56,118 nucleotides of DNA, taken from NCBI GenBank assembly GCA_945907065.1, contig CAMDSC010000015.1:1-56118 (forward strand). The letters run 5' to 3'. Position numbers and translations under genes: made by a program. Below are positions 1-56,118 of the stretch, piece by piece. Source of the DNA: Chitinophaga pinensis. Lineage in GTDB: Bacteria; Bacteroidota; Bacteroidia; NS11-12g; UBA9320. Each line of letters begins with the position of its first letter. Position 1 is the stretch's first letter. Below the pieces are notes generated by a model. It ran no database searches, was not told the origin of the DNA, and saw only the letters and a list, made by a program, of their open reading frames with translations.

Positions 1-252
1 ATAAAAAAAGAATCAATTCGCAATAGAAGAATCGAATATCAAAACCTTAAAAAAAATAAATCAACCAATATTAAAAACTTAAATTTAACTTTGAATTAGT
101 TTGAAACACTCCTTAACAAAAAGTCCACTTTGGTTTGACGACATACACCTATAAGCACTAATAAAAGAAATTTGGCTAAAAATCTATAGTTTAACAAGTG
201 GATAAAACAAATTAAATAGGTTGGTCAAAAATACTTCTTTTTATAAATAAAA
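1..252. other. Intergenic DNA, no gene seen
   Basis: This AT-rich stretch at the window edge has no open frame of useful length on either strand, and I see no tRNA-like fold. The only structure is the isc terminator just after it, listed separately. A gene ending or starting further left could own part of this sequence, but nothing visible supports that. Confidence 0.5.
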
Positions 253-281
253 AAGCCCTGCTACTTGACGAAACAGGACTT
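253..281 (-). terminator. Rho-independent terminator of the isc operon
   Basis: Read on the minus strand, AAGTCCTG pairs with CAGGGCTT (one G-U pair) around a 13-nt loop and is followed by a run of T. It lies 21 nt after the iscA stop codon, so it plausibly ends the iscS-iscU-iscA transcript. Confidence 0.7.
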
Positions 282-301
282 AACATGATTTTTACTTTAA
301 A

Positions 302-646
302 TTAAACTGAAAAACTTTCGCCACAACCGCAGGTTCGGCTTGCATTAGGATTTATAAAATTAAATCCTTTACCATTTAGCCCATCGCTAAAATCCAATTC
401 TGTTCCAGCTAAGTAAAGAAAACTTTTAAGGTCACAAATTACTTTTATACCATCATTTACAAATTCCTGATCACCAGGTTTTAGTTCATTGTCAAAATCT
501 AGATTATAACTTAAGCCACTGCATCCACCGCCTTTAACTGAAACGCGGATAAAATATTCATCTTTTAATTTTCCTTCCTTACGTAAGGAAGCAATTTTAT
601 TTAATGCTTTTTCCGAAACGGTTATATGTCCAACATCTGATACCAT
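302..646 (-). CDS. iscA: IscA/ErpA-type iron-sulfur cluster assembly protein (HesB family)
   Basis: This 114-residue A-type carrier protein would accept or hand on iron-sulfur clusters, or bind iron, for transfer to apo-enzymes in the cytoplasm. The three family cysteines are present: C42 in GGGCSG, and C106 and C108 in the C-terminal CGCG motif. Length is normal for the family. It is the last gene of an iscS-iscU-iscA set read on the minus strand, 89 bp after iscU, and a terminator follows its stop. A-type proteins from Isc and Suf systems are hard to separate by sequence. The iscS/iscU neighbours favour the name IscA. The gap upstream holds a palindromic repeat (667-729) that could affect its expression relative to iscU. 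Confidence 0.9.
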   Translation of the reverse strand: MVSDVGHITVSEKALNKIASLRKEGKLKDEYFIRVSVKGGGCSGLSYNLDFDNELKPGDQEFVNDGIKVICDLKSFLYLAGTELDFSDGLNGKGFNFINPNASRTCGCGESFSV

Positions 647-666
647 TTTTAATTTTTTATTTATGC

Positions 667-729
667 TTTGTCATTCCGATTAAGGAGAAGTTTTAAAGAG
701 AGAGATGCTTCGTTCCTCTGCATGACAAA
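667..729. repeat. Small palindromic interspersed-type repeat between iscU and iscA
   Basis: A 63-bp element starts TTTGTCAT (667-674) and ends ATGACAAA (722-729), perfect 8-bp inverted ends. Inside it carries GATGCTTCGTTCCTC, followed by TGCATGAC. From memory, repeats of the type GTCAT...GAACGAAGCATCTC...ATGAC are scattered in intergenic DNA of many Bacteroidota and other phyla. I see only one copy in this window, so its repeat status is inferred from that resemblance. Confidence 0.6.
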
Positions 730-735
730 AACCAT

Positions 736-1152
736 TTAATAATGTTTTTTCCCGTCTAATATTGGTTCTAAACCCTTCTTGGTTCTATAATCATTAATTG
801 CTGCTTTTATAGCATCTTCTGCCAATACAGAACAATGAATTTTTACAGGTGGCAATGCTAATTCTTCTACTATATCCATATTGTCAATAGTTAAAGCATC
901 ATTAATTGTTCGTCCTTTAAGCCACTCGGTTGCCAAAGATGAGGATGCAATAGCCGAGCCGCAACCAAAAGTTTTGAATTTTGCATCTTCAATTACTCCG
1001 GTTTCATCATTCACCTGAATTTGCAAACGCATTACATCACCGCATTCCGGTGCTCCTACCAATCCTGTTCCCACATTGTTTGAACTTTTATCAAGTGTTC
1101 CTATATTTCTTGGATTTTGGTAGTGGTCAATTACTTTTTCTGAATATGCCAT
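736..1152 (-). CDS. iscU: Iron-sulfur cluster scaffold IscU
   Basis: IscU is the scaffold on which [2Fe-2S] and [4Fe-4S] clusters are built from sulfur delivered by IscS. The 138-residue product has all the expected ligands: C37 with D39 in PECGD, C64 in FGCGSA, and H106 with C107. It also has LPPVK at 100-104, the motif that in characterised systems is bound by the Hsp70 chaperone HscA. No hscA, hscB or fdx gene lies in this cluster, so those partners must be encoded elsewhere or be replaced. The gene is 69 bp downstream of iscS on the same strand and very likely co-transcribed with it. Confidence 0.96.
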   Translation of the reverse strand: MAYSEKVIDHYQNPRNIGTLDKSSNNVGTGLVGAPECGDVMRLQIQVNDETGVIEDAKFKTFGCGSAIASSSLATEWLKGRTINDALTIDNMDIVEELALPPVKIHCSVLAEDAIKAAINDYRTKKGLEPILDGKKHY

Positions 1153-1221
1153 TTTAGAATGTATTGTTAAATTGTTATAGTGTTAAATTGTTTTTTATTT
1201 GTCTTAATACTTAAATCTATC

Positions 1222-2436
1222 CTAGTGCTCTGCCCACTCGATGCTTTTCAAATCAATTCCTTCTTTAAACATTTCCCAAAGCGGACTCATATCCCTTAGT
1301 TTTACAACCGCTGTTTTTACATGGTCTATTGCAAAATCAATTTGTTCTTCAGTGGTAAATCTTCCCAAACCAAAGCGCAAACTTGAGTGTGCCAATTCAT
1401 CATCCAATCCTAAATTTTTAAGCACATAACTAGGCTCTAAAGATGCTGAAGTACAAGCCGATCCTGATGAAACTGCAATATCTTTTACGCCCATCATCAA
1501 ACCTTCTCCTTCTACATATTTAAACGAAATATTGGTGATATGAGGCAAACGGTGTTCAATACTTCCGTTTACATACGATTCTTCAAGGGTTAATAATTCA
1601 CGTTCTAGTTTATCACGCAATTTGGCTAAACGAACTCCTTCTTCAGCCATTTCATTCATGGCTAATTCACACGCCTTTCCAAATCCTACAATACCAGTCA
1701 CGTTTAATGTACCACTTCGCATACCACGCTCATGGCCGCCGCCATCTAGTTGAGAGGTAACTTTTACCCTTGGGTTTTTACGACGAACATATAGAGCTCC
1801 GATTCCTTTTGGGCCATACATTTTGTGCCCTGTAAAAGAAGCTAAATCAATATAATCAGAAATTACATCAACTGGTATTTTTCCAACACTTTGTGTAGCA
1901 TCTGTGTGCAATAAAACACCATGTTTGTGAGCCATTTCTCCAATTTCACGAATCGGGTTTATACACCCAATTTCATTGTTGGCATACATTACTGATATTA
2001 AAATTGTGTTAGGCTTAATTGCAGCTTCTACTTGCTCTGCAGTTACTCGTCCATCAGGTTGTGGTACCAAATAAGTAACCTCTGCTCCTTGTTTTTCTAG
2101 GTGGCGGCAAGTATCTATAATTGCTTTGTGTTCAATATTTACAGTAATAATATGATTGCCTTTTTCACGATACATTTCAAACACACCTTTCAAAGCAAGA
2201 TTGTTTGATTCAGTGGCACCGCTAGTAAAAATTATTTCCTTTTCGTTAGCATTAATAAGATTAGCCACTTGTTCTCGGGCATAATCCACAGCTTCTTCGG
2301 CTTTCCAACCAAAAGGGTGATTACGACTGGCGGCATTTCCAAAATATTCGGTAAAGTATGGCAACATGGCTTCCAATACTCTTGGATCCATGGCTGTGGT
2401 GGCGTTGTTATCTAGGTAAATTGGTAATTTTAACAT
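1222..2436 (-). CDS. iscS: Cysteine desulfurase IscS
   Basis: This pyridoxal-phosphate enzyme converts L-cysteine to L-alanine and passes the persulfide sulfur to IscU and other acceptors. The 404-residue length equals the classic IscS length. Visible features are the PLP-binding region with TGATESNN, the Schiff-base lysine in [12 protein letters not shown], the catalytic cysteine in the mobile loop SSGSACTS, and the C-terminal IEWAEH. That tail closely resembles the IscS C terminus used to dock IscU, which favours IscS over SufS or NifS. It is the first gene of the minus-strand isc set, with a -7 box at 2466-2473. I see no iscR gene nearby. Confidence 0.96.
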
Positions 2437-2465
2437 CTAATTCTTATTTAGACTAATTCTAAGTG

Positions 2466-2473
2466 CAAATATA
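2466..2473 (-). promoter_or_regulatory. Predicted -7 box for the isc operon
   Basis: On the minus strand this reads TATATTTG, a full match to the Bacteroidota -7 consensus TAnnTTTG, followed by GC as is common. It lies 29 nt before the iscS ATG. No clear -33 TTG is visible. Between box and ATG the octamer AGAATTAG occurs twice, which may be chance in AT-rich DNA. Confidence 0.6.
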
Positions 2474-2589
2474 ACACTATAAGCTGTAAAAATGTTTGAA
2501 GAAATTTCTAATAAAAATAATAGAATAAAAAAAGCACTCATATTTATAAAAATGAGGAAAATATGTGGTCTAAATATTAATCTTGTAGC

Positions 2590-2991
2590 ATGAATAAGAT
2601 AGAACATATTGGTATTGCAGTAAAAGATTTGGAAGCCGCTAATAAACTCTATTCTGTATTATTAAAAACAACACCCTTTATGCAAGAAACAGTGGAAAGT
2701 GAAGGTGTGATTACCTCCTTTTTTAAAATTGGGGAATCAAAAATTGAATTGTTAGCTGCCACCAATCCAGAAAGCCCAATAGCCAAATTTATTGAAAAAC
2801 GAGGTGAAGGTATTCATCACATTGCCTTTGATGTAACGGATATTGATGCTGAAATAAGTCGATTGCAAGCTGAAGGTTTTGAGTTGATAAATAAAATTTC
2901 CAAACCCGGGGCGGATAATAAAATGATTGCTTTTTTACATCCAAAAAGTACGTGTGGAGTGCTGGTGGAGTTGTGTATGGAGAAAAAATGA
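2590..2991 (+). CDS. mce: Methylmalonyl-CoA epimerase
   Basis: This 133-residue vicinal-oxygen-chelate (glyoxalase-fold) protein would interconvert (S)- and (R)-methylmalonyl-CoA, linking propionyl-CoA metabolism to succinyl-CoA. The first motif EHIGIAV supplies the N-terminal metal histidine, GEGIHHIAFDV the second histidine cluster, and VELCM near the end the acidic ligand. Length matches short epimerases. It is transcribed away from iscS. The sequence before the ATG reads TAATCTTG plus 4 nt, close to a -7 box placed for a leaderless mRNA. A general glyoxalase is the alternative, but the residues agree well with the epimerase. Confidence 0.88.
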   Translation: MNKIEHIGIAVKDLEAANKLYSVLLKTTPFMQETVESEGVITSFFKIGESKIELLAATNPESPIAKFIEKRGEGIHHIAFDVTDIDAEISRLQAEGFELINKISKPGADNKMIAFLHPKSTCGVLVELCMEKK

Positions 2992-3087
2992 AAAGTATTT
3001 GGTTGTAAAAAATAGGTTTACCTTCTAAGGCATCTCTATGAGCTAACTTCCTCAAATCTTAAATATAAACTAAAAGTTCAAAAAACT

Positions 3088-3095
3088 TATTTTTG
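3088..3095 (+). promoter_or_regulatory. -7 box 4 nt before the GT2 start codon
   Basis: TATTTTTG matches TAnnTTTG exactly and is separated from the ATG at 3100 by CCGA only. With the usual spacing the transcript would begin at or within a base or two of the start codon, predicting a leaderless mRNA. Confidence 0.65.
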
Positions 3096-3099
3096 CCGA

Positions 3100-3846
3100 A
3101 TGATAAATGGCAAAAAGGTAGTTGTAGTTTTACCTGCTTATAATGCAGCACTTACTGTAAAAAAAACGTATGATGAAATTCCGTTTGACATTGTGGATGA
3201 TGTAGTATTGGTAGATGATGCAAGTAATGACAACACGGTGGAAACTGCTAGACAAATTGGGATTAAACATGTAATAAAGCATGAAAAAAACCGGGGCTAT
3301 GGTGGTAATCAAAAGTCATGTTATACCAAAGCTTTAGAATTGGGGGCAGATATAATTATCATGCTTCATCCCGATTATCAATACACCCCAAAACTTATAG
3401 CTCCCATTGCTGGAATTATTGCCAACGATTTGTACCCGGCGGTTTATGGCTCTCGAATTTTGGGTAAAGGTGCTTTAAAGGGCGGAATGCCGATTTATAA
3501 ATACATTGCCAACCGTTGTCTTACGTTATTTCAAAATATTTTGATTAACCAAAAACTTTCTGAATATCACACAGGGTATCGTGCATTTAGCAAGGAAATA
3601 TTTAGTAAAATAGATATTGAAGCCAATTCGGATGATTTTATTTTTGATAACCAAATGACGGCTCAGGTTTTTATGGCCGGCTTTGAAATTGGCGAAGTAA
3701 CCTGCCCTACCAAATATTTTGAAGAAGCTTCATCCATAAATTTCAAACGTAGTTCCATATATGGTTTAGGCGTATTGTGGGTTTCCATCCAATACCGACT
3801 GCAAAAGTTGGGTTTGGGAAAGTTTAAAATATTTAAGGCTATTTAG
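3100..3846 (+). CDS. Family 2 glycosyltransferase, polyprenol-phosphate sugar transferase type
   Basis: The 248-residue protein is a GT-A fold inverting glycosyltransferase. The N-terminal strand VVVVLPAYNAA, the nucleotide-binding DDASNDNT motif and the RGYGGNQK segment are typical of dolichol- or undecaprenyl-phosphate mannosyl/glucosyl transferases. In this subfamily the usual DxD metal site appears as LHPDYQY. There are no obvious membrane helices at the C terminus, unlike longer family members, so it would be a soluble or peripheral cytoplasmic enzyme. The acceptor sugar lipid cannot be read from the sequence. It stands alone: mce lies before it and a metal transporter starts 49 bp after. 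Confidence 0.87.
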   Translation: MINGKKVVVVLPAYNAALTVKKTYDEIPFDIVDDVVLVDDASNDNTVETARQIGIKHVIKHEKNRGYGGNQKSCYTKALELGADIIIMLHPDYQYTPKLIAPIAGIIANDLYPAVYGSRILGKGALKGGMPIYKYIANRCLTLFQNILINQKLSEYHTGYRAFSKEIFSKIDIEANSDDFIFDNQMTAQVFMAGFEIGEVTCPTKYFEEASSINFKRSSIYGLGVLWVSIQYRLQKLGLGKFKIFKAI

Positions 3847-3895
3847 AATTTTCTAATCTTAACTTCATATCATCTTAATTTCCTAAAATCAAAAA

Positions 3896-4576
3896 ATGGA
3901 ACAACACAAAAAAGGTTCAGAATCGATACAAGACATGGTAATAGGCATGAGTGACGGATTAACAGTTCCTTTTGCACTTGCCGCAGGATTGAGTGGTGCG
4001 GTAGCCTCATCAGGTATTATTCTTACCGCCGGTGTGGCCGAAATAATTGCAGGAAGCATAGCAATGGGACTGGGTGGATACCTTGCCGGAACAGCTCAGG
4101 TAAATCATTATAATGCGGAATTGAAACGTGAATATTTTGAGGTAGATGAATTTCCTGAGAAGGAGAAACAAGAAGTGCGAGATGTATTTAAAGATTATGG
4201 ATTAAGTGAAAAATTACAGAATGAGATAGCGGAAGAAATGTCGAAAGACAAAGATAAATGGGTTCAGTTTATGATGCGTTTTGAATTGGATTTGAATACT
4301 CCTGATCCGAAAAGACCAATAAAGAGTGGCGCCACCATTGCAACAGCCTATATTGTGGGAGGAGCTATCCCAATGTTGCCTTATGTATTTTTTGAAGACT
4401 CTGTAACGGGACTTAAATTTTCAGCACTTTTAACATTAATTGCCTTATTTGTTTTTGGAATTTTTAAAAGCAAAGTTACGGGGCAACCTGTATTTACAGG
4501 GGCACTAAAAGTTATGTTTATTGGCGCCTTAGCAGCTACAGCCGCTTATAGTATTGCAAAAATGATGGGGGTGTAG
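3896..4576 (+). CDS. VIT1/CCC1 family iron/manganese transporter
   Basis: This 226-residue membrane protein belongs to the family that moves ferrous iron or manganese out of the cytoplasm. The first two helices carry the signature GMSDGLTVPFALAAGLSGA. A charged cytoplasmic segment rich in Glu (about residues 85-125) corresponds to the family's metal-binding domain. Two or three further hydrophobic helices follow (about 145-225). The gene starts 49 bp after the GT2 gene and may be read through from it. Iron export or storage would fit with the nearby isc genes, but that link is only proximity. Confidence 0.87.
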   Translation: MEQHKKGSESIQDMVIGMSDGLTVPFALAAGLSGAVASSGIILTAGVAEIIAGSIAMGLGGYLAGTAQVNHYNAELKREYFEVDEFPEKEKQEVRDVFKDYGLSEKLQNEIAEEMSKDKDKWVQFMMRFELDLNTPDPKRPIKSGATIATAYIVGGAIPMLPYVFFEDSVTGLKFSALLTLIALFVFGIFKSKVTGQPVFTGALKVMFIGALAATAAYSIAKMMGV

Positions 4577-4593
4577 ACTGATTTTGCCTCTCA

Positions 4594-5475
4594 TTAAAAT
4601 TTGAATGGTCGGTTTTCCATCAAATTAAAATTCAAAGTTTTTTTGTATCCAAAAGTAAAGGTAAAATAGGAATCATTCTTTTTAAAATTTCCTCGTTTGG
4701 TTCCCTGTGGGTTTTTAAATTCCGAAGTGTTTGGGTCTGCTAATTCAGCCGACGCTTCTCCGTTAATTGCCGCCAATGATGCATTGTCGTAATATACTGT
4801 GCTCACATCATCCAGATAATCTGTAAAACATTTTCGGGAAATTAATTCAAAAAATACAGATGTTAAAGGGGCTATTTCTTTGCTCAATCCGAAACCAAAA
4901 GGAATAACAAAAGAAAATTTTGAGTATGGATTAGCTCCACCATTTAACCCTTGCCCTTCTGTTGTTAAGTTATGAAGAGAAACCTGTTTACCATCAAATT
5001 TGGCTTTAGGATTAAAATAGATTAAACCGGCACCAAGTGTTAGGTATATATTGGTAGTACTCCTTTTAGTCCACCTTTTTAATGCACTTTCTTTACTCCC
5101 TATAAAATTGTATTTTAGAGTCGGTGTTATTTCAAAAATGCTTGTATTGACAGATAAGTTCCTTTTTTTTCGATCATGATTCCCACTATACTTATCGTCA
5201 GCACTTAAGTAATTAAAACTGAAAGCTGTTCTATATTCCAAATGGTTTGTCACGGCCCAATCAATTGCATAGGAATTGTTAAATCTAACAGATTTAAGAT
5301 CTAAATCCTTAATAAAATTTGAACCATTACCTTTGGCTCCCCCCAAATCACTTAATAGGGAGCTGCCTCCCAACCCAACTTGATACGAACTTGCATTTAA
5401 AAAAGATTGTGCTTCAACCAGTGTTCCTAAAAATATTTCGGAAAGGAAAACGATATGTCTAATTAAGATATTCAA
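4594..5475 (-). CDS. Outer-membrane beta-barrel protein, DUF6089-like
   Basis: The 293-residue product starts with a hydrophobic signal segment ending EAQ and then reads as alternating amphipathic strands with many aromatic and Gly residues, typical of an 8- to 10-strand outer-membrane barrel. The opening YQVGLGGSSLLSDLGGAKG resembles the DUF6089 family of Bacteroidota barrels. No enzyme motif is visible. The start is TTG, as no in-frame ATG lies near the signal peptide. It is convergent with the metal transporter, 17 bp apart. Function unknown; structural or T9SS-accessory roles are possible but not shown. Confidence 0.7.
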   Translation of the reverse strand: MNILIRHIVFLSEIFLGTLVEAQSFLNASSYQVGLGGSSLLSDLGGAKGNGSNFIKDLDLKSVRFNNSYAIDWAVTNHLEYRTAFSFNYLSADDKYSGNHDRKKRNLSVNTSIFEITPTLKYNFIGSKESALKRWTKRSTTNIYLTLGAGLIYFNPKAKFDGKQVSLHNLTTEGQGLNGGANPYSKFSFVIPFGFGLSKEIAPLTSVFFELISRKCFTDYLDDVSTVYYDNASLAAINGEASAELADPNTSEFKNPQGTKRGNFKKNDSYFTFTFGYKKTLNFNLMENRPFKF

Positions 5476-5590
5476 AACAATATTTTTATTTTTTTACCAA
5501 AACAAGAAATAGCTAAAAAGTTAGTAATTCATTGTAAATTGATTCATAGACGCGATTAATTGAAATGATGTTACTAAAAAAAATGCAAAA

Positions 5591-5625
5591 AAAAACAGAC
5601 AGCCAAATTAAGACTGTCTGTTTTT
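5591..5625 (-). terminator. Terminator of ahcY
   Basis: AAAAACAGACAG (5591-5602) pairs perfectly with CTGTCTGTTTTT (5614-5625), giving a 12-bp stem and 11-nt loop that ends in a T run on the minus strand. It begins about 20 nt after the ahcY stop. Confidence 0.85.
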
Positions 5626-5645
5626 AATAAATTTATACTGAATAT

Positions 5646-6959
5646 TTAGTATCTGTACATTTCAGATTTGTAAGGTCCTTTAACATCAACACCAATATAA
5701 TTGGCCTGTTCTGCTGTTAAAGTTGTTAATTCAACACCAACATGTGCAAGATGTAATCTAGCTACTTTTTCATCTAAATGCTTTGGTAAAACATAAACTT
5801 TGTTTTCATAATTTTTATGATTGTTCCAGATTTCTAATTGGGCCAAAATTTGATTTGTAAATGAATTTGACATTACAAAAGATGGATGCCCCATAGCTAC
5901 ACCTAAGTTAACTAAACGACCTTCAGCTAATACCATAATATCTTTTCCATCTATATTATAAACATCTACCTGTGGTTTTACTGTGTACATGGTATGGCCA
6001 TAGTTTGTATTTAACCAAGCCATATCAATTTCATTATCAAAATGGCCGATATTACAAACAACCGCTTTATCGCGCATCATTTTAAAATGTTCTGGTCTCA
6101 CAATATTGCAATTTCCGGTAGCAGTAACTATTATATTACATTCGGGAATAGCAGTTTCTAAAGTTTTAACTTCATATCCGTCCATAGCAGCTTGTAAAGC
6201 ACAAATTGGGTCAATTTCAGTTACTATAACTCGAACTCCGTTATTACGCAAACTGTCTGCACTTCCTTTTCCTACATCACCATATCCGCAAACAACACCT
6301 ATTTTTCCGGCAAGCATTAAGTCGGTTCCACGACGGATAGCATCTACCAATGACTCTTTACATCCGTATTTATTATCAAATTTTGATTTGGTAACAGAAT
6401 CATTCACATTAATGGCTGGCATTGATAAAGTGCCATTTTTCATTCTGTCATATAATCTTAAAACTCCTGTTGTGGTTTCCTCGCTCAATCCTTTGATTGC
6501 AGGCATTAGTTCAGGATATTTATCAAAAACTAAATTAGTTAAATCGCCACCATCATCCAAAATCATATTTAAAGGTTCACCATTTTCAAAAGCAAATAAG
6601 GTTTGCTCAATGCACCAGTCAAATTCTTCATTGTTCATACCTTTCCATGCAAAAACCGGAGTGCCTGCTGCTGCAATGGCTGCGGCGGCATGGTCTTGCG
6701 TAGAAAAAATATTACAAGATGACCAAGTAACATCGGCGCCCAATTCTTTTAAAGTTTCAATAAGAACAGCCGTTTGAATGGTCATGTGAAGGCAACCGGC
6801 AATGTTGGCTCCTTTTAATGGTTTTTGAGCACCATATTCTTTACGAAGGCTCATTAATCCTGGCATTTCAGCTTCGGCCAATTTAATTTCTTTACGGCCC
6901 CATTCGGCTAAACTAATGTCTTTTACTTTGTACTTCAAGGTTGTTGTTTGTGTTGTCAT
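5646..6959 (-). CDS. ahcY: Adenosylhomocysteinase
   Basis: The enzyme reversibly splits S-adenosylhomocysteine into adenosine and homocysteine, clearing the inhibitor made by all SAM-dependent methyltransferases. At 437 residues it has the expected two-domain layout: substrate domain, NAD domain with [10 protein letters not shown], and the C-terminal segment ending PYKSEMYRY that contributes Lys and Tyr to the NAD site of the neighbouring subunit. The motif [13 protein letters not shown] near the N terminus is also conserved. It is a single-gene unit with its own -7 box (6973-6980) and a strong terminator. Its presence implies the SahH route of SAH recycling rather than Pfs/LuxS alone. Confidence 0.97.
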
Positions 6960-6972
6960 TTTTTTTCGGTTG

Positions 6973-6980
6973 CAAAAATA
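6973..6980 (-). promoter_or_regulatory. -7 box for ahcY
   Basis: Minus-strand TATTTTTG followed by CA, an exact TAnnTTTG match, 13 nt before the ahcY ATG. This predicts a very short leader of about 8-10 nt. Confidence 0.6.
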
Positions 6981-7063
6981 AGATTTTAAAATTTATTTAC
7001 TGAAATAACAATCAGTTTGTCGTATAATAAAACCATTTACTATCAAGTTTGTTTTAATGATTG

Positions 7064-7071
7064 TAAATTTG
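7064..7071 (+). promoter_or_regulatory. -7 box for the bacilliredoxin gene
   Basis: TAAATTTG matches TAnnTTTG exactly, 24 nt before the ATG. No convincing -33 TTG at the usual 17-23 nt spacing was found. Confidence 0.5.
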
Positions 7072-7095
7072 TAGAAAAATTATTAAAATAAAAAT

Positions 7096-7512
7096 ATGCC
7101 ATACCCAGAAATTTTAGTATCCCCAATGAGGGCTGAATTATCGAATAACGGTTTTGAAGAACTGAAAAGTAGTGAAGAAGTGAACAACGCCTTTGAAAAT
7201 CCTGAGGGAACGATGTTGTTAGTTGTAAACTCAGTGTGTGGATGTGCGGCAGGTTCATGCCGTCCGGGAGTTGTTCATTCATTAAATGGTGATAAAAAAC
7301 CTGAAAAATTAGTTACAGTATTTGCCGGTCAAGACTTAGAAGCTGTGGCCAAGGCAAGAGAAAATATGGTTCCATATCCACCCTCAAGTCCAGCCATTGC
7401 TTTGTTTAAGGACGGCAAATTGGTTCACATGATTGAACGCCACAATATTGAAGGTAGAACTGCTCAAATGATTGCTGATAATTTAAAAATGGCTTACGAT
7501 CAATTTTGTTAA
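7096..7512 (+). CDS. Bacilliredoxin, BrxA/BrxB (YphP/YqiW) family
   Basis: The 138-residue thioredoxin-fold protein carries the family's CGC active site at C48-G49-C50, with a further Cys at 55 and a terminal Cys at 138. In Bacillus, proteins of this family remove bacillithiol from mixed disulfides after oxidative stress. Bacteroidota also encode the family and some make bacillithiol, so de-bacillithiolation is the likely role, but no biosynthesis genes (bshA/B/C) are in the window. The N-terminal segment MPYPEILVSPMRAEL is typical. Single-gene unit ending in a perfect terminator palindrome. Confidence 0.92.
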   Translation: MPYPEILVSPMRAELSNNGFEELKSSEEVNNAFENPEGTMLLVVNSVCGCAAGSCRPGVVHSLNGDKKPEKLVTVFAGQDLEAVAKARENMVPYPPSSPAIALFKDGKLVHMIERHNIEGRTAQMIADNLKMAYDQFC

Positions 7513-7528
7513 TCCATTAATAAATCAT

Positions 7529-7567
7529 AAAAAAAGGCTGATTGAAATTTCAATCAGCCTTTTTTTT
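7529..7567. terminator. Bidirectional terminator between convergent genes
   Basis: A perfect palindrome: seven A, then GGCTGATTGAAA, its exact complement TTTCAATCAGCC, and seven T. The 19-bp arms end in T runs on both strands, so it can terminate the bacilliredoxin gene (plus) and the lipoprotein gene (minus). Confidence 0.92.
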
Positions 7568-7591
7568 ATGGATGTAAATTGTAAAAAAAAA

Positions 7592-8125
7592 TTATTTAGC
7601 TAGAGGATTAGCAATTACTGAAAATTCTATTTTAAGTTTAAGTTTTACAGGTTCAAGTACTGGTCCACTGGTAACCAATTTTCCAGCAACGGTTAATTGT
7701 GGCTTACGAGCATAATCCATTAAATTAACATCTAAAGGTATAATTTCAAACTCTTTAACCGCACCTGGTGCTATGGTAATATCGGCAATATGAACAAGCG
7801 GAACTCCAGGAGACTCAATTGAAATAAAGCCACTTTGAATTAATCCAAAATCAGCAGTAGCAGGGCTTTCAATCATTGCAGTAATTTTACTAACTTTTAC
7901 AGATTTTATTTTGCTAATATCAGCTCCATTGGCTGAAGCCAAACTGTCTAAATTTAATGATTGGGTAGTAGGATCAAGGATAATTTCACCTGCTACTGAT
8001 GTTGCAGGTATTGTAAAAGACACATCTTTGGTGTTTAAACCAAACTTAATGTCAAATAATTCTTCACCACATCCAGAAAAGGAAAAGGCGACAAGGCTAA
8101 AAACTAATAATTTAAGTGCTTTCAT
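7592..8125 (-). CDS. Lipoprotein of unknown function
   Basis: The 177-residue product has a lipoprotein signal peptide with lipobox FSGC (Cys about residue 19), so it is probably anchored in the outer or inner membrane. The mature part is rich in beta-strand and small residues and looks like one immunoglobulin-like or late-embryogenesis-type beta domain: repeated short hydrophobic strands, LDSLA, and phrases such as IADITIAPGAVKEFEI. No catalytic motif is visible. It stands alone, convergent with the bacilliredoxin gene and divergent from an exported-protein gene. I do not recognise a specific family. Confidence 0.75.
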   Translation of the reverse strand: MKALKLLVFSLVAFSFSGCGEELFDIKFGLNTKDVSFTIPATSVAGEIILDPTTQSLNLDSLASANGADISKIKSVKVSKITAMIESPATADFGLIQSGFISIESPGVPLVHIADITIAPGAVKEFEIIPLDVNLMDYARKPQLTVAGKLVTSGPVLEPVKLKLKIEFSVIANPLAK

Positions 8126-8274
8126 TTTTTTTTAATATTTCTAAACAAATTTAATAGAAAAATATTGATTTACAAATTTCATCGTTTAGTTTAATAAATA
8201 TTTACCTTCTCATTATTAAAGGCATTAACAAATATGAATTGATAATTACTCAACCCTTATTAAAATTTATAATT

Positions 8275-9372
8275 ATGAAAAATCTCAGAAACATTATCAG
8301 CCTAGGATTGATTATTAGTTCATTTGTTTCATTTTCACAAACTGTAAACTGGCAGTATTTTAAAATGAATGGCAACGAATGCCAGATTTTTATTACCAAA
8401 GGAAATTCGAGGATTATTGTACAGGCCAATTGTTTTTGGCTGGATGGGAAACCTTATCAAGGTCCATTAACCATTGCTTTTAAAGAGTATAAAGATCAAG
8501 CTGATTTTATATTGGGAGGTTTGACTTTAAGATATGAAGTTAACGGGAAACTAAACACGCTGCAAAGCGGAGGAATGTTTGAAATTGATATTAAAACTGA
8601 ATCGGCTAGGACTTTAAGTTTTGCTCCCCAAAAAACAGTTGTTGTAAAATTTGCCATCGACCCACGATTCGATGTGGCTGGTTTGGAGCCATTTTACTTT
8701 GACCCTGCTACCAAGCGTTGGGTAAAAAATACCCGATTTGGCAAAATAGCAGAAAGCAACCAACCTATTTCAGATAATCAATCCGACCTTTGGCAAGATG
8801 ACCCTTTGGTGGCTAAATTTAACCGTGACCCTGAAATGGATGGCGATAATCAGGATGGTGAATGTTATATAATTCAGGTGCCAGACCCTAATAATCCGAG
8901 TAAAATGGTGGATACTTTAATTTGTCCTGTGCCTTACAATCCTTTGGATAGCCGTTATTACAGTTATCTTTCTGACCAAGCTTTTAAAACCATGCAGATA
9001 GATAAAATGGGTTTGTTTAACTATGACAAAATTTTTAATGATGAAAACAATGTTCCCATGTTTGTGAAACTAAAAACCAAAGATGGAAAACCATTTGAAT
9101 TGACTGACCGATTGTATGTGGTTTATAAAGTAACCAACTCTGTTATTTATTACACTAAGGAGGAATTGGCTGAAAAATTTACACTGTTGCCCCGTAATGA
9201 TATTAAAATATTTGTTTACAATGCAGATGGAACAATATTAAGGGTTCCGGATAGTTTTTGGAAAAATTTTGATGCTCGACTAATGCGGGGTAAAACCATC
9301 GAATTGCCTTTTGAAACTTTAAAATTAGCAAGACTTACTAAAGAAGAATTTGCAAAATATGCCGGACTTTAA
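8275..9372 (+). CDS. Exported protein of unknown function
   Basis: I place the start at the ATG at 8275, which gives a clean signal peptide ending SFSQ; a longer TTG-started form would put 12 extra residues before it. The 365-residue mature protein opens with a beta-rich domain containing PLTIAFKEYKDQADFILGG and GGMFEID. This resembles a domain at the start of several large Bacteroidota surface proteins, here without the rest. A central acidic, low-complexity stretch (DPEMDGDNQDGE, about residue 200) could bind calcium, and PDPNNPSKMVDT follows. The C-terminal third is unassigned. It is probably co-transcribed with the next gene, 13 bp away. Confidence 0.72.
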   Translation: MKNLRNIISLGLIISSFVSFSQTVNWQYFKMNGNECQIFITKGNSRIIVQANCFWLDGKPYQGPLTIAFKEYKDQADFILGGLTLRYEVNGKLNTLQSGGMFEIDIKTESARTLSFAPQKTVVVKFAIDPRFDVAGLEPFYFDPATKRWVKNTRFGKIAESNQPISDNQSDLWQDDPLVAKFNRDPEMDGDNQDGECYIIQVPDPNNPSKMVDTLICPVPYNPLDSRYYSYLSDQAFKTMQIDKMGLFNYDKIFNDENNVPMFVKLKTKDGKPFELTDRLYVVYKVTNSVIYYTKEELAEKFTLLPRNDIKIFVYNADGTILRVPDSFWKNFDARLMRGKTIELPFETLKLARLTKEEFAKYAGL

Positions 9373-9385
9373 ATATTAAACAATC

Positions 9386-10033
9386 ATGAACAAAGTAATT
9401 ATTATTATAGCATTTATAGTTTCATTTTATAAAGTTCAGGCTCAATCTCCAGCTTTGGCTTTGGATGATTTGAAACATTACCGAATACAATTGGACAATC
9501 GCAGCAACCGCCATTTAATGGGAGTTCCCAAACAATTACTGGACGGATATTGCAAAGGAATTTACAAAGCCTATTATCCAAAAGCCATTTTCAACGAAGT
9601 TAATTTCGGGGATTTTTTAAGCCATTTTCGATGGGCTGAACCTGTGCTGAACGAAACCATTTTATGTGGCGATGATTACTGCTCCAATGCTGCCTATACT
9701 GAATTGTTCAGTCGATTTAACATTTACCTTGATTATTATGAATATTATTATTTCAATACCCAAACTTCGCTTATGGAGCGCAAAGTTCCTTTCGTGCAAT
9801 TAGTTTATAGCGTAGATGTGGCTGGAAAAACCTATGCTTCTAAAGGACCGCTTTTTAGAATGGATGAAATAGAAAAAACTATTCTTATTAAAAATGAAGC
9901 CAATAATGCAGAGCCTCAAAGCATAAATTACGTTTTTGAATTAGCACGGTTTTATTCGGTAGAAATTACAGACAACGATATTAAAACCAAAGAGAGAAGA
10001 ACCAATCAGGAGGATGATCATCAGGAGCATTAA
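9386..10033 (+). CDS. Exported protein of unknown function
   Basis: The 215-residue product has a signal peptide (MNKVIIIIAFIVSF...VQAQ). The body is rich in Tyr and acidic residues, with a DYYEYYYFN stretch near residue 115, and has Cys residues in ILCGDDYC that might form a disulfide. The C terminus ends in a charged, disordered-looking tail with EEDDHQEH-type composition that could bind metal weakly. It follows the previous exported protein by 13 bp, so the two likely act together at the cell envelope. No family recognised. Confidence 0.68.
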   Translation: MNKVIIIIAFIVSFYKVQAQSPALALDDLKHYRIQLDNRSNRHLMGVPKQLLDGYCKGIYKAYYPKAIFNEVNFGDFLSHFRWAEPVLNETILCGDDYCSNAAYTELFSRFNIYLDYYEYYYFNTQTSLMERKVPFVQLVYSVDVAGKTYASKGPLFRMDEIEKTILIKNEANNAEPQSINYVFELARFYSVEITDNDIKTKERRTNQEDDHQEH

Positions 10034-10044
10034 TGTTGATTGAT

Positions 10045-10081
10045 ATTGATTTGACAACTTATTTAAAGTTGTCAAATCAAT
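10045..10081. promoter_or_regulatory. Perfect 16-bp inverted repeat, candidate operator
   Basis: ATTGATTTGACAACTT (10045-10060) and its exact complement (10066-10081) flank ATTTA. It begins 12 nt after the upstream stop and ends 4 nt before a -7 box. There is no T run directly after it, so an operator or a hairpin element fits at least as well as a simple terminator. Confidence 0.6.
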
Positions 10082-10085
10082 AATC

Positions 10086-10093
10086 TATTTTTG
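10086..10093 (+). promoter_or_regulatory. -7 box 4 nt before a GTG start
   Basis: TATTTTTG matches TAnnTTTG exactly and is followed by CCTT and then the GTG start at 10098, the same geometry as at 3088-3100. Predicts a leaderless transcript under control of the adjacent inverted repeat. Confidence 0.62.
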
Positions 10094-10097
10094 CCTT

Positions 10098-10409
10098 GTG
10101 AAAAAATCACTAAAGCTAAAATCACTTACACTATTGCTAATATTGGCGGTAAGTATTTTTCCTTTTCAGGTTTTTTGCCACACTTCAGATTCTGAAGTTT
10201 TTAAAACACACTCCTTCAATAAAGAATCATCTCACCACGATTGTCCGCTTTGTTCGTTTCATTTTTGCCATGAGTTTGAGAAATCGCAATTTGGTTTCAT
10301 TTCAGCTAGTGAAATTTCACTTCAATCGGTTGTTTTAAATTTCAATACTCCGATTGTTTCTTTCTCTAATTCTTTTAAAAATAAAGGTCCCCCAATTCAA
10401 TTTTTGTAA
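10098..10409 (+). CDS. Small exported His/Cys-rich protein, putative metal-binding
   Basis: The 103-residue protein starts at GTG and has a signal peptide ending near FCHTS. The mature part holds a dense His/Cys cluster, SSHHDCPLCSFHFCHEF (about residues 46-62), with a CxxC pair. It ends NKGPPIQFL, a tail like those on small exported proteins found before metal-related TonB receptors in Bacteroidota. It is followed by a TonB receptor and a lipoprotein on the same strand. I infer a periplasmic or surface metal-binding helper, perhaps for copper or zinc. No enzyme function is suggested, and metal identity is not determined by the sequence. Confidence 0.72.
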   Translation: MKKSLKLKSLTLLLILAVSIFPFQVFCHTSDSEVFKTHSFNKESSHHDCPLCSFHFCHEFEKSQFGFISASEISLQSVVLNFNTPIVSFSNSFKNKGPPIQFL

Positions 10410-10500
10410 CGATTTTTTAGGTTTAACCCCCTAAAAAAAGCTTTAAATTTTTAGCACCTACTGTTAGTGTGCTTGTTTAATTTTTTTTACATGAATTAAT

Positions 10501-12774
10501 TTGAAAACAAAATTTTTATCCTTTTTACTTCTGATGCTTTTTGGTTTAACCAAAGCATACAGCCAAAACTATGAACTAAAGGGAGCATTAAAAGACAGTA
10601 TAACTAAAGAAGGATTGGCGTATGCCACCGTTTATAATGTTACTTTAAAAAAAGGGACTCAAACCAATACTGATGGAGCTTTTATACTGGAAGTATCCAA
10701 CGGGAAAAACCTTTTAAAAATTGTACATATAGGTTGCGATACTAAATTTTTAACACTCACAATTTCAAAAAATACCGATACCGTTATTTACATGGCACAT
10801 CATCAGCATGAGTTAGAAGATGTAACCATCGTAGCTGAAAAAAACAAACTTATTCAGCTGGAAAAAGACCGCCTGAAGTATGAAGATATAGTGGTTTCAG
10901 GTTCCAAACCCATTGCATCTATTTTAGATAAAATGCCAGGAGTGAGCAGTTTAAAAACAGGTTTTACCATTGCCAAACCAATGATACAGGGTATGTATGG
11001 CAGCCGTGTGGTGGTTTTAAATAACGGATTAAAACAAGAAGGTCAGCAATGGGGGCAGGAACATGGCTTGGAAATAGACCCTTATAATACCGGCCAAATT
11101 ACCTTGATAAAAGGAGTGGAAGCTTTGCGTTATACGAGCGATGCCATTGGTGGAATATTATTAATTGAACCTTTATATAATGCTAATGATACTTTGAAAA
11201 TGTCATTGACAACGGCCTTTACAGATAACGGGCGACAAGGAAATTTGAGTGCTTCAGCAGAAAAATTACTGACTAAAAAGTTAGGTTTACGATTGCAAGG
11301 AACGTATAAAAAAGCAGGAAACTTAAATACTCCCGATTACTATTTGCCAAATACCGGTTTTGAAGAATTGAACGGAAGCCTGACTATTAAATGGCAATCA
11401 TCAAAGCATAGTAGTTTTGAAATATTTTCAAGCATTTATAATAACAAACCTGGCATACTTTCAACCTCGCATATTGGAAACCTAACCGATTTGCAAAAAA
11501 TAATAAACAATGAATCCGTTCCAGAAAAAGGAAATTTTACTTACAAAATAGCCCGACCGTATCAGCAAATAAACCACTTGCTAAACAAAGCCAAATGGAA
11601 GTATGAAATATCTCCTTCACTCAATATCGAAGCCGTTTACGGGTTTCAAATAAATAAAAGAAAGGAGTTTGATAGCCATAATTATTTTAACAAAACCACA
11701 CCCAGTTTAGATTTTACATTACACACCCATCAAGTAGATTTTGTATTAAATAAAACCTTTAAAAAAGGATTGTTTATGAAAACTGGCTTAAACGGATACT
11801 ATCAAACAAATACTTATATCGGGAGGTTTTTTATCCCGAATTATAAAAAATCGGAAGTTTATCAGTTTGCCTTATTGAGGTATAAAAAAAACAGACATGA
11901 GTTGGAACTTGGCTACCGTGCCGGAGCCATTAATTTGGATGCTTACAAGTGGGTAAATAATGTGATTGTACGTTTTCCATTTAATTACAAAGGCATTTCA
12001 TGGCAAGCTGGTTGGTTATATAAAATAAGTACCGATTGGCAAACGTCTTTGCAAATTGGGCAGGTTTGGCGAAACCCAAACATCAGTGAACAATTTAGTG
12101 AAGGCTTGCACCATGGGGCTGCCGCCATTGAATATGGTAACAAAAATCTAAAGCCCGAAATTGCAATTTCTGTTAACGGGACTTTAAAATATCGCCACAA
12201 TAAAACCCTTTTTGAAACGGAGGTTTTTGTAAAAAAGGTTGAAAATTATATTTATCTGCGGCCAAAATTTCCACCTGAATTAACAATTCGTGGTGCATTT
12301 CCGGCATTTGAATATGTGCAAACTAATGCCCTTTTTGCAGGAGTGGATTTATTACTAAATCAACAATTGCCTAATAATATTTCATTCATTGAAAAGGTAA
12401 GTCTTCTAAATGTTTATGACCAACTTTACTCCACCTATTTAAACGGGATACCTCCATATTCGTTTAATCATTCGTTGGTATATAAAATTGCAAATTCCAA
12501 AAAGCTTACAAATTCATCGTTCAGAATAGCTATTCAGCAGGTTTTGAAACAAAACCGATATACAGCGGGTTCTGATTATATGTCGCCACCCGATGGATAT
12601 GTCTTGTTAAATGCGGCTTTTACCACAAATGTTTCGCGTTACAAAAATTTACTTGTATTTTTATCGGCTGATAATATTTTGAACAAAACGTATCGCAATT
12701 ACTTAAATAGGTTAAGATATTATGCCGATGAAACAGGGAGAATGATAACAGCAGGAATTAATTATAAATTTTAA
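10501..12774 (+). CDS. TonB-dependent outer-membrane receptor
   Basis: This 757-residue receptor would import a scarce substrate using TonB energy. Order of parts: signal peptide (to AYSQ), a carboxypeptidase-regulatory-like beta domain (about 24-110), the plug (about 125-235, with GSKPIASILDKMPGVSS and GSRVVVLNNGLKQEGQQWG), then a barrel of about 22 strands to the terminal aromatic INYKF. The plug motif GQQWGQEHGLEID with nearby His is like receptors for metals or metal chelates. The start is TTG, since the nearest upstream ATG is followed by a stop. It lies between the His/Cys-rich protein and a lipoprotein, which I read as one uptake operon. Confidence 0.9.
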   Translation: MKTKFLSFLLLMLFGLTKAYSQNYELKGALKDSITKEGLAYATVYNVTLKKGTQTNTDGAFILEVSNGKNLLKIVHIGCDTKFLTLTISKNTDTVIYMAHHQHELEDVTIVAEKNKLIQLEKDRLKYEDIVVSGSKPIASILDKMPGVSSLKTGFTIAKPMIQGMYGSRVVVLNNGLKQEGQQWGQEHGLEIDPYNTGQITLIKGVEALRYTSDAIGGILLIEPLYNANDTLKMSLTTAFTDNGRQGNLSASAEKLLTKKLGLRLQGTYKKAGNLNTPDYYLPNTGFEELNGSLTIKWQSSKHSSFEIFSSIYNNKPGILSTSHIGNLTDLQKIINNESVPEKGNFTYKIARPYQQINHLLNKAKWKYEISPSLNIEAVYGFQINKRKEFDSHNYFNKTTPSLDFTLHTHQVDFVLNKTFKKGLFMKTGLNGYYQTNTYIGRFFIPNYKKSEVYQFALLRYKKNRHELELGYRAGAINLDAYKWVNNVIVRFPFNYKGISWQAGWLYKISTDWQTSLQIGQVWRNPNISEQFSEGLHHGAAAIEYGNKNLKPEIAISVNGTLKYRHNKTLFETEVFVKKVENYIYLRPKFPPELTIRGAFPAFEYVQTNALFAGVDLLLNQQLPNNISFIEKVSLLNVYDQLYSTYLNGIPPYSFNHSLVYKIANSKKLTNSSFRIAIQQVLKQNRYTAGSDYMSPPDGYVLLNAAFTTNVSRYKNLLVFLSADNILNKTYRNYLNRLRYYADETGRMITAGINYKF

Positions 12775-12810
12775 AAAAATCAAAGAAATAATATTACTAA
12801 AAAAGAAATT

Positions 12811-13374
12811 ATGAGTAAAAGAATTATATTAAAACACATCCTTTTTATTGGCTTTTTTATAGCTATTGCTGCAATTATTCAAAGTTGCACTGATGCTACA
12901 ACACCTCCGTTGCCTAGCGATGAAACTGAACTTATAACTACCTTAAAAGTAGAATTGACCGATACATTAACCGGCCAAAAATTAAACTACTTTTTTAGAG
13001 ACTTAGATGGCGAAGGAGGCAATGCTCCAAGTCAGTGGGATACTATAAAATTGGCTGATAGTAGTTATTATAGAGTGTCATTAAAGTTTTTAAATGAATC
13101 CAATCCAAATTCAATTCAAAATATAACATTGGAGATTTTGGCTGAACAGACTAATCATATAATTTGTTTCACTTCTTCAGTTGTAAATGCCGTAATTTCA
13201 AGAACTGATACCGATGGAACGTATCAAGTTGGAATTAATTCAACTTGGAAAACCGGAGCCATTTCATCGGGAAATATTGAAATTAAACTCAAGCACCAAC
13301 TGGGGGTAAAAAACGGAGGTTGTGACCCAGGTGAAACCGATGTACAGGTTGTTTTTCCTACAGTGATAAGGTAA
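12811..13374 (+). CDS. Lipoprotein associated with the TonB receptor
   Basis: The 187-residue lipoprotein has lipobox IQSC and a single beta-rich domain. Its end, GGCDPGETDVQVVFPTVI, with the preceding KLKHQLGVK, recalls lipoproteins that often follow TonB receptors of this type in Bacteroidota. It starts 36 bp after the receptor on the same strand, and a strong terminator follows about 165 bp later. I infer a surface or periplasmic substrate-binding partner of the receptor. The substrate is unknown, and no metal-ligand cluster is obvious beyond scattered acidic and Cys residues. Confidence 0.78.
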   Translation: MSKRIILKHILFIGFFIAIAAIIQSCTDATTPPLPSDETELITTLKVELTDTLTGQKLNYFFRDLDGEGGNAPSQWDTIKLADSSYYRVSLKFLNESNPNSIQNITLEILAEQTNHIICFTSSVVNAVISRTDTDGTYQVGINSTWKTGAISSGNIEIKLKHQLGVKNGGCDPGETDVQVVFPTVIR

Positions 13375-13751
13375 GTTTTAATCTTTATATTAAATTTTTC
13401 AGAAAATTCCGGAGGTAAATCCATGATTTTATTTATTTGAATAATATTAGTCCACTTTATGCTGACGATTTACAATGATAGATATAAAGAAACAAGAAAA
13501 ATACAACTCTTAAAATAAAATTTAATTGTACTTTAACCAAAAGAGGCACTCAGCAATGGGTGCCTCTTTTAGTTAACATTGCACCCCAATTTTTAACAAT
13601 AAATTAAGACTATCGTTTAATTGCTTTTAGATTTACATAGTTATTTTGCGGTGTGATAAATGACTTTTTTCTAAAATTAAAATTCGAAGTTATTCAATTT
13701 CTTATTCGATTTATTTTTAATGATTTCTACTCTGGTTTAAAACATTAAAGT
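13375..13751. other. 377-bp gap between operons
   Basis: It holds one clear terminator (13539-13570) and a possible -7 element TATTTTG near 13642-13650 for the downstream operon. A GGAGG followed by a five-codon ATG frame at 13423 looks like chance. I see no tRNA or recognisable riboswitch, though a small RNA ending at the terminator cannot be excluded. Confidence 0.5.
13539..13570 (+). terminator. Strong terminator after the TonB/lipoprotein operon
   Basis: AAAAGAGGCAC (13539-13549) pairs perfectly with GTGCCTCTTTT (13560-13570) across a 10-nt loop. It lies 165 bp after the lipoprotein stop, leaving an unusually long 3' region. It could also end a separate small transcript. Confidence 0.85.
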
Positions 13752-14582
13752 ATGATCAAACGAAAAGTAAAATTAGCTGTAGTTTCTGATGTTCACTTAG
13801 GAACTTATGGGTGTCATGCTAAGGAATTAAAACATTATTTAGAATCCATTGCTCCTGAAACACTAATTCTAAATGGAGATATTATTGACATTTGGCAATT
13901 TAGTAAAAGCTATTGGCCCAAAAGCCATATGAAAGTGATACGACAAATTTTAAAGCTTTCAGAAAATGGCACAAGAGTATATTATATACCAGGTAACCAT
14001 GATGAAATGCTACGAAAATTTGAAGGTTTACAATTGGGAAATATCACCGTTTGTAATAAAGTGATTTTAGAATTAAATGGTAAAAAAGCTTGGTTTTTTC
14101 ATGGTGATGTGTTCGACGTTTGCATGCAGCACAGTAAATGGCTGGCTAAATTAGGAGCAAAAGGTTATGATCTGTTGATATTGATAAATCGATTTGTAAA
14201 TTTTTTACTTACAAAAATGGGCCGTCGCAAAATATCATTATCCAAGCGGGTAAAGAACAGTGTCAAAAGTGCTGTGAAATTTATTAATAATTTTGAATTA
14301 ACCTGTGCAAACATTGCCATTGAAAACAACTATGATTATGTAGTTTGTGGTCATATTCATCAACCTGAAATACGCGATATTGAAACCAAAGAAGGTAAAG
14401 TGACCTATCTTAACTCAGGGGATTGGATAGAAAATTTAACAGCCTTAGAATACAATAAAGGCAAATGGGAGTTGATTAAAATTGATGAAATAGTTGGGGA
14501 AAATGAAGAGGAACATCATACAGATAAAAATAATAAACAGCTTTATAGCGAATTATTAAAGGAATTCAACATTGCTTCTTAA
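13752..14582 (+). CDS. Calcineurin-like metallophosphoesterase, UDP-2,3-diacylglucosamine diphosphatase-like
   Basis: The 276-residue enzyme has the complete dinuclear-metal phosphoesterase signature: D13 and H15 in SDVHLG, D43 in NGDIID, GNHDE, HGD in FHGDVFD, and GHIH in VCGHIHQPEI. Its arrangement and the lysine-rich insert after the HGD motif resemble LpxH-like UDP-2,3-diacylglucosamine diphosphatases of lipid A synthesis. Bacteroidota often have several such paralogues, so the true substrate may be another lipid-linked or nucleotide sugar. It is 2 bp from a glycosyltransferase gene and part of a three-gene unit with it and a beta-glucosidase, which favours a role with a glycoconjugate. 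Confidence 0.82.
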   Translation: MIKRKVKLAVVSDVHLGTYGCHAKELKHYLESIAPETLILNGDIIDIWQFSKSYWPKSHMKVIRQILKLSENGTRVYYIPGNHDEMLRKFEGLQLGNITVCNKVILELNGKKAWFFHGDVFDVCMQHSKWLAKLGAKGYDLLILINRFVNFLLTKMGRRKISLSKRVKNSVKSAVKFINNFELTCANIAIENNYDYVVCGHIHQPEIRDIETKEGKVTYLNSGDWIENLTALEYNKGKWELIKIDEIVGENEEEHHTDKNNKQLYSELLKEFNIAS

Positions 14583-14584
14583 CT

Positions 14585-15685
14585 ATGAAAATATTATACG
14601 CCATACAAGGAACCGGAAACGGCCATATCACTCGCAGTATTAGTATAATAAATGAACTTAAAAAACGGGCAGATGTAGATGTATTAATAAGTGGAATACA
14701 TAATGAAATAAAATCACCTATTGATATTAACTTTAACTTTCGAGGTCTTGGTTTTGTGTTTGGACAAAATGGGGGAATTGATTATTACCAGACTTACAAA
14801 CAAAACAAGCTTTCAACCCTTTTTAAGGAAATAAAGCAATTACCCGTTAAAGATTATAATTTTGTAGTAAGTGATTTTGAACCTGTTTCGGTTTGGGCTG
14901 CATCCAAAGCAGGTATCCCAACCATTGGAATAAGTAATCAAGTTTCAGTGTTACACCCTAAGATAAAAAAACCGTGGCCACCAATTTCAATAAGTCGCGT
15001 TTTTATGGAAAATTATGCCCAATGCGATTATAATATTGGATTACATTTTGAAGCAATTGATGAACATATTATTACACCAGTGATTCGCGAAGAAATAAGA
15101 CTTGGCAATAATACTGATGAGGGACATGGTTTGGTATATTTACCTTTTTATAGCGATGAAATTATTTTTAAAGCATTAAAAAATATAGATACTATTGAAT
15201 GGATTGTTTTTTCAAAGCATTCAAAAAAAACTTATAAAATAGGTAACGTTCAATTTGAACCAGTAAACGGACAATTGTTTAATGAAAAACTTTTGAGTTG
15301 CCATATTGTATTAACCGCTGCAGGATTTGGAACCACTTCTGAAGCTTTGCATTTAGGAAAAAAAATGATTGTGATACCAATGAAAGGGCAATACGAGCAA
15401 AAATTCAATGCTTTTACCCTTCAAAAATTCGGGGTAAAAATTCTTAAATCATTGGAATCTAAAGATGCACCAATCTTAATTAATAGCGTATTAGATAGCT
15501 CAGCTTGTTTTAAAATGAATTATCCTGATAATGCCAAGCTGATTTCAGATAAGGTTATTGAATTGTATAATGGTCCTATATTAGAAAATCTTAACTTCTC
15601 TACAAATAGTAAAAACCAACCATTGGACTCCTATTTTAACCCTCCTAAAATAAACCGTGATAATTCAGGAACACTTTCCTACTGA
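14585..15685 (+). CDS. MJ1255-like glycosyltransferase (GT-B fold)
   Basis: This 366-residue protein opens with LYAIQGTGNGHITRS, the glycine-rich N-terminal motif of MurG/UGT-like GT-B enzymes and close to the MJ1255/VC2487 family. The C-terminal half has the nucleotide-sugar site AAGFGTTSEALHLGKKM followed by IPMKGQYEQ. There are no membrane spans. It would transfer a sugar from a nucleotide donor to an unknown acceptor, perhaps a lipid. It sits 2 bp after the phosphoesterase, and its 3' end overlaps the beta-glucosidase start by 29 bp, so the three genes are almost certainly translated from one mRNA. Confidence 0.82.
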   Translation: MKILYAIQGTGNGHITRSISIINELKKRADVDVLISGIHNEIKSPIDINFNFRGLGFVFGQNGGIDYYQTYKQNKLSTLFKEIKQLPVKDYNFVVSDFEPVSVWAASKAGIPTIGISNQVSVLHPKIKKPWPPISISRVFMENYAQCDYNIGLHFEAIDEHIITPVIREEIRLGNNTDEGHGLVYLPFYSDEIIFKALKNIDTIEWIVFSKHSKKTYKIGNVQFEPVNGQLFNEKLLSCHIVLTAAGFGTTSEALHLGKKMIVIPMKGQYEQKFNAFTLQKFGVKILKSLESKDAPILINSVLDSSACFKMNYPDNAKLISDKVIELYNGPILENLNFSTNSKNQPLDSYFNPPKINRDNSGTLSY

Positions 15686-17021
15686 TTTTATTTGGGGAAC
15701 GGCTACTTCAGCAGCACAAACCGAAGGGTTACCTCAAGCAGATGGGGCTGGGCTTTCTATTTGGGATGATTTTACATTGCGTAAAGGCAAAATCAAAAAC
15801 AGTCATAACAATCAAACCGGTTGTAATTTTTATACCCATTACAAGGAAGATATTGAAATAATCAAGAAACTGGGAATACCCAATTTTAGATTTTCAATAG
15901 CCTGGTCTCGGGTTTATCCCTTGGGTTATGGCCATGTAAATCATCCCGGTTTAGATTTTTACAAACGACTTATTGATAAATGCCTTGAAAATAATATTCG
16001 CCCTTGGGCTACACTTTACCATTGGGATTTGCCATCGGCCTTAGAAAGTAAAGGTGGATGGACCAATCGAAATATTGTAAGTTGGTTTAAAGATTACGTT
16101 TTGACTATTGCCATGCATTTGGGCGATAGAGTGAAAGATTGGATTGTGCTTAATGAACCAATGGCTTTTACAGGTGCTGGATATTTTTTGGGATTGCATG
16201 CTCCGGGCCGAATAGGTATGGGGAATTTTATTCCGGCTATGCACCATGCTGCTTTGTGTCAGGCAGAGGGAGGAAGAATATTAAGAAGTGAAGTTAAAAA
16301 TGCAAATATTGGAACTTCATTTTCCATGTCTCAAGTGGAACCTTTAACCCAAAATCCGGCAGATATTATTGCATCTGAAAGGATTCATACTTTGCTAAAC
16401 CGTCTGTTTTTAGAGCCCGCTTTAGGTTATGGATATCCTGTAAAGGAACTTCCATTTTTACAAAAAGTGGAACGCTACATGCGCCAAGGCGATGAAAAGC
16501 GTATGGAGTTTGATTTTGACTTTATAGGGGTTCAAAATTATACCCGTGAAATTGTGGCTTCCAATTGGTACACGCCATACTTGCATGCACGAATGATTCC
16601 TGCCAAATTGCGCAATGTATCGCTTACAGCCATGGATTGGGAAATTCACCCCCCGGCTTTGCATCATGTTTTAAAATTTGCTGCTGGTTATGATAAAGTG
16701 AAAAGCATTATTGTTTCCGAAAATGGTGCTGCTTTTCATGAACCCCAACCACACAATGGCGAATCGGATACTAACCGAATTGAATTTTTGAAACAAAATG
16801 TATATCAGTTACAAAAAGCACTCTCAGAAACGGACAAGATTAAGGGTTATTTTGTTTGGAGCTTACTGGATAACTTTGAGTGGGCCGAGGGTTTTAACCC
16901 GCGTTTTGGCTTGGTTCATGTAGATTTTGAAACCCAAAAACGGACCATAAAACACAGCGGTTATTGGTATCGCAAATTTATTATGGAACAAATGGCCAAA
17001 GCTCAAGTGTTGGCTTTATAA
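15657..17021 (+). CDS. Family 1 beta-glucosidase
   Basis: The 454-residue GH1 enzyme hydrolyses beta-linked glucosides or galactosides by the retaining mechanism. The N-terminal FIWGTATSAAQTEG, the TLYHWDLP motif, the acid/base Glu at about residue 167 (VLNEPMAF) and the nucleophile Glu at about 355 (VSENGAA) are all present, as is the aglycone-site WSLLDNFEWAEGF. No signal peptide, so it acts in the cytoplasm. The start is GTG, inside the 3' end of the preceding glycosyltransferase. Pairing a glycosyl transferase with a glycosidase suggests making and recycling one glucoside, but that is inference. Confidence 0.93.
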   Translation: MIIQEHFPTDFIWGTATSAAQTEGLPQADGAGLSIWDDFTLRKGKIKNSHNNQTGCNFYTHYKEDIEIIKKLGIPNFRFSIAWSRVYPLGYGHVNHPGLDFYKRLIDKCLENNIRPWATLYHWDLPSALESKGGWTNRNIVSWFKDYVLTIAMHLGDRVKDWIVLNEPMAFTGAGYFLGLHAPGRIGMGNFIPAMHHAALCQAEGGRILRSEVKNANIGTSFSMSQVEPLTQNPADIIASERIHTLLNRLFLEPALGYGYPVKELPFLQKVERYMRQGDEKRMEFDFDFIGVQNYTREIVASNWYTPYLHARMIPAKLRNVSLTAMDWEIHPPALHHVLKFAAGYDKVKSIIVSENGAAFHEPQPHNGESDTNRIEFLKQNVYQLQKALSETDKIKGYFVWSLLDNFEWAEGFNPRFGLVHVDFETQKRTIKHSGYWYRKFIMEQMAKAQVLAL

Positions 17022-17059
17022 AATACAGCTTAAATCATATCACTTTTGTATACATCGTT

Positions 17060-17087
17060 AAACGGTTGCTTGTGAAAGTGACCGTTT
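17060..17087 (+). terminator. Terminator after the beta-glucosidase gene
   Basis: AAACGGT (17060-17066) pairs with ACCGTTT (17081-17087), an inner CTT/AAG extends the stem, and a T run follows. It lies 38 bp after the stop. Confidence 0.7.
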
Positions 17088-17209
17088 TTTATTTTCACAT
17101 TTCAAGATTTTAGGCAGAGAACATACTTTGATTAAATGATTGTTACTTTTAATTTACAAACCTATAATTTTTTCAAATAACCTTTTTAAATAAACATTTA
17201 TTTAATGTT

Positions 17210-17235
17210 TTGGTAACATTCAGAATTGTACTTTG
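17210..17235 (+). promoter_or_regulatory. Promoter for the 50-codon small ORF
   Basis: TTG at 17210-17212 and TACTTTG at 17229-17235, 16 nt apart, resemble the -33/-7 pair, though the -7 box is one base short of TAnnTTTG. The predicted start of transcription is about 30 nt before the ATG at 17270. Confidence 0.45.
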
Positions 17236-17269
17236 CCGAATACTCTAAAGGCGAATATTCATAAAAATC

Positions 17270-17422
17270 ATGAACAGGTTTATAGAAATGGCGATAACAA
17301 AATATATAAATGAATATCCTAATACTAGAGAAGTAGAAATTTTATCTTATCTCGAAAGTTTAGGTTATGCCAAAGATGAATTGGAAAGTATTAAGCTGAA
17401 CAGTTTAATTAAACGTAATTAA
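17270..17422 (+). CDS. Small 50-residue protein, unknown
   Basis: This short frame (ATG at 17270, TAA at 17420-17422) encodes 50 residues that read as a compact, all-helical, charged protein: MNRFIEMAITKYINEYP at the start, then EVEILSYLESLGYAKDELE and a basic end NSLIKRN. A second Met at residue 7 could also be the start. It has a promoter-like pair upstream and fills an otherwise empty gap between the GH1 operon and the convergent Rieske gene. The helical pattern with spaced hydrophobics looks more like a real protein than random AT-rich sequence, but no family is recognised. Confidence 0.45.
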   Translation: MNRFIEMAITKYINEYPNTREVEILSYLESLGYAKDELESIKLNSLIKRN

Positions 17423-17449
17423 AATGGAATAAAGTTTAATTTTGGTAGC

Positions 17450-18427
17450 CTAATAAATCAACTCAAATACTCCATCTTTAACAAACTTACAATTATATTG
17501 ATTTAGTGGCGAGGAGGCTGGCCCATTTAATACCAAGCCATCTGACGAAAATTTAGACCCATGGCAGGAACAGTAAAAAAGATTATCACTTTTTAAAAAG
17601 TCAATCCCACAGCCAGCATGTGTGCATTGGCCTGAAAAGGCTTTCATTTCATTAGTAGCAACACGTTTTAACCAAATATCTCCTTTTGTTAGACTTAATT
17701 TTTGAAAGCCGCCAAGCATTTTTAGTTCAGGGTAATCTTCTGTGTTAATTTTTAAAACATTAAATGTGGGAATATTTTCTTTTGTTACAATAACCCCGTC
17801 ACCGGTTATCTTTATCGAAAGTAAATCATCTGGCTCGAATTTACCCGGCAGACTTAATAGGTAAAATCCATCCTCTGACTCCACATTTCTAATTTCGAGC
17901 AAATCTCCCTTTTTATTTCTTAATTCAATCAAGACAGTTTTTATATTTTCAGTTTTAAAAAACAGCCCCAGCATATCTTCAGCAATGGCTTCCTGAGGTT
18001 CAATCTTTAAAATTTCAATGGTTTTTAGTGGTGGAATTTTGTATTGAGTTTTAATATTTTCTTTAATTGATTCTAACCCATCACCTGAAAGTTTTATTGA
18101 AAAAAGGCTATCTTTTTCAAATACCATGGGCAATTGAAATTTATAAAATCCAATGGTTGATTCTATAATATTGGTTTCTAATGCATATATCTTTTTATTG
18201 ATTAATTCAACCTTTACGTTTTTAATATTCTCTGCTTTGAAATTTACGGTTAGATTTTCTCCGGCTATGGCTTCATCAGGTATAATGCTTGAGATTTCAA
18301 GAGTTTTTAATGGAGGTACTTTTGGTTTTTCCGGTTCCGGTTTTATTTCCGGCTCATGTTTACAAGCTGAAACTAGAAGCGAAATAATTCCAGAAAAATG
18401 AAGATATAAATAATCCCTTCGTGTCAA
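17450..18427 (-). CDS. Rieske [2Fe-2S] lipoprotein with two Ig-like repeats
   Basis: The 325-residue lipoprotein (lipobox LVSAC) has a C-terminal Rieske domain with the two ligand boxes CTHAGC and CSCHG at about residues 268-290 and the family ending ASSPLNQYNCKF, so it should carry a [2Fe-2S] cluster outside the cytoplasm. Between anchor and Rieske domain are two tandem ~95-residue beta domains that are clear copies of each other: each begins LKTxEI, then xPxEAIA, ExIKxVxxEL and a SIKxxGDG end. The start is TTG, overlapping the stop of the cytochrome c gene (TTGA). It would exchange electrons with that cytochrome or the peroxidase encoded before it. Confidence 0.87.
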   Translation of the reverse strand: MTRRDYLYLHFSGIISLLVSACKHEPEIKPEPEKPKVPPLKTLEISSIIPDEAIAGENLTVNFKAENIKNVKVELINKKIYALETNIIESTIGFYKFQLPMVFEKDSLFSIKLSGDGLESIKENIKTQYKIPPLKTIEILKIEPQEAIAEDMLGLFFKTENIKTVLIELRNKKGDLLEIRNVESEDGFYLLSLPGKFEPDDLLSIKITGDGVIVTKENIPTFNVLKINTEDYPELKMLGGFQKLSLTKGDIWLKRVATNEMKAFSGQCTHAGCGIDFLKSDNLFYCSCHGSKFSSDGLVLNGPASSPLNQYNCKFVKDGVFELIY

Positions 18428-18822
18428 TGTTTTTTATTTTTAATTGGAAGCCTAGCCATATCTTTTCTACTATTTTTTTTCTTATAGGCTAAAAATATTT
18501 TTATCACAGCTAGTTCTTCTTCCGTTACATTTCGTTCGGTTAATTTATCCTCATGCAAAGGGTTCAATATTCTGATATCATATCCGGCCAGTTCTTGCGA
18601 ACTAAAATCAGGATAAATTTCTCTTTTCCCCACTTTTGCGTTATGGCATTTGGCACAGTTAATGTCAAACAAAATTTTTCCTTTATCAAAAAGCTTTACA
18701 TATTCAGAAAGAACGGGTTCCTTCATAGCTTCAGGAAAGTTATAAGTAACCTTTTTTTGGCTACCGCAACCGGCTATTATAATAAATGTGGTAACAGTAA
18801 TAATTGCAATTATTTTTTTCAT
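18424..18822 (-). CDS. Monoheme cytochrome c lipoprotein
   Basis: The 132-residue protein has a lipobox IAGC (Cys19) and one CAKCH heme-attachment site at 56-60. A Met-containing distal region is not obvious; the C-terminal DMARLPI could supply an axial Met. It would be an anchored periplasmic or surface electron carrier. It lies 2 bp after the di-heme peroxidase gene, and its stop overlaps the Rieske gene start, so the three are one translationally coupled unit. The basic Lys-rich tail (KKKNSRKDMARLPIKNKKH) could dock acidic partners. Confidence 0.85.
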   Translation of the reverse strand: MKKIIAIITVTTFIIIAGCGSQKKVTYNFPEAMKEPVLSEYVKLFDKGKILFDINCAKCHNAKVGKREIYPDFSSQELAGYDIRILNPLHEDKLTERNVTEEELAVIKIFLAYKKKNSRKDMARLPIKNKKH

Positions 18823-18824
18823 TT

Positions 18825-20750
18825 TTAATATTCTCCTCCAACTTTTCTTTTGTTTAATGTTTTATTCTTTGAAGTGGGCAGCTTTGTTGGTGGCATTTCA
18901 AAAATTATATCTTCGTTAAGCGATTTCATAAATTGAACCAATTGGTATTTTTCGGTTTTTGTTAAATTCAAGGAATCCACTGAGAGGGTTTGGTTGTCTA
19001 CTTTCAATCCTCTACCAGCTCCGCCTCCGCCATCATAAAAATCTACCACCTCATTTAAATTGGCAAAAACGCCATTGTGCATGTATGGCTTGGTGTATTG
19101 GGCATTGCGAAGCGAACCTGTTCTAAAAGCGTTGGCGGTTTCATCGGCTGGGTTTATTCCAAACCGCCCATTATCATTGCTTAATTTGCTGTAAGCGGTA
19201 TCGGCTGGCACACCCAAAACTTCAAATTCAGAACCCACATACGGCGGTTTTACTCCATTAAATTGTGGTACAAAATGGCAAGTAGCGCATTGGGCTTTAC
19301 TCATAAAAACATTAAAACCCTGCCTTACAGTTTCATCCACTGTTTCTGTTTTATTCATAGCATTATCAAACGGGGCATAGTAATTACTGAACTTACTGTA
19401 GTAAAAACTAATGGCCGACACAACGTGTTCTATGGTGATTTCCTTTTCTTGTGGCGTGTATTTTAATAGTTTGGTAAACGCTTTTTTATAATCCCCACAG
19501 CTCATTATTTTCTTCAAAGTTTCTTTTTCATCGCTAGCCATTTCCAGCGGATTGGTGATTACATCTTTTCCCTGATGTTGCAGAGTTATGTGCTTTCCAT
19601 CAAGCATCAATAAGTGGTTGAAGTTAGCATTAATAAGGGATGGGGTGTTTCTTGGTAAAAAATTTTTATGGTCAAATTGCATCGAAGTTTTTGAAACCGT
19701 ATCTGTAAAGTACTCGGTTGTTTTATGGCATGAAGCACAGCTACGCAAATTATTGGATGATAAAAGAGGGTCGTAAAAAAGTAGCTTTCCTACCTTGTCT
19801 ATTTCGTTTAATGCTTCACCATCATTTACCCTCAAAAAAATCCCTTTTGAATTTTGACCAAAATAAAGCGACTTATCAAAAATGGTTGTACTTTCTTTGT
19901 TTAACGCATAATCTATCAAACTACGGGTCGATACTTTATATTTTTTTATCAGCATTTGGTTAAAAGCAAACAGCGGATTTATAAAATCTTTGATAAAGGT
20001 GAAATGATCAAACTTAGAATTATCGGCCGGTTGGGTTTTTACAAAATCTATAGCTTTGGCATACAAATTAATGTAATCTGTAGACAATGGTGTTTCCGAA
20101 AAACTTTCGTTAAACGAATTGTAAGTGGAATTTACATCCTCCATCATTAGTTGTAATTCAGGAATTACACGTTCAGGACTTGGGCATTCAAAACCGGTAG
20201 TATAAATGGCAGCAAGATTTAATAAATAAAGGCGGTTGCACAAAAAAAAGTGATGATAGGTTTTTAAATTATCGGTAATGGAATCGGCAAAATACGATTG
20301 TGTATTTTCAACCGATTCTTCTATCAAACCTAATAAATGTTGCTTGTCAATGTTTTCTTCATCCAAATAGAGTTGGGCAAGGGTGACCCCGGCACCAATT
20401 CGTTTATATGGCTTTTCCCATTTTTCAAATACTTCAGTTTCCCATTCCACGGGCAATGGACCATTTATTTTTTTGTAAGCCACGGGGTTTAAATACCGCA
20501 ACCAAATGTCCAAACCTTTCATTTGGTTCCTGGTTTGGTTTATTTTATTTTTTATTATTTCAATAGCATCTGCCGATTTTAAATCACTGGCCTCTATAAG
20601 CTTTACCAATTCTGTTTGCTGCGAATTAAAATTGGTTAATTTTTCGGTGTAGCTTGCAATATAAGTATTGGAACGGTCCTTAAAATTTAAAGACAAAATA
20701 GCTATGAGGCTAAATGTCAAAATTATTAAAGGCTTTATTTTTAGTTTCAT
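18825..20750 (-). CDS. Di-heme cytochrome c peroxidase (MauG family) with long N-terminal helical domain
   Basis: The 641-residue exported protein has two heme c sites, CASCH (338-342) and CATCH (488-492), within a C-terminal CCP/MauG domain that also has GKLLFYDPLLSSN, FLPRNTPSL, and FRTGSLRNAQYTKPYMHNGVF. Such enzymes reduce hydrogen peroxide or oxidise partner proteins or metals. The first ~300 residues are helical and carry LDIWLRYLNPVAYKKINGPL, a pattern seen on the long cytochrome c peroxidases of Bacteroidota that also have imelysin-like regions. It is the first gene of the cytochrome/Rieske unit and follows the giant phosphatase-like gene after a strong hairpin. Substrate unknown. Confidence 0.88.
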   Translation of the reverse strand: MKLKIKPLIILTFSLIAILSLNFKDRSNTYIASYTEKLTNFNSQQTELVKLIEASDLKSADAIEIIKNKINQTRNQMKGLDIWLRYLNPVAYKKINGPLPVEWETEVFEKWEKPYKRIGAGVTLAQLYLDEENIDKQHLLGLIEESVENTQSYFADSITDNLKTYHHFFLCNRLYLLNLAAIYTTGFECPSPERVIPELQLMMEDVNSTYNSFNESFSETPLSTDYINLYAKAIDFVKTQPADNSKFDHFTFIKDFINPLFAFNQMLIKKYKVSTRSLIDYALNKESTTIFDKSLYFGQNSKGIFLRVNDGEALNEIDKVGKLLFYDPLLSSNNLRSCASCHKTTEYFTDTVSKTSMQFDHKNFLPRNTPSLINANFNHLLMLDGKHITLQHQGKDVITNPLEMASDEKETLKKIMSCGDYKKAFTKLLKYTPQEKEITIEHVVSAISFYYSKFSNYYAPFDNAMNKTETVDETVRQGFNVFMSKAQCATCHFVPQFNGVKPPYVGSEFEVLGVPADTAYSKLSNDNGRFGINPADETANAFRTGSLRNAQYTKPYMHNGVFANLNEVVDFYDGGGGAGRGLKVDNQTLSVDSLNLTKTEKYQLVQFMKSLNEDIIFEMPPTKLPTSKNKTLNKRKVGGEY

Positions 20751-20784
20751 GTACTGTTTTTTATATGAGGGTAATAAACGATGA

Positions 20785-20817
20785 AAGAGGTTTGGTCAAT
20801 TATTGACCAAACCTCTT
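20785..20817. terminator. Near-perfect 16-bp hairpin between the giant gene and the peroxidase gene
   Basis: AAGAGGTTTGGTCAAT (20785-20800), one T, then its exact complement (20802-20817). It lies 35 bp after the giant gene's stop. On the minus strand no strong T run follows, so partial termination, or an RNA-stabilising 3' hairpin with read-through to the peroxidase, is possible. Confidence 0.7.
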
Positions 20818-20851
20818 CCTGTTTTTTTTAAAAGGTATGCAGAAGATTTAC

Positions 20852-23800
20852 TTAGTTTTTAAGCAATCGGGTAACATAAATGGTATTCGAGGTTGTTATT
20901 TTAACAAAGTAAAGTCCGGTACTTAAGCCCGAAGTATTCAATGTTAATGAAGTTTCGCCTGATGCAGAAATTCTGCTTATGGCAGGAGTTACTTCTTTAC
21001 CCAACATGTCAATAACTTTTATGTCAAGGTTTTCTTCATTTTCCAAATTTATGGATAGTGTTGTATTTCCATTAGTTGGGTTAGGGTATAGTTTTACTCT
21101 TGAGTTTTCTGATAGAACAGGTTTTACACCCAAATTGTGTATGCCAATTCCTTGCAATACAAAATTGTATTCTGGTGTTTCAATATCGTTTGTCTCAATA
21201 ATAATGGATGTTACTTTTCCTTCTATTGTTTTTGGGGTAAACTGAACATTGATAGTTTGAGAACCATTTACCGCAATAGTTATTGGGAAAACAGGAGGAG
21301 TAACTAATCCAAACTCAGTAGCATTATAGCCTTTAAAGCGAATTGATTTTATGGTCAATACACCAGGACCTGCATTTTTAATTTCGAATGGAAGCACTTT
21401 TGAAGTGTTTTTCATTACGTTTCCAAAGTCGGTATTATCTGCAAAACTTGGTGATTCATCGTTATTTGCAATGGTTACATTATTTCCAGCAACACTCACA
21501 TTAGGCACAGATGCTTTGGTGTCAGGATTGAACAAGGTCAACAATTGGCCACCTTCAACAAGTGTTCCTGGAATAGAATAATGGGCTTGGTCAACATAAA
21601 TGAAATTACCAACTCCTAAAATATCTTGCATATCAATCATACCTGATGATTCTTCATCTTGTGTTAAATAGCTAGGACCTCCGCTTACAAATCTTTCAGC
21701 ATCATGAGTTGCTATTAGTTTTACTGCATCCGTAGCAATAGTGTATTGCCAAATTTTGGCTAAATAACTTTGGTTTCCTGGATCTTCCTGAATCATAATA
21801 TGACCAAAATTATCAATTACCATATTATCCATCATTTTAGGACCCTCTGTACCATCTAATACTGCTGTGATTGTTCCACCAATTTCCGGATTTGAAGGAT
21901 TGGTAAATCTCAATCTCCACAAACGGCTAGGTGCTGTAAATGAATTGGTAGTTACAAAATAGAAATCACTTGGATTATTTGGATCCCATGCACCATCTTC
22001 TGGACGCAGGAATTCTGTTACACCGGCTGCATCACTAGCAGTTTCAAGTGTAGCTCCGGTTGAATTTTGAACTTGTCCAAGATCGGCTAAAGTAAAGGCT
22101 GTTCCTGCAGTAGGCACACTACCACTCACTTCCAAAGTTAAACCAGATACTTTTACGCCATATAGTTTACCACCAGTTAATCCGGCTTTTTCTATTTCGT
22201 TACCTGTATTTGTTTTTGTACCAATGTACATATAAACCTGTCCTGGTGTGGCATCATCCGTTCCGGCCACTACTGTTTTGTTGCTTGCAAAAGGACTGGC
22301 TATTGCATTTTCCCAACTGAATTTTCCTAAATATGGTAATTCATAAGTTGTTCCGGCATTTACACCAGTAGCAATATGTGCGAAAGCACGACCTTCAGCA
22401 CCGGCTTCTTCACCGTTCATAAATATGCGTTCTTGAGTTCCTGTGTTTGTAGCAGCATTATAAAAAGCCGTTATAGATGGAAGATCTCCTGCGCAAAAAC
22501 GATTGAAAGCAGATGGTGTACCTGGGTTTGCAGCATTATATGTAGTATAACCACTGCCATTCCAAATATTTACATTTTTAATTAAGTCGCTTCCACCAGT
22601 CACCATAAGGTTCGATTTATTTATAACCCATTTTGATACAAAAGCTCCTTTTTGACCATGAGCATGAGTTGCACCAACAGTGCTAACCATTTCATGGTTC
22701 ATCAATAGTGTAAATGTACCATTTCCATTGTCAAATGCACCTAATCCATCGCCAAGTCCCGCCATTTTATATGTTCCTATTGAATCTCCAACTGTGATTA
22801 AAGCATTAGTTGTAACACCTGGTGCTGCTGATAATAAATAAGGTGATTGCGAACTTTGAGGCCCGGCTCCTAAGAATGAATTCTTAGTATCAGGATTGAA
22901 CAAGGTCAACAATTGACCACCTTCAACCAATGCACCAGGAATTGAATAATGCGCTTGATCAACATAAATAAAATTACCAGCTCCTAATATAGTTTCCATA
23001 TCAATAATTCCAGATGATTCCTCATCTTGTGTTAAGTAACCTGAACCACCTAATACAAAACGATCAGCATCATGCGTAGCAATTAGTTTTACAGCATCTG
23101 TAGCGATAGTGTATTGCCAAATTTTTGCTAAATAGCTTTGGTTTCCTGGATCTTCTTGTATCATTATATGACCGTAATTATCTATTACCATATTATCCAT
23201 CATTTTTGGACCTTCGGTACCATCTAATACTGCTGTGATTGTTCCTCCAGATTCAGGACTGGCAGGATTGGTGAAACGCAATCTCCACAAACGGCTTGGT
23301 GCTGTAAATGAGTTAGTAGTTACAAAATAAAAATCGGCAGGATTTTTTGGATCCCAAGCACCATCTTCTGGACGTAGGAATTCTGTTACGCCAGCAGCAT
23401 CACTAGCAGTTTCTAAGGCTGCACCAGTGCTGTTTTGAACTTGTCCAAGATCGGCTAAAGTAAAGGCTGTTCCTGCAGCAGGCACACTGCCACTTACTTC
23501 TAAAGTTAAGCCGGTAACTTTTACTCCATATAGTTTACCACCGGTTAATCCGGCTTTTTCAATTTCATTACCTGTATTTGTTTTTGTACCAATGTACATA
23601 TAAACTTGTCCTGGTGTGGCATCATCTGTTCCGGCTACTATTGTTTTGTTGCTTGCTAATGGACTAGCTATTGCATTTTCCCAACTGAATTTTCCAAGAT
23701 ATGGTAGTTCGTAAGTCGTTCCGGCATTAGTACCTGTTGCAATATGTGCAAATGCCCTGCCTTCAGCACCGGCTTCTTCTCCATTCATAAAAATGCGTTC

Positions 23801-26800
23801 TTGTGTTCCAAATCCTGTAGTTGCATTATAAAATGCAGATAAAGAAGGAAGGTCACCTGCACAAAAACGATTGAAAGAAGTTGTAGAATCAAAATATGAA
23901 CTTGTACTACGTCTCCAAAGTTTAACATTTTTAACTAGATCGCTTCCACTCACTACACTTAAGTTTGATTTATCAATAATCCATTTTGAAACAAAAGCAC
24001 CTTTTGAACCATGGGTACGGGTAACACCTAATGTATTTCCCATTTCATGGTTCATTAATAATGTGAATGTTCCGTTACCGTTATCAAAAGCACCTAATCC
24101 ATCGCCAAGTCCGGCCATTTTATATGTACCTACTGAATCTCCAACTGTTATTAAAGCATTTGTTTTTACTCCGGCTGAAGCACCAAATAAATAAGGCGAT
24201 TGAGAACTTTGAGGTCCGGCTCCCAAGAAACTATTTTTGGTTTCAGGATTAAACATGGCTAGCAATTGTCCGCCTTCTACTAATTCACCTCCAAGTGAGT
24301 AATGTGCCTGATCGGCATAAATAAACATTCCGGCTCCAAGAATATCTTGCATATCTATAATACCTGAAGCTTCCTCATCTTGGGTCAAATAATTTGTTGA
24401 ACCTGTTGTGAAACGACCGGCATCATGAGTTGCAATAAGCTTTACTACATCAGTAGCAATGGTGTATTGCCAAATTTTAGCTAAATAACTTTGGTTTCCT
24501 GGATCTTCTTGTATCATAATATGACCGTAATTATCAATTACCATATTGTCCATCATTTTTGGACCTTCAGTACCATCTAATACAGCTGTTATGGTTCCAC
24601 CGTTTTCAGGATTTGCAGGGTCAGTAAAACGCAATCTCCATAAACGGCTTGGAGCGGTAAATGAGTTAGTAGTTACAAAATAAAAGTCAGCAGGATTTTT
24701 TGGATCCCAAGCACCATCTTCTGGACGTAGGAATTCTGTTACACCAGCAGCATCACTGGCAGTTTCTAAAGCTGCACCAGTGCTGTTTTGAACTTGTCCT
24801 AGATCGGCTAAAGTAAAGGCTGTTCCTGCTGCAGGAAAGCTACCGCTTACTTCTAAGGTTAAGCCTGCAACTTTTACTCCATATAGTTTACCACCGGTTA
24901 ATCCAGCTTTTTCTATTTCATTACCTGTATTTGTTTTTGCACCAATGTACATATAAACTTGTCCTGGTGTAGCATCATCTGTTCCGGCTACTATTGTTTT
25001 GTTGCTTACAAATGGACTGGCTATTGCATTTTCCCAACTGAATTTTCCAAGATATGGTAATTCATAAGTTGTTCCTGCATTAGTTCCTGTTGCAATATGA
25101 GCAAAGGCACGACCTTCAGCACCAGCTTCTTCTCCATTCATAAATATTTTTTCTTGTGTTCCAAATCCTGTAGAGGCATTATAGAAGGCCTTTGCGGATG
25201 GCAAATCACCTGCACAAAAACGATTGAAAGAAGTGGTAGAATCAAAATATGAATTGGTACTACGTTTCCAAAGTTTTACTTTACTTATTAAATCGCCACC
25301 GCTTACCACCGATAAGTCAGATTTATTAATTACCCATTTAGATACAAATGCACCCTTAGAACCATGTGTACGTGTTATTCCTACAGAATTTCCCATTTCA
25401 TGATTGGCTAATACTGTAAATGTGCCGTTTCCATTATCATAAGCACCCAATCCATCAAGAAGACCAGCCATTTTATATGACCCGATTGAATCACCAACCG
25501 TCATAATCGCTGTTTGCTTTCCACCTATAATGTTAGATTCTAAATAAGGTGCTTTTGAACTGCTTGGCCCGGTTAGACCTTGAGAAATTAAAGGTATAAA
25601 CTGTTTTAAGTTGGCAATTTTGTTAGTTCCTTTTAATCCATAAGTTACCACATGGCTTGTGTTAGTAGTAGCTATTGGAATACCATTTTCCAAAGGACAT
25701 GTTTGTCCAAAGTCGTTGTCGTTTCCTACGGCAATAGTACTATCGTTAATAATGGCTAATCCTTCTGCTTTATCTAAAAGCGGATTCCAGCCATTAGCCA
25801 ATAAATCCATAAACAATTTCTTTTTTACAGGTTTTATGCCATTTGCAGCTAATCCTGCTGAGTCCACTAGAGCTTCTAATGTTTTGCCACCATATAAACC
25901 TGAATTAACATTGGTCGCTCCATTAATGCTTATTATGTAAATATTTTTTTTATCAGTTAAGCCTCTGGCTCCGGCTTCAATTACCAAAAATGAAGTATCA
26001 TTTATTGCAGCCATATCACCAATTTTCCAATCTCTGAATCTTATTTGATCTGCTCCGGTTCCAACCGGTCCATCATTAAGATAGACATACATTTTAGTGG
26101 CATTGGTTGTTGGGTCTATTTCAATAATTCTATGAACTCTTGTCGCTTCACCAACAGATTTAGTTGGATATAAAATAGGGCTTTGAATCATGGCGTACAC
26201 TTTTCCATTAGGAGTAATTGACAAGCCTTCAAATCCACGGTTATTTTTGCGGTATTTAAAACATGAGTCAATATAAATATCCTGAGCTTCAGCCCCGGCT
26301 TGCTTGGCATAAGGTGTAAAACGGTTTATTACCACACCATTTGGGTCAAGTTTCCAAATCGTTGGGCCACCTTCTTCACAAATCCAAAAATTTCCTTGTT
26401 TATCTACTACTATTCCTTCAGGGTCAGTACCCCAAATATCTTTGGCCACTGTTTTTAAATTAAACCGTGAACACACCAAAACCGTATCGATTGATGGAAC
26501 TTCAACAGCAGTGCTTCCAAACCCCGTTGGATTTATTAATCCTGTAGCACCCGTTCCATTCGGACGCTTAATGGTTATTGATTTTAATATTTCCACCGAG
26601 CTTCCCTTTAGTCTTATCCTATAAATTTTAGGAGCAAACGTTGGGAAAGAATACATTTTATCATAAGTTGGGCGGCAACCTGAAAGGTTGGCATTGGCAG
26701 CATCCACATTTACACCCCTGTCACTTACTACCCAAAATTCGGTTCCGTTGGTTCCGGGAATGGGATACATTCCTGAAAATCCACCTTCTCGGAAATTAAC

Positions 26801-26935
26801 GCCCATAAAAGTTCCAATAGTCGGAGAACTTGTGTTTTGATAATCTTTTAAGACACCGATTTGTGCCTTACTAAATGTACTTGCAAAGAGCAAGATACTT
26901 AGAGTCATTAAAATTGATTTGAATTGTTTTTGCAT
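20852..26935 (-). CDS. Giant T9SS-secreted protein: phytase-like esterase domain, three PhoX-like modules, choice-of-anchor D, sorting domain
   Basis: I start at the ATG at 26935, giving a signal peptide ending SKAQ and 2027 residues; a TTG/ATG start 8 codons earlier is less likely. Residues about 30-440 match the 'esterase-like activity of phytase' propeller: EGFSGMYPI, FWVVSDRGV, DPEGIVVDKQGNFWICEEGGP and NRGFEGLSI. Then come three tandem 451-residue modules (456-906, 907-1357, 1358-1807) that resemble DUF839/PhoX-like propellers (GDGLGAFDNGNGTF, FLRPEDGAWDP). Next is a choice-of-anchor D beta domain (about 1815-1925, FADNTDFGNV) and a C-terminal T9SS sorting domain (KLYPNPTNG...LYFVKI...VTRLLKN). 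Likely a surface or released phosphate-liberating enzyme; the PhoX-like call is inference. Confidence 0.88.
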   Translation of the reverse strand: MQKQFKSILMTLSILLFASTFSKAQIGVLKDYQNTSSPTIGTFMGVNFREGGFSGMYPIPGTNGTEFWVVSDRGVNVDAANANLSGCRPTYDKMYSFPTFAPKIYRIRLKGSSVEILKSITIKRPNGTGATGLINPTGFGSTAVEVPSIDTVLVCSRFNLKTVAKDIWGTDPEGIVVDKQGNFWICEEGGPTIWKLDPNGVVINRFTPYAKQAGAEAQDIYIDSCFKYRKNNRGFEGLSITPNGKVYAMIQSPILYPTKSVGEATRVHRIIEIDPTTNATKMYVYLNDGPVGTGADQIRFRDWKIGDMAAINDTSFLVIEAGARGLTDKKNIYIISINGATNVNSGLYGGKTLEALVDSAGLAANGIKPVKKKLFMDLLANGWNPLLDKAEGLAIINDSTIAVGNDNDFGQTCPLENGIPIATTNTSHVVTYGLKGTNKIANLKQFIPLISQGLTGPSSSKAPYLESNIIGGKQTAIMTVGDSIGSYKMAGLLDGLGAYDNGNGTFTVLANHEMGNSVGITRTHGSKGAFVSKWVINKSDLSVVSGGDLISKVKLWKRSTNSYFDSTTSFNRFCAGDLPSAKAFYNASTGFGTQEKIFMNGEEAGAEGRAFAHIATGTNAGTTYELPYLGKFSWENAIASPFVSNKTIVAGTDDATPGQVYMYIGAKTNTGNEIEKAGLTGGKLYGVKVAGLTLEVSGSFPAAGTAFTLADLGQVQNSTGAALETASDAAGVTEFLRPEDGAWDPKNPADFYFVTTNSFTAPSRLWRLRFTDPANPENGGTITAVLDGTEGPKMMDNMVIDNYGHIMIQEDPGNQSYLAKIWQYTIATDVVKLIATHDAGRFTTGSTNYLTQDEEASGIIDMQDILGAGMFIYADQAHYSLGGELVEGGQLLAMFNPETKNSFLGAGPQSSQSPYLFGASAGVKTNALITVGDSVGTYKMAGLGDGLGAFDNGNGTFTLLMNHEMGNTLGVTRTHGSKGAFVSKWIIDKSNLSVVSGSDLVKNVKLWRRSTSSYFDSTTSFNRFCAGDLPSLSAFYNATTGFGTQERIFMNGEEAGAEGRAFAHIATGTNAGTTYELPYLGKFSWENAIASPLASNKTIVAGTDDATPGQVYMYIGTKTNTGNEIEKAGLTGGKLYGVKVTGLTLEVSGSVPAAGTAFTLADLGQVQNSTGAALETASDAAGVTEFLRPEDGAWDPKNPADFYFVTTNSFTAPSRLWRLRFTNPASPESGGTITAVLDGTEGPKMMDNMVIDNYGHIMIQEDPGNQSYLAKIWQYTIATDAVKLIATHDADRFVLGGSGYLTQDEESSGIIDMETILGAGNFIYVDQAHYSIPGALVEGGQLLTLFNPDTKNSFLGAGPQSSQSPYLLSAAPGVTTNALITVGDSIGTYKMAGLGDGLGAFDNGNGTFTLLMNHEMVSTVGATHAHGQKGAFVSKWVINKSNLMVTGGSDLIKNVNIWNGSGYTTYNAANPGTPSAFNRFCAGDLPSITAFYNAATNTGTQERIFMNGEEAGAEGRAFAHIATGVNAGTTYELPYLGKFSWENAIASPFASNKTVVAGTDDATPGQVYMYIGTKTNTGNEIEKAGLTGGKLYGVKVSGLTLEVSGSVPTAGTAFTLADLGQVQNSTGATLETASDAAGVTEFLRPEDGAWDPNNPSDFYFVTTNSFTAPSRLWRLRFTNPSNPEIGGTITAVLDGTEGPKMMDNMVIDNFGHIMIQEDPGNQSYLAKIWQYTIATDAVKLIATHDAERFVSGGPSYLTQDEESSGMIDMQDILGVGNFIYVDQAHYSIPGTLVEGGQLLTLFNPDTKASVPNVSVAGNNVTIANNDESPSFADNTDFGNVMKNTSKVLPFEIKNAGPGVLTIKSIRFKGYNATEFGLVTPPVFPITIAVNGSQTINVQFTPKTIEGKVTSIIIETNDIETPEYNFVLQGIGIHNLGVKPVLSENSRVKLYPNPTNGNTTLSINLENEENLDIKVIDMLGKEVTPAISRISASGETSLTLNTSGLSTGLYFVKITTSNTIYVTRLLKN
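21515..22864 (-). repeat. Internal module repeat 3 of the giant gene
   Basis: Third copy, ending NPDTK. Relative to copies 1 and 2 it carries a 5-residue insertion in the segment NGSGYTTYNAANPGTPSAF, before FNRFCAGDLPS, and it ends earlier, because the linker SFLGA is replaced by the start of the choice-of-anchor D region. Confidence 0.88.
22865..24217 (-). repeat. Internal module repeat 2 of the giant gene
   Basis: Second copy, exactly 1353 bp, starting GPQSSQSPYL. Long stretches, such as KTNTGNEIEKAGLTGGKLYG and the 50 residues after FLRPEDGAWDP, are identical or nearly so to copies 1 and 3. Confidence 0.9.
24218..25570 (-). repeat. Internal module repeat 1 of the giant gene
   Basis: The first of three in-frame copies, from GPSSSKAPYL to just before GPQSSQSPYL, 1353 bp. 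Its N-terminal part differs most from the other copies (LDGLGAYDN instead of GDGLGAFDN). Confidence 0.9.
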
Positions 26936-27064
26936 GTTTTGAATTTTAGTGCAAAGCAACTTTCAACATATTATCAAATTCATTTTATTAAGTTATGGTT
27001 TAGTAACTAGAAAGTTAAATATGTTATCTTAAATTTAACACGTAATGATAAAACTAATGATTCT

Positions 27065-28153
27065 TTAAAAAGAAATAGCCAGTGAAGTAGTTATAAAATA
27101 GTTTTGATTAGAATTGGAATTAAAGATTTTTTCTTTTGCTGATAATCCTCTTATTTCACATCGAAAAAGGCTATTTTCAGACAATAAATAATCGAAGTTG
27201 GCTGAATATCCAATAGTTTGAAATGCATTAGGAGTATAAATAATGACTCCTTTTTTATCTGAGTAATATTCAGCTCGAAAGGCAATTCGGGTTTTAGATG
27301 TTGTTGAATATTTAATAATAGCAACAGGAGAATACCAAGTATCAAACCCTGAAAGTTTATTAATAGAATCGCGATGTTGTTGGATTCCAATATCAAAACC
27401 TGCAGTTAATCCCAACTTTTTTGTGAGTTGAAATTGCCCATAAAAATTATTAAAATAACGCCATTTTTTTAAACTATCAGGTTGTTCGTTTCCAACGTAT
27501 GTGCTCCAATTTATAATAGTATTGGCTTTTGGTTTATAAGTTATTTGAGTTCCGAATGCCGGAGTATGGTTGTTATTTATTTTTTGTATTCGTTGCCAGC
27601 CTCTAAGGTACATGGCGGCTAAATATAGTTTTTCATTTTTTGAAGTATAGCCAAGTTTTATTCCGGTTTCATAATAGGGGGAATTATCTGCTAAAATACT
27701 TCGTGTTAAATTCCAGCAATCTTTACCAATCGCACTTTCAAAACCAATATGCGACGGCATAATTCCTGCATCTAACCAAATATTTTTTTTGTTTAAAATT
27801 TTAATCCCGGCATTAGCTTCATAAGTATTTCTAAGCATTCTTTGTTCTACGGCCATATTATATTGAGGATATGTGCCTGCCATAAATGCGAGGTTACTTC
27901 TTGTTTGGCCGTTGGAGTAGTTAGCCTTTACCATTCCAATATTTAAGTTCACCTCATTGTGCTTATTAAAGCTATAAAAAAAAGGTTCTCGTAAATGATT
28001 GGAAGGTTTACTAAAATCATAGCAATAATATGTTTCCAAATAACCTGAAAAATTTATAATTGATTTTTTTGTTAAGCTTGTATCTTGAGCTTTAGTATGA
28101 ATATGTACTAAATTTACAAGTAGGAGAATTACAGTTGTTAAAAGGGGTTTCAA
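27065..28153 (-). CDS. Porin-like outer-membrane barrel (BBP2/OmpL type)
   Basis: The 362-residue protein begins with a signal peptide ending TKAQ and then NFSGYLETYYCYDFSKPSNHL, the opening of the 'putative beta-barrel porin-2, OmpL-like' family. It continues as a regular run of amphipathic strands, ends in ITTSLAISF, and keeps the family's conserved DAGIMPSHIGFESA region. It would let small anions or other solutes through the outer membrane. The start is TTG at 28153. A 15-bp perfect inverted repeat lies 8 bp before it. Position between a PhoB-type regulator and the phytase/PhoX-like protein suggests phosphate or organophosphate passage, by context only. Confidence 0.8.
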   Translation of the reverse strand: MKPLLTTVILLLVNLVHIHTKAQDTSLTKKSIINFSGYLETYYCYDFSKPSNHLREPFFYSFNKHNEVNLNIGMVKANYSNGQTRSNLAFMAGTYPQYNMAVEQRMLRNTYEANAGIKILNKKNIWLDAGIMPSHIGFESAIGKDCWNLTRSILADNSPYYETGIKLGYTSKNEKLYLAAMYLRGWQRIQKINNNHTPAFGTQITYKPKANTIINWSTYVGNEQPDSLKKWRYFNNFYGQFQLTKKLGLTAGFDIGIQQHRDSINKLSGFDTWYSPVAIIKYSTTSKTRIAFRAEYYSDKKGVIIYTPNAFQTIGYSANFDYLLSENSLFRCEIRGLSAKEKIFNSNSNQNYFITTSLAISF

Positions 28154-28161
28154 TTGGGTTC

Positions 28162-28202
28162 TAAAATATTATTCAAGAGTAATGCTTTTGAATAATATTT
28201 TA
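28162..28202. promoter_or_regulatory. Perfect 15-bp inverted repeat before the porin gene
   Basis: TAAAATATTATTCAA (28162-28176) and its exact complement (28188-28202) flank an 11-nt spacer. On the minus strand TACTCTTG, one base off TAnnTTTG, spans the arm and spacer. Arms are AT-only apart from one C/G, so an operator is more likely than a terminator. Confidence 0.6.
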
Positions 28203-28247
28203 TAGTAAAGAATATTCGAATCAATCTAAAAAAGAGTTTTGGGTATT

Positions 28248-28922
28248 CTAATCTTCCAATTTATAGCCTACACCTTTTATTGTAGAAATAAGTTTTTCGC
28301 CAATTTTTTCTCTTATTTTTCTAATATGAACATCAATAGTTCTATCAACCACATATACATCATCGCCCCATACTTCTGATAAGATTTTTTCTCTTGTAAA
28401 AACTTTTCCAGGTTTGGTGGCTAATAAAAATAAAAGGTCAAATTCTTTTTTGGGTAATACCATTTTTTTACCTTCTACTGAAATAGAATAAGATGATCGG
28501 TCAATAATTAAATCACCAACTGTAAGAGTTATTTGCTCATAATCAGGATTTTTACCGCGTTTTAGTATGGCTTTAATTCTACTTAGAAGTACTCGTGGCT
28601 TTACTGGTTTATTAATATAATCATCAGCTCCGGCTTCAAATCCTGCTATTTCAGAATATTCTTCAGAACGGGCTGTTAAAAAAATGATAAAAATATTTTT
28701 TGTATCTGGCTGCAATTTTATTTGACGGCAGGCTTCAATACCATCCATTATTGGCATCATCACGTCCATTAAAATAAGATCAGGTTTAAATGTTTTGGAT
28801 TTTTGAATGGCTTCTATACCATTTGCAGCAGTTTCTACCTGATAATCTTCACGTTCGAGCAGGTATTTAATGAATTCAAGAATATCTGGTTCATCATCTA
28901 CAATCAGTATTTTAGGGGGCAT
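28248..28922 (-). CDS. OmpR/PhoB-family response regulator
   Basis: A full two-domain regulator: receiver with ILIVDDEPDILEF, phosphoacceptor Asp in LILMDVMMPIMDG, Thr in IIFLTARSEE and Lys in YINKPVKPR, then a winged-helix DNA-binding domain ending DVHIRKIREKIGEKLISTIKGVGYKLED. I chose the ATG at 28922 because MPPKILIVDDE fits the family. However, a TTG 8 codons earlier (28946) has an AGGAGG 6 nt upstream (28953-28958), the best Shine-Dalgarno in the window, so a 232-residue form is possible. No sensor kinase is adjacent. It probably controls the porin and giant gene downstream, and a PhoB role is inferred from them. Confidence 0.93.
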   Translation of the reverse strand: MPPKILIVDDEPDILEFIKYLLEREDYQVETAANGIEAIQKSKTFKPDLILMDVMMPIMDGIEACRQIKLQPDTKNIFIIFLTARSEEYSEIAGFEAGADDYINKPVKPRVLLSRIKAILKRGKNPDYEQITLTVGDLIIDRSSYSISVEGKKMVLPKKEFDLLFLLATKPGKVFTREKILSEVWGDDVYVVDRTIDVHIRKIREKIGEKLISTIKGVGYKLED

Positions 28923-28995
28923 ATTATTTTTTAAACCTTTTATCAAAATTCGCCTCCTAAAATTAACTGTACGTTATGAACATATTATTACAACA

Positions 28996-30246
28996 TTACT
29001 TTAATAGCTCAGCTAATTTCGCTTCGAGCTCTTCTCCTCTCAGCCCTTTTGCAATTATCCTACCGCTTTTATCAAGCAATACGGTGAATGGAATTGAACT
29101 GACTTGATACGTTTTGGCTGCTGTGTTTTGCCAGCCACCCAAGTCACTAACGTGTTTCCAAGTTAATCCATCTTTCAAAACTGCGCCTTTCCATTTATCA
29201 GCGTTATCATCTAATGAAACCCCTAAAATTTCAAAACCTTTGTTTTTATAAATATTATAAAGTCTTACCACATTAGGATTTTCTTTTCGGCAAGGCCCGC
29301 ACCATGATGCCCAAAAATCAATTAATACTACTTTGCCACGCAGTGAAGATAATTTTATTTCAGAACCTTCTAAACTTTTTAAAGCTATTTCTGGAGCCAT
29401 TCCTCCTATTTCCAACGGAGCAATTGATTCAATAGTGGTTTTTAATTCTTTGGTATATTTAGATGCTGGATTTGTTACTTTAATTTTATCATAAGCTACT
29501 TGCATCAAGCTAAAATTAGGTTCCTGAAACAAAAATGTTACAGCATAATAAGATGCAAGACTTCCTTCTTTCGTAATTAAAAAATTTGTTATATCATCCG
29601 TTCTGCTTTTTTGCATGGATTTAAACTTATTACCCACTGCAACTCTTAAGCTATCGGTAACGGTAGTTGGGTCAATGGCTGAAATTTCACGATTAAAATC
29701 TTGTAAATTTTTATCATTATTTGTATAAATACCATACAATTCGTTTAATAACTGATTTTGCTTGTCGCCTATTGCGGTGTATGTTATAAAACCTGAAATT
29801 TTAATGGCCAATGATAATTTTGAAATACTCCCTAGTATTACAGGAAATCCAGGGGGATTAGCCGAATTGAAAGTAATGAAACAAATTGTGGGCTCAGTTA
29901 AGGATGAAACAGTGAAACTGAAATTCCCTTTGGCATCAACCAATGCGCTATCAATAAGTTTAAATTCTTCTTTTGTTAATTCTTGAAGATATACTGATCT
30001 TACTGGTGTGCCTTCAATAGTGCCTTTAACAATAGTTTTGGGTGAAGCTTTTTCTGAACTTGTAAATTCGGGTGCTGCAATGGATGGTGCAGCCAAAACC
30101 TCGTTAAAGTCTTTGTCTAATAAGGCTTGTATTTTTGCTTCTGCTGGTGTAAGTAAATTTTCATGTTGGTTTTCAGGCCCTTTATTAGCGCAAGAGAGTA
30201 CTAAAACATTTAATAAAGTGAATACCAGAAAGAATGGGTTTTTCAT
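28996..30246 (-). CDS. TlpA-type thioredoxin lipoprotein with DUF4369-like N-terminal domain
   Basis: From the ATG at 30246 the 416-residue protein has a lipobox LVLSC. An N-terminal beta domain of the DUF4369 kind (about 75-175: IVKGTIEGTPVRSVYLQEL) is followed by a helical linker and a C-terminal TlpA/ResA thioredoxin domain with WCGPC (about 313-317) and SIPFTVLLDKSGRI. It would be a periplasmic or outer-membrane thiol-disulfide reductase. In other organisms such proteins help cytochrome c maturation, and two cytochrome genes lie 8 kb away, but a direct link is not shown. It stands alone between the regulator and pdxJ. Confidence 0.88.
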   Translation of the reverse strand: MKNPFFLVFTLLNVLVLSCANKGPENQHENLLTPAEAKIQALLDKDFNEVLAAPSIAAPEFTSSEKASPKTIVKGTIEGTPVRSVYLQELTKEEFKLIDSALVDAKGNFSFTVSSLTEPTICFITFNSANPPGFPVILGSISKLSLAIKISGFITYTAIGDKQNQLLNELYGIYTNNDKNLQDFNREISAIDPTTVTDSLRVAVGNKFKSMQKSRTDDITNFLITKEGSLASYYAVTFLFQEPNFSLMQVAYDKIKVTNPASKYTKELKTTIESIAPLEIGGMAPEIALKSLEGSEIKLSSLRGKVVLIDFWASWCGPCRKENPNVVRLYNIYKNKGFEILGVSLDDNADKWKGAVLKDGLTWKHVSDLGGWQNTAAKTYQVSSIPFTVLLDKSGRIIAKGLRGEELEAKLAELLK

Positions 30247-30358
30247 ACTACAAACCACGCTTAAAAAATAATATTATACAAATTTCTTACTCCACATTAC
30301 TGACATCTTAATTATTTAAATTGTTTTCAAGCTAAAACAAGAGGCTTGCAAAACAGTT

Positions 30359-31072
30359 TTATAGCAACTGTTTTTTGTAAAGTTGAATAGTATTGTGAAG
30401 CCCCAAATATAGGCTGTCGCAAATTAGTGCATGACCAATTGAAACCTCTAAAAGACCATCAATATTTTGTTTGAAATAGTTTAAGTTATCAAGACTAAGG
30501 TCGTGACCGGCATTTATACCAAGCCCTAATTCTTTGGCAATTTTTGATGCTTTTACATAATCAGAAATGGCTGATTTAGGATTGGTAGGGTAATTTACTG
30601 CATAGTGTTCAGTATAGAATTCAATTCTGTCGGTTCCAGTTTCTTTAGCTCCATACACTTGCTCAGTAATTGGGTCTAAAAAAATAGAGGTCCGTATCCC
30701 TTTGGAATGGAATTGGGCAATAACTTCTTTTAAAAAACCGTTATGTTTAATAGTATCCCAGCCTGCATTGCTGGTGATAGCATCAGGCGCATCTGGCACT
30801 AATGTTACCTGTTCGGGTTTTACTTTTAATACCAAATCAATAAAATCCTGTGTTGGATTTCCTTCAATATTAAACTCGGTGTAAACTACATATCTCAATT
30901 TTACAACATCATCGTAACGTATATGTCTCTCATCTGGCCGAGGGTGAACTGTAATTCCTTCAGCTCCAAAATTTTGACAATCGATGGCTACTTTTATTAT
31001 ATCCGGATTATTTCCACCCCGAGCATTGCGAATAGTGGCTATTTTATTAATATTAACGCTAAGTTTGGTCAT
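30359..31072 (-). CDS. pdxJ: Pyridoxine 5'-phosphate synthase
   Basis: PdxJ condenses 3-amino-2-oxopropyl phosphate with 1-deoxyxylulose 5-phosphate to make pyridoxine 5'-phosphate in the DXP-dependent vitamin B6 route. The 237-residue (alpha/beta)8 barrel shows the N-terminal [17 protein letters not shown], the active-site region [12 protein letters not shown], the catalytic Glu region EFNIEGNP and VTLVPD, and the C-terminal [14 protein letters not shown] and EVSIGHALI phosphate loop. Length is normal. The gene is separated from the helix-hairpin-helix gene by only 18 bp and may be read through from it. The product supports PLP enzymes such as IscS and the decarboxylase in this window. Confidence 0.96.
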
Positions 31073-31090
31073 TGTTTTTGCTGCACAATA

Positions 31091-33142
31091 TTAACGAAAC
31101 CCATAGCTTATCAATATATTAATTTCGTGTAAATTATTGGAGTTGACTGCGGAATATCCGCTGCCAATTGTTTTTCGGTCGTAGTAGCTTGTATATGCAT
31201 AGCGACATTGGGTAAATATGTTTTTGTATTTATACTTAGCCAAGGCATAAAACTTGGAGCCTGAACCGCTGAAACCTGGCACGGACCATGAATACAGTAC
31301 GTCATTTTCAACCGCATAAATCCTCGCATTAAAATCGTTAATATTTAAAAAAGCAACCCGCGATGTGAAAGAAAAGGGGGAATTAAATTGGCGGTAAATA
31401 ATATCCACATACATTAAATTTCCTGTATGGGTAATTTTTTCAGGAGTTACGTATTTCGAAAATTCTAAGCGCATTTTTAAAGATACTGTTGAGGATATTT
31501 TAAACTCGGAATGAAACCGTAAATTGGTTTTTTCATACCAATTCAAACCATTATAATTTGTTAAATTTGAGTTCATTAATTCTTGCTTGGTTCTTAGTCG
31601 CACATAGAACATGGATGATTTATTGGGTTTAAAATTAAGCTCTGTTAAATAGTCAATTCCCTTGCCGCGACCATCAGCATAAAAACTGTACCACGGCAGT
31701 TTATAGCTATCCACAAATCCTGAAATTAATAGATTTTTATACGGTTTAATATTAAAGCCGATGTAGGTTCCCTGCTCGTTATTAGGATTACTGTTTTCGG
31801 AAAACGCATTGGTATTATACCAAATAAACGTTTTTGAATAATAGCGATTGGCAATTACTAAATCGATGGTATTGGCAAGGCTTATAAAAGCACCGGCAAT
31901 ATATCCGTTGGCGTGGTTGCTGCCAGTAGTTGCCTCCCCATAAAAGTTTATATTTTTAAAGTAATAATCCCAATTAAATCCAGTTTTGAAATATTGCTTT
32001 CCCGAATAATAATTGCGGTTATAAATTTTATCATCAAGGATTAATGGTTTGTCAAAAGCGTTGAAAACGCCTGTTAAACCAAGCATCAGACTTTTTCCTT
32101 TGTAGGTTATGTTTTGTCCGGAAAGGGTTTTTGTTACATTTTTTTCTTTATTTATTTCCAAACTTGTGCGATGAAACCCATCTGTTATAAATGATTTGGA
32201 AATAGTTTCTAAACCAGTTTCTGAGTTAAGAGTATCCGTAGATGCATCAATTTTATGCCGCGAAATAAATGTGGTAGATTCAAAATTTTTATAGCCATAA
32301 GTAACACCCGCACCTCTTAAAAATTCATTTTCATTAAACGAACGGTAGGGTCTTATTCCTGAGTTAAATCGCTTAACATTCATTGCCAAAGCTGATTTTC
32401 CAAATCCTAAACCACTTGATAATGTTAAGCCTTGACCAAAAGAAGCTTGAAAATCCCCTAAAGCTACTTTTTGCAATATGCCATGTTTAGAAACAAAAAA
32501 ATGAGCGGAGTAATAATCAAATCCCTTTCGGTTACTTCTTATAAAAAAATCCTCTCCTTCATCCTTTTCAGCATTAAAACCATATTGAACGGAGTTATTA
32601 TAATTAGCTCTAAATCTAATTTGGTAGCGGTATGGCGAGCCAGGATAATAAAGGGAAGAGTCTTTTGTTAAAGTTTCATAACCTTTGCTCAATGGCCGAG
32701 AAATTGAAGTTAATCCAGTTACCTCTTTTTGGGCATTTTTAAGTTGTTGGCCTAGTTTTGTGAAATTAAAATGAGTGTCTTCTACAGCTAAAATAGGAAG
32801 TAGTTTAGCTAAAGTTTCCTTGTTGATTTCATTAATAGTTTGAAGTTCTAAAACCGAAACAAAAGCTCCAAATTCCATCCGGTGCATTATTATGGCCCTA
32901 ACCTGTGATGGATTTAAAATATTTAATGACAGCAATTCAAAAGCTGTGGCTTTATTAAGGTTAAGTTTTTTATTTATTCCAAAATTCAGTTGATCTGTCA
33001 AATCATTGTAATCGCCTGATTGGTCAGAATTTTCAATATATTTTTCAAGTTTTTTTAATTGTTCATCGTCCGATTGTGCCTTGGCAAGAAATGATATTTG
33101 CGAAAGCAATACAAAAGCTAAAAAGAATTTAAAGCTTTTCAT
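31091..33142 (-). CDS. Helix-hairpin-helix domain fused to an outer-membrane beta-barrel
   Basis: The 683-residue exported protein (signal ending AKAQ) has an N-terminal helix-hairpin-helix pair at about 55-115 (LNKATAFELLSLNILNPSQV, ETLAKLLPIL) of the kind found in ComEA. It continues with about 550 residues of amphipathic strands typical of a 16- to 22-strand outer-membrane barrel, ending INILISYGFR. HhH domains usually bind DNA or mediate protein contacts, so a role in DNA passage across the outer membrane is conceivable but not shown. The partner barrel gene upstream overlaps it by 14 bp. This pair is common in Bacteroidota and uncharacterised as far as I know. Confidence 0.82.
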   Translation of the reverse strand: MKSFKFFLAFVLLSQISFLAKAQSDDEQLKKLEKYIENSDQSGDYNDLTDQLNFGINKKLNLNKATAFELLSLNILNPSQVRAIIMHRMEFGAFVSVLELQTINEINKETLAKLLPILAVEDTHFNFTKLGQQLKNAQKEVTGLTSISRPLSKGYETLTKDSSLYYPGSPYRYQIRFRANYNNSVQYGFNAEKDEGEDFFIRSNRKGFDYYSAHFFVSKHGILQKVALGDFQASFGQGLTLSSGLGFGKSALAMNVKRFNSGIRPYRSFNENEFLRGAGVTYGYKNFESTTFISRHKIDASTDTLNSETGLETISKSFITDGFHRTSLEINKEKNVTKTLSGQNITYKGKSLMLGLTGVFNAFDKPLILDDKIYNRNYYSGKQYFKTGFNWDYYFKNINFYGEATTGSNHANGYIAGAFISLANTIDLVIANRYYSKTFIWYNTNAFSENSNPNNEQGTYIGFNIKPYKNLLISGFVDSYKLPWYSFYADGRGKGIDYLTELNFKPNKSSMFYVRLRTKQELMNSNLTNYNGLNWYEKTNLRFHSEFKISSTVSLKMRLEFSKYVTPEKITHTGNLMYVDIIYRQFNSPFSFTSRVAFLNINDFNARIYAVENDVLYSWSVPGFSGSGSKFYALAKYKYKNIFTQCRYAYTSYYDRKTIGSGYSAVNSNNLHEINILISYGFR

Positions 33143-33965
33143 CCTTTGAATTATTTGGACAATAGGTTATGGCTCCGGCTGAAGTTGCATTTAAGTATGG
33201 ATGCATGGCAAAGGCCAAGTGAATACTGATATCTTTTGATTTATAACTAATTCCAAAGCATGGATTTGCGGGTTTGTTATAAATGCCGGCTCTTATACTT
33301 AGTTTTTTTGATGCCTGATAATTTATCCCAATTTTTAGGTATCCATTGCTATTCATTATTTGATTCCACTCGGCGGCTATTGATAGCTTTGAAGTAGAAT
33401 TGTAAATAAGTGTGGTATTGGTTATAAACGGCAATCGTTCGTCATTGTAATTTGCAAGTGGTACTCTAGCCGGATTAATAAGTTGCAATGCAACGTCGAA
33501 ATCTTTATTAAACGAAGTATAAATTCCTGCTTCAAAGGTTAATAAATTCTTGACAGGAAAGCTTTCTTTAGGTAATTGCAATCGCAAATAATCCAAGCTA
33601 ATGCCACCACCAAAATGGGAGGAAAATTTTTTAGCCAAAGAAACTTTTAGTAAGCTTTCATTATAGTATTGGTTGCCGAAAAAACTATAACCAATACCTA
33701 AAATTTGTGTTTGGTTAATTTTATAATTTGCGGCAAGACTGGCATTGTTTAAGCCTTCTACAAAATACTGGGATTGAAAACCAAATGAGACAGAATTTTT
33801 TTTTGCAAAAGCCAAACTTCCCTGATGATTATAGGCTGAAAACGGGTCGGCTTTAAATGCTGAAATTGTTCCAAATCCAAGTGAAACCGGCCCTTGTGTA
33901 TTAGGGAAGATGGTTGCTTCGCAATTAAAAGCACAAAAAAATAATATCAATAAGGGCTTATTCAA
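33129..33965 (-). CDS. Outer-membrane beta-barrel, PorV-like, partner of the HhH barrel
   Basis: The 278-residue protein has a short signal peptide (to CEATIFP) and a barrel-like strand pattern. FKADPFSAYNHQGSLAFAKKNSVSFGFQ recalls the PorV/PorQ/FadL-like proteins that in T9SS or surface assembly shuttle or anchor cargo. Its 3' end overlaps the HhH gene start by 14 bp, so the two are translated together and probably form one outer-membrane device. No specific function can be read from it. The name PorV-like is a fold-level impression only. Confidence 0.7.
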   Translation of the reverse strand: MNKPLLILFFCAFNCEATIFPNTQGPVSLGFGTISAFKADPFSAYNHQGSLAFAKKNSVSFGFQSQYFVEGLNNASLAANYKINQTQILGIGYSFFGNQYYNESLLKVSLAKKFSSHFGGGISLDYLRLQLPKESFPVKNLLTFEAGIYTSFNKDFDVALQLINPARVPLANYNDERLPFITNTTLIYNSTSKLSIAAEWNQIMNSNGYLKIGINYQASKKLSIRAGIYNKPANPCFGISYKSKDISIHLAFAMHPYLNATSAGAITYCPNNSKDEKL

Positions 33966-34046
33966 GGCTATTTCTTATGCAAGAAACAAAAAAGTTTTTG
34001 ATTGAGAAAATATTTTCATAGCGTAAGGTTTAAACCGCGGGCTATT

Positions 34047-34379
34047 TTACAATTCCCCCTTTATTTCCACCAAAAACTGCCTAACCTTATTAAGCGATTC
34101 AAGAAGAATCATATTCTTTTGGGCAGGTTCACGTTCCGATTTCATTTTTTCTTTAGCCCCCTGCAAGGTGTAGCCTTTTTCTTTGGTTAAAAAATAGATG
34201 AGCCTAATGGTTTCAATATCAGCCTTGGTATAAAGACGATTGCCTTTTTTGTTTTTTTTAGGGGACAAAACATCAAATTCTTTTTCCCAAAAACGCAACA
34301 GGGAAGGAGCTAAATTTATCATGGCAGTAACTTCGCCCATGCTGTAATACAATTTTTCAACAGATTCTTGTTCCTCCAT
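34047..34379 (-). CDS. MerR-family transcriptional regulator
   Basis: A 110-residue protein: the N-terminal winged-helix MerR domain is clear (YYSMGEVTAMINLAPSLLRFWEKEF, GNRLYTKADIETIRLIYFLTKEKGYTLQGAKEKM), followed by a short helix for dimerisation. It lacks the C-terminal effector domain and Cys cluster of metal or drug sensors, so it is of the short MlrA-like or cell-cycle type common in Bacteroidota. Its ATG shares one base with the stop of the M23 peptidase gene (TAATG), so the two are translationally coupled. Targets unknown; co-transcription suggests cell-wall or growth control. Confidence 0.9.
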   Translation of the reverse strand: MEEQESVEKLYYSMGEVTAMINLAPSLLRFWEKEFDVLSPKKNKKGNRLYTKADIETIRLIYFLTKEKGYTLQGAKEKMKSEREPAQKNMILLESLNKVRQFLVEIKGEL

Positions 34380-35350
34380 TAGTCAAACGACTGATTGTGA
34401 GCATTTGATAATTTTAGAATGGCCTCATATTGCTCAGGACTCAAATCACTGTAGTAGTAATTTGCAGGATTAACTGGGTCATTATTTTTCATTACTTCGT
34501 AATGCAAATGCGGGCCCGTGCTTTTACCGGTGCTGCCAACATAACCTATAAGCTGGCCGCGGGTTACTTTTTGGCCACGTTTAACTTTAAATTTACTAAG
34601 GTGAGCATAGCGGGTTTTATAGCCGTATCCGTGATTAACGATTATACAATTTCCATATCCCCATTGTTTTGATTCTACCAATTCAATAACCCCGTCACCT
34701 GTTGATGTAACAGGAGTTCCTACAGGGGAAGTGAAATCCATACCGGCATGAAATTTTCCGGTGCGATATATCGGGTCAATTCTATATCCAAAACCTGATG
34801 CCACCCGTTTTAAGTCTTTATTTGAAACAGGCTGAATGGCTGGAATACTCATCAGCATAGCATTTTTTGCTTTAGCTAATTTTGTTAGTTCATCGTATGA
34901 TTTACTTTGAACATACATTCGCCGGTTTATTTGATCAAAGGATTCATGAAGTTCAACCAAAGTTTTTGAATTGTCAAAATTTTTAAGGGTTTTGTAACGG
35001 TCGTTTCCTCCAATGCCGGCCTTACGAAAAGCTTCGTCAATTGGAGCTGCTCCAAATATTTCACGATATATTTTATCGTCTCGTTCTTCAAGGCTAGCAA
35101 TCACAAGTTCTACTTTTTTTGATTTTTCCTCCAACAAGTCAATTTGCATCTTATACTGGGCTATTTCACGTTTCAAAAGTTTTTCTTTTGGGGAGTCAAG
35201 AAAACTATAGGCCAATGAAAGAAAAAGGAAACCAGCCACCATTGAAGCTGAAATAAAGCCAAATACCCGCAACAGTTTTACCCAAGTACTCGTTTTTACG
35301 TGTACATATTGGAGATTGGTGGGGTCAAACCTATACTTGATTTTCTTCAA
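34379..35350 (-). CDS. M23-family (LytM-type) peptidoglycan endopeptidase
   Basis: The 323-residue protein has one N-terminal transmembrane anchor (about 28-50), a coiled-coil region (about 58-165), and a C-terminal M23 zinc peptidase. The metal ligands are visible in KFHAGMDF and GPHLHYEV, with the active-site H in TRYAHLSK. It would cut peptide cross-links in the murein or, if it keeps catalysis, be the Bacteroidota form of a cell-division or elongation hydrolase. The start is TTG at 35350, since no ATG fits before the anchor. It is divergent from alaS, 90 bp away, and coupled to merR. Confidence 0.9.
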   Translation of the reverse strand: MKKIKYRFDPTNLQYVHVKTSTWVKLLRVFGFISASMVAGFLFLSLAYSFLDSPKEKLLKREIAQYKMQIDLLEEKSKKVELVIASLEERDDKIYREIFGAAPIDEAFRKAGIGGNDRYKTLKNFDNSKTLVELHESFDQINRRMYVQSKSYDELTKLAKAKNAMLMSIPAIQPVSNKDLKRVASGFGYRIDPIYRTGKFHAGMDFTSPVGTPVTSTGDGVIELVESKQWGYGNCIIVNHGYGYKTRYAHLSKFKVKRGQKVTRGQLIGYVGSTGKSTGPHLHYEVMKNNDPVNPANYYYSDLSPEQYEAILKLSNAHNQSFD

Positions 35351-35368
35351 CTTTAAGGCGATTTGGTG

Positions 35369-35376
35369 TAATTTTG
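35369..35376 (+). promoter_or_regulatory. -7 box for alaS
   Basis: TAATTTTG matches TAnnTTTG exactly, giving a leader of about 60 nt before the ATG at 35441. On the opposite strand TATTTTCG (one mismatch) near 35408 may serve the divergent peptidase gene. Confidence 0.5.
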
Positions 35377-35440
35377 CAATTCAGAAATTGAACGCAAGGC
35401 GAAAATAAGTTTTTTAGCCAAAAACACAAAATATTAATTG

Positions 35441-38065
35441 ATGAACTCTACAGAAATAAGACAAAAATTTTTAGATTTTTTTGAATCGAAAGGCCACAGA
35501 ATAGTGCCTTCAGCACCCATAGTTGTAAAAAATGATCCCACGCTAATGTTCACCAATGCAGGGATGAATCAGTTTAAAGATTATTTTTTAGGAAATAAAA
35601 TAGCCACTAACAAACGGGTGGTAGATACTCAAAAATGTCTAAGGGTTTCGGGCAAGCACAATGATTTGGAAGAGGTAGGAGTTGATACGTATCACCATAC
35701 CATGTTTGAAATGTTGGGTAACTGGAGTTTTGGTGATTATTTTAAAAAAGAAGCTATTGAATGGGCTTGGAAACTATTGACAGATGTTTATGGTTTGGAC
35801 AAAAACCGTTTGTACGTTACCGTTTTTGAAGGCAGCAAGGATGATAATTTGGAATACGATTATGAATCTTATAAATATTGGGAACAATACATTGACAGCG
35901 ATCGAATTTTAAAAGGAAACAAAAAAGATAACTTTTGGGAAATGGGTGATACCGGTCCTTGCGGGCCATGCAGTGAAATTCATTATGACCTGCGACCCGA
36001 TATGGAACGTTTTGAAATTGATGGAAAAACATTGGTGAATAATGACCACCCGCAGGTGATTGAAATTTGGAACAATGTGTTTATGCAATACAACCGCAAA
36101 AGCGATGGCAGCCTTGAAAATTTGCCAGATAAGCATGTAGACACAGGCATGGGTTTTGAGCGATTGGTAAGAGCTGTTCATGGCAAAAACTCTAATTATG
36201 ATACCGATATTTTTTTAGATACCATTAATGAACTGGAGCGTATTTCAGGAAAAAATTATGGAGAAACCGAAAAAACGGATATTGCCTTTCGGGTAATAGC
36301 CGACCATATTAGGGCCATAAGTTTTACGATTGCCGATGGGCAATTGCCTTCAAATAATGGAGCGGGTTATGTTATCCGACGAATTTTAAGACGTGCCATC
36401 CGTTATGGTTACAGTACTTTAGGGTTTAAACAAGCTGAAATTTATAAACTAGTTGAACCATTAGCTTTAAAATTTAAAACCATTTTTCCAGAGTTGTATG
36501 AGCAACGGGAATTTGTGAGCAAAGTGATTTTGGAGGAAGAGAAAACTTTTTTAAGTACCCTGTCAAAAGGGTTAGAAATATTGCAAGGACTTTTTTTAGA
36601 AGATCTTTCAAAAACTATTATTGGTACTAAGGCTTTTGAATTGTATGACACTTTCGGTTTCCCCATTGATTTAACAAAATTAATAGCTTCGGAAAATGGT
36701 TTTACAGTTGATGAAAAAGGCTTTGAAGAGGAACTTTTAAAACAAAAAACCCGAAGCCGAAAGGATGCTGAAAAAACAACCGGCGACTGGAACATTATTG
36801 AAGAAGATGACGATCAGCAATTTATAGGTTACGATTTTACAGAAGCTACATTAAAAATTTGTCGCTACCGAACGGTAAATGCCAAAGGAAAAAATAGCTT
36901 TCAAGCCGTGTTTTCAGTAACCCCATTTTATGCTGAAAGTGGAGGACAGGTAGGTGATACAGGTATTTTAAAAGGATTGGATAACGATGAAAAAATAAAG
37001 GTTTTGGATACCACCAAAGAAAATAATTTGATTATCCATACCCTTGAAAAATTGCCAATAACCCTCAATCAGGTTTTTCAGGCAAAAATTGATAAAACCC
37101 GCCGGCAGGATATTACCAAAAATCATTCGGCTACCCATTTACTTCATTCGGCTTTAAAAGAAGTTTTGGGAAACCATATTGGCCAAAAAGGTTCATTGGT
37201 AGAGCCCGAAAGATTGCGTTTCGATTTTTCGCATTTTGCCAAAATTAGTGATGATGAATTGTCCAAAATTTCAACGATTATTAAAAATAAAATAGTTGAA
37301 AATATTGCTCTTGACGAAAAACGAGATGTTCCTATTGAAATAGCCAAAGGCATAGGAGCCACGGCGTTGTTTGGCGAAAAATATGGCGACACGGTTCGGG
37401 TTATCATTTTTGATCAAAATTTTTCGATGGAATTGTGCGGTGGAACGCATGTTAAAAATACTGGAGAAATAGGCAGCATGGTTATTACCACTGAAACGGC
37501 TGTAGCTGCCGGAGTTCGCCGTATTGAAGCCATTACAGGAGCAAAAGCCGAAGAATATATTTCTCAAAAATTAGAGGTTTTGGAACAAGTGAAATCAGCT
37601 CTTTCTAATCCGGCAGATGTATTAAAAACCATTAATCAACTGGTAACCGATAACCATGCTTTGAAAAAACAATTGGAAACCTATGAGTTGGAAAAAACTG
37701 CGGATTTAAAATCAACTTTAAAACAAAATATTACCTCCGCCAATGGCATCAATTATTTAATACAAACCATTGATATAGCCAATGCCGATAGACTAAAGGA
37801 TTTGTGTTTTCAATTAAAAAACGAAACCGAAAATTTGTTTGCCGTATTGGGATGTGTTATAAACGACAAACCTTTGCTTTCCATTACTATCAGTGAAAAT
37901 TTAGTAACCGAAAAAGGCTGGAATGCGGGCCAACTCATCCGCGACTGGGCCAAAGAAATAGATGGCGGTGGTGGTGGTCAGCCGTTTTTTGCCACAGCTG
38001 GCGGTAAGAAAAAAGCGGGATTGGATATGGCTTTGGAATTGGCTAGGAGGTTTGTTATCGTGTAA
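35441..38065 (+). CDS. alaS: Alanine-tRNA ligase
   Basis: A class II aminoacyl-tRNA synthetase of 874 residues, charging tRNA-Ala. Order of parts: catalytic core (YHHTMFEMLGNWSFGDYF; IWNNVFMQYNR; GMGFERL), tRNA-recognition region, editing domain with the zinc ligands in HSATHLLH (about 562) and CGGTHV (about 666), and the C-Ala DHHA1 domain with GGGGGQ near residue 850. All editing residues are in place. I start at ATG 35441; the in-frame TTG one codon before is less likely. Single gene divergent from the M23 peptidase. Confidence 0.98.
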   Translation: MNSTEIRQKFLDFFESKGHRIVPSAPIVVKNDPTLMFTNAGMNQFKDYFLGNKIATNKRVVDTQKCLRVSGKHNDLEEVGVDTYHHTMFEMLGNWSFGDYFKKEAIEWAWKLLTDVYGLDKNRLYVTVFEGSKDDNLEYDYESYKYWEQYIDSDRILKGNKKDNFWEMGDTGPCGPCSEIHYDLRPDMERFEIDGKTLVNNDHPQVIEIWNNVFMQYNRKSDGSLENLPDKHVDTGMGFERLVRAVHGKNSNYDTDIFLDTINELERISGKNYGETEKTDIAFRVIADHIRAISFTIADGQLPSNNGAGYVIRRILRRAIRYGYSTLGFKQAEIYKLVEPLALKFKTIFPELYEQREFVSKVILEEEKTFLSTLSKGLEILQGLFLEDLSKTIIGTKAFELYDTFGFPIDLTKLIASENGFTVDEKGFEEELLKQKTRSRKDAEKTTGDWNIIEEDDDQQFIGYDFTEATLKICRYRTVNAKGKNSFQAVFSVTPFYAESGGQVGDTGILKGLDNDEKIKVLDTTKENNLIIHTLEKLPITLNQVFQAKIDKTRRQDITKNHSATHLLHSALKEVLGNHIGQKGSLVEPERLRFDFSHFAKISDDELSKISTIIKNKIVENIALDEKRDVPIEIAKGIGATALFGEKYGDTVRVIIFDQNFSMELCGGTHVKNTGEIGSMVITTETAVAAGVRRIEAITGAKAEEYISQKLEVLEQVKSALSNPADVLKTINQLVTDNHALKKQLETYELEKTADLKSTLKQNITSANGINYLIQTIDIANADRLKDLCFQLKNETENLFAVLGCVINDKPLLSITISENLVTEKGWNAGQLIRDWAKEIDGGGGGQPFFATAGGKKKAGLDMALELARRFVIV

Positions 38066-38164
38066 GTTGAAAACCTCTTTTACCAACCCATATCACATTT
38101 TTGTAAAATTATATTTGGTAATTTTTAAAAATCAATTACTTTCGAAGTAAAATTAATTGCTTTT

Positions 38165-38974
38165 ATGGACTATAAATTTAAGAAAATTCTAGTTGGATTT
38201 GACAATTCTCGTGCTTCGCAAGTGGCCCTAGATAAGGCGCTTCAAACCTGCAAGGCATTTGGCTCCGACCTTTATGTTGTAAACGTAAAAACGGCTAAAT
38301 CAACGCAAGATGATTTTAGTGCTATTGTAAATGAAAAGGCATTGCCTTATAAAGTTACAGTTCATTACATGGAACGTAGAGGAACTGTGAGTAAAGAAAT
38401 AGCGGGAGCCGAAAGAGACCTTGGAGCCGACCTTATTTTTATGGGAGCCCATGGCAAAAAAGGATTTCAACCGTATTGGATAGGAAGTAATGCTGGACGA
38501 GTAGTTAGCGCATCGTCATGCCCTGTAATTACAGTGCAGGAAGATGCAACCAATATGAATTTTTTAGATATAATTCTTCCTTTGGACGATAGTATGGAAA
38601 CCCGCCAAAAAGTGCCTTATGCTGTGGTAATGGCTAAAGGATTTAATGCTACCATTCATATTTTAGCAGTTAGTAAAGATAAGAGTGAGGAAACTAAAAG
38701 GCTTATAACCGCCTATTCACGCCAAGCAGAAATATATTTTGATGAACGAAATGTGAAATATACACTTGAATTGCGCCAAGGGAATGATGTTCCTCAAGCC
38801 TGTATAGATTATGCTATTGAAAAAAAAGCAGGACTTATTATGATGATGACTGGAACCGAAAGTGCAAATTGGTTTATGGGTACTTATGCCCAACAATTGA
38901 TAAATCATTCTCCTGTCCCAATTTGTGCCATCCATAGCCGCGATATGCTGTTGGCTGGAGCTGGAGGTTACTAA
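38165..38974 (+). CDS. Universal stress protein with two Usp domains
   Basis: The 269-residue protein has two tandem UspA-type Rossmann-like domains (about 1-135 and 140-260). The first has ILVGFDNSRASQVALDKALQ and a GAHGKKGFQPYWIGSNAGRVV segment that keeps the G-x2-G-x9-G(S/T) ATP-binding spacing of UspA-like nucleotide binders. The second lacks most of it, with MTGTESANWFMGTYAQQLIN in its place, so only the first half may bind ATP. Such proteins aid survival under starvation and stress. Its gene stands alone after alaS and is convergent with an SDR gene; a short hairpin follows. Confidence 0.9.
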   Translation: MDYKFKKILVGFDNSRASQVALDKALQTCKAFGSDLYVVNVKTAKSTQDDFSAIVNEKALPYKVTVHYMERRGTVSKEIAGAERDLGADLIFMGAHGKKGFQPYWIGSNAGRVVSASSCPVITVQEDATNMNFLDIILPLDDSMETRQKVPYAVVMAKGFNATIHILAVSKDKSEETKRLITAYSRQAEIYFDERNVKYTLELRQGNDVPQACIDYAIEKKAGLIMMMTGTESANWFMGTYAQQLINHSPVPICAIHSRDMLLAGAGGY

Positions 38975-38978
38975 TTAC

Positions 38979-38998
38979 CTAAGGATTGAAATCCTTAG
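38979..38998. terminator. Short symmetric hairpin between convergent genes
   Basis: CTAAGGATT (38979-38987), GA, then its exact complement (38990-38998). It sits 5 bp after the Usp stop and 19 bp from the SDR stop, so it may end both transcripts, although T runs are weak. Confidence 0.5.
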
Positions 38999-39016
38999 AG
39001 TTTGAAATTTTCTATA

Positions 39017-39799
39017 TTATTTGCTCATTGGCACTTCGCCATTTGCTCTGATAATCAATCCCGCTGCTGGCTGAGCCGTTGGCATTATTACCAAATCATT
39101 AATATTAACATTTGGCTTGCGGCTAATACACCATAAAATAGCTTCAGCAATATCATCCGCCACTAAATTTTCAAATCCTTCATAAACTTTGGCTGCTTTT
39201 TTTTCATCGCCTTTGAAACGAACTAATGAAAATTCAGTTTCCACGGCTCCAGGATGAATACCAGTTACACGAATATTATGTTCTGCCAATTCGCGGCGCA
39301 TAGATTTTGTAAGGGCATCCACCGCATGTTTGGTTCCGCAATACACATTTCCATTGGGGTAAATTTCTTTAGCAGCTATACTTCCAATATTTATTATATG
39401 CCCTGTTTTTCGAGCCACCATCAATGGCATCACCATCCGTGACACATACAAAAGACCTTTGATATTGGTATCTACCATTTCATCCCAGTCATCTAAATTG
39501 CCTTCAGCAAAGTTGTTTAACCCTGCAGCAAGTCCGGCATTATTAACCAAAACATCAATATTTTTCCATTCTTCAGGTAACGAATTTACAAACAATTCAA
39601 CTTCAGAACGGTTTCTAACATCCACCACTTTGGTTAGCACTTTAGCACCTGAGGCCGATAGTTCGTCACTAACATCTATCAATTTATCAGCTCTGCGGCC
39701 ACAAATTATTAAATTAAAACCTGATTTGGCTAATTGATTGGCAGTGGCTCGTCCTATGCCGGCTGTTGCTCCTGTTACCATTGCTATTTTAGATACCAT
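39017..39799 (-). CDS. Short-chain dehydrogenase/reductase, YdfG-like
   Basis: A 260-residue classical SDR: N-terminal NAD(P) motif VTGATAGIGRA, NNAG at the end of strand 4, catalytic Ser in INIGSIAAKE, and YxxxK in VYCGTKHAV. The Arg pair in ICGRRADKL suggests NADP(H) preference. Sequence features (GLLYVSRMVMPLM; HPGAVETEFS; RKPNVNINDLVIMPTAQ) match the family that reduces 3-hydroxy acids such as serine or 3-hydroxypropionate. Exact substrate uncertain. Single gene, divergent from the STAS-like/rnz pair. Confidence 0.92.
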   Translation of the reverse strand: MVSKIAMVTGATAGIGRATANQLAKSGFNLIICGRRADKLIDVSDELSASGAKVLTKVVDVRNRSEVELFVNSLPEEWKNIDVLVNNAGLAAGLNNFAEGNLDDWDEMVDTNIKGLLYVSRMVMPLMVARKTGHIINIGSIAAKEIYPNGNVYCGTKHAVDALTKSMRRELAEHNIRVTGIHPGAVETEFSLVRFKGDEKKAAKVYEGFENLVADDIAEAILWCISRKPNVNINDLVIMPTAQPAAGLIIRANGEVPMSK

Positions 39800-39881
39800 T
39801 AAATATTATTTGTTTTTATTGGTGATAATCATTTTTGGGATTGCGAAATTAAAGATTAAAATTTGCATTGGTAAAAATCTT

Positions 39882-40241
39882 ATGGCATATCACACCACAC
39901 ACAACGAACATTATATTCTTTTAGAACCCGAACATGAATATTTAGAAATAGAAGATCTTGACGATATAATAAATCAAATTTTAGGAGATTTTTCGGAAGT
40001 AGGCTATGTCATTTTTTATATTGGTACCTTGGATTATTTTAATCAGGATGACATGGAACAATTATTATTTTTAAATGAAGAGTTAGTTGCAAAAGGTGGA
40101 TATTTATTAATAGTAACTAGTTCTGAAAATATTACTGAACAAGTTAAAGATAAAATTAATATAAGTGCTTCAATTGATGAAGCCATTGATACCATTGAAT
40201 CGGAATGGTTGGATACGGAATTGTTTTCAGAGGAAAGTTAG
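39882..40241 (+). CDS. Degenerate STAS-like protein upstream of rnz
   Basis: I place the start at ATG 39882 (119 residues); a longer upstream frame overlaps the divergent SDR gene and is not credible. The pattern of strands and helices, and the end NISASIDEAIDTIE, align by eye with anti-sigma-factor antagonists (SpoIIAA/STAS) that often precede rnz in Bacteroidota. Where those have the phosphorylated DSSG motif, this protein has NQDD (54-57), so the serine switch is gone and acidic residues stand there. It may be a fixed, phosphomimetic or purely structural STAS. It ends 4 bp before rnz. Confidence 0.55.
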   Translation: MAYHTTHNEHYILLEPEHEYLEIEDLDDIINQILGDFSEVGYVIFYIGTLDYFNQDDMEQLLFLNEELVAKGGYLLIVTSSENITEQVKDKINISASIDEAIDTIESEWLDTELFSEES

Positions 40242-40245
40242 ACGA

Positions 40246-41157
40246 TTGGAGAGTAAGCTTACCATATTAGGTTGTGGCTCGGCAGCACCATCATTATTGA
40301 GGGCTAATACTGCCCAAATTTTGGAAATGGCAGGTAAAGTAATCTTGATTGATTGTGGCGAAGGCACCCAATGGCAAATGCTGAAACGAAAAATTAGTGC
40401 ATTTAAAATTGATATTATTTTTATTAGCCATTTGCATGGTGACCACTATTTGGGATTGCCCGGTTTGCTTAATACCTTATCTCTTTATGGTCGCCAAAAA
40501 CCTTTAAAAATTTTTGGCCCCAAGGGTATAAAAAGTTTGTTGTTTCATAATTTTAAAGAAGCTGAAATTTTCCCAAATTATAAGGTTTCAGTTATTGAAA
40601 TAAATGCTAAAAAAAAGCGAAAAATTTATAATGAAGAGGAATTATCAGTGATTGCCATCCCTCTGCAACACAGAGTTCCTTGCTATGGGTATCATTTTGA
40701 ACAAAATCATAATTCTTTAAAAATAAACAAGGAAAAATGTGATAATGCTTCATTGGGTTTTGATGCAATTAAGGAATTTAAAAATGCAAACGATATTGTT
40801 TCCGGAGGTATAAAATATTCTTATAAAGATTATACTTCACCGTATCATTTTAGAAAAACCTATACCTTTATTACCGATACTTTGTTTTTGCCTCAATTGG
40901 CTTCCATTTTCCCTGAAACGGATATACTTTACCACGAATCTACTTATTTGAACAATCTTTTGGACAAGGCCGTTACTACCTTTCACAGCACGGCTTTGCA
41001 AGCTGCGGAAATGGCTAAATTGTGCAATGCAAGATTGCTAGTATTAGGGCACTTTTCATCACGTTATCCTCACACTGATGAACTATTGGCTGAAGCCAAA
41101 ACGATCTTCCCTAATACAGAACTGGCTGATGACGGTAAAATATTTATAATAAAATAA
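40246..41157 (+). CDS. rnz: Ribonuclease Z (tRNase Z)
   Basis: The 303-residue metallo-beta-lactamase-fold nuclease removes the 3' trailer of tRNA precursors. The zinc signature HLHGDHYLGLPG is intact, and the later ligands in TFITDT, the HEST motif and VLGHFSSRYPH are present, as are the GEGTQWQ and LQHRVPCYGY segments of bacterial RNase Z. I use the TTG at 40246 as start because it gives the family's N terminus (ESKLTILGCGSA) 4 bp after the STAS-like gene; an upstream ATG would overlap that gene. It is translationally coupled to the STAS-like gene, a pairing seen repeatedly in Bacteroidota. Confidence 0.95.
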   Translation: MESKLTILGCGSAAPSLLRANTAQILEMAGKVILIDCGEGTQWQMLKRKISAFKIDIIFISHLHGDHYLGLPGLLNTLSLYGRQKPLKIFGPKGIKSLLFHNFKEAEIFPNYKVSVIEINAKKKRKIYNEEELSVIAIPLQHRVPCYGYHFEQNHNSLKINKEKCDNASLGFDAIKEFKNANDIVSGGIKYSYKDYTSPYHFRKTYTFITDTLFLPQLASIFPETDILYHESTYLNNLLDKAVTTFHSTALQAAEMAKLCNARLLVLGHFSSRYPHTDELLAEAKTIFPNTELADDGKIFIIK

Positions 41158-41214
41158 ACGGTTATCCACAGCCGTTATGAATATTACCAAATCATTTATA
41201 ACTTAAGGTAAGTT

Positions 41215-41222
41215 TATATTTG
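41215..41222 (+). promoter_or_regulatory. -7 box for ftsK
   Basis: TATATTTG matches TAnnTTTG exactly, 10 nt before the ATG at 41233, predicting a leader of only about 5-6 nt. No clear -33 TTG was found. Confidence 0.5.
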
Positions 41223-41232
41223 GTGGTTATAC

Positions 41233-43758
41233 ATGACCAAATACGATAAAGATATGAGAAGCCGTGGTAAGGTAGTGGATGATTTTGAAAATGAACTGAA
41301 GCCTGCACCAAAGTCCAAACCGGGCGGTGTAAAGACTGCCAAGAGCAAACCAAAATCAGACCCTTCGTTTACCGCTAAAGATTTTAGTGATATTGTTTTG
41401 CTAAAAGACGATACCACCCGAAAAATATTTGGAATTCTTTTGATTTGTTTTTCATTGTTTTCAGCAGGTGCATTACTGTCATTTGCCTTGTATTGGAAAA
41501 CCGACCTTAGCCTTTTGCAAGGCGAGGTTTCAGACCCTTTTCAAATAGGAAATAATTTTGATATAAAAAATTGGATGGGTGTGTTGGGTGCAAAATTTGG
41601 ATACATCATTATGTACAAAGGATTTGGTTTATTGTCACTACTTATTCCTGTATTTGCAATGCATTTTGGGTTAATTTTATTGGTTGATAAAAAAATGATT
41701 AACCCAGTAAAATGGCTAAAATATATTGCAACACTCGGTATTTGGTTTATGCTAGCCACAGGTTCATTGTTTCATGGTTTTAGCCCCATTTTGGGAGGAG
41801 GTGTTGGCTTTTGGATGTTTGATTCCATCCGTGAAATGATGGGTCTATTTGGGGCGATACTGATTTTATTGGTTACAGCTTATACTATTATGTGGTTAAT
41901 TTTTAATTATGAACCCATTGGTATTAAAAATTATGCTCAAAAATTAATACCCGGAATGGTGAAGCCGGTTTCTGAAAATTATGACGATGACACTGAAACC
42001 CAAATTTATGCAGGAGACACATTGTTTGAAAAAGACAGGATTGAATTGGATAATTTTGAGGATGAAGATGAGGATGAGGCTCCTGAATTTAGTTTTACAA
42101 TTGTAGATGATAAAGGAAAAAAGAAAGAAACTATTGAACCGGAACTGGCATTAGAGGTAAATGACATAGCTGCCGAACCTGAACTTTCATCAATAATTGA
42201 AGAAAAGAAAGTTATTACCGATGAGCATTATGGCATTGATACACCTTTTGATCCACGACTTGATTTACGAGATTATCAATTTCCAGAAATTGATTTTTTA
42301 AATGATTATGGGGGCGAAGGGCAAAAGGAGGTGACAATGGAAGAGCTTGAAAAAAGCAAGAATATGATTGTTGAAACCCTTAAAAATTACAACATAAGTA
42401 TTTCCAGCATTAAAGCTACCACTGGGCCTACAGTCACATTATTTGAAATAGTTCCATCGGCTGGTGTAAAAATTTCAAGAATCAAAAATTTGGAAGATGA
42501 TATTGCTTTAAGTCTTGCCGCATTGGGAATTCGAATCATAGCACCAATTCCTGGAAAAGGAACAATAGGTATAGAAGTGCCTAATAAGAACCCAAAAATA
42601 GTGTCGATGAAATCGATGCTTATGAGTCCTAAATTTCAAAAAGCGGAGATGGATTTACCGGTATGTCTAGGTAAAACAATTTCCAACGAAGTATTTGTTT
42701 CCGACCTTACAAAAATGCCTCACCTTTTGATGGCAGGTGCAACGGGACAAGGGAAGTCCGTGGGTTTAAATGCTTTATTAATTTCACTTCTATACAAAAA
42801 ACATCCAGCTGAATTAAAATTTATTTTGGTAGACCCTAAAAAAGTAGAACTCACACTTTTTAGAACTATCGAACGACATTATTTAGCTAAACTTCCTGGT
42901 GATAGCGAGGCAGTAATAACAGATAATAAACAAGTAATTACAACTTTAAAATCACTTTGCCTTGAAATGGATAACCGTTATGAGTTGTTGCAATGGGCCA
43001 TGGTAAGAAATATTAAAGAGTATAATGCAAAATTTATAAGCCGTAAACTTAACCCAACCGAGGGCCATAGATTTTTACCATATATTGTTGTAATTATTGA
43101 TGAAGTTGCAGATTTAATAATGACAGCGGGAAAAGAGGTTGAACATCCGATAAGCCGTCTAGCTCAGTTAGCAAGAGCCATTGGAATACACCTAGTACTT
43201 GCCACACAACGACCTTCTGTAAATATTATTACGGGCACCATTAAAGCTAATTTTCCTGCTAGAATTGCATTTAGGGTGACATCAAAAATTGATAGCCGAA
43301 CAATTTTAGATGCAAATGGGGCTGATCAATTAGTTGGTAGAGGAGATATGTTATTTTCTAATGGAAATGATTTGATACGTCTGCAATGTCCTTTTGTTGA
43401 TACCCCGGAAGTCGAAAAAATTACATCTTTTATCGGTTCACAAAGAGGCTATTCACAGGCCTATGTGTTGCCAAAAGTAGCAGAAGAGGATGGCGAAACA
43501 GATATTGACAATATGGCTCCAGACGACTGGGATAGCATGTTTGAGGATGCAGCAAGGGTTATAGTAAATAGTCAACAAGGAAGTACATCATTGCTTCAAC
43601 GAAAAATGAAAATTGGATATAATCGTGCTGGACGCTTGATAGATCAAATGGAAATTGCTAATATTGTAGGCCCATTTAAGGGTAGTCAGGCAAGGGAAGT
43701 CTTGATAAAAGACGAAGCAAGTCTGGAATACATATTGCAAGAGATATTAAAGAAATGA
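41233..43758 (+). CDS. ftsK: DNA translocase FtsK/SpoIIIE
   Basis: The 841-residue motor pumps chromosome DNA through the closing septum. It has four hydrophobic membrane helices (about 55-235), an acidic low-complexity linker (about 245-345, with EDEDEDEAPEF), the FtsK alpha/beta motor with Walker A GATGQGKS (about 502-509) and Walker B VVIIDEVADL, and the C-terminal gamma winged helix (SLLQRKMKIGYNRAGRLIDQM). The N-terminal domain is short compared with the E. coli protein, as is usual outside Proteobacteria. Its stop overlaps the start of the LolA-like gene by 4 bp. Confidence 0.97.
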   Translation: MTKYDKDMRSRGKVVDDFENELKPAPKSKPGGVKTAKSKPKSDPSFTAKDFSDIVLLKDDTTRKIFGILLICFSLFSAGALLSFALYWKTDLSLLQGEVSDPFQIGNNFDIKNWMGVLGAKFGYIIMYKGFGLLSLLIPVFAMHFGLILLVDKKMINPVKWLKYIATLGIWFMLATGSLFHGFSPILGGGVGFWMFDSIREMMGLFGAILILLVTAYTIMWLIFNYEPIGIKNYAQKLIPGMVKPVSENYDDDTETQIYAGDTLFEKDRIELDNFEDEDEDEAPEFSFTIVDDKGKKKETIEPELALEVNDIAAEPELSSIIEEKKVITDEHYGIDTPFDPRLDLRDYQFPEIDFLNDYGGEGQKEVTMEELEKSKNMIVETLKNYNISISSIKATTGPTVTLFEIVPSAGVKISRIKNLEDDIALSLAALGIRIIAPIPGKGTIGIEVPNKNPKIVSMKSMLMSPKFQKAEMDLPVCLGKTISNEVFVSDLTKMPHLLMAGATGQGKSVGLNALLISLLYKKHPAELKFILVDPKKVELTLFRTIERHYLAKLPGDSEAVITDNKQVITTLKSLCLEMDNRYELLQWAMVRNIKEYNAKFISRKLNPTEGHRFLPYIVVIIDEVADLIMTAGKEVEHPISRLAQLARAIGIHLVLATQRPSVNIITGTIKANFPARIAFRVTSKIDSRTILDANGADQLVGRGDMLFSNGNDLIRLQCPFVDTPEVEKITSFIGSQRGYSQAYVLPKVAEEDGETDIDNMAPDDWDSMFEDAARVIVNSQQGSTSLLQRKMKIGYNRAGRLIDQMEIANIVGPFKGSQAREVLIKDEASLEYILQEILKK

Positions 43759-44432
43759 AAATGAAAGCCTTTGAAAAAAAAATATCATTTCGTTCATTAA
43801 TGCCCATCGTATTAATCGTAACGATTGTTTTGTCTTCAGCCTTTGTAAATAGTGACAAAGAAGCAAGTCGAATTTTAGACAAAGTAAGCAAAAATTATAA
43901 GTCTTATAAAACGATTAAAGCTTCATTTAGAATCAAAATATTTAACAAACAGGAAAAAAGTTCACAATCCGAAAAAGGAACTTTGTTTGTTAAAGGAAAA
44001 AAATTTAGAGTGGAAATGGACGGACAGGAAATATATTGCGATGGAAAAACCATGTGGACTTATTTGAAAGATGCTAACGAAGTGCAGATAAGTAATTATA
44101 ATCCTAAAAGTTCTGACATCAATCCAAGTGAAATTTTCACTGTTTATGAAAAAGGATTTTTATCTAAATTTATTGGTGAAGGTAAAAAAGGAACGGTAGT
44201 TACGGAACAAATAGAACTGACACCAACTGATAAAAAGAAGCCATTTTTTAAAGTAAAACTTACAATAGATAAAGTAGCTAAAAAAATAATGGATATGACA
44301 GTGATGAATAAAAATGGAGTTGAATCATTGTATGAAATTACAGGTTTCAGTCCAAATATTAATTTAGAAGACTCTTATTTTAAATTTGATAAAAAATTGA
44401 AACCAGGAGTTGTAGAAATTGATTTGAGATAA
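43755..44432 (+). CDS. lolA: LolA-like outer-membrane lipoprotein carrier
   Basis: The 225-residue exported protein has the LolA/LolB fold pattern: signal peptide, then SRILDKVSKNYKSYKTIKASF, repeated half-barrel strands (GTLFVKGKKFRVEMDGQEIYCDGKTMWTYL) and an end EDSYFKFDKKLKPGVVEIDLR. LolA ferries lipoproteins from the LolCDE transporter through the periplasm to the outer membrane, which fits the many lipoproteins here. Its ATG overlaps the ftsK stop, a coupling conserved in other Bacteroidota from memory. The Arg that in E. coli LolA controls closing of the lid cannot be assigned confidently. Confidence 0.87.
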   Translation: MKMKAFEKKISFRSLMPIVLIVTIVLSSAFVNSDKEASRILDKVSKNYKSYKTIKASFRIKIFNKQEKSSQSEKGTLFVKGKKFRVEMDGQEIYCDGKTMWTYLKDANEVQISNYNPKSSDINPSEIFTVYEKGFLSKFIGEGKKGTVVTEQIELTPTDKKKPFFKVKLTIDKVAKKIMDMTVMNKNGVESLYEITGFSPNINLEDSYFKFDKKLKPGVVEIDLR

Positions 44433-44455
44433 AAATATTTAAATCATAATTTAGT

Positions 44456-44484
44456 AAAACCCCATTCTTTTAGGATGGGGTTTT
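44456..44484 (+). terminator. Terminator of the ftsK-lolA transcript
   Basis: AAAACCCCAT (44456-44465) pairs with ATGGGGTTTT (44475-44484), extended by G-U and C-G pairs inside, and a T run follows. It is 24 bp after the LolA stop. Confidence 0.9.
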
Positions 44485-44490
44485 TGTTTT

Positions 44491-44521
44491 TTATCAAGTC
44501 AAAAATAATTTGACTTGATAA
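44491..44521. promoter_or_regulatory. Perfect 13-bp inverted repeat overlapping a -33 element
   Basis: TTATCAAGTCAAA (44491-44503) and its exact complement (44509-44521) flank AATAA. TTG at 44515-44517 in the right arm is 20 nt from the -7 box TACGTTTG, so a protein bound here would block that promoter. Confidence 0.62.
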
Positions 44522-44545
44522 TCCATTAAAATCCCTTTACGTTTG
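44515..44545 (+). promoter_or_regulatory. Promoter of the 44561 lipoprotein gene
   Basis: TTG (44515-44517), N20, TACGTTTG (44538-44545): both elements fit the Bacteroidota TTG-N17-23-TAnnTTTG consensus, the best pair in the window. The predicted leader before ATG 44561 is about 10 nt. Confidence 0.68.
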
Positions 44546-44560
44546 AAGAAAAAATAAGAT

Positions 44561-45307
44561 ATGTTTAAAAAATTAGTTTTTGCTACCGCTATTATTGGTG
44601 TTACTACTTTACAAAATTGTAAATCAGGAGGAGATGACCCTACACCATTACCTATTACTGCACCTGAAGTTAATCTGCCATCCGCCATTAAAAATGTAGA
44701 TGGAGTATTGGCTGCAATTATTACATTAACAAAAGAAAGTGGAACTGAATTAAAAATAGGTAGTGCCTATGCTGCTTTTTATAAAGGTAAAAATCCATCA
44801 ATGAAATTAGATGCAGGAACGGTTAAAATCAATACTAAGGCTGCAACAAAAAGCGATGATAACATATATTTCTATACAACATCTGCAACAGAACCAAATG
44901 GGCTAGTGTATCAAAGTCAAGTATTTTGGCAAGCTACTGGAAGCACAGCCAATGATGTGCCTTCAATAAATAATAACGATGGTGGTGGTTTGCCTAATAT
45001 TCCTAATATTCCAGAATTTATGACCATGAACGTAGATCAAGATAAATTGATTACTTGGACTTCAAGTTTTGGAGCAGATTCAGTGGTGCTTATTTTAAAA
45101 GGACCATCTTCTACTTATAAACGTGTTTTTGGGTCGTCAATAGTTAGTCATTCTATTGCCAAAGCAGATATTGTTAAATTAGGAATAGGAACCGGAAATC
45201 TTCAGGTGATTAATTATAAATTAGATATTAGAGCTGTTGGGACAAAAAATTATGCATTTTTAAAACAATGTGTTGGTATATGTAGTAAAGTTGCAATTAC
45301 CTTATAG
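44561..45307 (+). CDS. Lipoprotein of unknown function
   Basis: The 248-residue product has lipobox LQNC. The mature region is a mix of short strands and low-complexity turns, with a hinge NNNDGGGLPNIPNIPEF (about 145) followed by a beta domain with TSSFGADSVVLILKGPSS. A C-terminal Cys pair (CVGIC) could form a disulfide. No catalytic motif. A strong promoter with an overlapping palindrome precedes it and a terminator follows, so it is a tightly controlled single gene. I cannot assign a function. Confidence 0.75.
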   Translation: MFKKLVFATAIIGVTTLQNCKSGGDDPTPLPITAPEVNLPSAIKNVDGVLAAIITLTKESGTELKIGSAYAAFYKGKNPSMKLDAGTVKINTKAATKSDDNIYFYTTSATEPNGLVYQSQVFWQATGSTANDVPSINNNDGGGLPNIPNIPEFMTMNVDQDKLITWTSSFGADSVVLILKGPSSTYKRVFGSSIVSHSIAKADIVKLGIGTGNLQVINYKLDIRAVGTKNYAFLKQCVGICSKVAITL

Positions 45308-45332
45308 CTTTACTTTTAAAAAGGAAAATTAT

Positions 45333-45358
45333 AAAAACCGCAGAATTTTGCGGTTTTT
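45333..45358 (+). terminator. Terminator after the 44561 lipoprotein gene
   Basis: AAAAACCGCA (45333-45342) pairs with TGCGGTTTTT (45349-45358), followed by T. It lies 25 bp after the stop and just before the archaemetzincin start. Confidence 0.88.
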
Positions 45359-45373
45359 TCATTTATAATAAAT

Positions 45374-45963
45374 ATGAAAAAGCTATTAATTTTTTGTTTA
45401 ATTGTTTTAAATTTTGGTTGTGGTAATTTTGGCTCAAAGCTAATTACTATTGTTATATTACCTATGGAACTGAATCAAAATCAGGAGTACTTAATTGATG
45501 AAATTAAAGAATTAATTCTTGAAAAAAAGGAGTTTAATATAGTTGTACTTGATAAATGTGATTTACCACAATCGGCTTGGTATGAGCCAAGAAAGCGCTA
45601 CCATGCCAATAAAATATTGCAACATCTTAAAAAAATAAAACCTGATTCTGTAGATTATATTTTAGCGTTAACTTCCAAAGACATAAGTATTTCTAAAGGC
45701 GGTAAAGAGTGGGGAATTTTTGGATTAGGTTATGAACCTGGAGTGGCTTCAGTTATTTCAACATTCAGACTTGGAAACAATAAAAAACTTTTAACCAAAC
45801 GAGTTTTGAAAATTACTAAACATGAATTGGGTCATAACTTTGGTTTACCCATTGCAAAAGCTCCAAAACCTGCGTGATGCATTCTGCTGAAGGTTCAATA
45901 AAAACAATTGACAAAGTTCATAATGTGTTTTGTAAAAAGTGTCAAAATAAACTGAGTCGTTAA
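45374..45963 (+). pseudogene. Archaemetzincin (AmzA-like) metalloprotease, broken by a one-base frameshift
   Basis: The intact part encodes a lipoprotein (lipobox LNFGC) with the archaemetzincin start and the zinc motif HELGH at 150-154 followed by NFGLP. The family needs a third His then Cys in H-x2-G-x2-HC, and a CxxC near the end. Here the frame instead runs into a stop at 45875-45877. Adding one C to the CCC at 45848-45850 restores LPHCKSSKTCVMHSAEG and a continuation to VFCKKCQNKLSR, with a stop at 45961-45963, giving 196 residues. So either a real loss of function or an assembly error in a C run. The restored end overlaps pnuC by 4 bp on the opposite strand. Confidence 0.88.
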
Positions 45964-46517
45964 TCAAAAGTTGATTTAGCTATTAATTTATTCCAACTTA
46001 AAATACCGAATATACCTATTACAAAAATTATAGCAGCGTAAACCGATGTTAAATAAAGTTCATTTTTAGCATATACAATTATCATTAAAAAATCAGCAAC
46101 CAACCACCAATACCAATTTTCTATTTTGCGAAGCGCAGTGAGACCTTGCCCAAAAATACTTAGGCTTAGGATGGTTGCTTCAGCTATTGGATAGCTGCAA
46201 TCGGTATAATTTTTAAGGTAATAAGTAGTAAAAGGAGTTATAAGTATTGTAAGGATTATCCAAATTACCCTATTTGGGTTGGTAAATTTGCTAGGATTCT
46301 TTAAAGTTTTCTGATTCCAATTGGCCCAACCCCAGATACCTGAAGTAAGAAAAATCAATTGTACAATGAAATCTCCATAAAGTTTTTGTTGCCAAAACAT
46401 CCACATAAAGCATCCAATATTAATAAACCCAACAGGCCAAGTAAGGATATGGTTTTTATATAATAAATAAACGGCCGCAATGCCGGTAACAAATCCTACA
46501 CCTTCAATTATATCCAT
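45960..46517 (-). CDS. pnuC: Nicotinamide riboside transporter PnuC
   Basis: The 185-residue membrane protein has the PnuC signature WPVGFINIGCFMWMFW and GIWGWANW, and six to seven hydrophobic helices. It would take up nicotinamide riboside (or a related pyridine nucleoside) by facilitated diffusion for NAD synthesis. No NAD- or thiamine-type riboswitch is visible before it; a variant -7 box TAATTTG lies at 46529-46535 on the minus strand. No nadR/nadM kinase gene sits next to it. In related families PnuT moves thiamine, but the sequence favours nicotinamide riboside. Confidence 0.88.
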   Translation of the reverse strand: MDIIEGVGFVTGIAAVYLLYKNHILTWPVGFINIGCFMWMFWQQKLYGDFIVQLIFLTSGIWGWANWNQKTLKNPSKFTNPNRVIWIILTILITPFTTYYLKNYTDCSYPIAEATILSLSIFGQGLTALRKIENWYWWLVADFLMIIVYAKNELYLTSVYAAIIFVIGIFGILSWNKLIAKSTFD

Positions 46518-46586
46518 TTTTGTAGGTGCAAATTAAATAATAGTAACTCTATAAAAGAATCCATTTTAAATAGAATCCAAATCGTT

Positions 46587-46594
46587 TACTTTTG
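46587..46594 (+). promoter_or_regulatory. -7 box for the decarboxylase gene
   Basis: TACTTTTG matches TAnnTTTG exactly, followed by CA. It is 31 nt before the GTG start at 46626. Confidence 0.55.
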
Positions 46595-46625
46595 CACAAA
46601 AAATCAAAAGTAACTACTTTACATC

Positions 46626-48017
46626 GTGAAAAATAAATACATTGACCTGATTCAGCAAACCTTTAATTTTCCTCAGGAAGAGTTTCAGTTGGAAGATAAT
46701 ACTCTGACTTTCCATGATATATATTTAATGGATTTGATAAAACAGTATGGAACACCTTTGAAATTTCATTACTTACCAAAAATTTCTGAAAATATAAAGA
46801 AGGCCAAAATGTGGTTTAATGTAGCTATGGCTAAATGCGATTATCAGGCCAAGTACCATTATTGCTATTGTACCAAAAGCAGTCATTTTCAGTTTGTATT
46901 AGAAGAAGCTTTAAAAAATGATATTCATATTGAAACCTCATCGGCGTTTGATATTGATATTATAGAAGCCCTTTATCTGGAAGGTAAAATCACCAAGCAA
47001 CAATTTATTATTTCCAATGGTTTTAAAACGGATACCTATATTGAAAATATAGCCCGAATTATCAATGATGGATTTGAAAATGCATTGCCCATTTTGGATA
47101 ATAAAAGTGAGTTGGATCGTTTAACTGCATTAACCGATAAACCGTTTAAAATAGGGATTCGACTGGCGGCAGAAGAGGAGCCAAAATTTGAGTTTTATAC
47201 CAGTCGTTTAGGAATTGGTTATAAAGATATAGTGCCCTTTTATCTAGATCAGATTAAAGACAAACCCAATGTAGAAGTTAAAATGCTTCACTTCTTTATT
47301 AATACAGGTATTGCAGATACTGCCTATTATTGGAACGAATTGCACAAATGTTTGAAGGTTTACTGTGCCTTGAAAAAAAGTTGCCCAACTTTAGATTCTT
47401 TAAATATTGGTGGTGGTTTCCCTATCAAAAATTCATTATCCTTCGAGTACGATTATGCATATATGGCCGAAGAAATAGTTGCCCAAGTAAAACAGGTTTG
47501 CCACGAAAACCATATTCCTGAGCCAAATATTTTTACCGAGTTTGGTTCGTTTACGGTAGGTGATAGTGGGGGAGATATTTATCAAGTACTTTACCAAAAG
47601 CAAAAAAACGACCGTGAAAAATGGAATATGATTGATAGTAGTTTTATGACCACATTGCCCGATGCATGGGCTATTAACAAAAAATTCCTGATGTTGCCCG
47701 TCAACCGTTGGGACAGAACCTACGAAAGGGTTTTATTAGGTGGATTAACTTGCGATAGCGATGATTATTACAATTCTGAGCAACATGTAAATGCAATATA
47801 TTTACCACGATTTAATAATGATGACCCGCTCTATTTAGGTTTTTTTAATACCGGTGCTTATCAGGAAAGTGTGGGTGGCTATGGCGGAATTCAGCATTGC
47901 TTGGTGCCGGCACCGAAACATGTTATTATTGATAAAGATGCCGATGGTGTGGTATCTACCCGCATCTTCTCCAAAGAACAAAGCTATAAAAGCATGCTGA
48001 AGATTTTGGGGTATTAG
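46626..48017 (+). CDS. speA: Arginine decarboxylase-like fold-III PLP decarboxylase
   Basis: The 463-residue protein is a fold type III (alanine-racemase/ornithine-decarboxylase barrel) enzyme. The PLP Lys is in the region QAKYHYCYCTKSS, the Gly-rich phosphate site in LNIGGGFP, and the C-terminal barrel has TCDSDDYY, where family members place a substrate-binding Cys/Asp. It matches the form usually annotated as arginine decarboxylase in Bacteroidota, starting polyamine synthesis via agmatine. Lysine or diaminopimelate use is less likely, since the DapDC-type motifs differ. No agmatinase gene adjoins. Start is GTG. Confidence 0.78.
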   Translation: MKNKYIDLIQQTFNFPQEEFQLEDNTLTFHDIYLMDLIKQYGTPLKFHYLPKISENIKKAKMWFNVAMAKCDYQAKYHYCYCTKSSHFQFVLEEALKNDIHIETSSAFDIDIIEALYLEGKITKQQFIISNGFKTDTYIENIARIINDGFENALPILDNKSELDRLTALTDKPFKIGIRLAAEEEPKFEFYTSRLGIGYKDIVPFYLDQIKDKPNVEVKMLHFFINTGIADTAYYWNELHKCLKVYCALKKSCPTLDSLNIGGGFPIKNSLSFEYDYAYMAEEIVAQVKQVCHENHIPEPNIFTEFGSFTVGDSGGDIYQVLYQKQKNDREKWNMIDSSFMTTLPDAWAINKKFLMLPVNRWDRTYERVLLGGLTCDSDDYYNSEQHVNAIYLPRFNNDDPLYLGFFNTGAYQESVGGYGGIQHCLVPAPKHVIIDKDADGVVSTRIFSKEQSYKSMLKILGY

Positions 48018-48061
48018 ACTATTTACTTCTAAAATCATAAATCTAAAATCGTAAATAGAAT

Positions 48062-48069
48062 TATCTTTG
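48062..48069 (+). promoter_or_regulatory. -7 box 6 nt before the mtaB ATG
   Basis: TATCTTTG matches TAnnTTTG exactly, and only CGCCCA separates it from the ATG at 48076. Predicts a leaderless or nearly leaderless mRNA. Confidence 0.6.
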
Positions 48070-48075
48070 CGCCCA

Positions 48076-49386
48076 ATGTCGCAATCCGTTGCTTTTTACA
48101 CATTAGGTTGTAAACTTAATTTCTCTGAAACGTCTACCATTACAAGGCAGATGGAAACCCACGGGTTTGTTAGAAAAGATTTTCAGCAAGGGGCCGATAT
48201 CTATGTGATAAACACTTGCTCCGTTACCGACCATGCCGACAAAAAATGCCGCAAAGTGGTAAAGGAAGCTTTAAAATATAATGCCGCTGCCAAGGTGGTG
48301 GTTATAGGATGTTTTGCCCAATTAAAACCACAGGAAATAGCAAATATTCCGGGGGTTAATATGGTTTTGGGAGCTGCTGAGAAATTTAATCTCGTAGAAA
48401 ATTTGGCCAAAATGGATGAGGAAGGAAATCCTTTGGTGCTTAATAAAAATATTAAAGAAACCAACGTGTTTGTTCCCGGATTTTCGTTTGGTGAACGAAC
48501 TCGCTCGTTTATGAAAGTGCAGGATGGATGCGATTATTTTTGTTCCTTTTGCACCATACCACTGGCCCGCGGAAAAAGCCGCAGCCAAACGGTGGCCGAA
48601 ACCCTGAAAGTAGCCAATGAAGTAGCCCAAACCGGGGTAAAAGAAATTGTGCTAACCGGTGTAAACCTGGGCGATTTTGGGGTGGGGCATAATGAAACCT
48701 TTTACGATTTGGTAAAAGAACTGGATAAAGTAGAAGGTATTGAACGGTTCCGCATTTCCAGCATTGAGCCTAATTTACTGACCGATGAAATAATCCGGTT
48801 TGTAGCACAAAGCAAAAAATTTGTGCCTCATTTTCACATCCCTTTGCAAAGCGGTTCGGATGATATATTAAAATTAATGCGACGAAAATATCTGCGCGAT
48901 TTATATGTAAACAGGGTAAATACCATTAAATCATTGATGCCGCATTGCTGCATTGGTGTGGATGTAATTGTAGGATTTCCACAGGAAACGGAAGAGGCTT
49001 TTTTAGAAACCTATAATTTTTTGAACGACTTGGATATTAGTTACCTTCATGTGTTTCCATACAGTGAACGGCATAATACCACAGCCCGAAAATTAGACGG
49101 TTCGGTACCAGTAAAAATTAGAATGGAACGAGCCAAAATGCTTAGGATTTTGAGCGAAAAAAAGCGTCATAAATTTTATACCGAAAATATTGGAAAAACA
49201 TTCACCGTGCTATATGAAGCCGAGGAAGACAATGGTACAATGTACGGTTTTACAGAAAATTATATTAAAGTAGAAACTTCTTACGATCCTTTATTGGTAA
49301 ACGAATTGGTGCAGGTTCAACTCATCGAAATTAATGAAAATATGAATGTAATACCTTTAGAACTGTCCACTTGTCTGCAGAATTAA
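48076..49386 (+). CDS. mtaB: tRNA t6A37 methylthiotransferase MtaB
   Basis: The 436-residue radical-SAM enzyme adds a methylthio group to t6A at position 37 of tRNAs reading ANN codons. It has the N-terminal UPF0004 domain with three cysteines (GCKLNFSE, TCSVTDHA, GCFAQ), the radical-SAM site CDYFCSFC, IPLQSGSDDILKLMRRKY and a TRAM-like C-terminal domain. The LGCKLNFSE N terminus and overall length fit MtaB rather than MiaB or RimO. I choose ATG 48076; a TTG 3 codons earlier would lie inside the -7 box. It is a single gene between the decarboxylase and lgt. Confidence 0.9.
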   Translation: MSQSVAFYTLGCKLNFSETSTITRQMETHGFVRKDFQQGADIYVINTCSVTDHADKKCRKVVKEALKYNAAAKVVVIGCFAQLKPQEIANIPGVNMVLGAAEKFNLVENLAKMDEEGNPLVLNKNIKETNVFVPGFSFGERTRSFMKVQDGCDYFCSFCTIPLARGKSRSQTVAETLKVANEVAQTGVKEIVLTGVNLGDFGVGHNETFYDLVKELDKVEGIERFRISSIEPNLLTDEIIRFVAQSKKFVPHFHIPLQSGSDDILKLMRRKYLRDLYVNRVNTIKSLMPHCCIGVDVIVGFPQETEEAFLETYNFLNDLDISYLHVFPYSERHNTTARKLDGSVPVKIRMERAKMLRILSEKKRHKFYTENIGKTFTVLYEAEEDNGTMYGFTENYIKVETSYDPLLVNELVQVQLIEINENMNVIPLELSTCLQN

Positions 49387-49433
49387 AAAATATCTGAACC
49401 TATTAATTTCATAAAATCCTAACCTCATAAAAC

Positions 49434-50633
49434 ATGTATCCAACAATATACGATGCCATAAAAGACCTTTTCGGGTTCGATATTCCTTTTCTTCAAATAG
49501 CCAATACTTTTGGCTTTTTTGTAGCCATTGCATTTTTAGTAGCTAATTATGTAATGTCCATTGAACTCAAAAGAAAGGAAGAGGAAGGGATTTTATTACC
49601 AACTACTAAAATGGAGAAAGTTGGATATCCTTTCTCTCCTGCAGATTATATTGTCAATACACTTATTGGATTTGTTTTTGGATATAAAATAGTGCCTTTA
49701 CTGTTTGATAGTTCTTTGCTTGCCGGTGGTGCACCGCATTATCTTTTTTCATCCAATGGTAATGTGATTGCTGGAATTTTATTGGCTGGATTACTGCTTT
49801 TTTTAAAGTGGAGAGAAGACAAAAAACAAAGATTGCCTGAACCAAAAGAATTGCAAGTGATTGTTCATCCATGGCAACACATGGGCTATATTACATTGGT
49901 AGCTGCTGTAACCGGAATTTTTGGAGCCAAATTTTTTCATCAGCTTGAATATTGGGACGATTTTATTGCCGACCCAATCGGTGGGATTTTTTCAGCCAGC
50001 GGACTTACTTTTTTTGGAGGTTTGATATGCGGAGGAGCTGGTGTTCTTTGGGTTGCCAAAAAGAAAGGTATAGGAGTTAGAAACATGTTGGATGTGGGTG
50101 GACCAGCCATGATGCTGGCCTATGGAATAGGAAGATTGGGTTGTCATTTTAGTGGAGATGGTGACTGGGGAATAGTAAATAGTGCCCATAAACCATCTTG
50201 GTTGTCTTTTATGCCCGATTGGTTTTGGGCCTATAATTATCCTAATAATGTAGCCCATGAGTGTGACCCTGCAGGAGGTTCAATGCCTTGTGATTTTGGA
50301 ATGACTCCCTATTTGCAGTTGCCGGTTTGGCCAACACCAATGTATGAAGCAATAGCCGCCATAGTACTTTTCGGGGTTTTGTGGCTGCTGCGCAAAAAAA
50401 TAAAACCCTCCGGTGCATTATTTGGTATTTACTTAATGATGGTAGGAGCAGAGCGGTTTTTGATAGAAAAAATAAGAGTGAACAGTACCTATAATTTATT
50501 TGGATTTTATCCCACTCAGGCCGAAATTATTTCTGTGGTTCTATTTTTGGGAGGGATAGCGTTACTTATTTATGCTTTTCAAAAAAGTAAAAATTCTAGT
50601 CCGTTGGTTGAAATCAATGGCAATAGAGAGTAA
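49434..50633 (+). CDS. lgt: Prolipoprotein diacylglyceryl transferase
   Basis: Lgt moves diacylglycerol from phosphatidylglycerol to the lipobox cysteine, the first step of lipoprotein maturation. The 399-residue membrane protein has the signature GRLGCHFSGDGDWG with the essential Arg and the Tyr/Glu regions MYEA and GAERFLIEKIRVN. It is about 100 residues longer than the E. coli enzyme, with extra helices near the N terminus and an insert after the signature (YNYPNNVAHECDPAGGSMPCD, with three Cys). It serves the numerous lipoproteins in this window. It is followed 55 bp later by the PNGase-like gene. Confidence 0.93.
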   Translation: MYPTIYDAIKDLFGFDIPFLQIANTFGFFVAIAFLVANYVMSIELKRKEEEGILLPTTKMEKVGYPFSPADYIVNTLIGFVFGYKIVPLLFDSSLLAGGAPHYLFSSNGNVIAGILLAGLLLFLKWREDKKQRLPEPKELQVIVHPWQHMGYITLVAAVTGIFGAKFFHQLEYWDDFIADPIGGIFSASGLTFFGGLICGGAGVLWVAKKKGIGVRNMLDVGGPAMMLAYGIGRLGCHFSGDGDWGIVNSAHKPSWLSFMPDWFWAYNYPNNVAHECDPAGGSMPCDFGMTPYLQLPVWPTPMYEAIAAIVLFGVLWLLRKKIKPSGALFGIYLMMVGAERFLIEKIRVNSTYNLFGFYPTQAEIISVVLFLGGIALLIYAFQKSKNSSPLVEINGNRE

Positions 50634-50676
50634 TTACTTGCCGTCAGTTTTAACTGACAGAATAAATATTTTCAAC

Positions 50677-50684
50677 TATTTTTA
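50677..50684 (+). promoter_or_regulatory. -7-like box 4 nt before the PNGase F-like ATG
   Basis: TATTTTTA differs from TAnnTTTG only in the last base and is 4 nt (CAGC) before the ATG at 50689, repeating the geometry seen at 3088 and 10086. A small palindrome GTCAGTT-TT-AACTGAC (50643-50658) lies just upstream. Confidence 0.45.
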
Positions 50685-50688
50685 CAGC

Positions 50689-52617
50689 ATGCAAAGACTC
50701 TCCTTTCTTTTGGTCCTTTCTTTTGTTTTTATTTCAATTTTTGCTAAAGGACAATCGGATACCATACAAACCTTTAGTTTTAAAGATTCAACCAAGCGCA
50801 ATGGAATGTTTAAGTTTCCAGCAGCTACCGAAAAATATCGGAAGGTTTTGATGTATTACACTCTAAAATGTTATCCTAAAGTTTCAAAATATGATAACAA
50901 ATATCCTTGCGGGGAATGGGATTATCTAACCTATACATTTGTAACTGATAAAAAAGGAGTAGTGTATGAAATTGCCCGATATATCACTCCATACGGAATT
51001 AATCTAAGCCTTGGCCCTAAAGGATTTACATGGGTGTATGATGTTACTGATTACCAATTATTACTTACAGATTCTGTAAAACTTTCAGCAGGAAATACTC
51101 AGGAATTATTAGACCTTAAATTTGTTTTTATTAAAGGAACTCCTCCTGCCAAGGTTGTTAAAATTAATCAAATTTGGAATACAGGTGCCGCTTCCTATAG
51201 TTATAAAAATTTGGACTCTAATAAAGTTTTAAAATCCAAATCTATTTATGTAGAACCCAATGCCTCGGTTTTAAAATTCAGAAGCCGTATTACCGGGCAT
51301 GGCCACAATCGAAGTTATGATTCTTTGCCGCATTGCTGCGAATGGAAAAACAATGTTCATTCTCTTTATTCGGGCAATAAATTAATTAAAGATTGGCATA
51401 TTTGGCAAACTCTAGATTGTGCTGATAACCCTGTGTTTCCTCAAGGCGGCACTTGGCCTTATGCCCGCGAGGGTTGGTGCCCCGGCGATAAAGTAAAAGA
51501 TACTGAATTTGACATTACCAATTACAAAACCGGCGACAGCCTGCAAATGGATTATAAAATAACCCCGGTTCCTTTAGAGAACCCAGGCATGGGCGGCGGC
51601 AATTATGTGATGGCCATGCATGTGATACAATACGCCAGGCCTTCATTTACCAACGATGCTGAAGTGTATGATATTATTTCGCCAAGTGCTTCGCAAATCA
51701 ATGGTAAATTTAGCCCTTCGTGTACCGAGCCAAAAATTATAATTCGTAATAATTCTACTGATACCATGGGTTCTTTAAATTTGGAATATTCCATTTCGGG
51801 AGGGTATAAAATGAAATATAGATGGACCGGAAGTCTTGGATTTTTACAAACTCAAACCATTCAGTTGCCGATTTATGATGCAGGATTTTATCGTGGTGAT
51901 GGCCAAAATATTTTTACTTGCAGCATAACCAAACGCAATAATAAAGTGGATAGTTATGCCGACAATAATACCATGACATCACCTTTTAAAATGCCTGATA
52001 TTTATAAAGATAAAATTTATGTAGAGTTTAAAACCAATAACTTTTCAAACGAAAATCGTTACACCATAAAAGATTCCCACGATAGTATTGTAATAAATAA
52101 AGATAATTTAGTAGCCAACAAGATTTACCGCGACACCTTAAAAAATTTGAAACCCGGCTGTTATACGTTTGAACTATTGGATGACGGAACCGATGGTATT
52201 ACTTTTTGGGCCAATCCCGACCAAGGAAGTGGTTATTTACGGTTTAGAAAAGCTACAGGAAATACGGTACTTAAAAATTTTGGAGTTGATTTTGGCTATA
52301 GAATCTACTATGCATTTATTATTGATAGCTTGCAAATTGGCCAGCAACCAGTTTATGGTAATGAGCCCAGCCATGACGAAGTTATTATACAACCCAATCC
52401 TTCCAAGGGCAGTTTTACATTGATAACTTCAGGTCTTAGCGGCATATATGAATTAGAAATTGTAGATGCAATAGGTCATATTGTTTTAAAGCGTAGTGTA
52501 AATACAGAAACCGAGCAGGATATTGAGGTTAAAGATTTAAAAGTATCGTCGGGTATTTACTTTGTGAGGCTTGCCAATGGTAGCAAAAAAATTGTGCGAC
52601 GATTGTTGGTGAATTAA
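50689..52617 (+). CDS. Secreted PNGase F-like protein with T9SS sorting domain
   Basis: From ATG 50689 (signal peptide ending AKGQ) the 642-residue protein contains a peptide-N-glycosidase F-type region: KYDNKYPCGEWDYLTYTF, then DVTDYQLLLTD, the second half with FRSRITGHGHNR, CCEWKNN and a conserved WPYAREGWCPGDKV. PNGase F removes N-linked glycans at the Asn-GlcNAc bond. The C terminus is a T9SS type A sorting domain (QPNPSKGSF...GIYFVRLANGSKKIVRRLLVN). So it would act at the surface or outside on glycoproteins. Catalytic acidic residues are present in the right area but I have not verified each. It could instead bind glycans. Confidence 0.82.
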   Translation: MQRLSFLLVLSFVFISIFAKGQSDTIQTFSFKDSTKRNGMFKFPAATEKYRKVLMYYTLKCYPKVSKYDNKYPCGEWDYLTYTFVTDKKGVVYEIARYITPYGINLSLGPKGFTWVYDVTDYQLLLTDSVKLSAGNTQELLDLKFVFIKGTPPAKVVKINQIWNTGAASYSYKNLDSNKVLKSKSIYVEPNASVLKFRSRITGHGHNRSYDSLPHCCEWKNNVHSLYSGNKLIKDWHIWQTLDCADNPVFPQGGTWPYAREGWCPGDKVKDTEFDITNYKTGDSLQMDYKITPVPLENPGMGGGNYVMAMHVIQYARPSFTNDAEVYDIISPSASQINGKFSPSCTEPKIIIRNNSTDTMGSLNLEYSISGGYKMKYRWTGSLGFLQTQTIQLPIYDAGFYRGDGQNIFTCSITKRNNKVDSYADNNTMTSPFKMPDIYKDKIYVEFKTNNFSNENRYTIKDSHDSIVINKDNLVANKIYRDTLKNLKPGCYTFELLDDGTDGITFWANPDQGSGYLRFRKATGNTVLKNFGVDFGYRIYYAFIIDSLQIGQQPVYGNEPSHDEVIIQPNPSKGSFTLITSGLSGIYELEIVDAIGHIVLKRSVNTETEQDIEVKDLKVSSGIYFVRLANGSKKIVRRLLVN

Positions 52618-52665
52618 GGAAAATAGCTACTCTTATTTTTTAGAATAAAAATTTTAAAGCCTTTT

Positions 52666-53406
52666 TCAAAGACTATTATTGAGCAAGTCTAGTTTTAATA
52701 ATTCCTGATATTCGTTGCTTTTTTTAAATTTTGTTAGTGTTTCAGAATGTCTAATTTTATGAATATCAGAACCTACCATATGAATCATTTTCTTTTTTAA
52801 CAGATATTGAGCTGCACTTTTTATTTGAGGAGAGTAATAGCCTGTGAATGATAATAAATTGCATTGAAACAAAACCCCTGAATCATGCAGAGTATGGAAC
52901 GTTTGATAATTATTAATTAAATAATTATAGCGTTCAGGATGGGCTAATATTACTTTGTAGCCTGAGGTTTGAAGATCAAAAATAATTTGTTCTAAAAAAT
53001 GAGGACGTTCCATATAATTGGTTTCAACCAAGATGTAATTGCCTTTCATTGTGAGCAATTCCATGGATTGAAAATTATTGCAAAACCATTCATCCAAATA
53101 ATATTCAGCTGTGGCTTCTATCTCAATATTGATATTGTTTTCAACTAAAGCATTTTTGAGAAATGTTAATTTTTCACGGATTATTTCAGGAGTATTTGGG
53201 TACAGTTCTTTAAAAATATGAGGTGTAGTAATGATTCGTTTTATACCTTGATATTGGAGTTCTCGAATATTTTCAAGAGAATTTTCAATGGTTTTGCAGC
53301 CATCATCTAACCCCGGCAACAGGTGTGAATGGAAATCGACCCACATGCTGCGGTCGGGTTCGGCTGCAAATTTTGGTTTGCTCTTAAAAAAATCTAAAAA
53401 ACCCAC
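52666..53406 (-). CDS. PHP-type tyrosine-protein phosphatase, YwqE/CpsB family
   Basis: The 246-residue PHP-fold protein has the metal site DFHSHLLPGLDDG, THIF, AEYYLDE, HPERY and GSDIH, as in YwqE/CpsB manganese-dependent phosphotyrosine phosphatases that control capsule or exopolysaccharide tyrosine kinases. Its GTG start shares one base with the stop of the PGI/PMI gene (TAGTG), so the two are coupled. No tyrosine-kinase or capsule genes are adjacent, so here it may act on another phosphate ester or on a distant polysaccharide locus. Confidence 0.87.
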   Translation of the reverse strand: MGFLDFFKSKPKFAAEPDRSMWVDFHSHLLPGLDDGCKTIENSLENIRELQYQGIKRIITTPHIFKELYPNTPEIIREKLTFLKNALVENNINIEIEATAEYYLDEWFCNNFQSMELLTMKGNYILVETNYMERPHFLEQIIFDLQTSGYKVILAHPERYNYLINNYQTFHTLHDSGVLFQCNLLSFTGYYSPQIKSAAQYLLKKKMIHMVGSDIHKIRHSETLTKFKKSNEYQELLKLDLLNNSL

Positions 53407-54416
53407 TATTCGTCCTCTTCAGTTTCATCTATTAATTCAAAATCGGCTAGGTATTCCTTCAATTCCATAATATTTTTTATTTTCATTGGGTCAAAACCGT
53501 GTTCATCGCCTAAAAATAATGAAACCCAATCCAAGCGATACGTTATATCAAAAATACTAAAGATTGAATATTCAGGAATGAGCATATTTAATACTTTGTT
53601 ATTCTCCAATTCAAGGTGGGATGTAATAAAATCAAAACGAGCTGTAACCCTTGGATTATTATCACAATATATAAAAACAAAGTTGGTATTTAGCCTTCCG
53701 TAGTAGGATTCAATAACATTATGGTTGGCTTCGGGCAAGATGTTTACAAAAGCTTCAAGTTTTGAATTTTCATTTAGTTGTTGGCAAAAACGAGTGGCCA
53801 CTGGTGCAAAATATTTATCAGCTACTACTACAAATTTGTGTTTTATAGAAGCTTTAAAAAATTGAAATATGCTTTGTGCTGAGTCTACCTGATAATCGTG
53901 CAATTCTTCAAATTTTTCAACCACTTCTTCTAATTCTGGCCGAGTATCAATTGCGGCTAATTCGCCCAATATTAAAAAAAGAAAAGATAAACCATATCCG
54001 ATAGTCATGCGGGGTTGAAAGCCAACTTCCAATTGGTAAAAAGGCAATTTGTTTTGTTTGGCTAATTCAGATAATTGCCCGCCCGAGGCTATACAAATTA
54101 TTTTGCATCCTTTTTCTTTGGCTTCGCTAAAAAGGCTAAGCGTTTCTTCAGTATTTCCTGAGTAGGAATTTAAAATTACTAAAGTTTTGCTATCGCAATA
54201 GGCAGGTAAATTATAATCTGCAACAGTTTCCAAAGGAATTGGCAACTTATCAAAAAACCAAGCTTTGGTAATTTGAGCACCTATTCCACTGCCCCCAAGT
54301 CCTCCTATCACTATGTTTGAAAAATTAGAGGCATTAAGTGAATGATTATGATATGTGTTTAAAACAAATTTTATTTGTGAATTAAAATCGTTTAATGAAG
54401 ATTGATGTGTAATCAT
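53406..54416 (-). CDS. Bifunctional phosphoglucose/phosphomannose isomerase
   Basis: The SIS-domain protein (336 residues from ATG 54416) has the family's N-terminal SIS motif VIGGLGGSGIGAQI, the sugar-phosphate loop NSYSGNTEETLS, and the C-terminal region with PEANHNVIESY that separates this bifunctional family from classical Pgi. It would interconvert glucose 6-P/fructose 6-P/mannose 6-P and thus supply mannose for glycans. I use ATG 54416 as start; a longer frame begins at 54473 but crosses the divergent promoter. Coupled to the PHP phosphatase downstream. Confidence 0.88.
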   Translation of the reverse strand: MITHQSSLNDFNSQIKFVLNTYHNHSLNASNFSNIVIGGLGGSGIGAQITKAWFFDKLPIPLETVADYNLPAYCDSKTLVILNSYSGNTEETLSLFSEAKEKGCKIICIASGGQLSELAKQNKLPFYQLEVGFQPRMTIGYGLSFLFLILGELAAIDTRPELEEVVEKFEELHDYQVDSAQSIFQFFKASIKHKFVVVADKYFAPVATRFCQQLNENSKLEAFVNILPEANHNVIESYYGRLNTNFVFIYCDNNPRVTARFDFITSHLELENNKVLNMLIPEYSIFSIFDITYRLDWVSLFLGDEHGFDPMKIKNIMELKEYLADFELIDETEEDE

Positions 54417-55533
54417 GTCGATGATTAAGAGTAATTTTGTGCCGCGAAAATACAATTTTTCTCTGCTTATCACTCCAATTAACTATACAACCGAAGACAT
54501 CGATTCTGATGAATCAATAATTCCCGAAGTTTTTGTATTACATCGTTTTGTAGTAGATAAAGGTCAGGAATTATTAAGGATTGATAAATTTTTGATGGAC
54601 CGGATTGAAAACGTTACCCGCGTTAAAATTCAAGATGCCATTGATTCTTTAAAGGTTTTAGTAAATGAAAAACCTACTAAATCCAGCTATAAAGTAAAGC
54701 CTGGTGACGAAATAGTTATCATTGCTTTTGAGGCTCCCCGTGATTTAGAAATAATACCCGAAAATATTCCTTTGGAATTTGTTTATGAAGATGAACATCT
54801 TGCCATAATTAATAAAAAGCCTGGAATGGTGGCTCATCCTGGTTATGGAAATTACACAGGAACTTTGGTAAATGCTTTAGCATGGCATTTTCAAAAAGGA
54901 GCACCAGATGGAACAATTCGCCCATGGTTGGTTCATCGTATTGATAAAGATACTAGCGGGTTATTAATAGTTGCCAAAACCGAAATGGCGATGAACAAAT
55001 TGGCCATTCAGTTTAAGGAACACACCATTGATAGGGTTTATAATGCAATAGTTTGGGGTGTTTTTAAAGAAACAGAAGGGACAATAATAGGTAACATAGC
55101 CCGCAGTGAAAGAGACCGAAAAATTTTCAAAGTATACGATGATCCTGAAATAGGAAAACATGCTATTACACATTATAAAGTTTTACAAAACCTAACGTAT
55201 GTGTCATTGGTTGAATGTAAATTGGAAACCGGAAGAACCCATCAAATACGGGTTCATCTGAAACATATTGGGCATACTTTATTTAATGACACCCATTATG
55301 GCGGTAATAAAATTTTGAAAGGTGTGGTGTTTAGTAAATACAAACAGTTTGTAGAAAATTGTTTTTCAAAAATGCCTCGTCAGGCATTGCATGCCAAAAC
55401 CATAGGATTTGAGCATCCTGCTACCGGCGAACGCATGTTATTTGAATCTGAATTGCCTTCAGATTTCAAATCTGTGCTTGAAAAGTGGCAGAAAGTGAAT
55501 GAGACGTATGATTTGGGGGAGGAATTGAAATAA
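54415..55533 (+). CDS. rluD: Ribosomal large-subunit pseudouridine synthase RluD
   Basis: The enzyme makes pseudouridines in 23S rRNA helix 69. It has an N-terminal S4 RNA-binding domain (about 62-120, LLRIDKFLMDRI), the catalytic domain with HRIDKDTSGLLIVAK (catalytic Asp177) and the C-terminal KTGRTHQIRVHLKHIGH-type motif. From ATG 54415 it is 372 residues, but the first 25 (LIVITP-like segment to TTEDIDSDE) look unlike the family, and a -7 box (54432-54439) lies inside, so the true start is probably a non-ATG codon near residue 22-25. Divergent from PGI/PMI; folA is 11 bp downstream. Confidence 0.92.
   Translation: MSMIKSNFVPRKYNFSLLITPINYTTEDIDSDESIIPEVFVLHRFVVDKGQELLRIDKFLMDRIENVTRVKIQDAIDSLKVLVNEKPTKSSYKVKPGDEIVIIAFEAPRDLEIIPENIPLEFVYEDEHLAIINKKPGMVAHPGYGNYTGTLVNALAWHFQKGAPDGTIRPWLVHRIDKDTSGLLIVAKTEMAMNKLAIQFKEHTIDRVYNAIVWGVFKETEGTIIGNIARSERDRKIFKVYDDPEIGKHAITHYKVLQNLTYVSLVECKLETGRTHQIRVHLKHIGHTLFNDTHYGGNKILKGVVFSKYKQFVENCFSKMPRQALHAKTIGFEHPATGERMLFESELPSDFKSVLEKWQKVNETYDLGEELK
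54432..54439 (+). promoter_or_regulatory. -7 box inside the annotated rluD start region
   Basis: TAATTTTG is an exact TAnnTTTG match. Transcription would start near 54444, downstream of both in-frame ATGs, so rluD may start at a non-ATG codon. Confidence 0.5.
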
Positions 55534-55544
55534 ATAAACTAATA

Positions 55545-56036
55545 ATGAAACTTTCAATAATAGCCGCCATAGGCAAAAACAACGAACTTGGAGGAAACAA
55601 CGGCCTGCTTTGGCACTTGAGTGATGATTTAAAATTATTTAAACAATTAACTTTAGGCCATTGCATAATTATGGGTCGCAAAACTTTTGATTCCATTGGT
55701 AAACCTTTGCCAGGAAGAATAAACATAGTAGTAACCACAAGCCGAATAGAAGTAGAAGGAATATCATTAGCCATTGACTTGAATCATGCTGTAGAATTGG
55801 CTAGAGAATCGGGAGATGATGAAGCTTTTATAATTGGTGGAGGGCAAATTTTTGGCTATGCTATTGATCTTGCTGATAAATTATACATTACTCATGTAGA
55901 TGCTGAATTTCAGGAAGCAGATATTTTTTTACCTCCTGTTAATTATGAAGATTGGAAATTGTTAGAATCAAAATCATTTGAAAAAAGTGAAAAGAATGAA
56001 TTTGATTTTGAATACAAAGCGTATTTGAGAAAATAG
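55545..56036 (+). CDS. folA: Dihydrofolate reductase
   Basis: DHFR reduces dihydrofolate to tetrahydrofolate with NADPH and is the trimethoprim target. The 163-residue protein has the N-terminal SIIAAIGKNNELGGNNGLLWHL, the GRKTFDSIGKPLPGR NADPH-binding motif, the VTTSR segment and the IGGGQIF loop. The acidic residue for substrate (D in HLSDDLK) is present. No insertion or obvious resistance change is visible. It follows rluD by 11 bp on the same strand and ends in a terminator, so it is the last gene of that unit. Confidence 0.96.
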   Translation: MKLSIIAAIGKNNELGGNNGLLWHLSDDLKLFKQLTLGHCIIMGRKTFDSIGKPLPGRINIVVTTSRIEVEGISLAIDLNHAVELARESGDDEAFIIGGGQIFGYAIDLADKLYITHVDAEFQEADIFLPPVNYEDWKLLESKSFEKSEKNEFDFEYKAYLRK

Positions 56037-56058
56037 AATTTACACCCTTACCCTATTA

Positions 56059-56088
56059 AAAAAAGTCAAATATCAATTTGGCTTTTTT
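56059..56088 (+). terminator. Terminator after folA
   Basis: AAAAAAGTCAAAT pairs with ATTTGGCTTTTTT (one G-U) around ATCA, followed by a short AT tail. It is 22 bp after the folA stop. Confidence 0.8.
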
Positions 56089-56118
56089 AATGAAATATTA
56101 GTTTGAAAGAATTGAATA

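Follow-up and report, generated by a model that had tools for sequence, protein, structure and literature searches.

The analyzed window comprises 56,118 nucleotides of contig CAMDSC010000015.1, assigned to Chitinophaga pinensis, a Bacteroidota bacterium of freshwater type; all features of the window described below are located on the minus strand. As deduced from the open reading frame list and its translation, positions 20852-26959 constitute a single open frame. The listed start is a TTG at 26959, and the probable true start is the ATG at 26935 (codon 9), which matches the methionine at which the orthologue in the congener MAG G004 begins. Counted from this ATG, the gene (20852..26935) encodes a product of 2027 amino acids.

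Downstream, a long-form MauG-family di-haem enzyme with two CxxCH motifs (18825..20750; PF03150, E 9.8e-36) and a small mono-haem cytochrome c-like lipoprotein with one CxxCH motif (18424..18822; weak PF00034/PF13442 matches) are encoded. Upstream, genes for a BBP2/OmpL-like porin (27065..28153; PF07642, E 1e-93), also a neighbor in the congener G005 but not in G004, and for a PhoB-like response regulator (28248..28946) were observed. The latter scored under both PhoB equivalog cut-offs (TIGR02154, 224.5 vs. 296.2 bits; NF053854, 220 vs. 270), and the window contained neither the classical Pho box, defined by the E. coli consensus of CTGTCAT repeats, nor any Rfam match.

Domain Architecture and Predicted Export

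The protein starts with an N-terminal Sec signal peptide, MQKQFKSILMTLSILLFASTFSKAQ, followed by a phytase-like propeller head (25709..26785) covered by PF13449 over its full length (E 2.3e-49; 173.8 bits vs. a cut-off of 27.6; model positions 4-284 of 284). Acidic residues of the head are conserved in the motifs REGG, SDRG, PEG, CEE, FEG and AEG, and these acids are invariant in 39 relatives. Phytase-like is the name of the PF13449 family, and the domain is regarded here as a predicted phosphoesterase head. A phmmer search of the first 461 residues against PDB sequences returned short propeller matches or nothing, and in the fold search with an 887-residue model of head plus module, the matches listed were almost all to the module.

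The head is followed by three modules of 442-447 amino acids with a period of 451, namely copy 1 (residues 467-908; 24236..25561), copy 2 (residues 918-1359; 22883..24208) and copy 3 (residues 1369-1815; 21515..22855). Their start-to-start spacing of 1353 and 1368 bp, with copy 3 longer by five codons, agrees with the three in-frame tandem copies described in an earlier note on this DNA. Profile matches also confirmed their placement between the PF13449 head and a choice-of-anchor D/Ig-like spacer domain (21182..21505; NF012200, E 4.8e-14; PF22544), which precedes a C-terminal T9SS type A sorting domain (20855..21091; TIGR04183, E 7.2e-15; PF18962, E 1.7e-14).

Tat export is usual for PhoX enzymes, although not defining. 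The signal sequence of this protein (MQKQFKSILM...) lacks a twin-arginine motif, and the protein carries a T9SS tail instead, scoring 54.7 bits against the TIGR04183 cut-off of 23 as expected for type A cargo. Furthermore, a gene for the SprA/Sov translocon is present in this genome (SprA_N, E 5e-159). Judging from the type of tail, the polyprotein is probably attached to the cell surface.

The Repeated Modules Are PhoX-Type

Searched individually, as the earlier note had proposed, all three modules exceeded the PF05787 cut-off of 24, with 45.8 bits (E 6.3e-12), 50.5 bits (E 2.5e-13) and 50.4 bits (E 2.6e-13) for copies 1 to 3, the matches spanning only model positions ~231-450 of 515. The AlphaFold2 model of copy 2 (pLDDT 96.3) adopted the PhoX fold, with P. 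fluorescens PhoX as its best structural match. PhoX was the top match in Foldseek (E 2.3e-17; next family 3.4e-7) as well as in VIA-align (4a9v; Z 27.6 over 387 residues, rmsd 3.3; next Z 25.5 over 279 residues). A phmmer search of copy 1 against PDB sequences yielded short propeller matches or nothing.

The PhoX active site binds two Fe3+ and three Ca2+ ions as well as phosphate, and includes a cysteine ligand and R385. The residues aligned with D69, E90, C179, E194, E273, D292, R385, E387, D479 and D494 of PhoX (chain numbering) are identical in all copies, a check made at the level of these ten aligned positions. Based on profile, fold and conserved ligand positions, the modules are PhoX-type, and the earlier suggestion that a single secreted chain offers four propeller active sites represents a fair reading.

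Divergence of the Copies and Gene Conversion

The copies had been described as nearly identical, owing either to recent duplication or to gene conversion. Near-identity applies only to the central ~250 residues (91-95% identity), whereas the full modules share 81-87% identity at the protein and 79-83% at the DNA level and their N- and C-terminal parts are divergent. Identical stretches of more than 20 residues do occur, far beyond chance. Between-copy dS amounted to 0.66-0.93 and dN/dS to 0.14-0.16 (Nei-Gojobori), the latter pointing to purifying selection maintaining all three copies in their predicted function. The five extra codons of copy 3, previously regarded as an insertion, are also present in copy 3 of G004, copy 2 of G006 and both copies of G005. 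Because the longer form is shared with these congeners, it probably represents the ancestral state, the five codons having been lost in the lineage of copies 1 and 2.

The long identical stretches could in principle stem from tandem duplication in the recent past or from faulty assembly, and such an origin may apply to some pairs of modules elsewhere in the family (L051, L078, L115) that are 97-100% identical. Either origin is nevertheless highly improbable for the copies described here. They differ at hundreds of sites, and the independently assembled congener MAG G004 (locus L048) contains an 85% identical orthologue that likewise has three copies, which makes an artefact unlikely. Moreover, the high dS, a triplication preceding the split of the two species and outer regions that group by position rather than by genome reject a recent duplication.

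The earlier alternative of gene conversion is supported instead. Codons 125-375 group within each genome, and orthologous grouping was rejected by 168 lnL units (AU p ~1e-44), whereas in the outer codons copies 2 and 3 each cluster with their positional counterpart in the other species, with a within-genome clade rejected at AU p 0.015. Correspondingly, in codons 161-360 of copies 2 and 3, 52 sites favored within-genome sharing vs. 2 for orthology, compared with 8 vs. 17 in codons 81-120. It could be argued that the core diverges less merely owing to constraint at the codon or protein level, as catalytic cores evolve slowly and the center also shows the lowest dN. This explanation is very unlikely, since the paralogues within a genome have bases in common that set them apart from their orthologues, as the ratio of 52 to 2 sites illustrates, a pattern that constraint cannot generate. 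The catalytic core is thus homogenized by intragenic gene conversion. Being confined to the core, this process offers a clear natural example of concerted evolution within one gene.

Copy Number in Relatives and Proposed Function

The expected variation in copy number was observed between species. Within the genus, module copies numbered three, three, two and at least two, and modules were absent in three species; over wider relatives, one to three copies were found. The plan of head, module, anchor and T9SS tail recurs in many Bacteroidota, and among the complete frames examined, three modules occur only here, in G004 and in L109. In one congener, a metallophosphoesterase replaces the phytase-like head. 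In these chains, N-terminal phosphatases are exchangeable and the copy number changes.

Freshwater systems are often phosphate-limited, and Bacteroidota play a major part in the recycling of organic matter. The protein is likely a surface-anchored, multi-headed phosphatase that scavenges phosphate, probably by releasing it from organic matter, possibly under phosphate-starvation control. Following Sec export, it would fold in the periplasm and pass the outer membrane through the T9SS, whereupon the type A tail would be cut and the protein probably attached to the cell surface. Each of the three PhoX-type propellers has complete Fe3+/Ca2+-site residues and is predicted to hydrolyze phosphomonoesters, and the N-terminal propeller may act on another set of phosphoesters. 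Repeats of the catalytic domain would multiply the active sites per export event, while conversion would keep the core alike across copies as their edges diverge. With several phosphatase heads on one exported chain, the phosphate release achieved by each secretion event would be both greater and more diverse.

It is less likely that only some heads are catalytic, the additional modules serving mainly to bind organic phosphate with higher avidity or, as spacers, to hold the enzyme farther out from the cell. The divergence of the copies towards both ends is in line with this, and degenerate copies exist in the family, as evidenced by a related module of another bacterium (L108:12505-13824) with the active-site losses C to S, E to K and R to Q. 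However, none of the three copies described here has lost any of the ten checked positions, dN/dS is ~0.15, and it is the catalytic core that is kept uniform, all of which favors the fully catalytic multi-headed enzyme.

This phosphatase is probably matured with the help of the neighboring MauG-family enzyme and small cytochrome c. A MauG gene adjoins the module gene in 32 of the 57 non-cyanobacterial loci with room and also co-occurs with it, and the small cytochrome c next to MauG is kept in 31 loci. Tat-exported PhoX is thought to take up iron in the cytoplasm. We tentatively propose that PhoX polyenzymes exported via Sec and T9SS, barred from cytoplasmic iron loading, may depend on the MauG-family enzyme and cytochrome c, which would build, oxidize or modify their active site in an extracytoplasmic compartment. 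Trp176 of the module, located beside the E273-equivalent glutamate, was considered as a MauG target, being tryptophan in all 45 modules linked to MauG and in 78% of those without such a link; this candidate was dropped because the MauG-adjacent PhoX of L041 features histidine at that position.

Comparison with Known Systems

P. fluorescens PhoX (PF05787; 4A9V/3ZWU) shares with the modules the fold, the active-site positions including the cysteine ligand and R385/D292, and Pfam membership. In contrast to PhoX, the modules (~12-16% identical to it) are compact (~442 residues), occur three per chain, are exported by Sec/T9SS instead of Tat and are fused to a phytase-like head.

Psip1 of Prochlorococcus MED4 (PMM1416) has the same motif order as the modules. 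It differs by a lysine at the R385 position (K432, confirmed in L191), the lack of a D292 equivalent and the absence of a Pfam match, whereas the modules possess Arg and Asp and pass PF05787; they are thus not of the MED4 type. With plain hhalign, neither two PhoX nor two Psip1 sequences gave a significant match to the modules (9% in the direct module-Psip1 comparison), and an intermediate family was needed. The HMM of a cyanobacterial family matched the module at E 2.6e-38 and Psip1 at about 1e-21. This family appears to tie Psip1 to PhoX by sequence, arguing for homology over the published convergence, and makes the convergence claim directly testable.

In Flavobacterium johnsoniae, phosphate depletion strongly induces both the PhoX-like Fjoh_2478 and the MauG-like Fjoh_2477 (PMC8115612), and inducible phosphatase activity drops when this phoX is deleted (PMC8812569). 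The likeness considered here is the pairing of a PhoX-type phosphatase with a MauG-family gene, and Fjoh_2478 is a lipoprotein as opposed to the T9SS polyprotein described here. When F. johnsoniae PhoX was expressed in P. putida, no activity was observed (PMC8812569); an intact sequence is therefore no guarantee of stand-alone activity. The conserved MauG/cytochrome operon offers a testable reason for this failure in a heterologous host. As the operon is kept well beyond Flavobacterium, it would serve phosphatase maturation in Bacteroidota generally, provided that the proposed role of MauG is correct.

MauG pairing was already known for Flavobacterium PhoX, as were phytase-like fusions and multiple domains for Psip1 relatives, in which a phytase-like domain or more than one Psip1 domain can be present (PMC11098088). 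Fusions of phytase-like and PhoX-type domains in Bacteroidota (Cytophaga aurantiaca, Taibaiella, Flavipsychrobacter) and cyanobacteria follow the same plan of head, module and tail, with modules ~60-75% identical, but mostly comprise one or two modules, compared with three in the present protein.

Domain Architecture of a Predicted Multi-Headed Phosphatase

A single open frame on the minus strand (20852–26959) encodes 2035 residues, and translation from the ATG at 26935 yields a 2027-residue protein with a typical Sec signal peptide. Based on Pfam, a phytase-like domain comes first (PF13449, E 2.3e-49), followed by three PhoX stretches (PF05787, overall E 1e-37) at residues 467–908, 918–1359 and 1369–1815, referred to as copies 1, 2 and 3. 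The C-terminal end comprises a choice-of-anchor D domain and then a T9SS type A sorting tail (Pfam, NCBIfam). The phosphatase-like nature proposed for the modules in the earlier note was borne out by profile search, since each module alone passed PF05787 (45.8, 50.5 and 50.4 bits against a cut-off of 24). A T9SS translocon gene was found in the source genome (2.7 Mb, 99.9% complete), and no PhoX or phytase-like match was detected elsewhere in it. Judged from its sequence, the gene is predicted to encode a real, intact multi-headed phosphatase; the class of such enzymes is widespread and little described.

The AlphaFold2 model of copy 2, built from a 68-sequence alignment (pLDDT 96.3, pTM 0.94), had P. 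fluorescens PhoX as its top match in two structure searches: the Foldseek E value was 2.3e-17, against 3.4e-7 for the next family, and the VIA-align Z score was 27.6 across 387 residues, against 25.5 across 279 for the next match. The PhoX active site contains two Fe3+ ions, three Ca2+ ions and, unusually, a Cys ligand (PMC4223295), and R385 and D292 are named active-site residues (PMC11098088). In the joint alignment with PhoX, ten acidic, Cys and Arg positions (D69, E90, C179, E194, E273, D292, R385, E387, D479 and D494 in 3ZWU chain numbering) are identical in all three copies. The positions other than D292 and R385 are presumed ligands in view of their conservation, and all ten were compared as alignment positions.

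Divergence and Gene Conversion of the Three Copies

Pairwise, the copies share about 80–87% protein and about 77–83% DNA identity, ranges that span slightly different module ends, with Nei-Gojobori dS values of 0.66–0.93 and dN/dS of 0.14–0.16. Their former description as nearly identical was rejected because of identities of 81–87% (protein) and 79–83% (DNA) and this dS; only the central 250 residues reach 91–95% between copies.

Both gene conversion and recent duplication had been offered as origins of this likeness. Among the seven genomes that represent the genus, four contain the gene, namely the source genome G000, G004 (the same three copies, with an overall identity of 85%), G005 (two copies) and G006 (at least two, contig cut); it is absent from G001, G002 and G003. 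Trees were built on ten modules from the four genomes. In the outer parts (codons 1–125 and from 375 on), copies 2 and 3 group by position between G000 and G004, and a forced within-genome grouping was rejected (AU p 0.015); together with the high dS, this rejects recent duplication. The central part (codons 125–375) supports gene conversion, as copies cluster within each of these genomes and forcing orthologues together lowers the likelihood by 168 lnL units (AU p about 1e-44). Site patterns of copies 2 and 3 point the same way, with 52 sites shared within genomes versus 2 between orthologues in codons 161–360, and 8 versus 17 in codons 81–120. Within-genome sharing of these two copies was also observed in codons 1–40 (15 to 2), and therefore more than one conversion tract may be involved. 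The duplications are older than the split of the G000 and G004 species, and after that split the core underwent homogenisation.

Relatives, Copy Number and Head Exchange

A scan of species genomes revealed 199 places encoding relatives, of which 80 were kept; most come from Bacteroidota MAGs of lakes and ponds, and others from cyanobacteria (Pseudanabaena, Dolichospermum, Nostoc and a Cylindrospermum plasmid). Complete frames encode one module in 50 cases, two in 17 and three in 2, and a segment related to the phytase-like head occurs in 52 relatives. In G005 (L125, G005:C3:172497-175916), a calcineurin-like metallophosphoesterase (PF00149) replaces this head ahead of two modules, and hence the N-terminal head is exchangeable. 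Within-protein copy identity ranges from 64 to 100% across relatives; copies group by position in some lineages and within the protein in others, so duplication or conversion happened repeatedly. One protein (L051:1643-4306) contains two modules with 100% identical protein sequence, representing a very recent duplication, conversion or assembly effect. At locus L108, a second module gene (12505-13824) lies in tandem with the first, an arrangement also present in L118; the L108 module lacks several active-site residues (Cys replaced by Ser, Glu by Lys and Arg by Gln) and is possibly an inactive copy.

Modules about 64–68% identical to those studied here were found in filamentous freshwater cyanobacteria (L077, L068, L082, L090, L101), that of L077 being located on Cylindrospermum NIES-4074 plasmid3. 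These cyanobacterial modules, one of them plasmid-borne, suggest transfer between phyla. Furthermore, metagenome bins named Actinomyces viscosus (L079) and Bifidobacterium breve (L097) carry Bacteroidota-type module proteins; these Gram-positive names are probably wrong.

The MauG/Cytochrome Operon and Possible Regulation

The genes directly downstream encode a MauG-family di-haem protein of 641 residues and a small cytochrome with one haem. Of the 57 non-cyanobacterial loci where the downstream sequence extends for 1.5 kb or more, 32 possess a MauG gene within 700 bp. The phytase-like head is missing in six of these 32, plus one truncated frame, and therefore it is the PhoX-type module to which MauG is linked. 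Of the 38 family genomes, 8 encode long-form MauG; all 8 belong to the 12 PhoX carriers, and the remaining 26 genomes lack it (hypergeometric p 1e-5, uncorrected for relatedness); G034 encodes two PhoX and two long-form MauG proteins side by side. Exceptions to the linkage are G005, G006 (incomplete), G008 and G036, the latter encoding a single-domain PhoX with a twin-arginine-like start and no MauG within the stretch read. At L040 and L045, two further PhoX genes of the family follow purK, purE and a gene for a Cys-rich protein of about 190 residues and do not adjoin MauG (gene names assigned by eye). Moreover, a Rieske-type lipoprotein gene (17450–18427) adjoins the MauG/cytochrome pair, likewise in G004, and was not found at the other loci searched.

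A phoX-mauG operon was already reported throughout Flavobacterium and proposed as one reason for the inactivity of Flavobacterium PhoX in P. putida (PMC8812569). New compared with that study are the breadth of the operon, the small cytochrome, the long-form MauG and the link to T9SS polyenzymes. MauG might function in PhoX maturation. Tat-exported PhoX was speculated to receive iron in the cytoplasm (PMC4223295), and a dedicated extracytoplasmic partner is attractive because a Sec-exported protein could not obtain iron there. By analogy with Flavobacterium, and given a nearby PhoB-like regulator scoring below family cut-offs, the gene may be under phosphate control; no Pho box was found in the window. 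The most interesting results are the conversion-limited core, the conserved MauG/cytochrome operon and the connection of Psip1 to PhoX by sequence.

Comparison with Psip1 and PhoX

Psip1 was recovered from a genome which we take to be Prochlorococcus MED4, and Lys at position 432 matches the published residue. A Pfam search with Psip1 gave no match, and its direct alignment to PhoX or to the modules was not significant. Psip1 was described as a high-affinity phosphatase convergent with PhoX, and its relatives can contain phytase-like or several Psip1 domains (PMC11098088). A bridging cyanobacterial family of 44 sequences includes L148, L150, L153 and related loci, some of which carry choice-of-anchor I or RTX repeats, and its members pass the Pfam PhoX profile (E down to 1.2e-13). 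With E values scaled to a database of one million, the HMM of this family matched the module at 2.6e-38, Psip1 at 1.6e-22 and 9e-22, and one PhoX at 3e-5; the phytase-like propeller, used as fold control, gave no match. This pattern favours distant common ancestry of Psip1 and PhoX over convergence, contrary to the published claim. At two discriminating positions, the modules studied here are PhoX-like, not Psip1-like.
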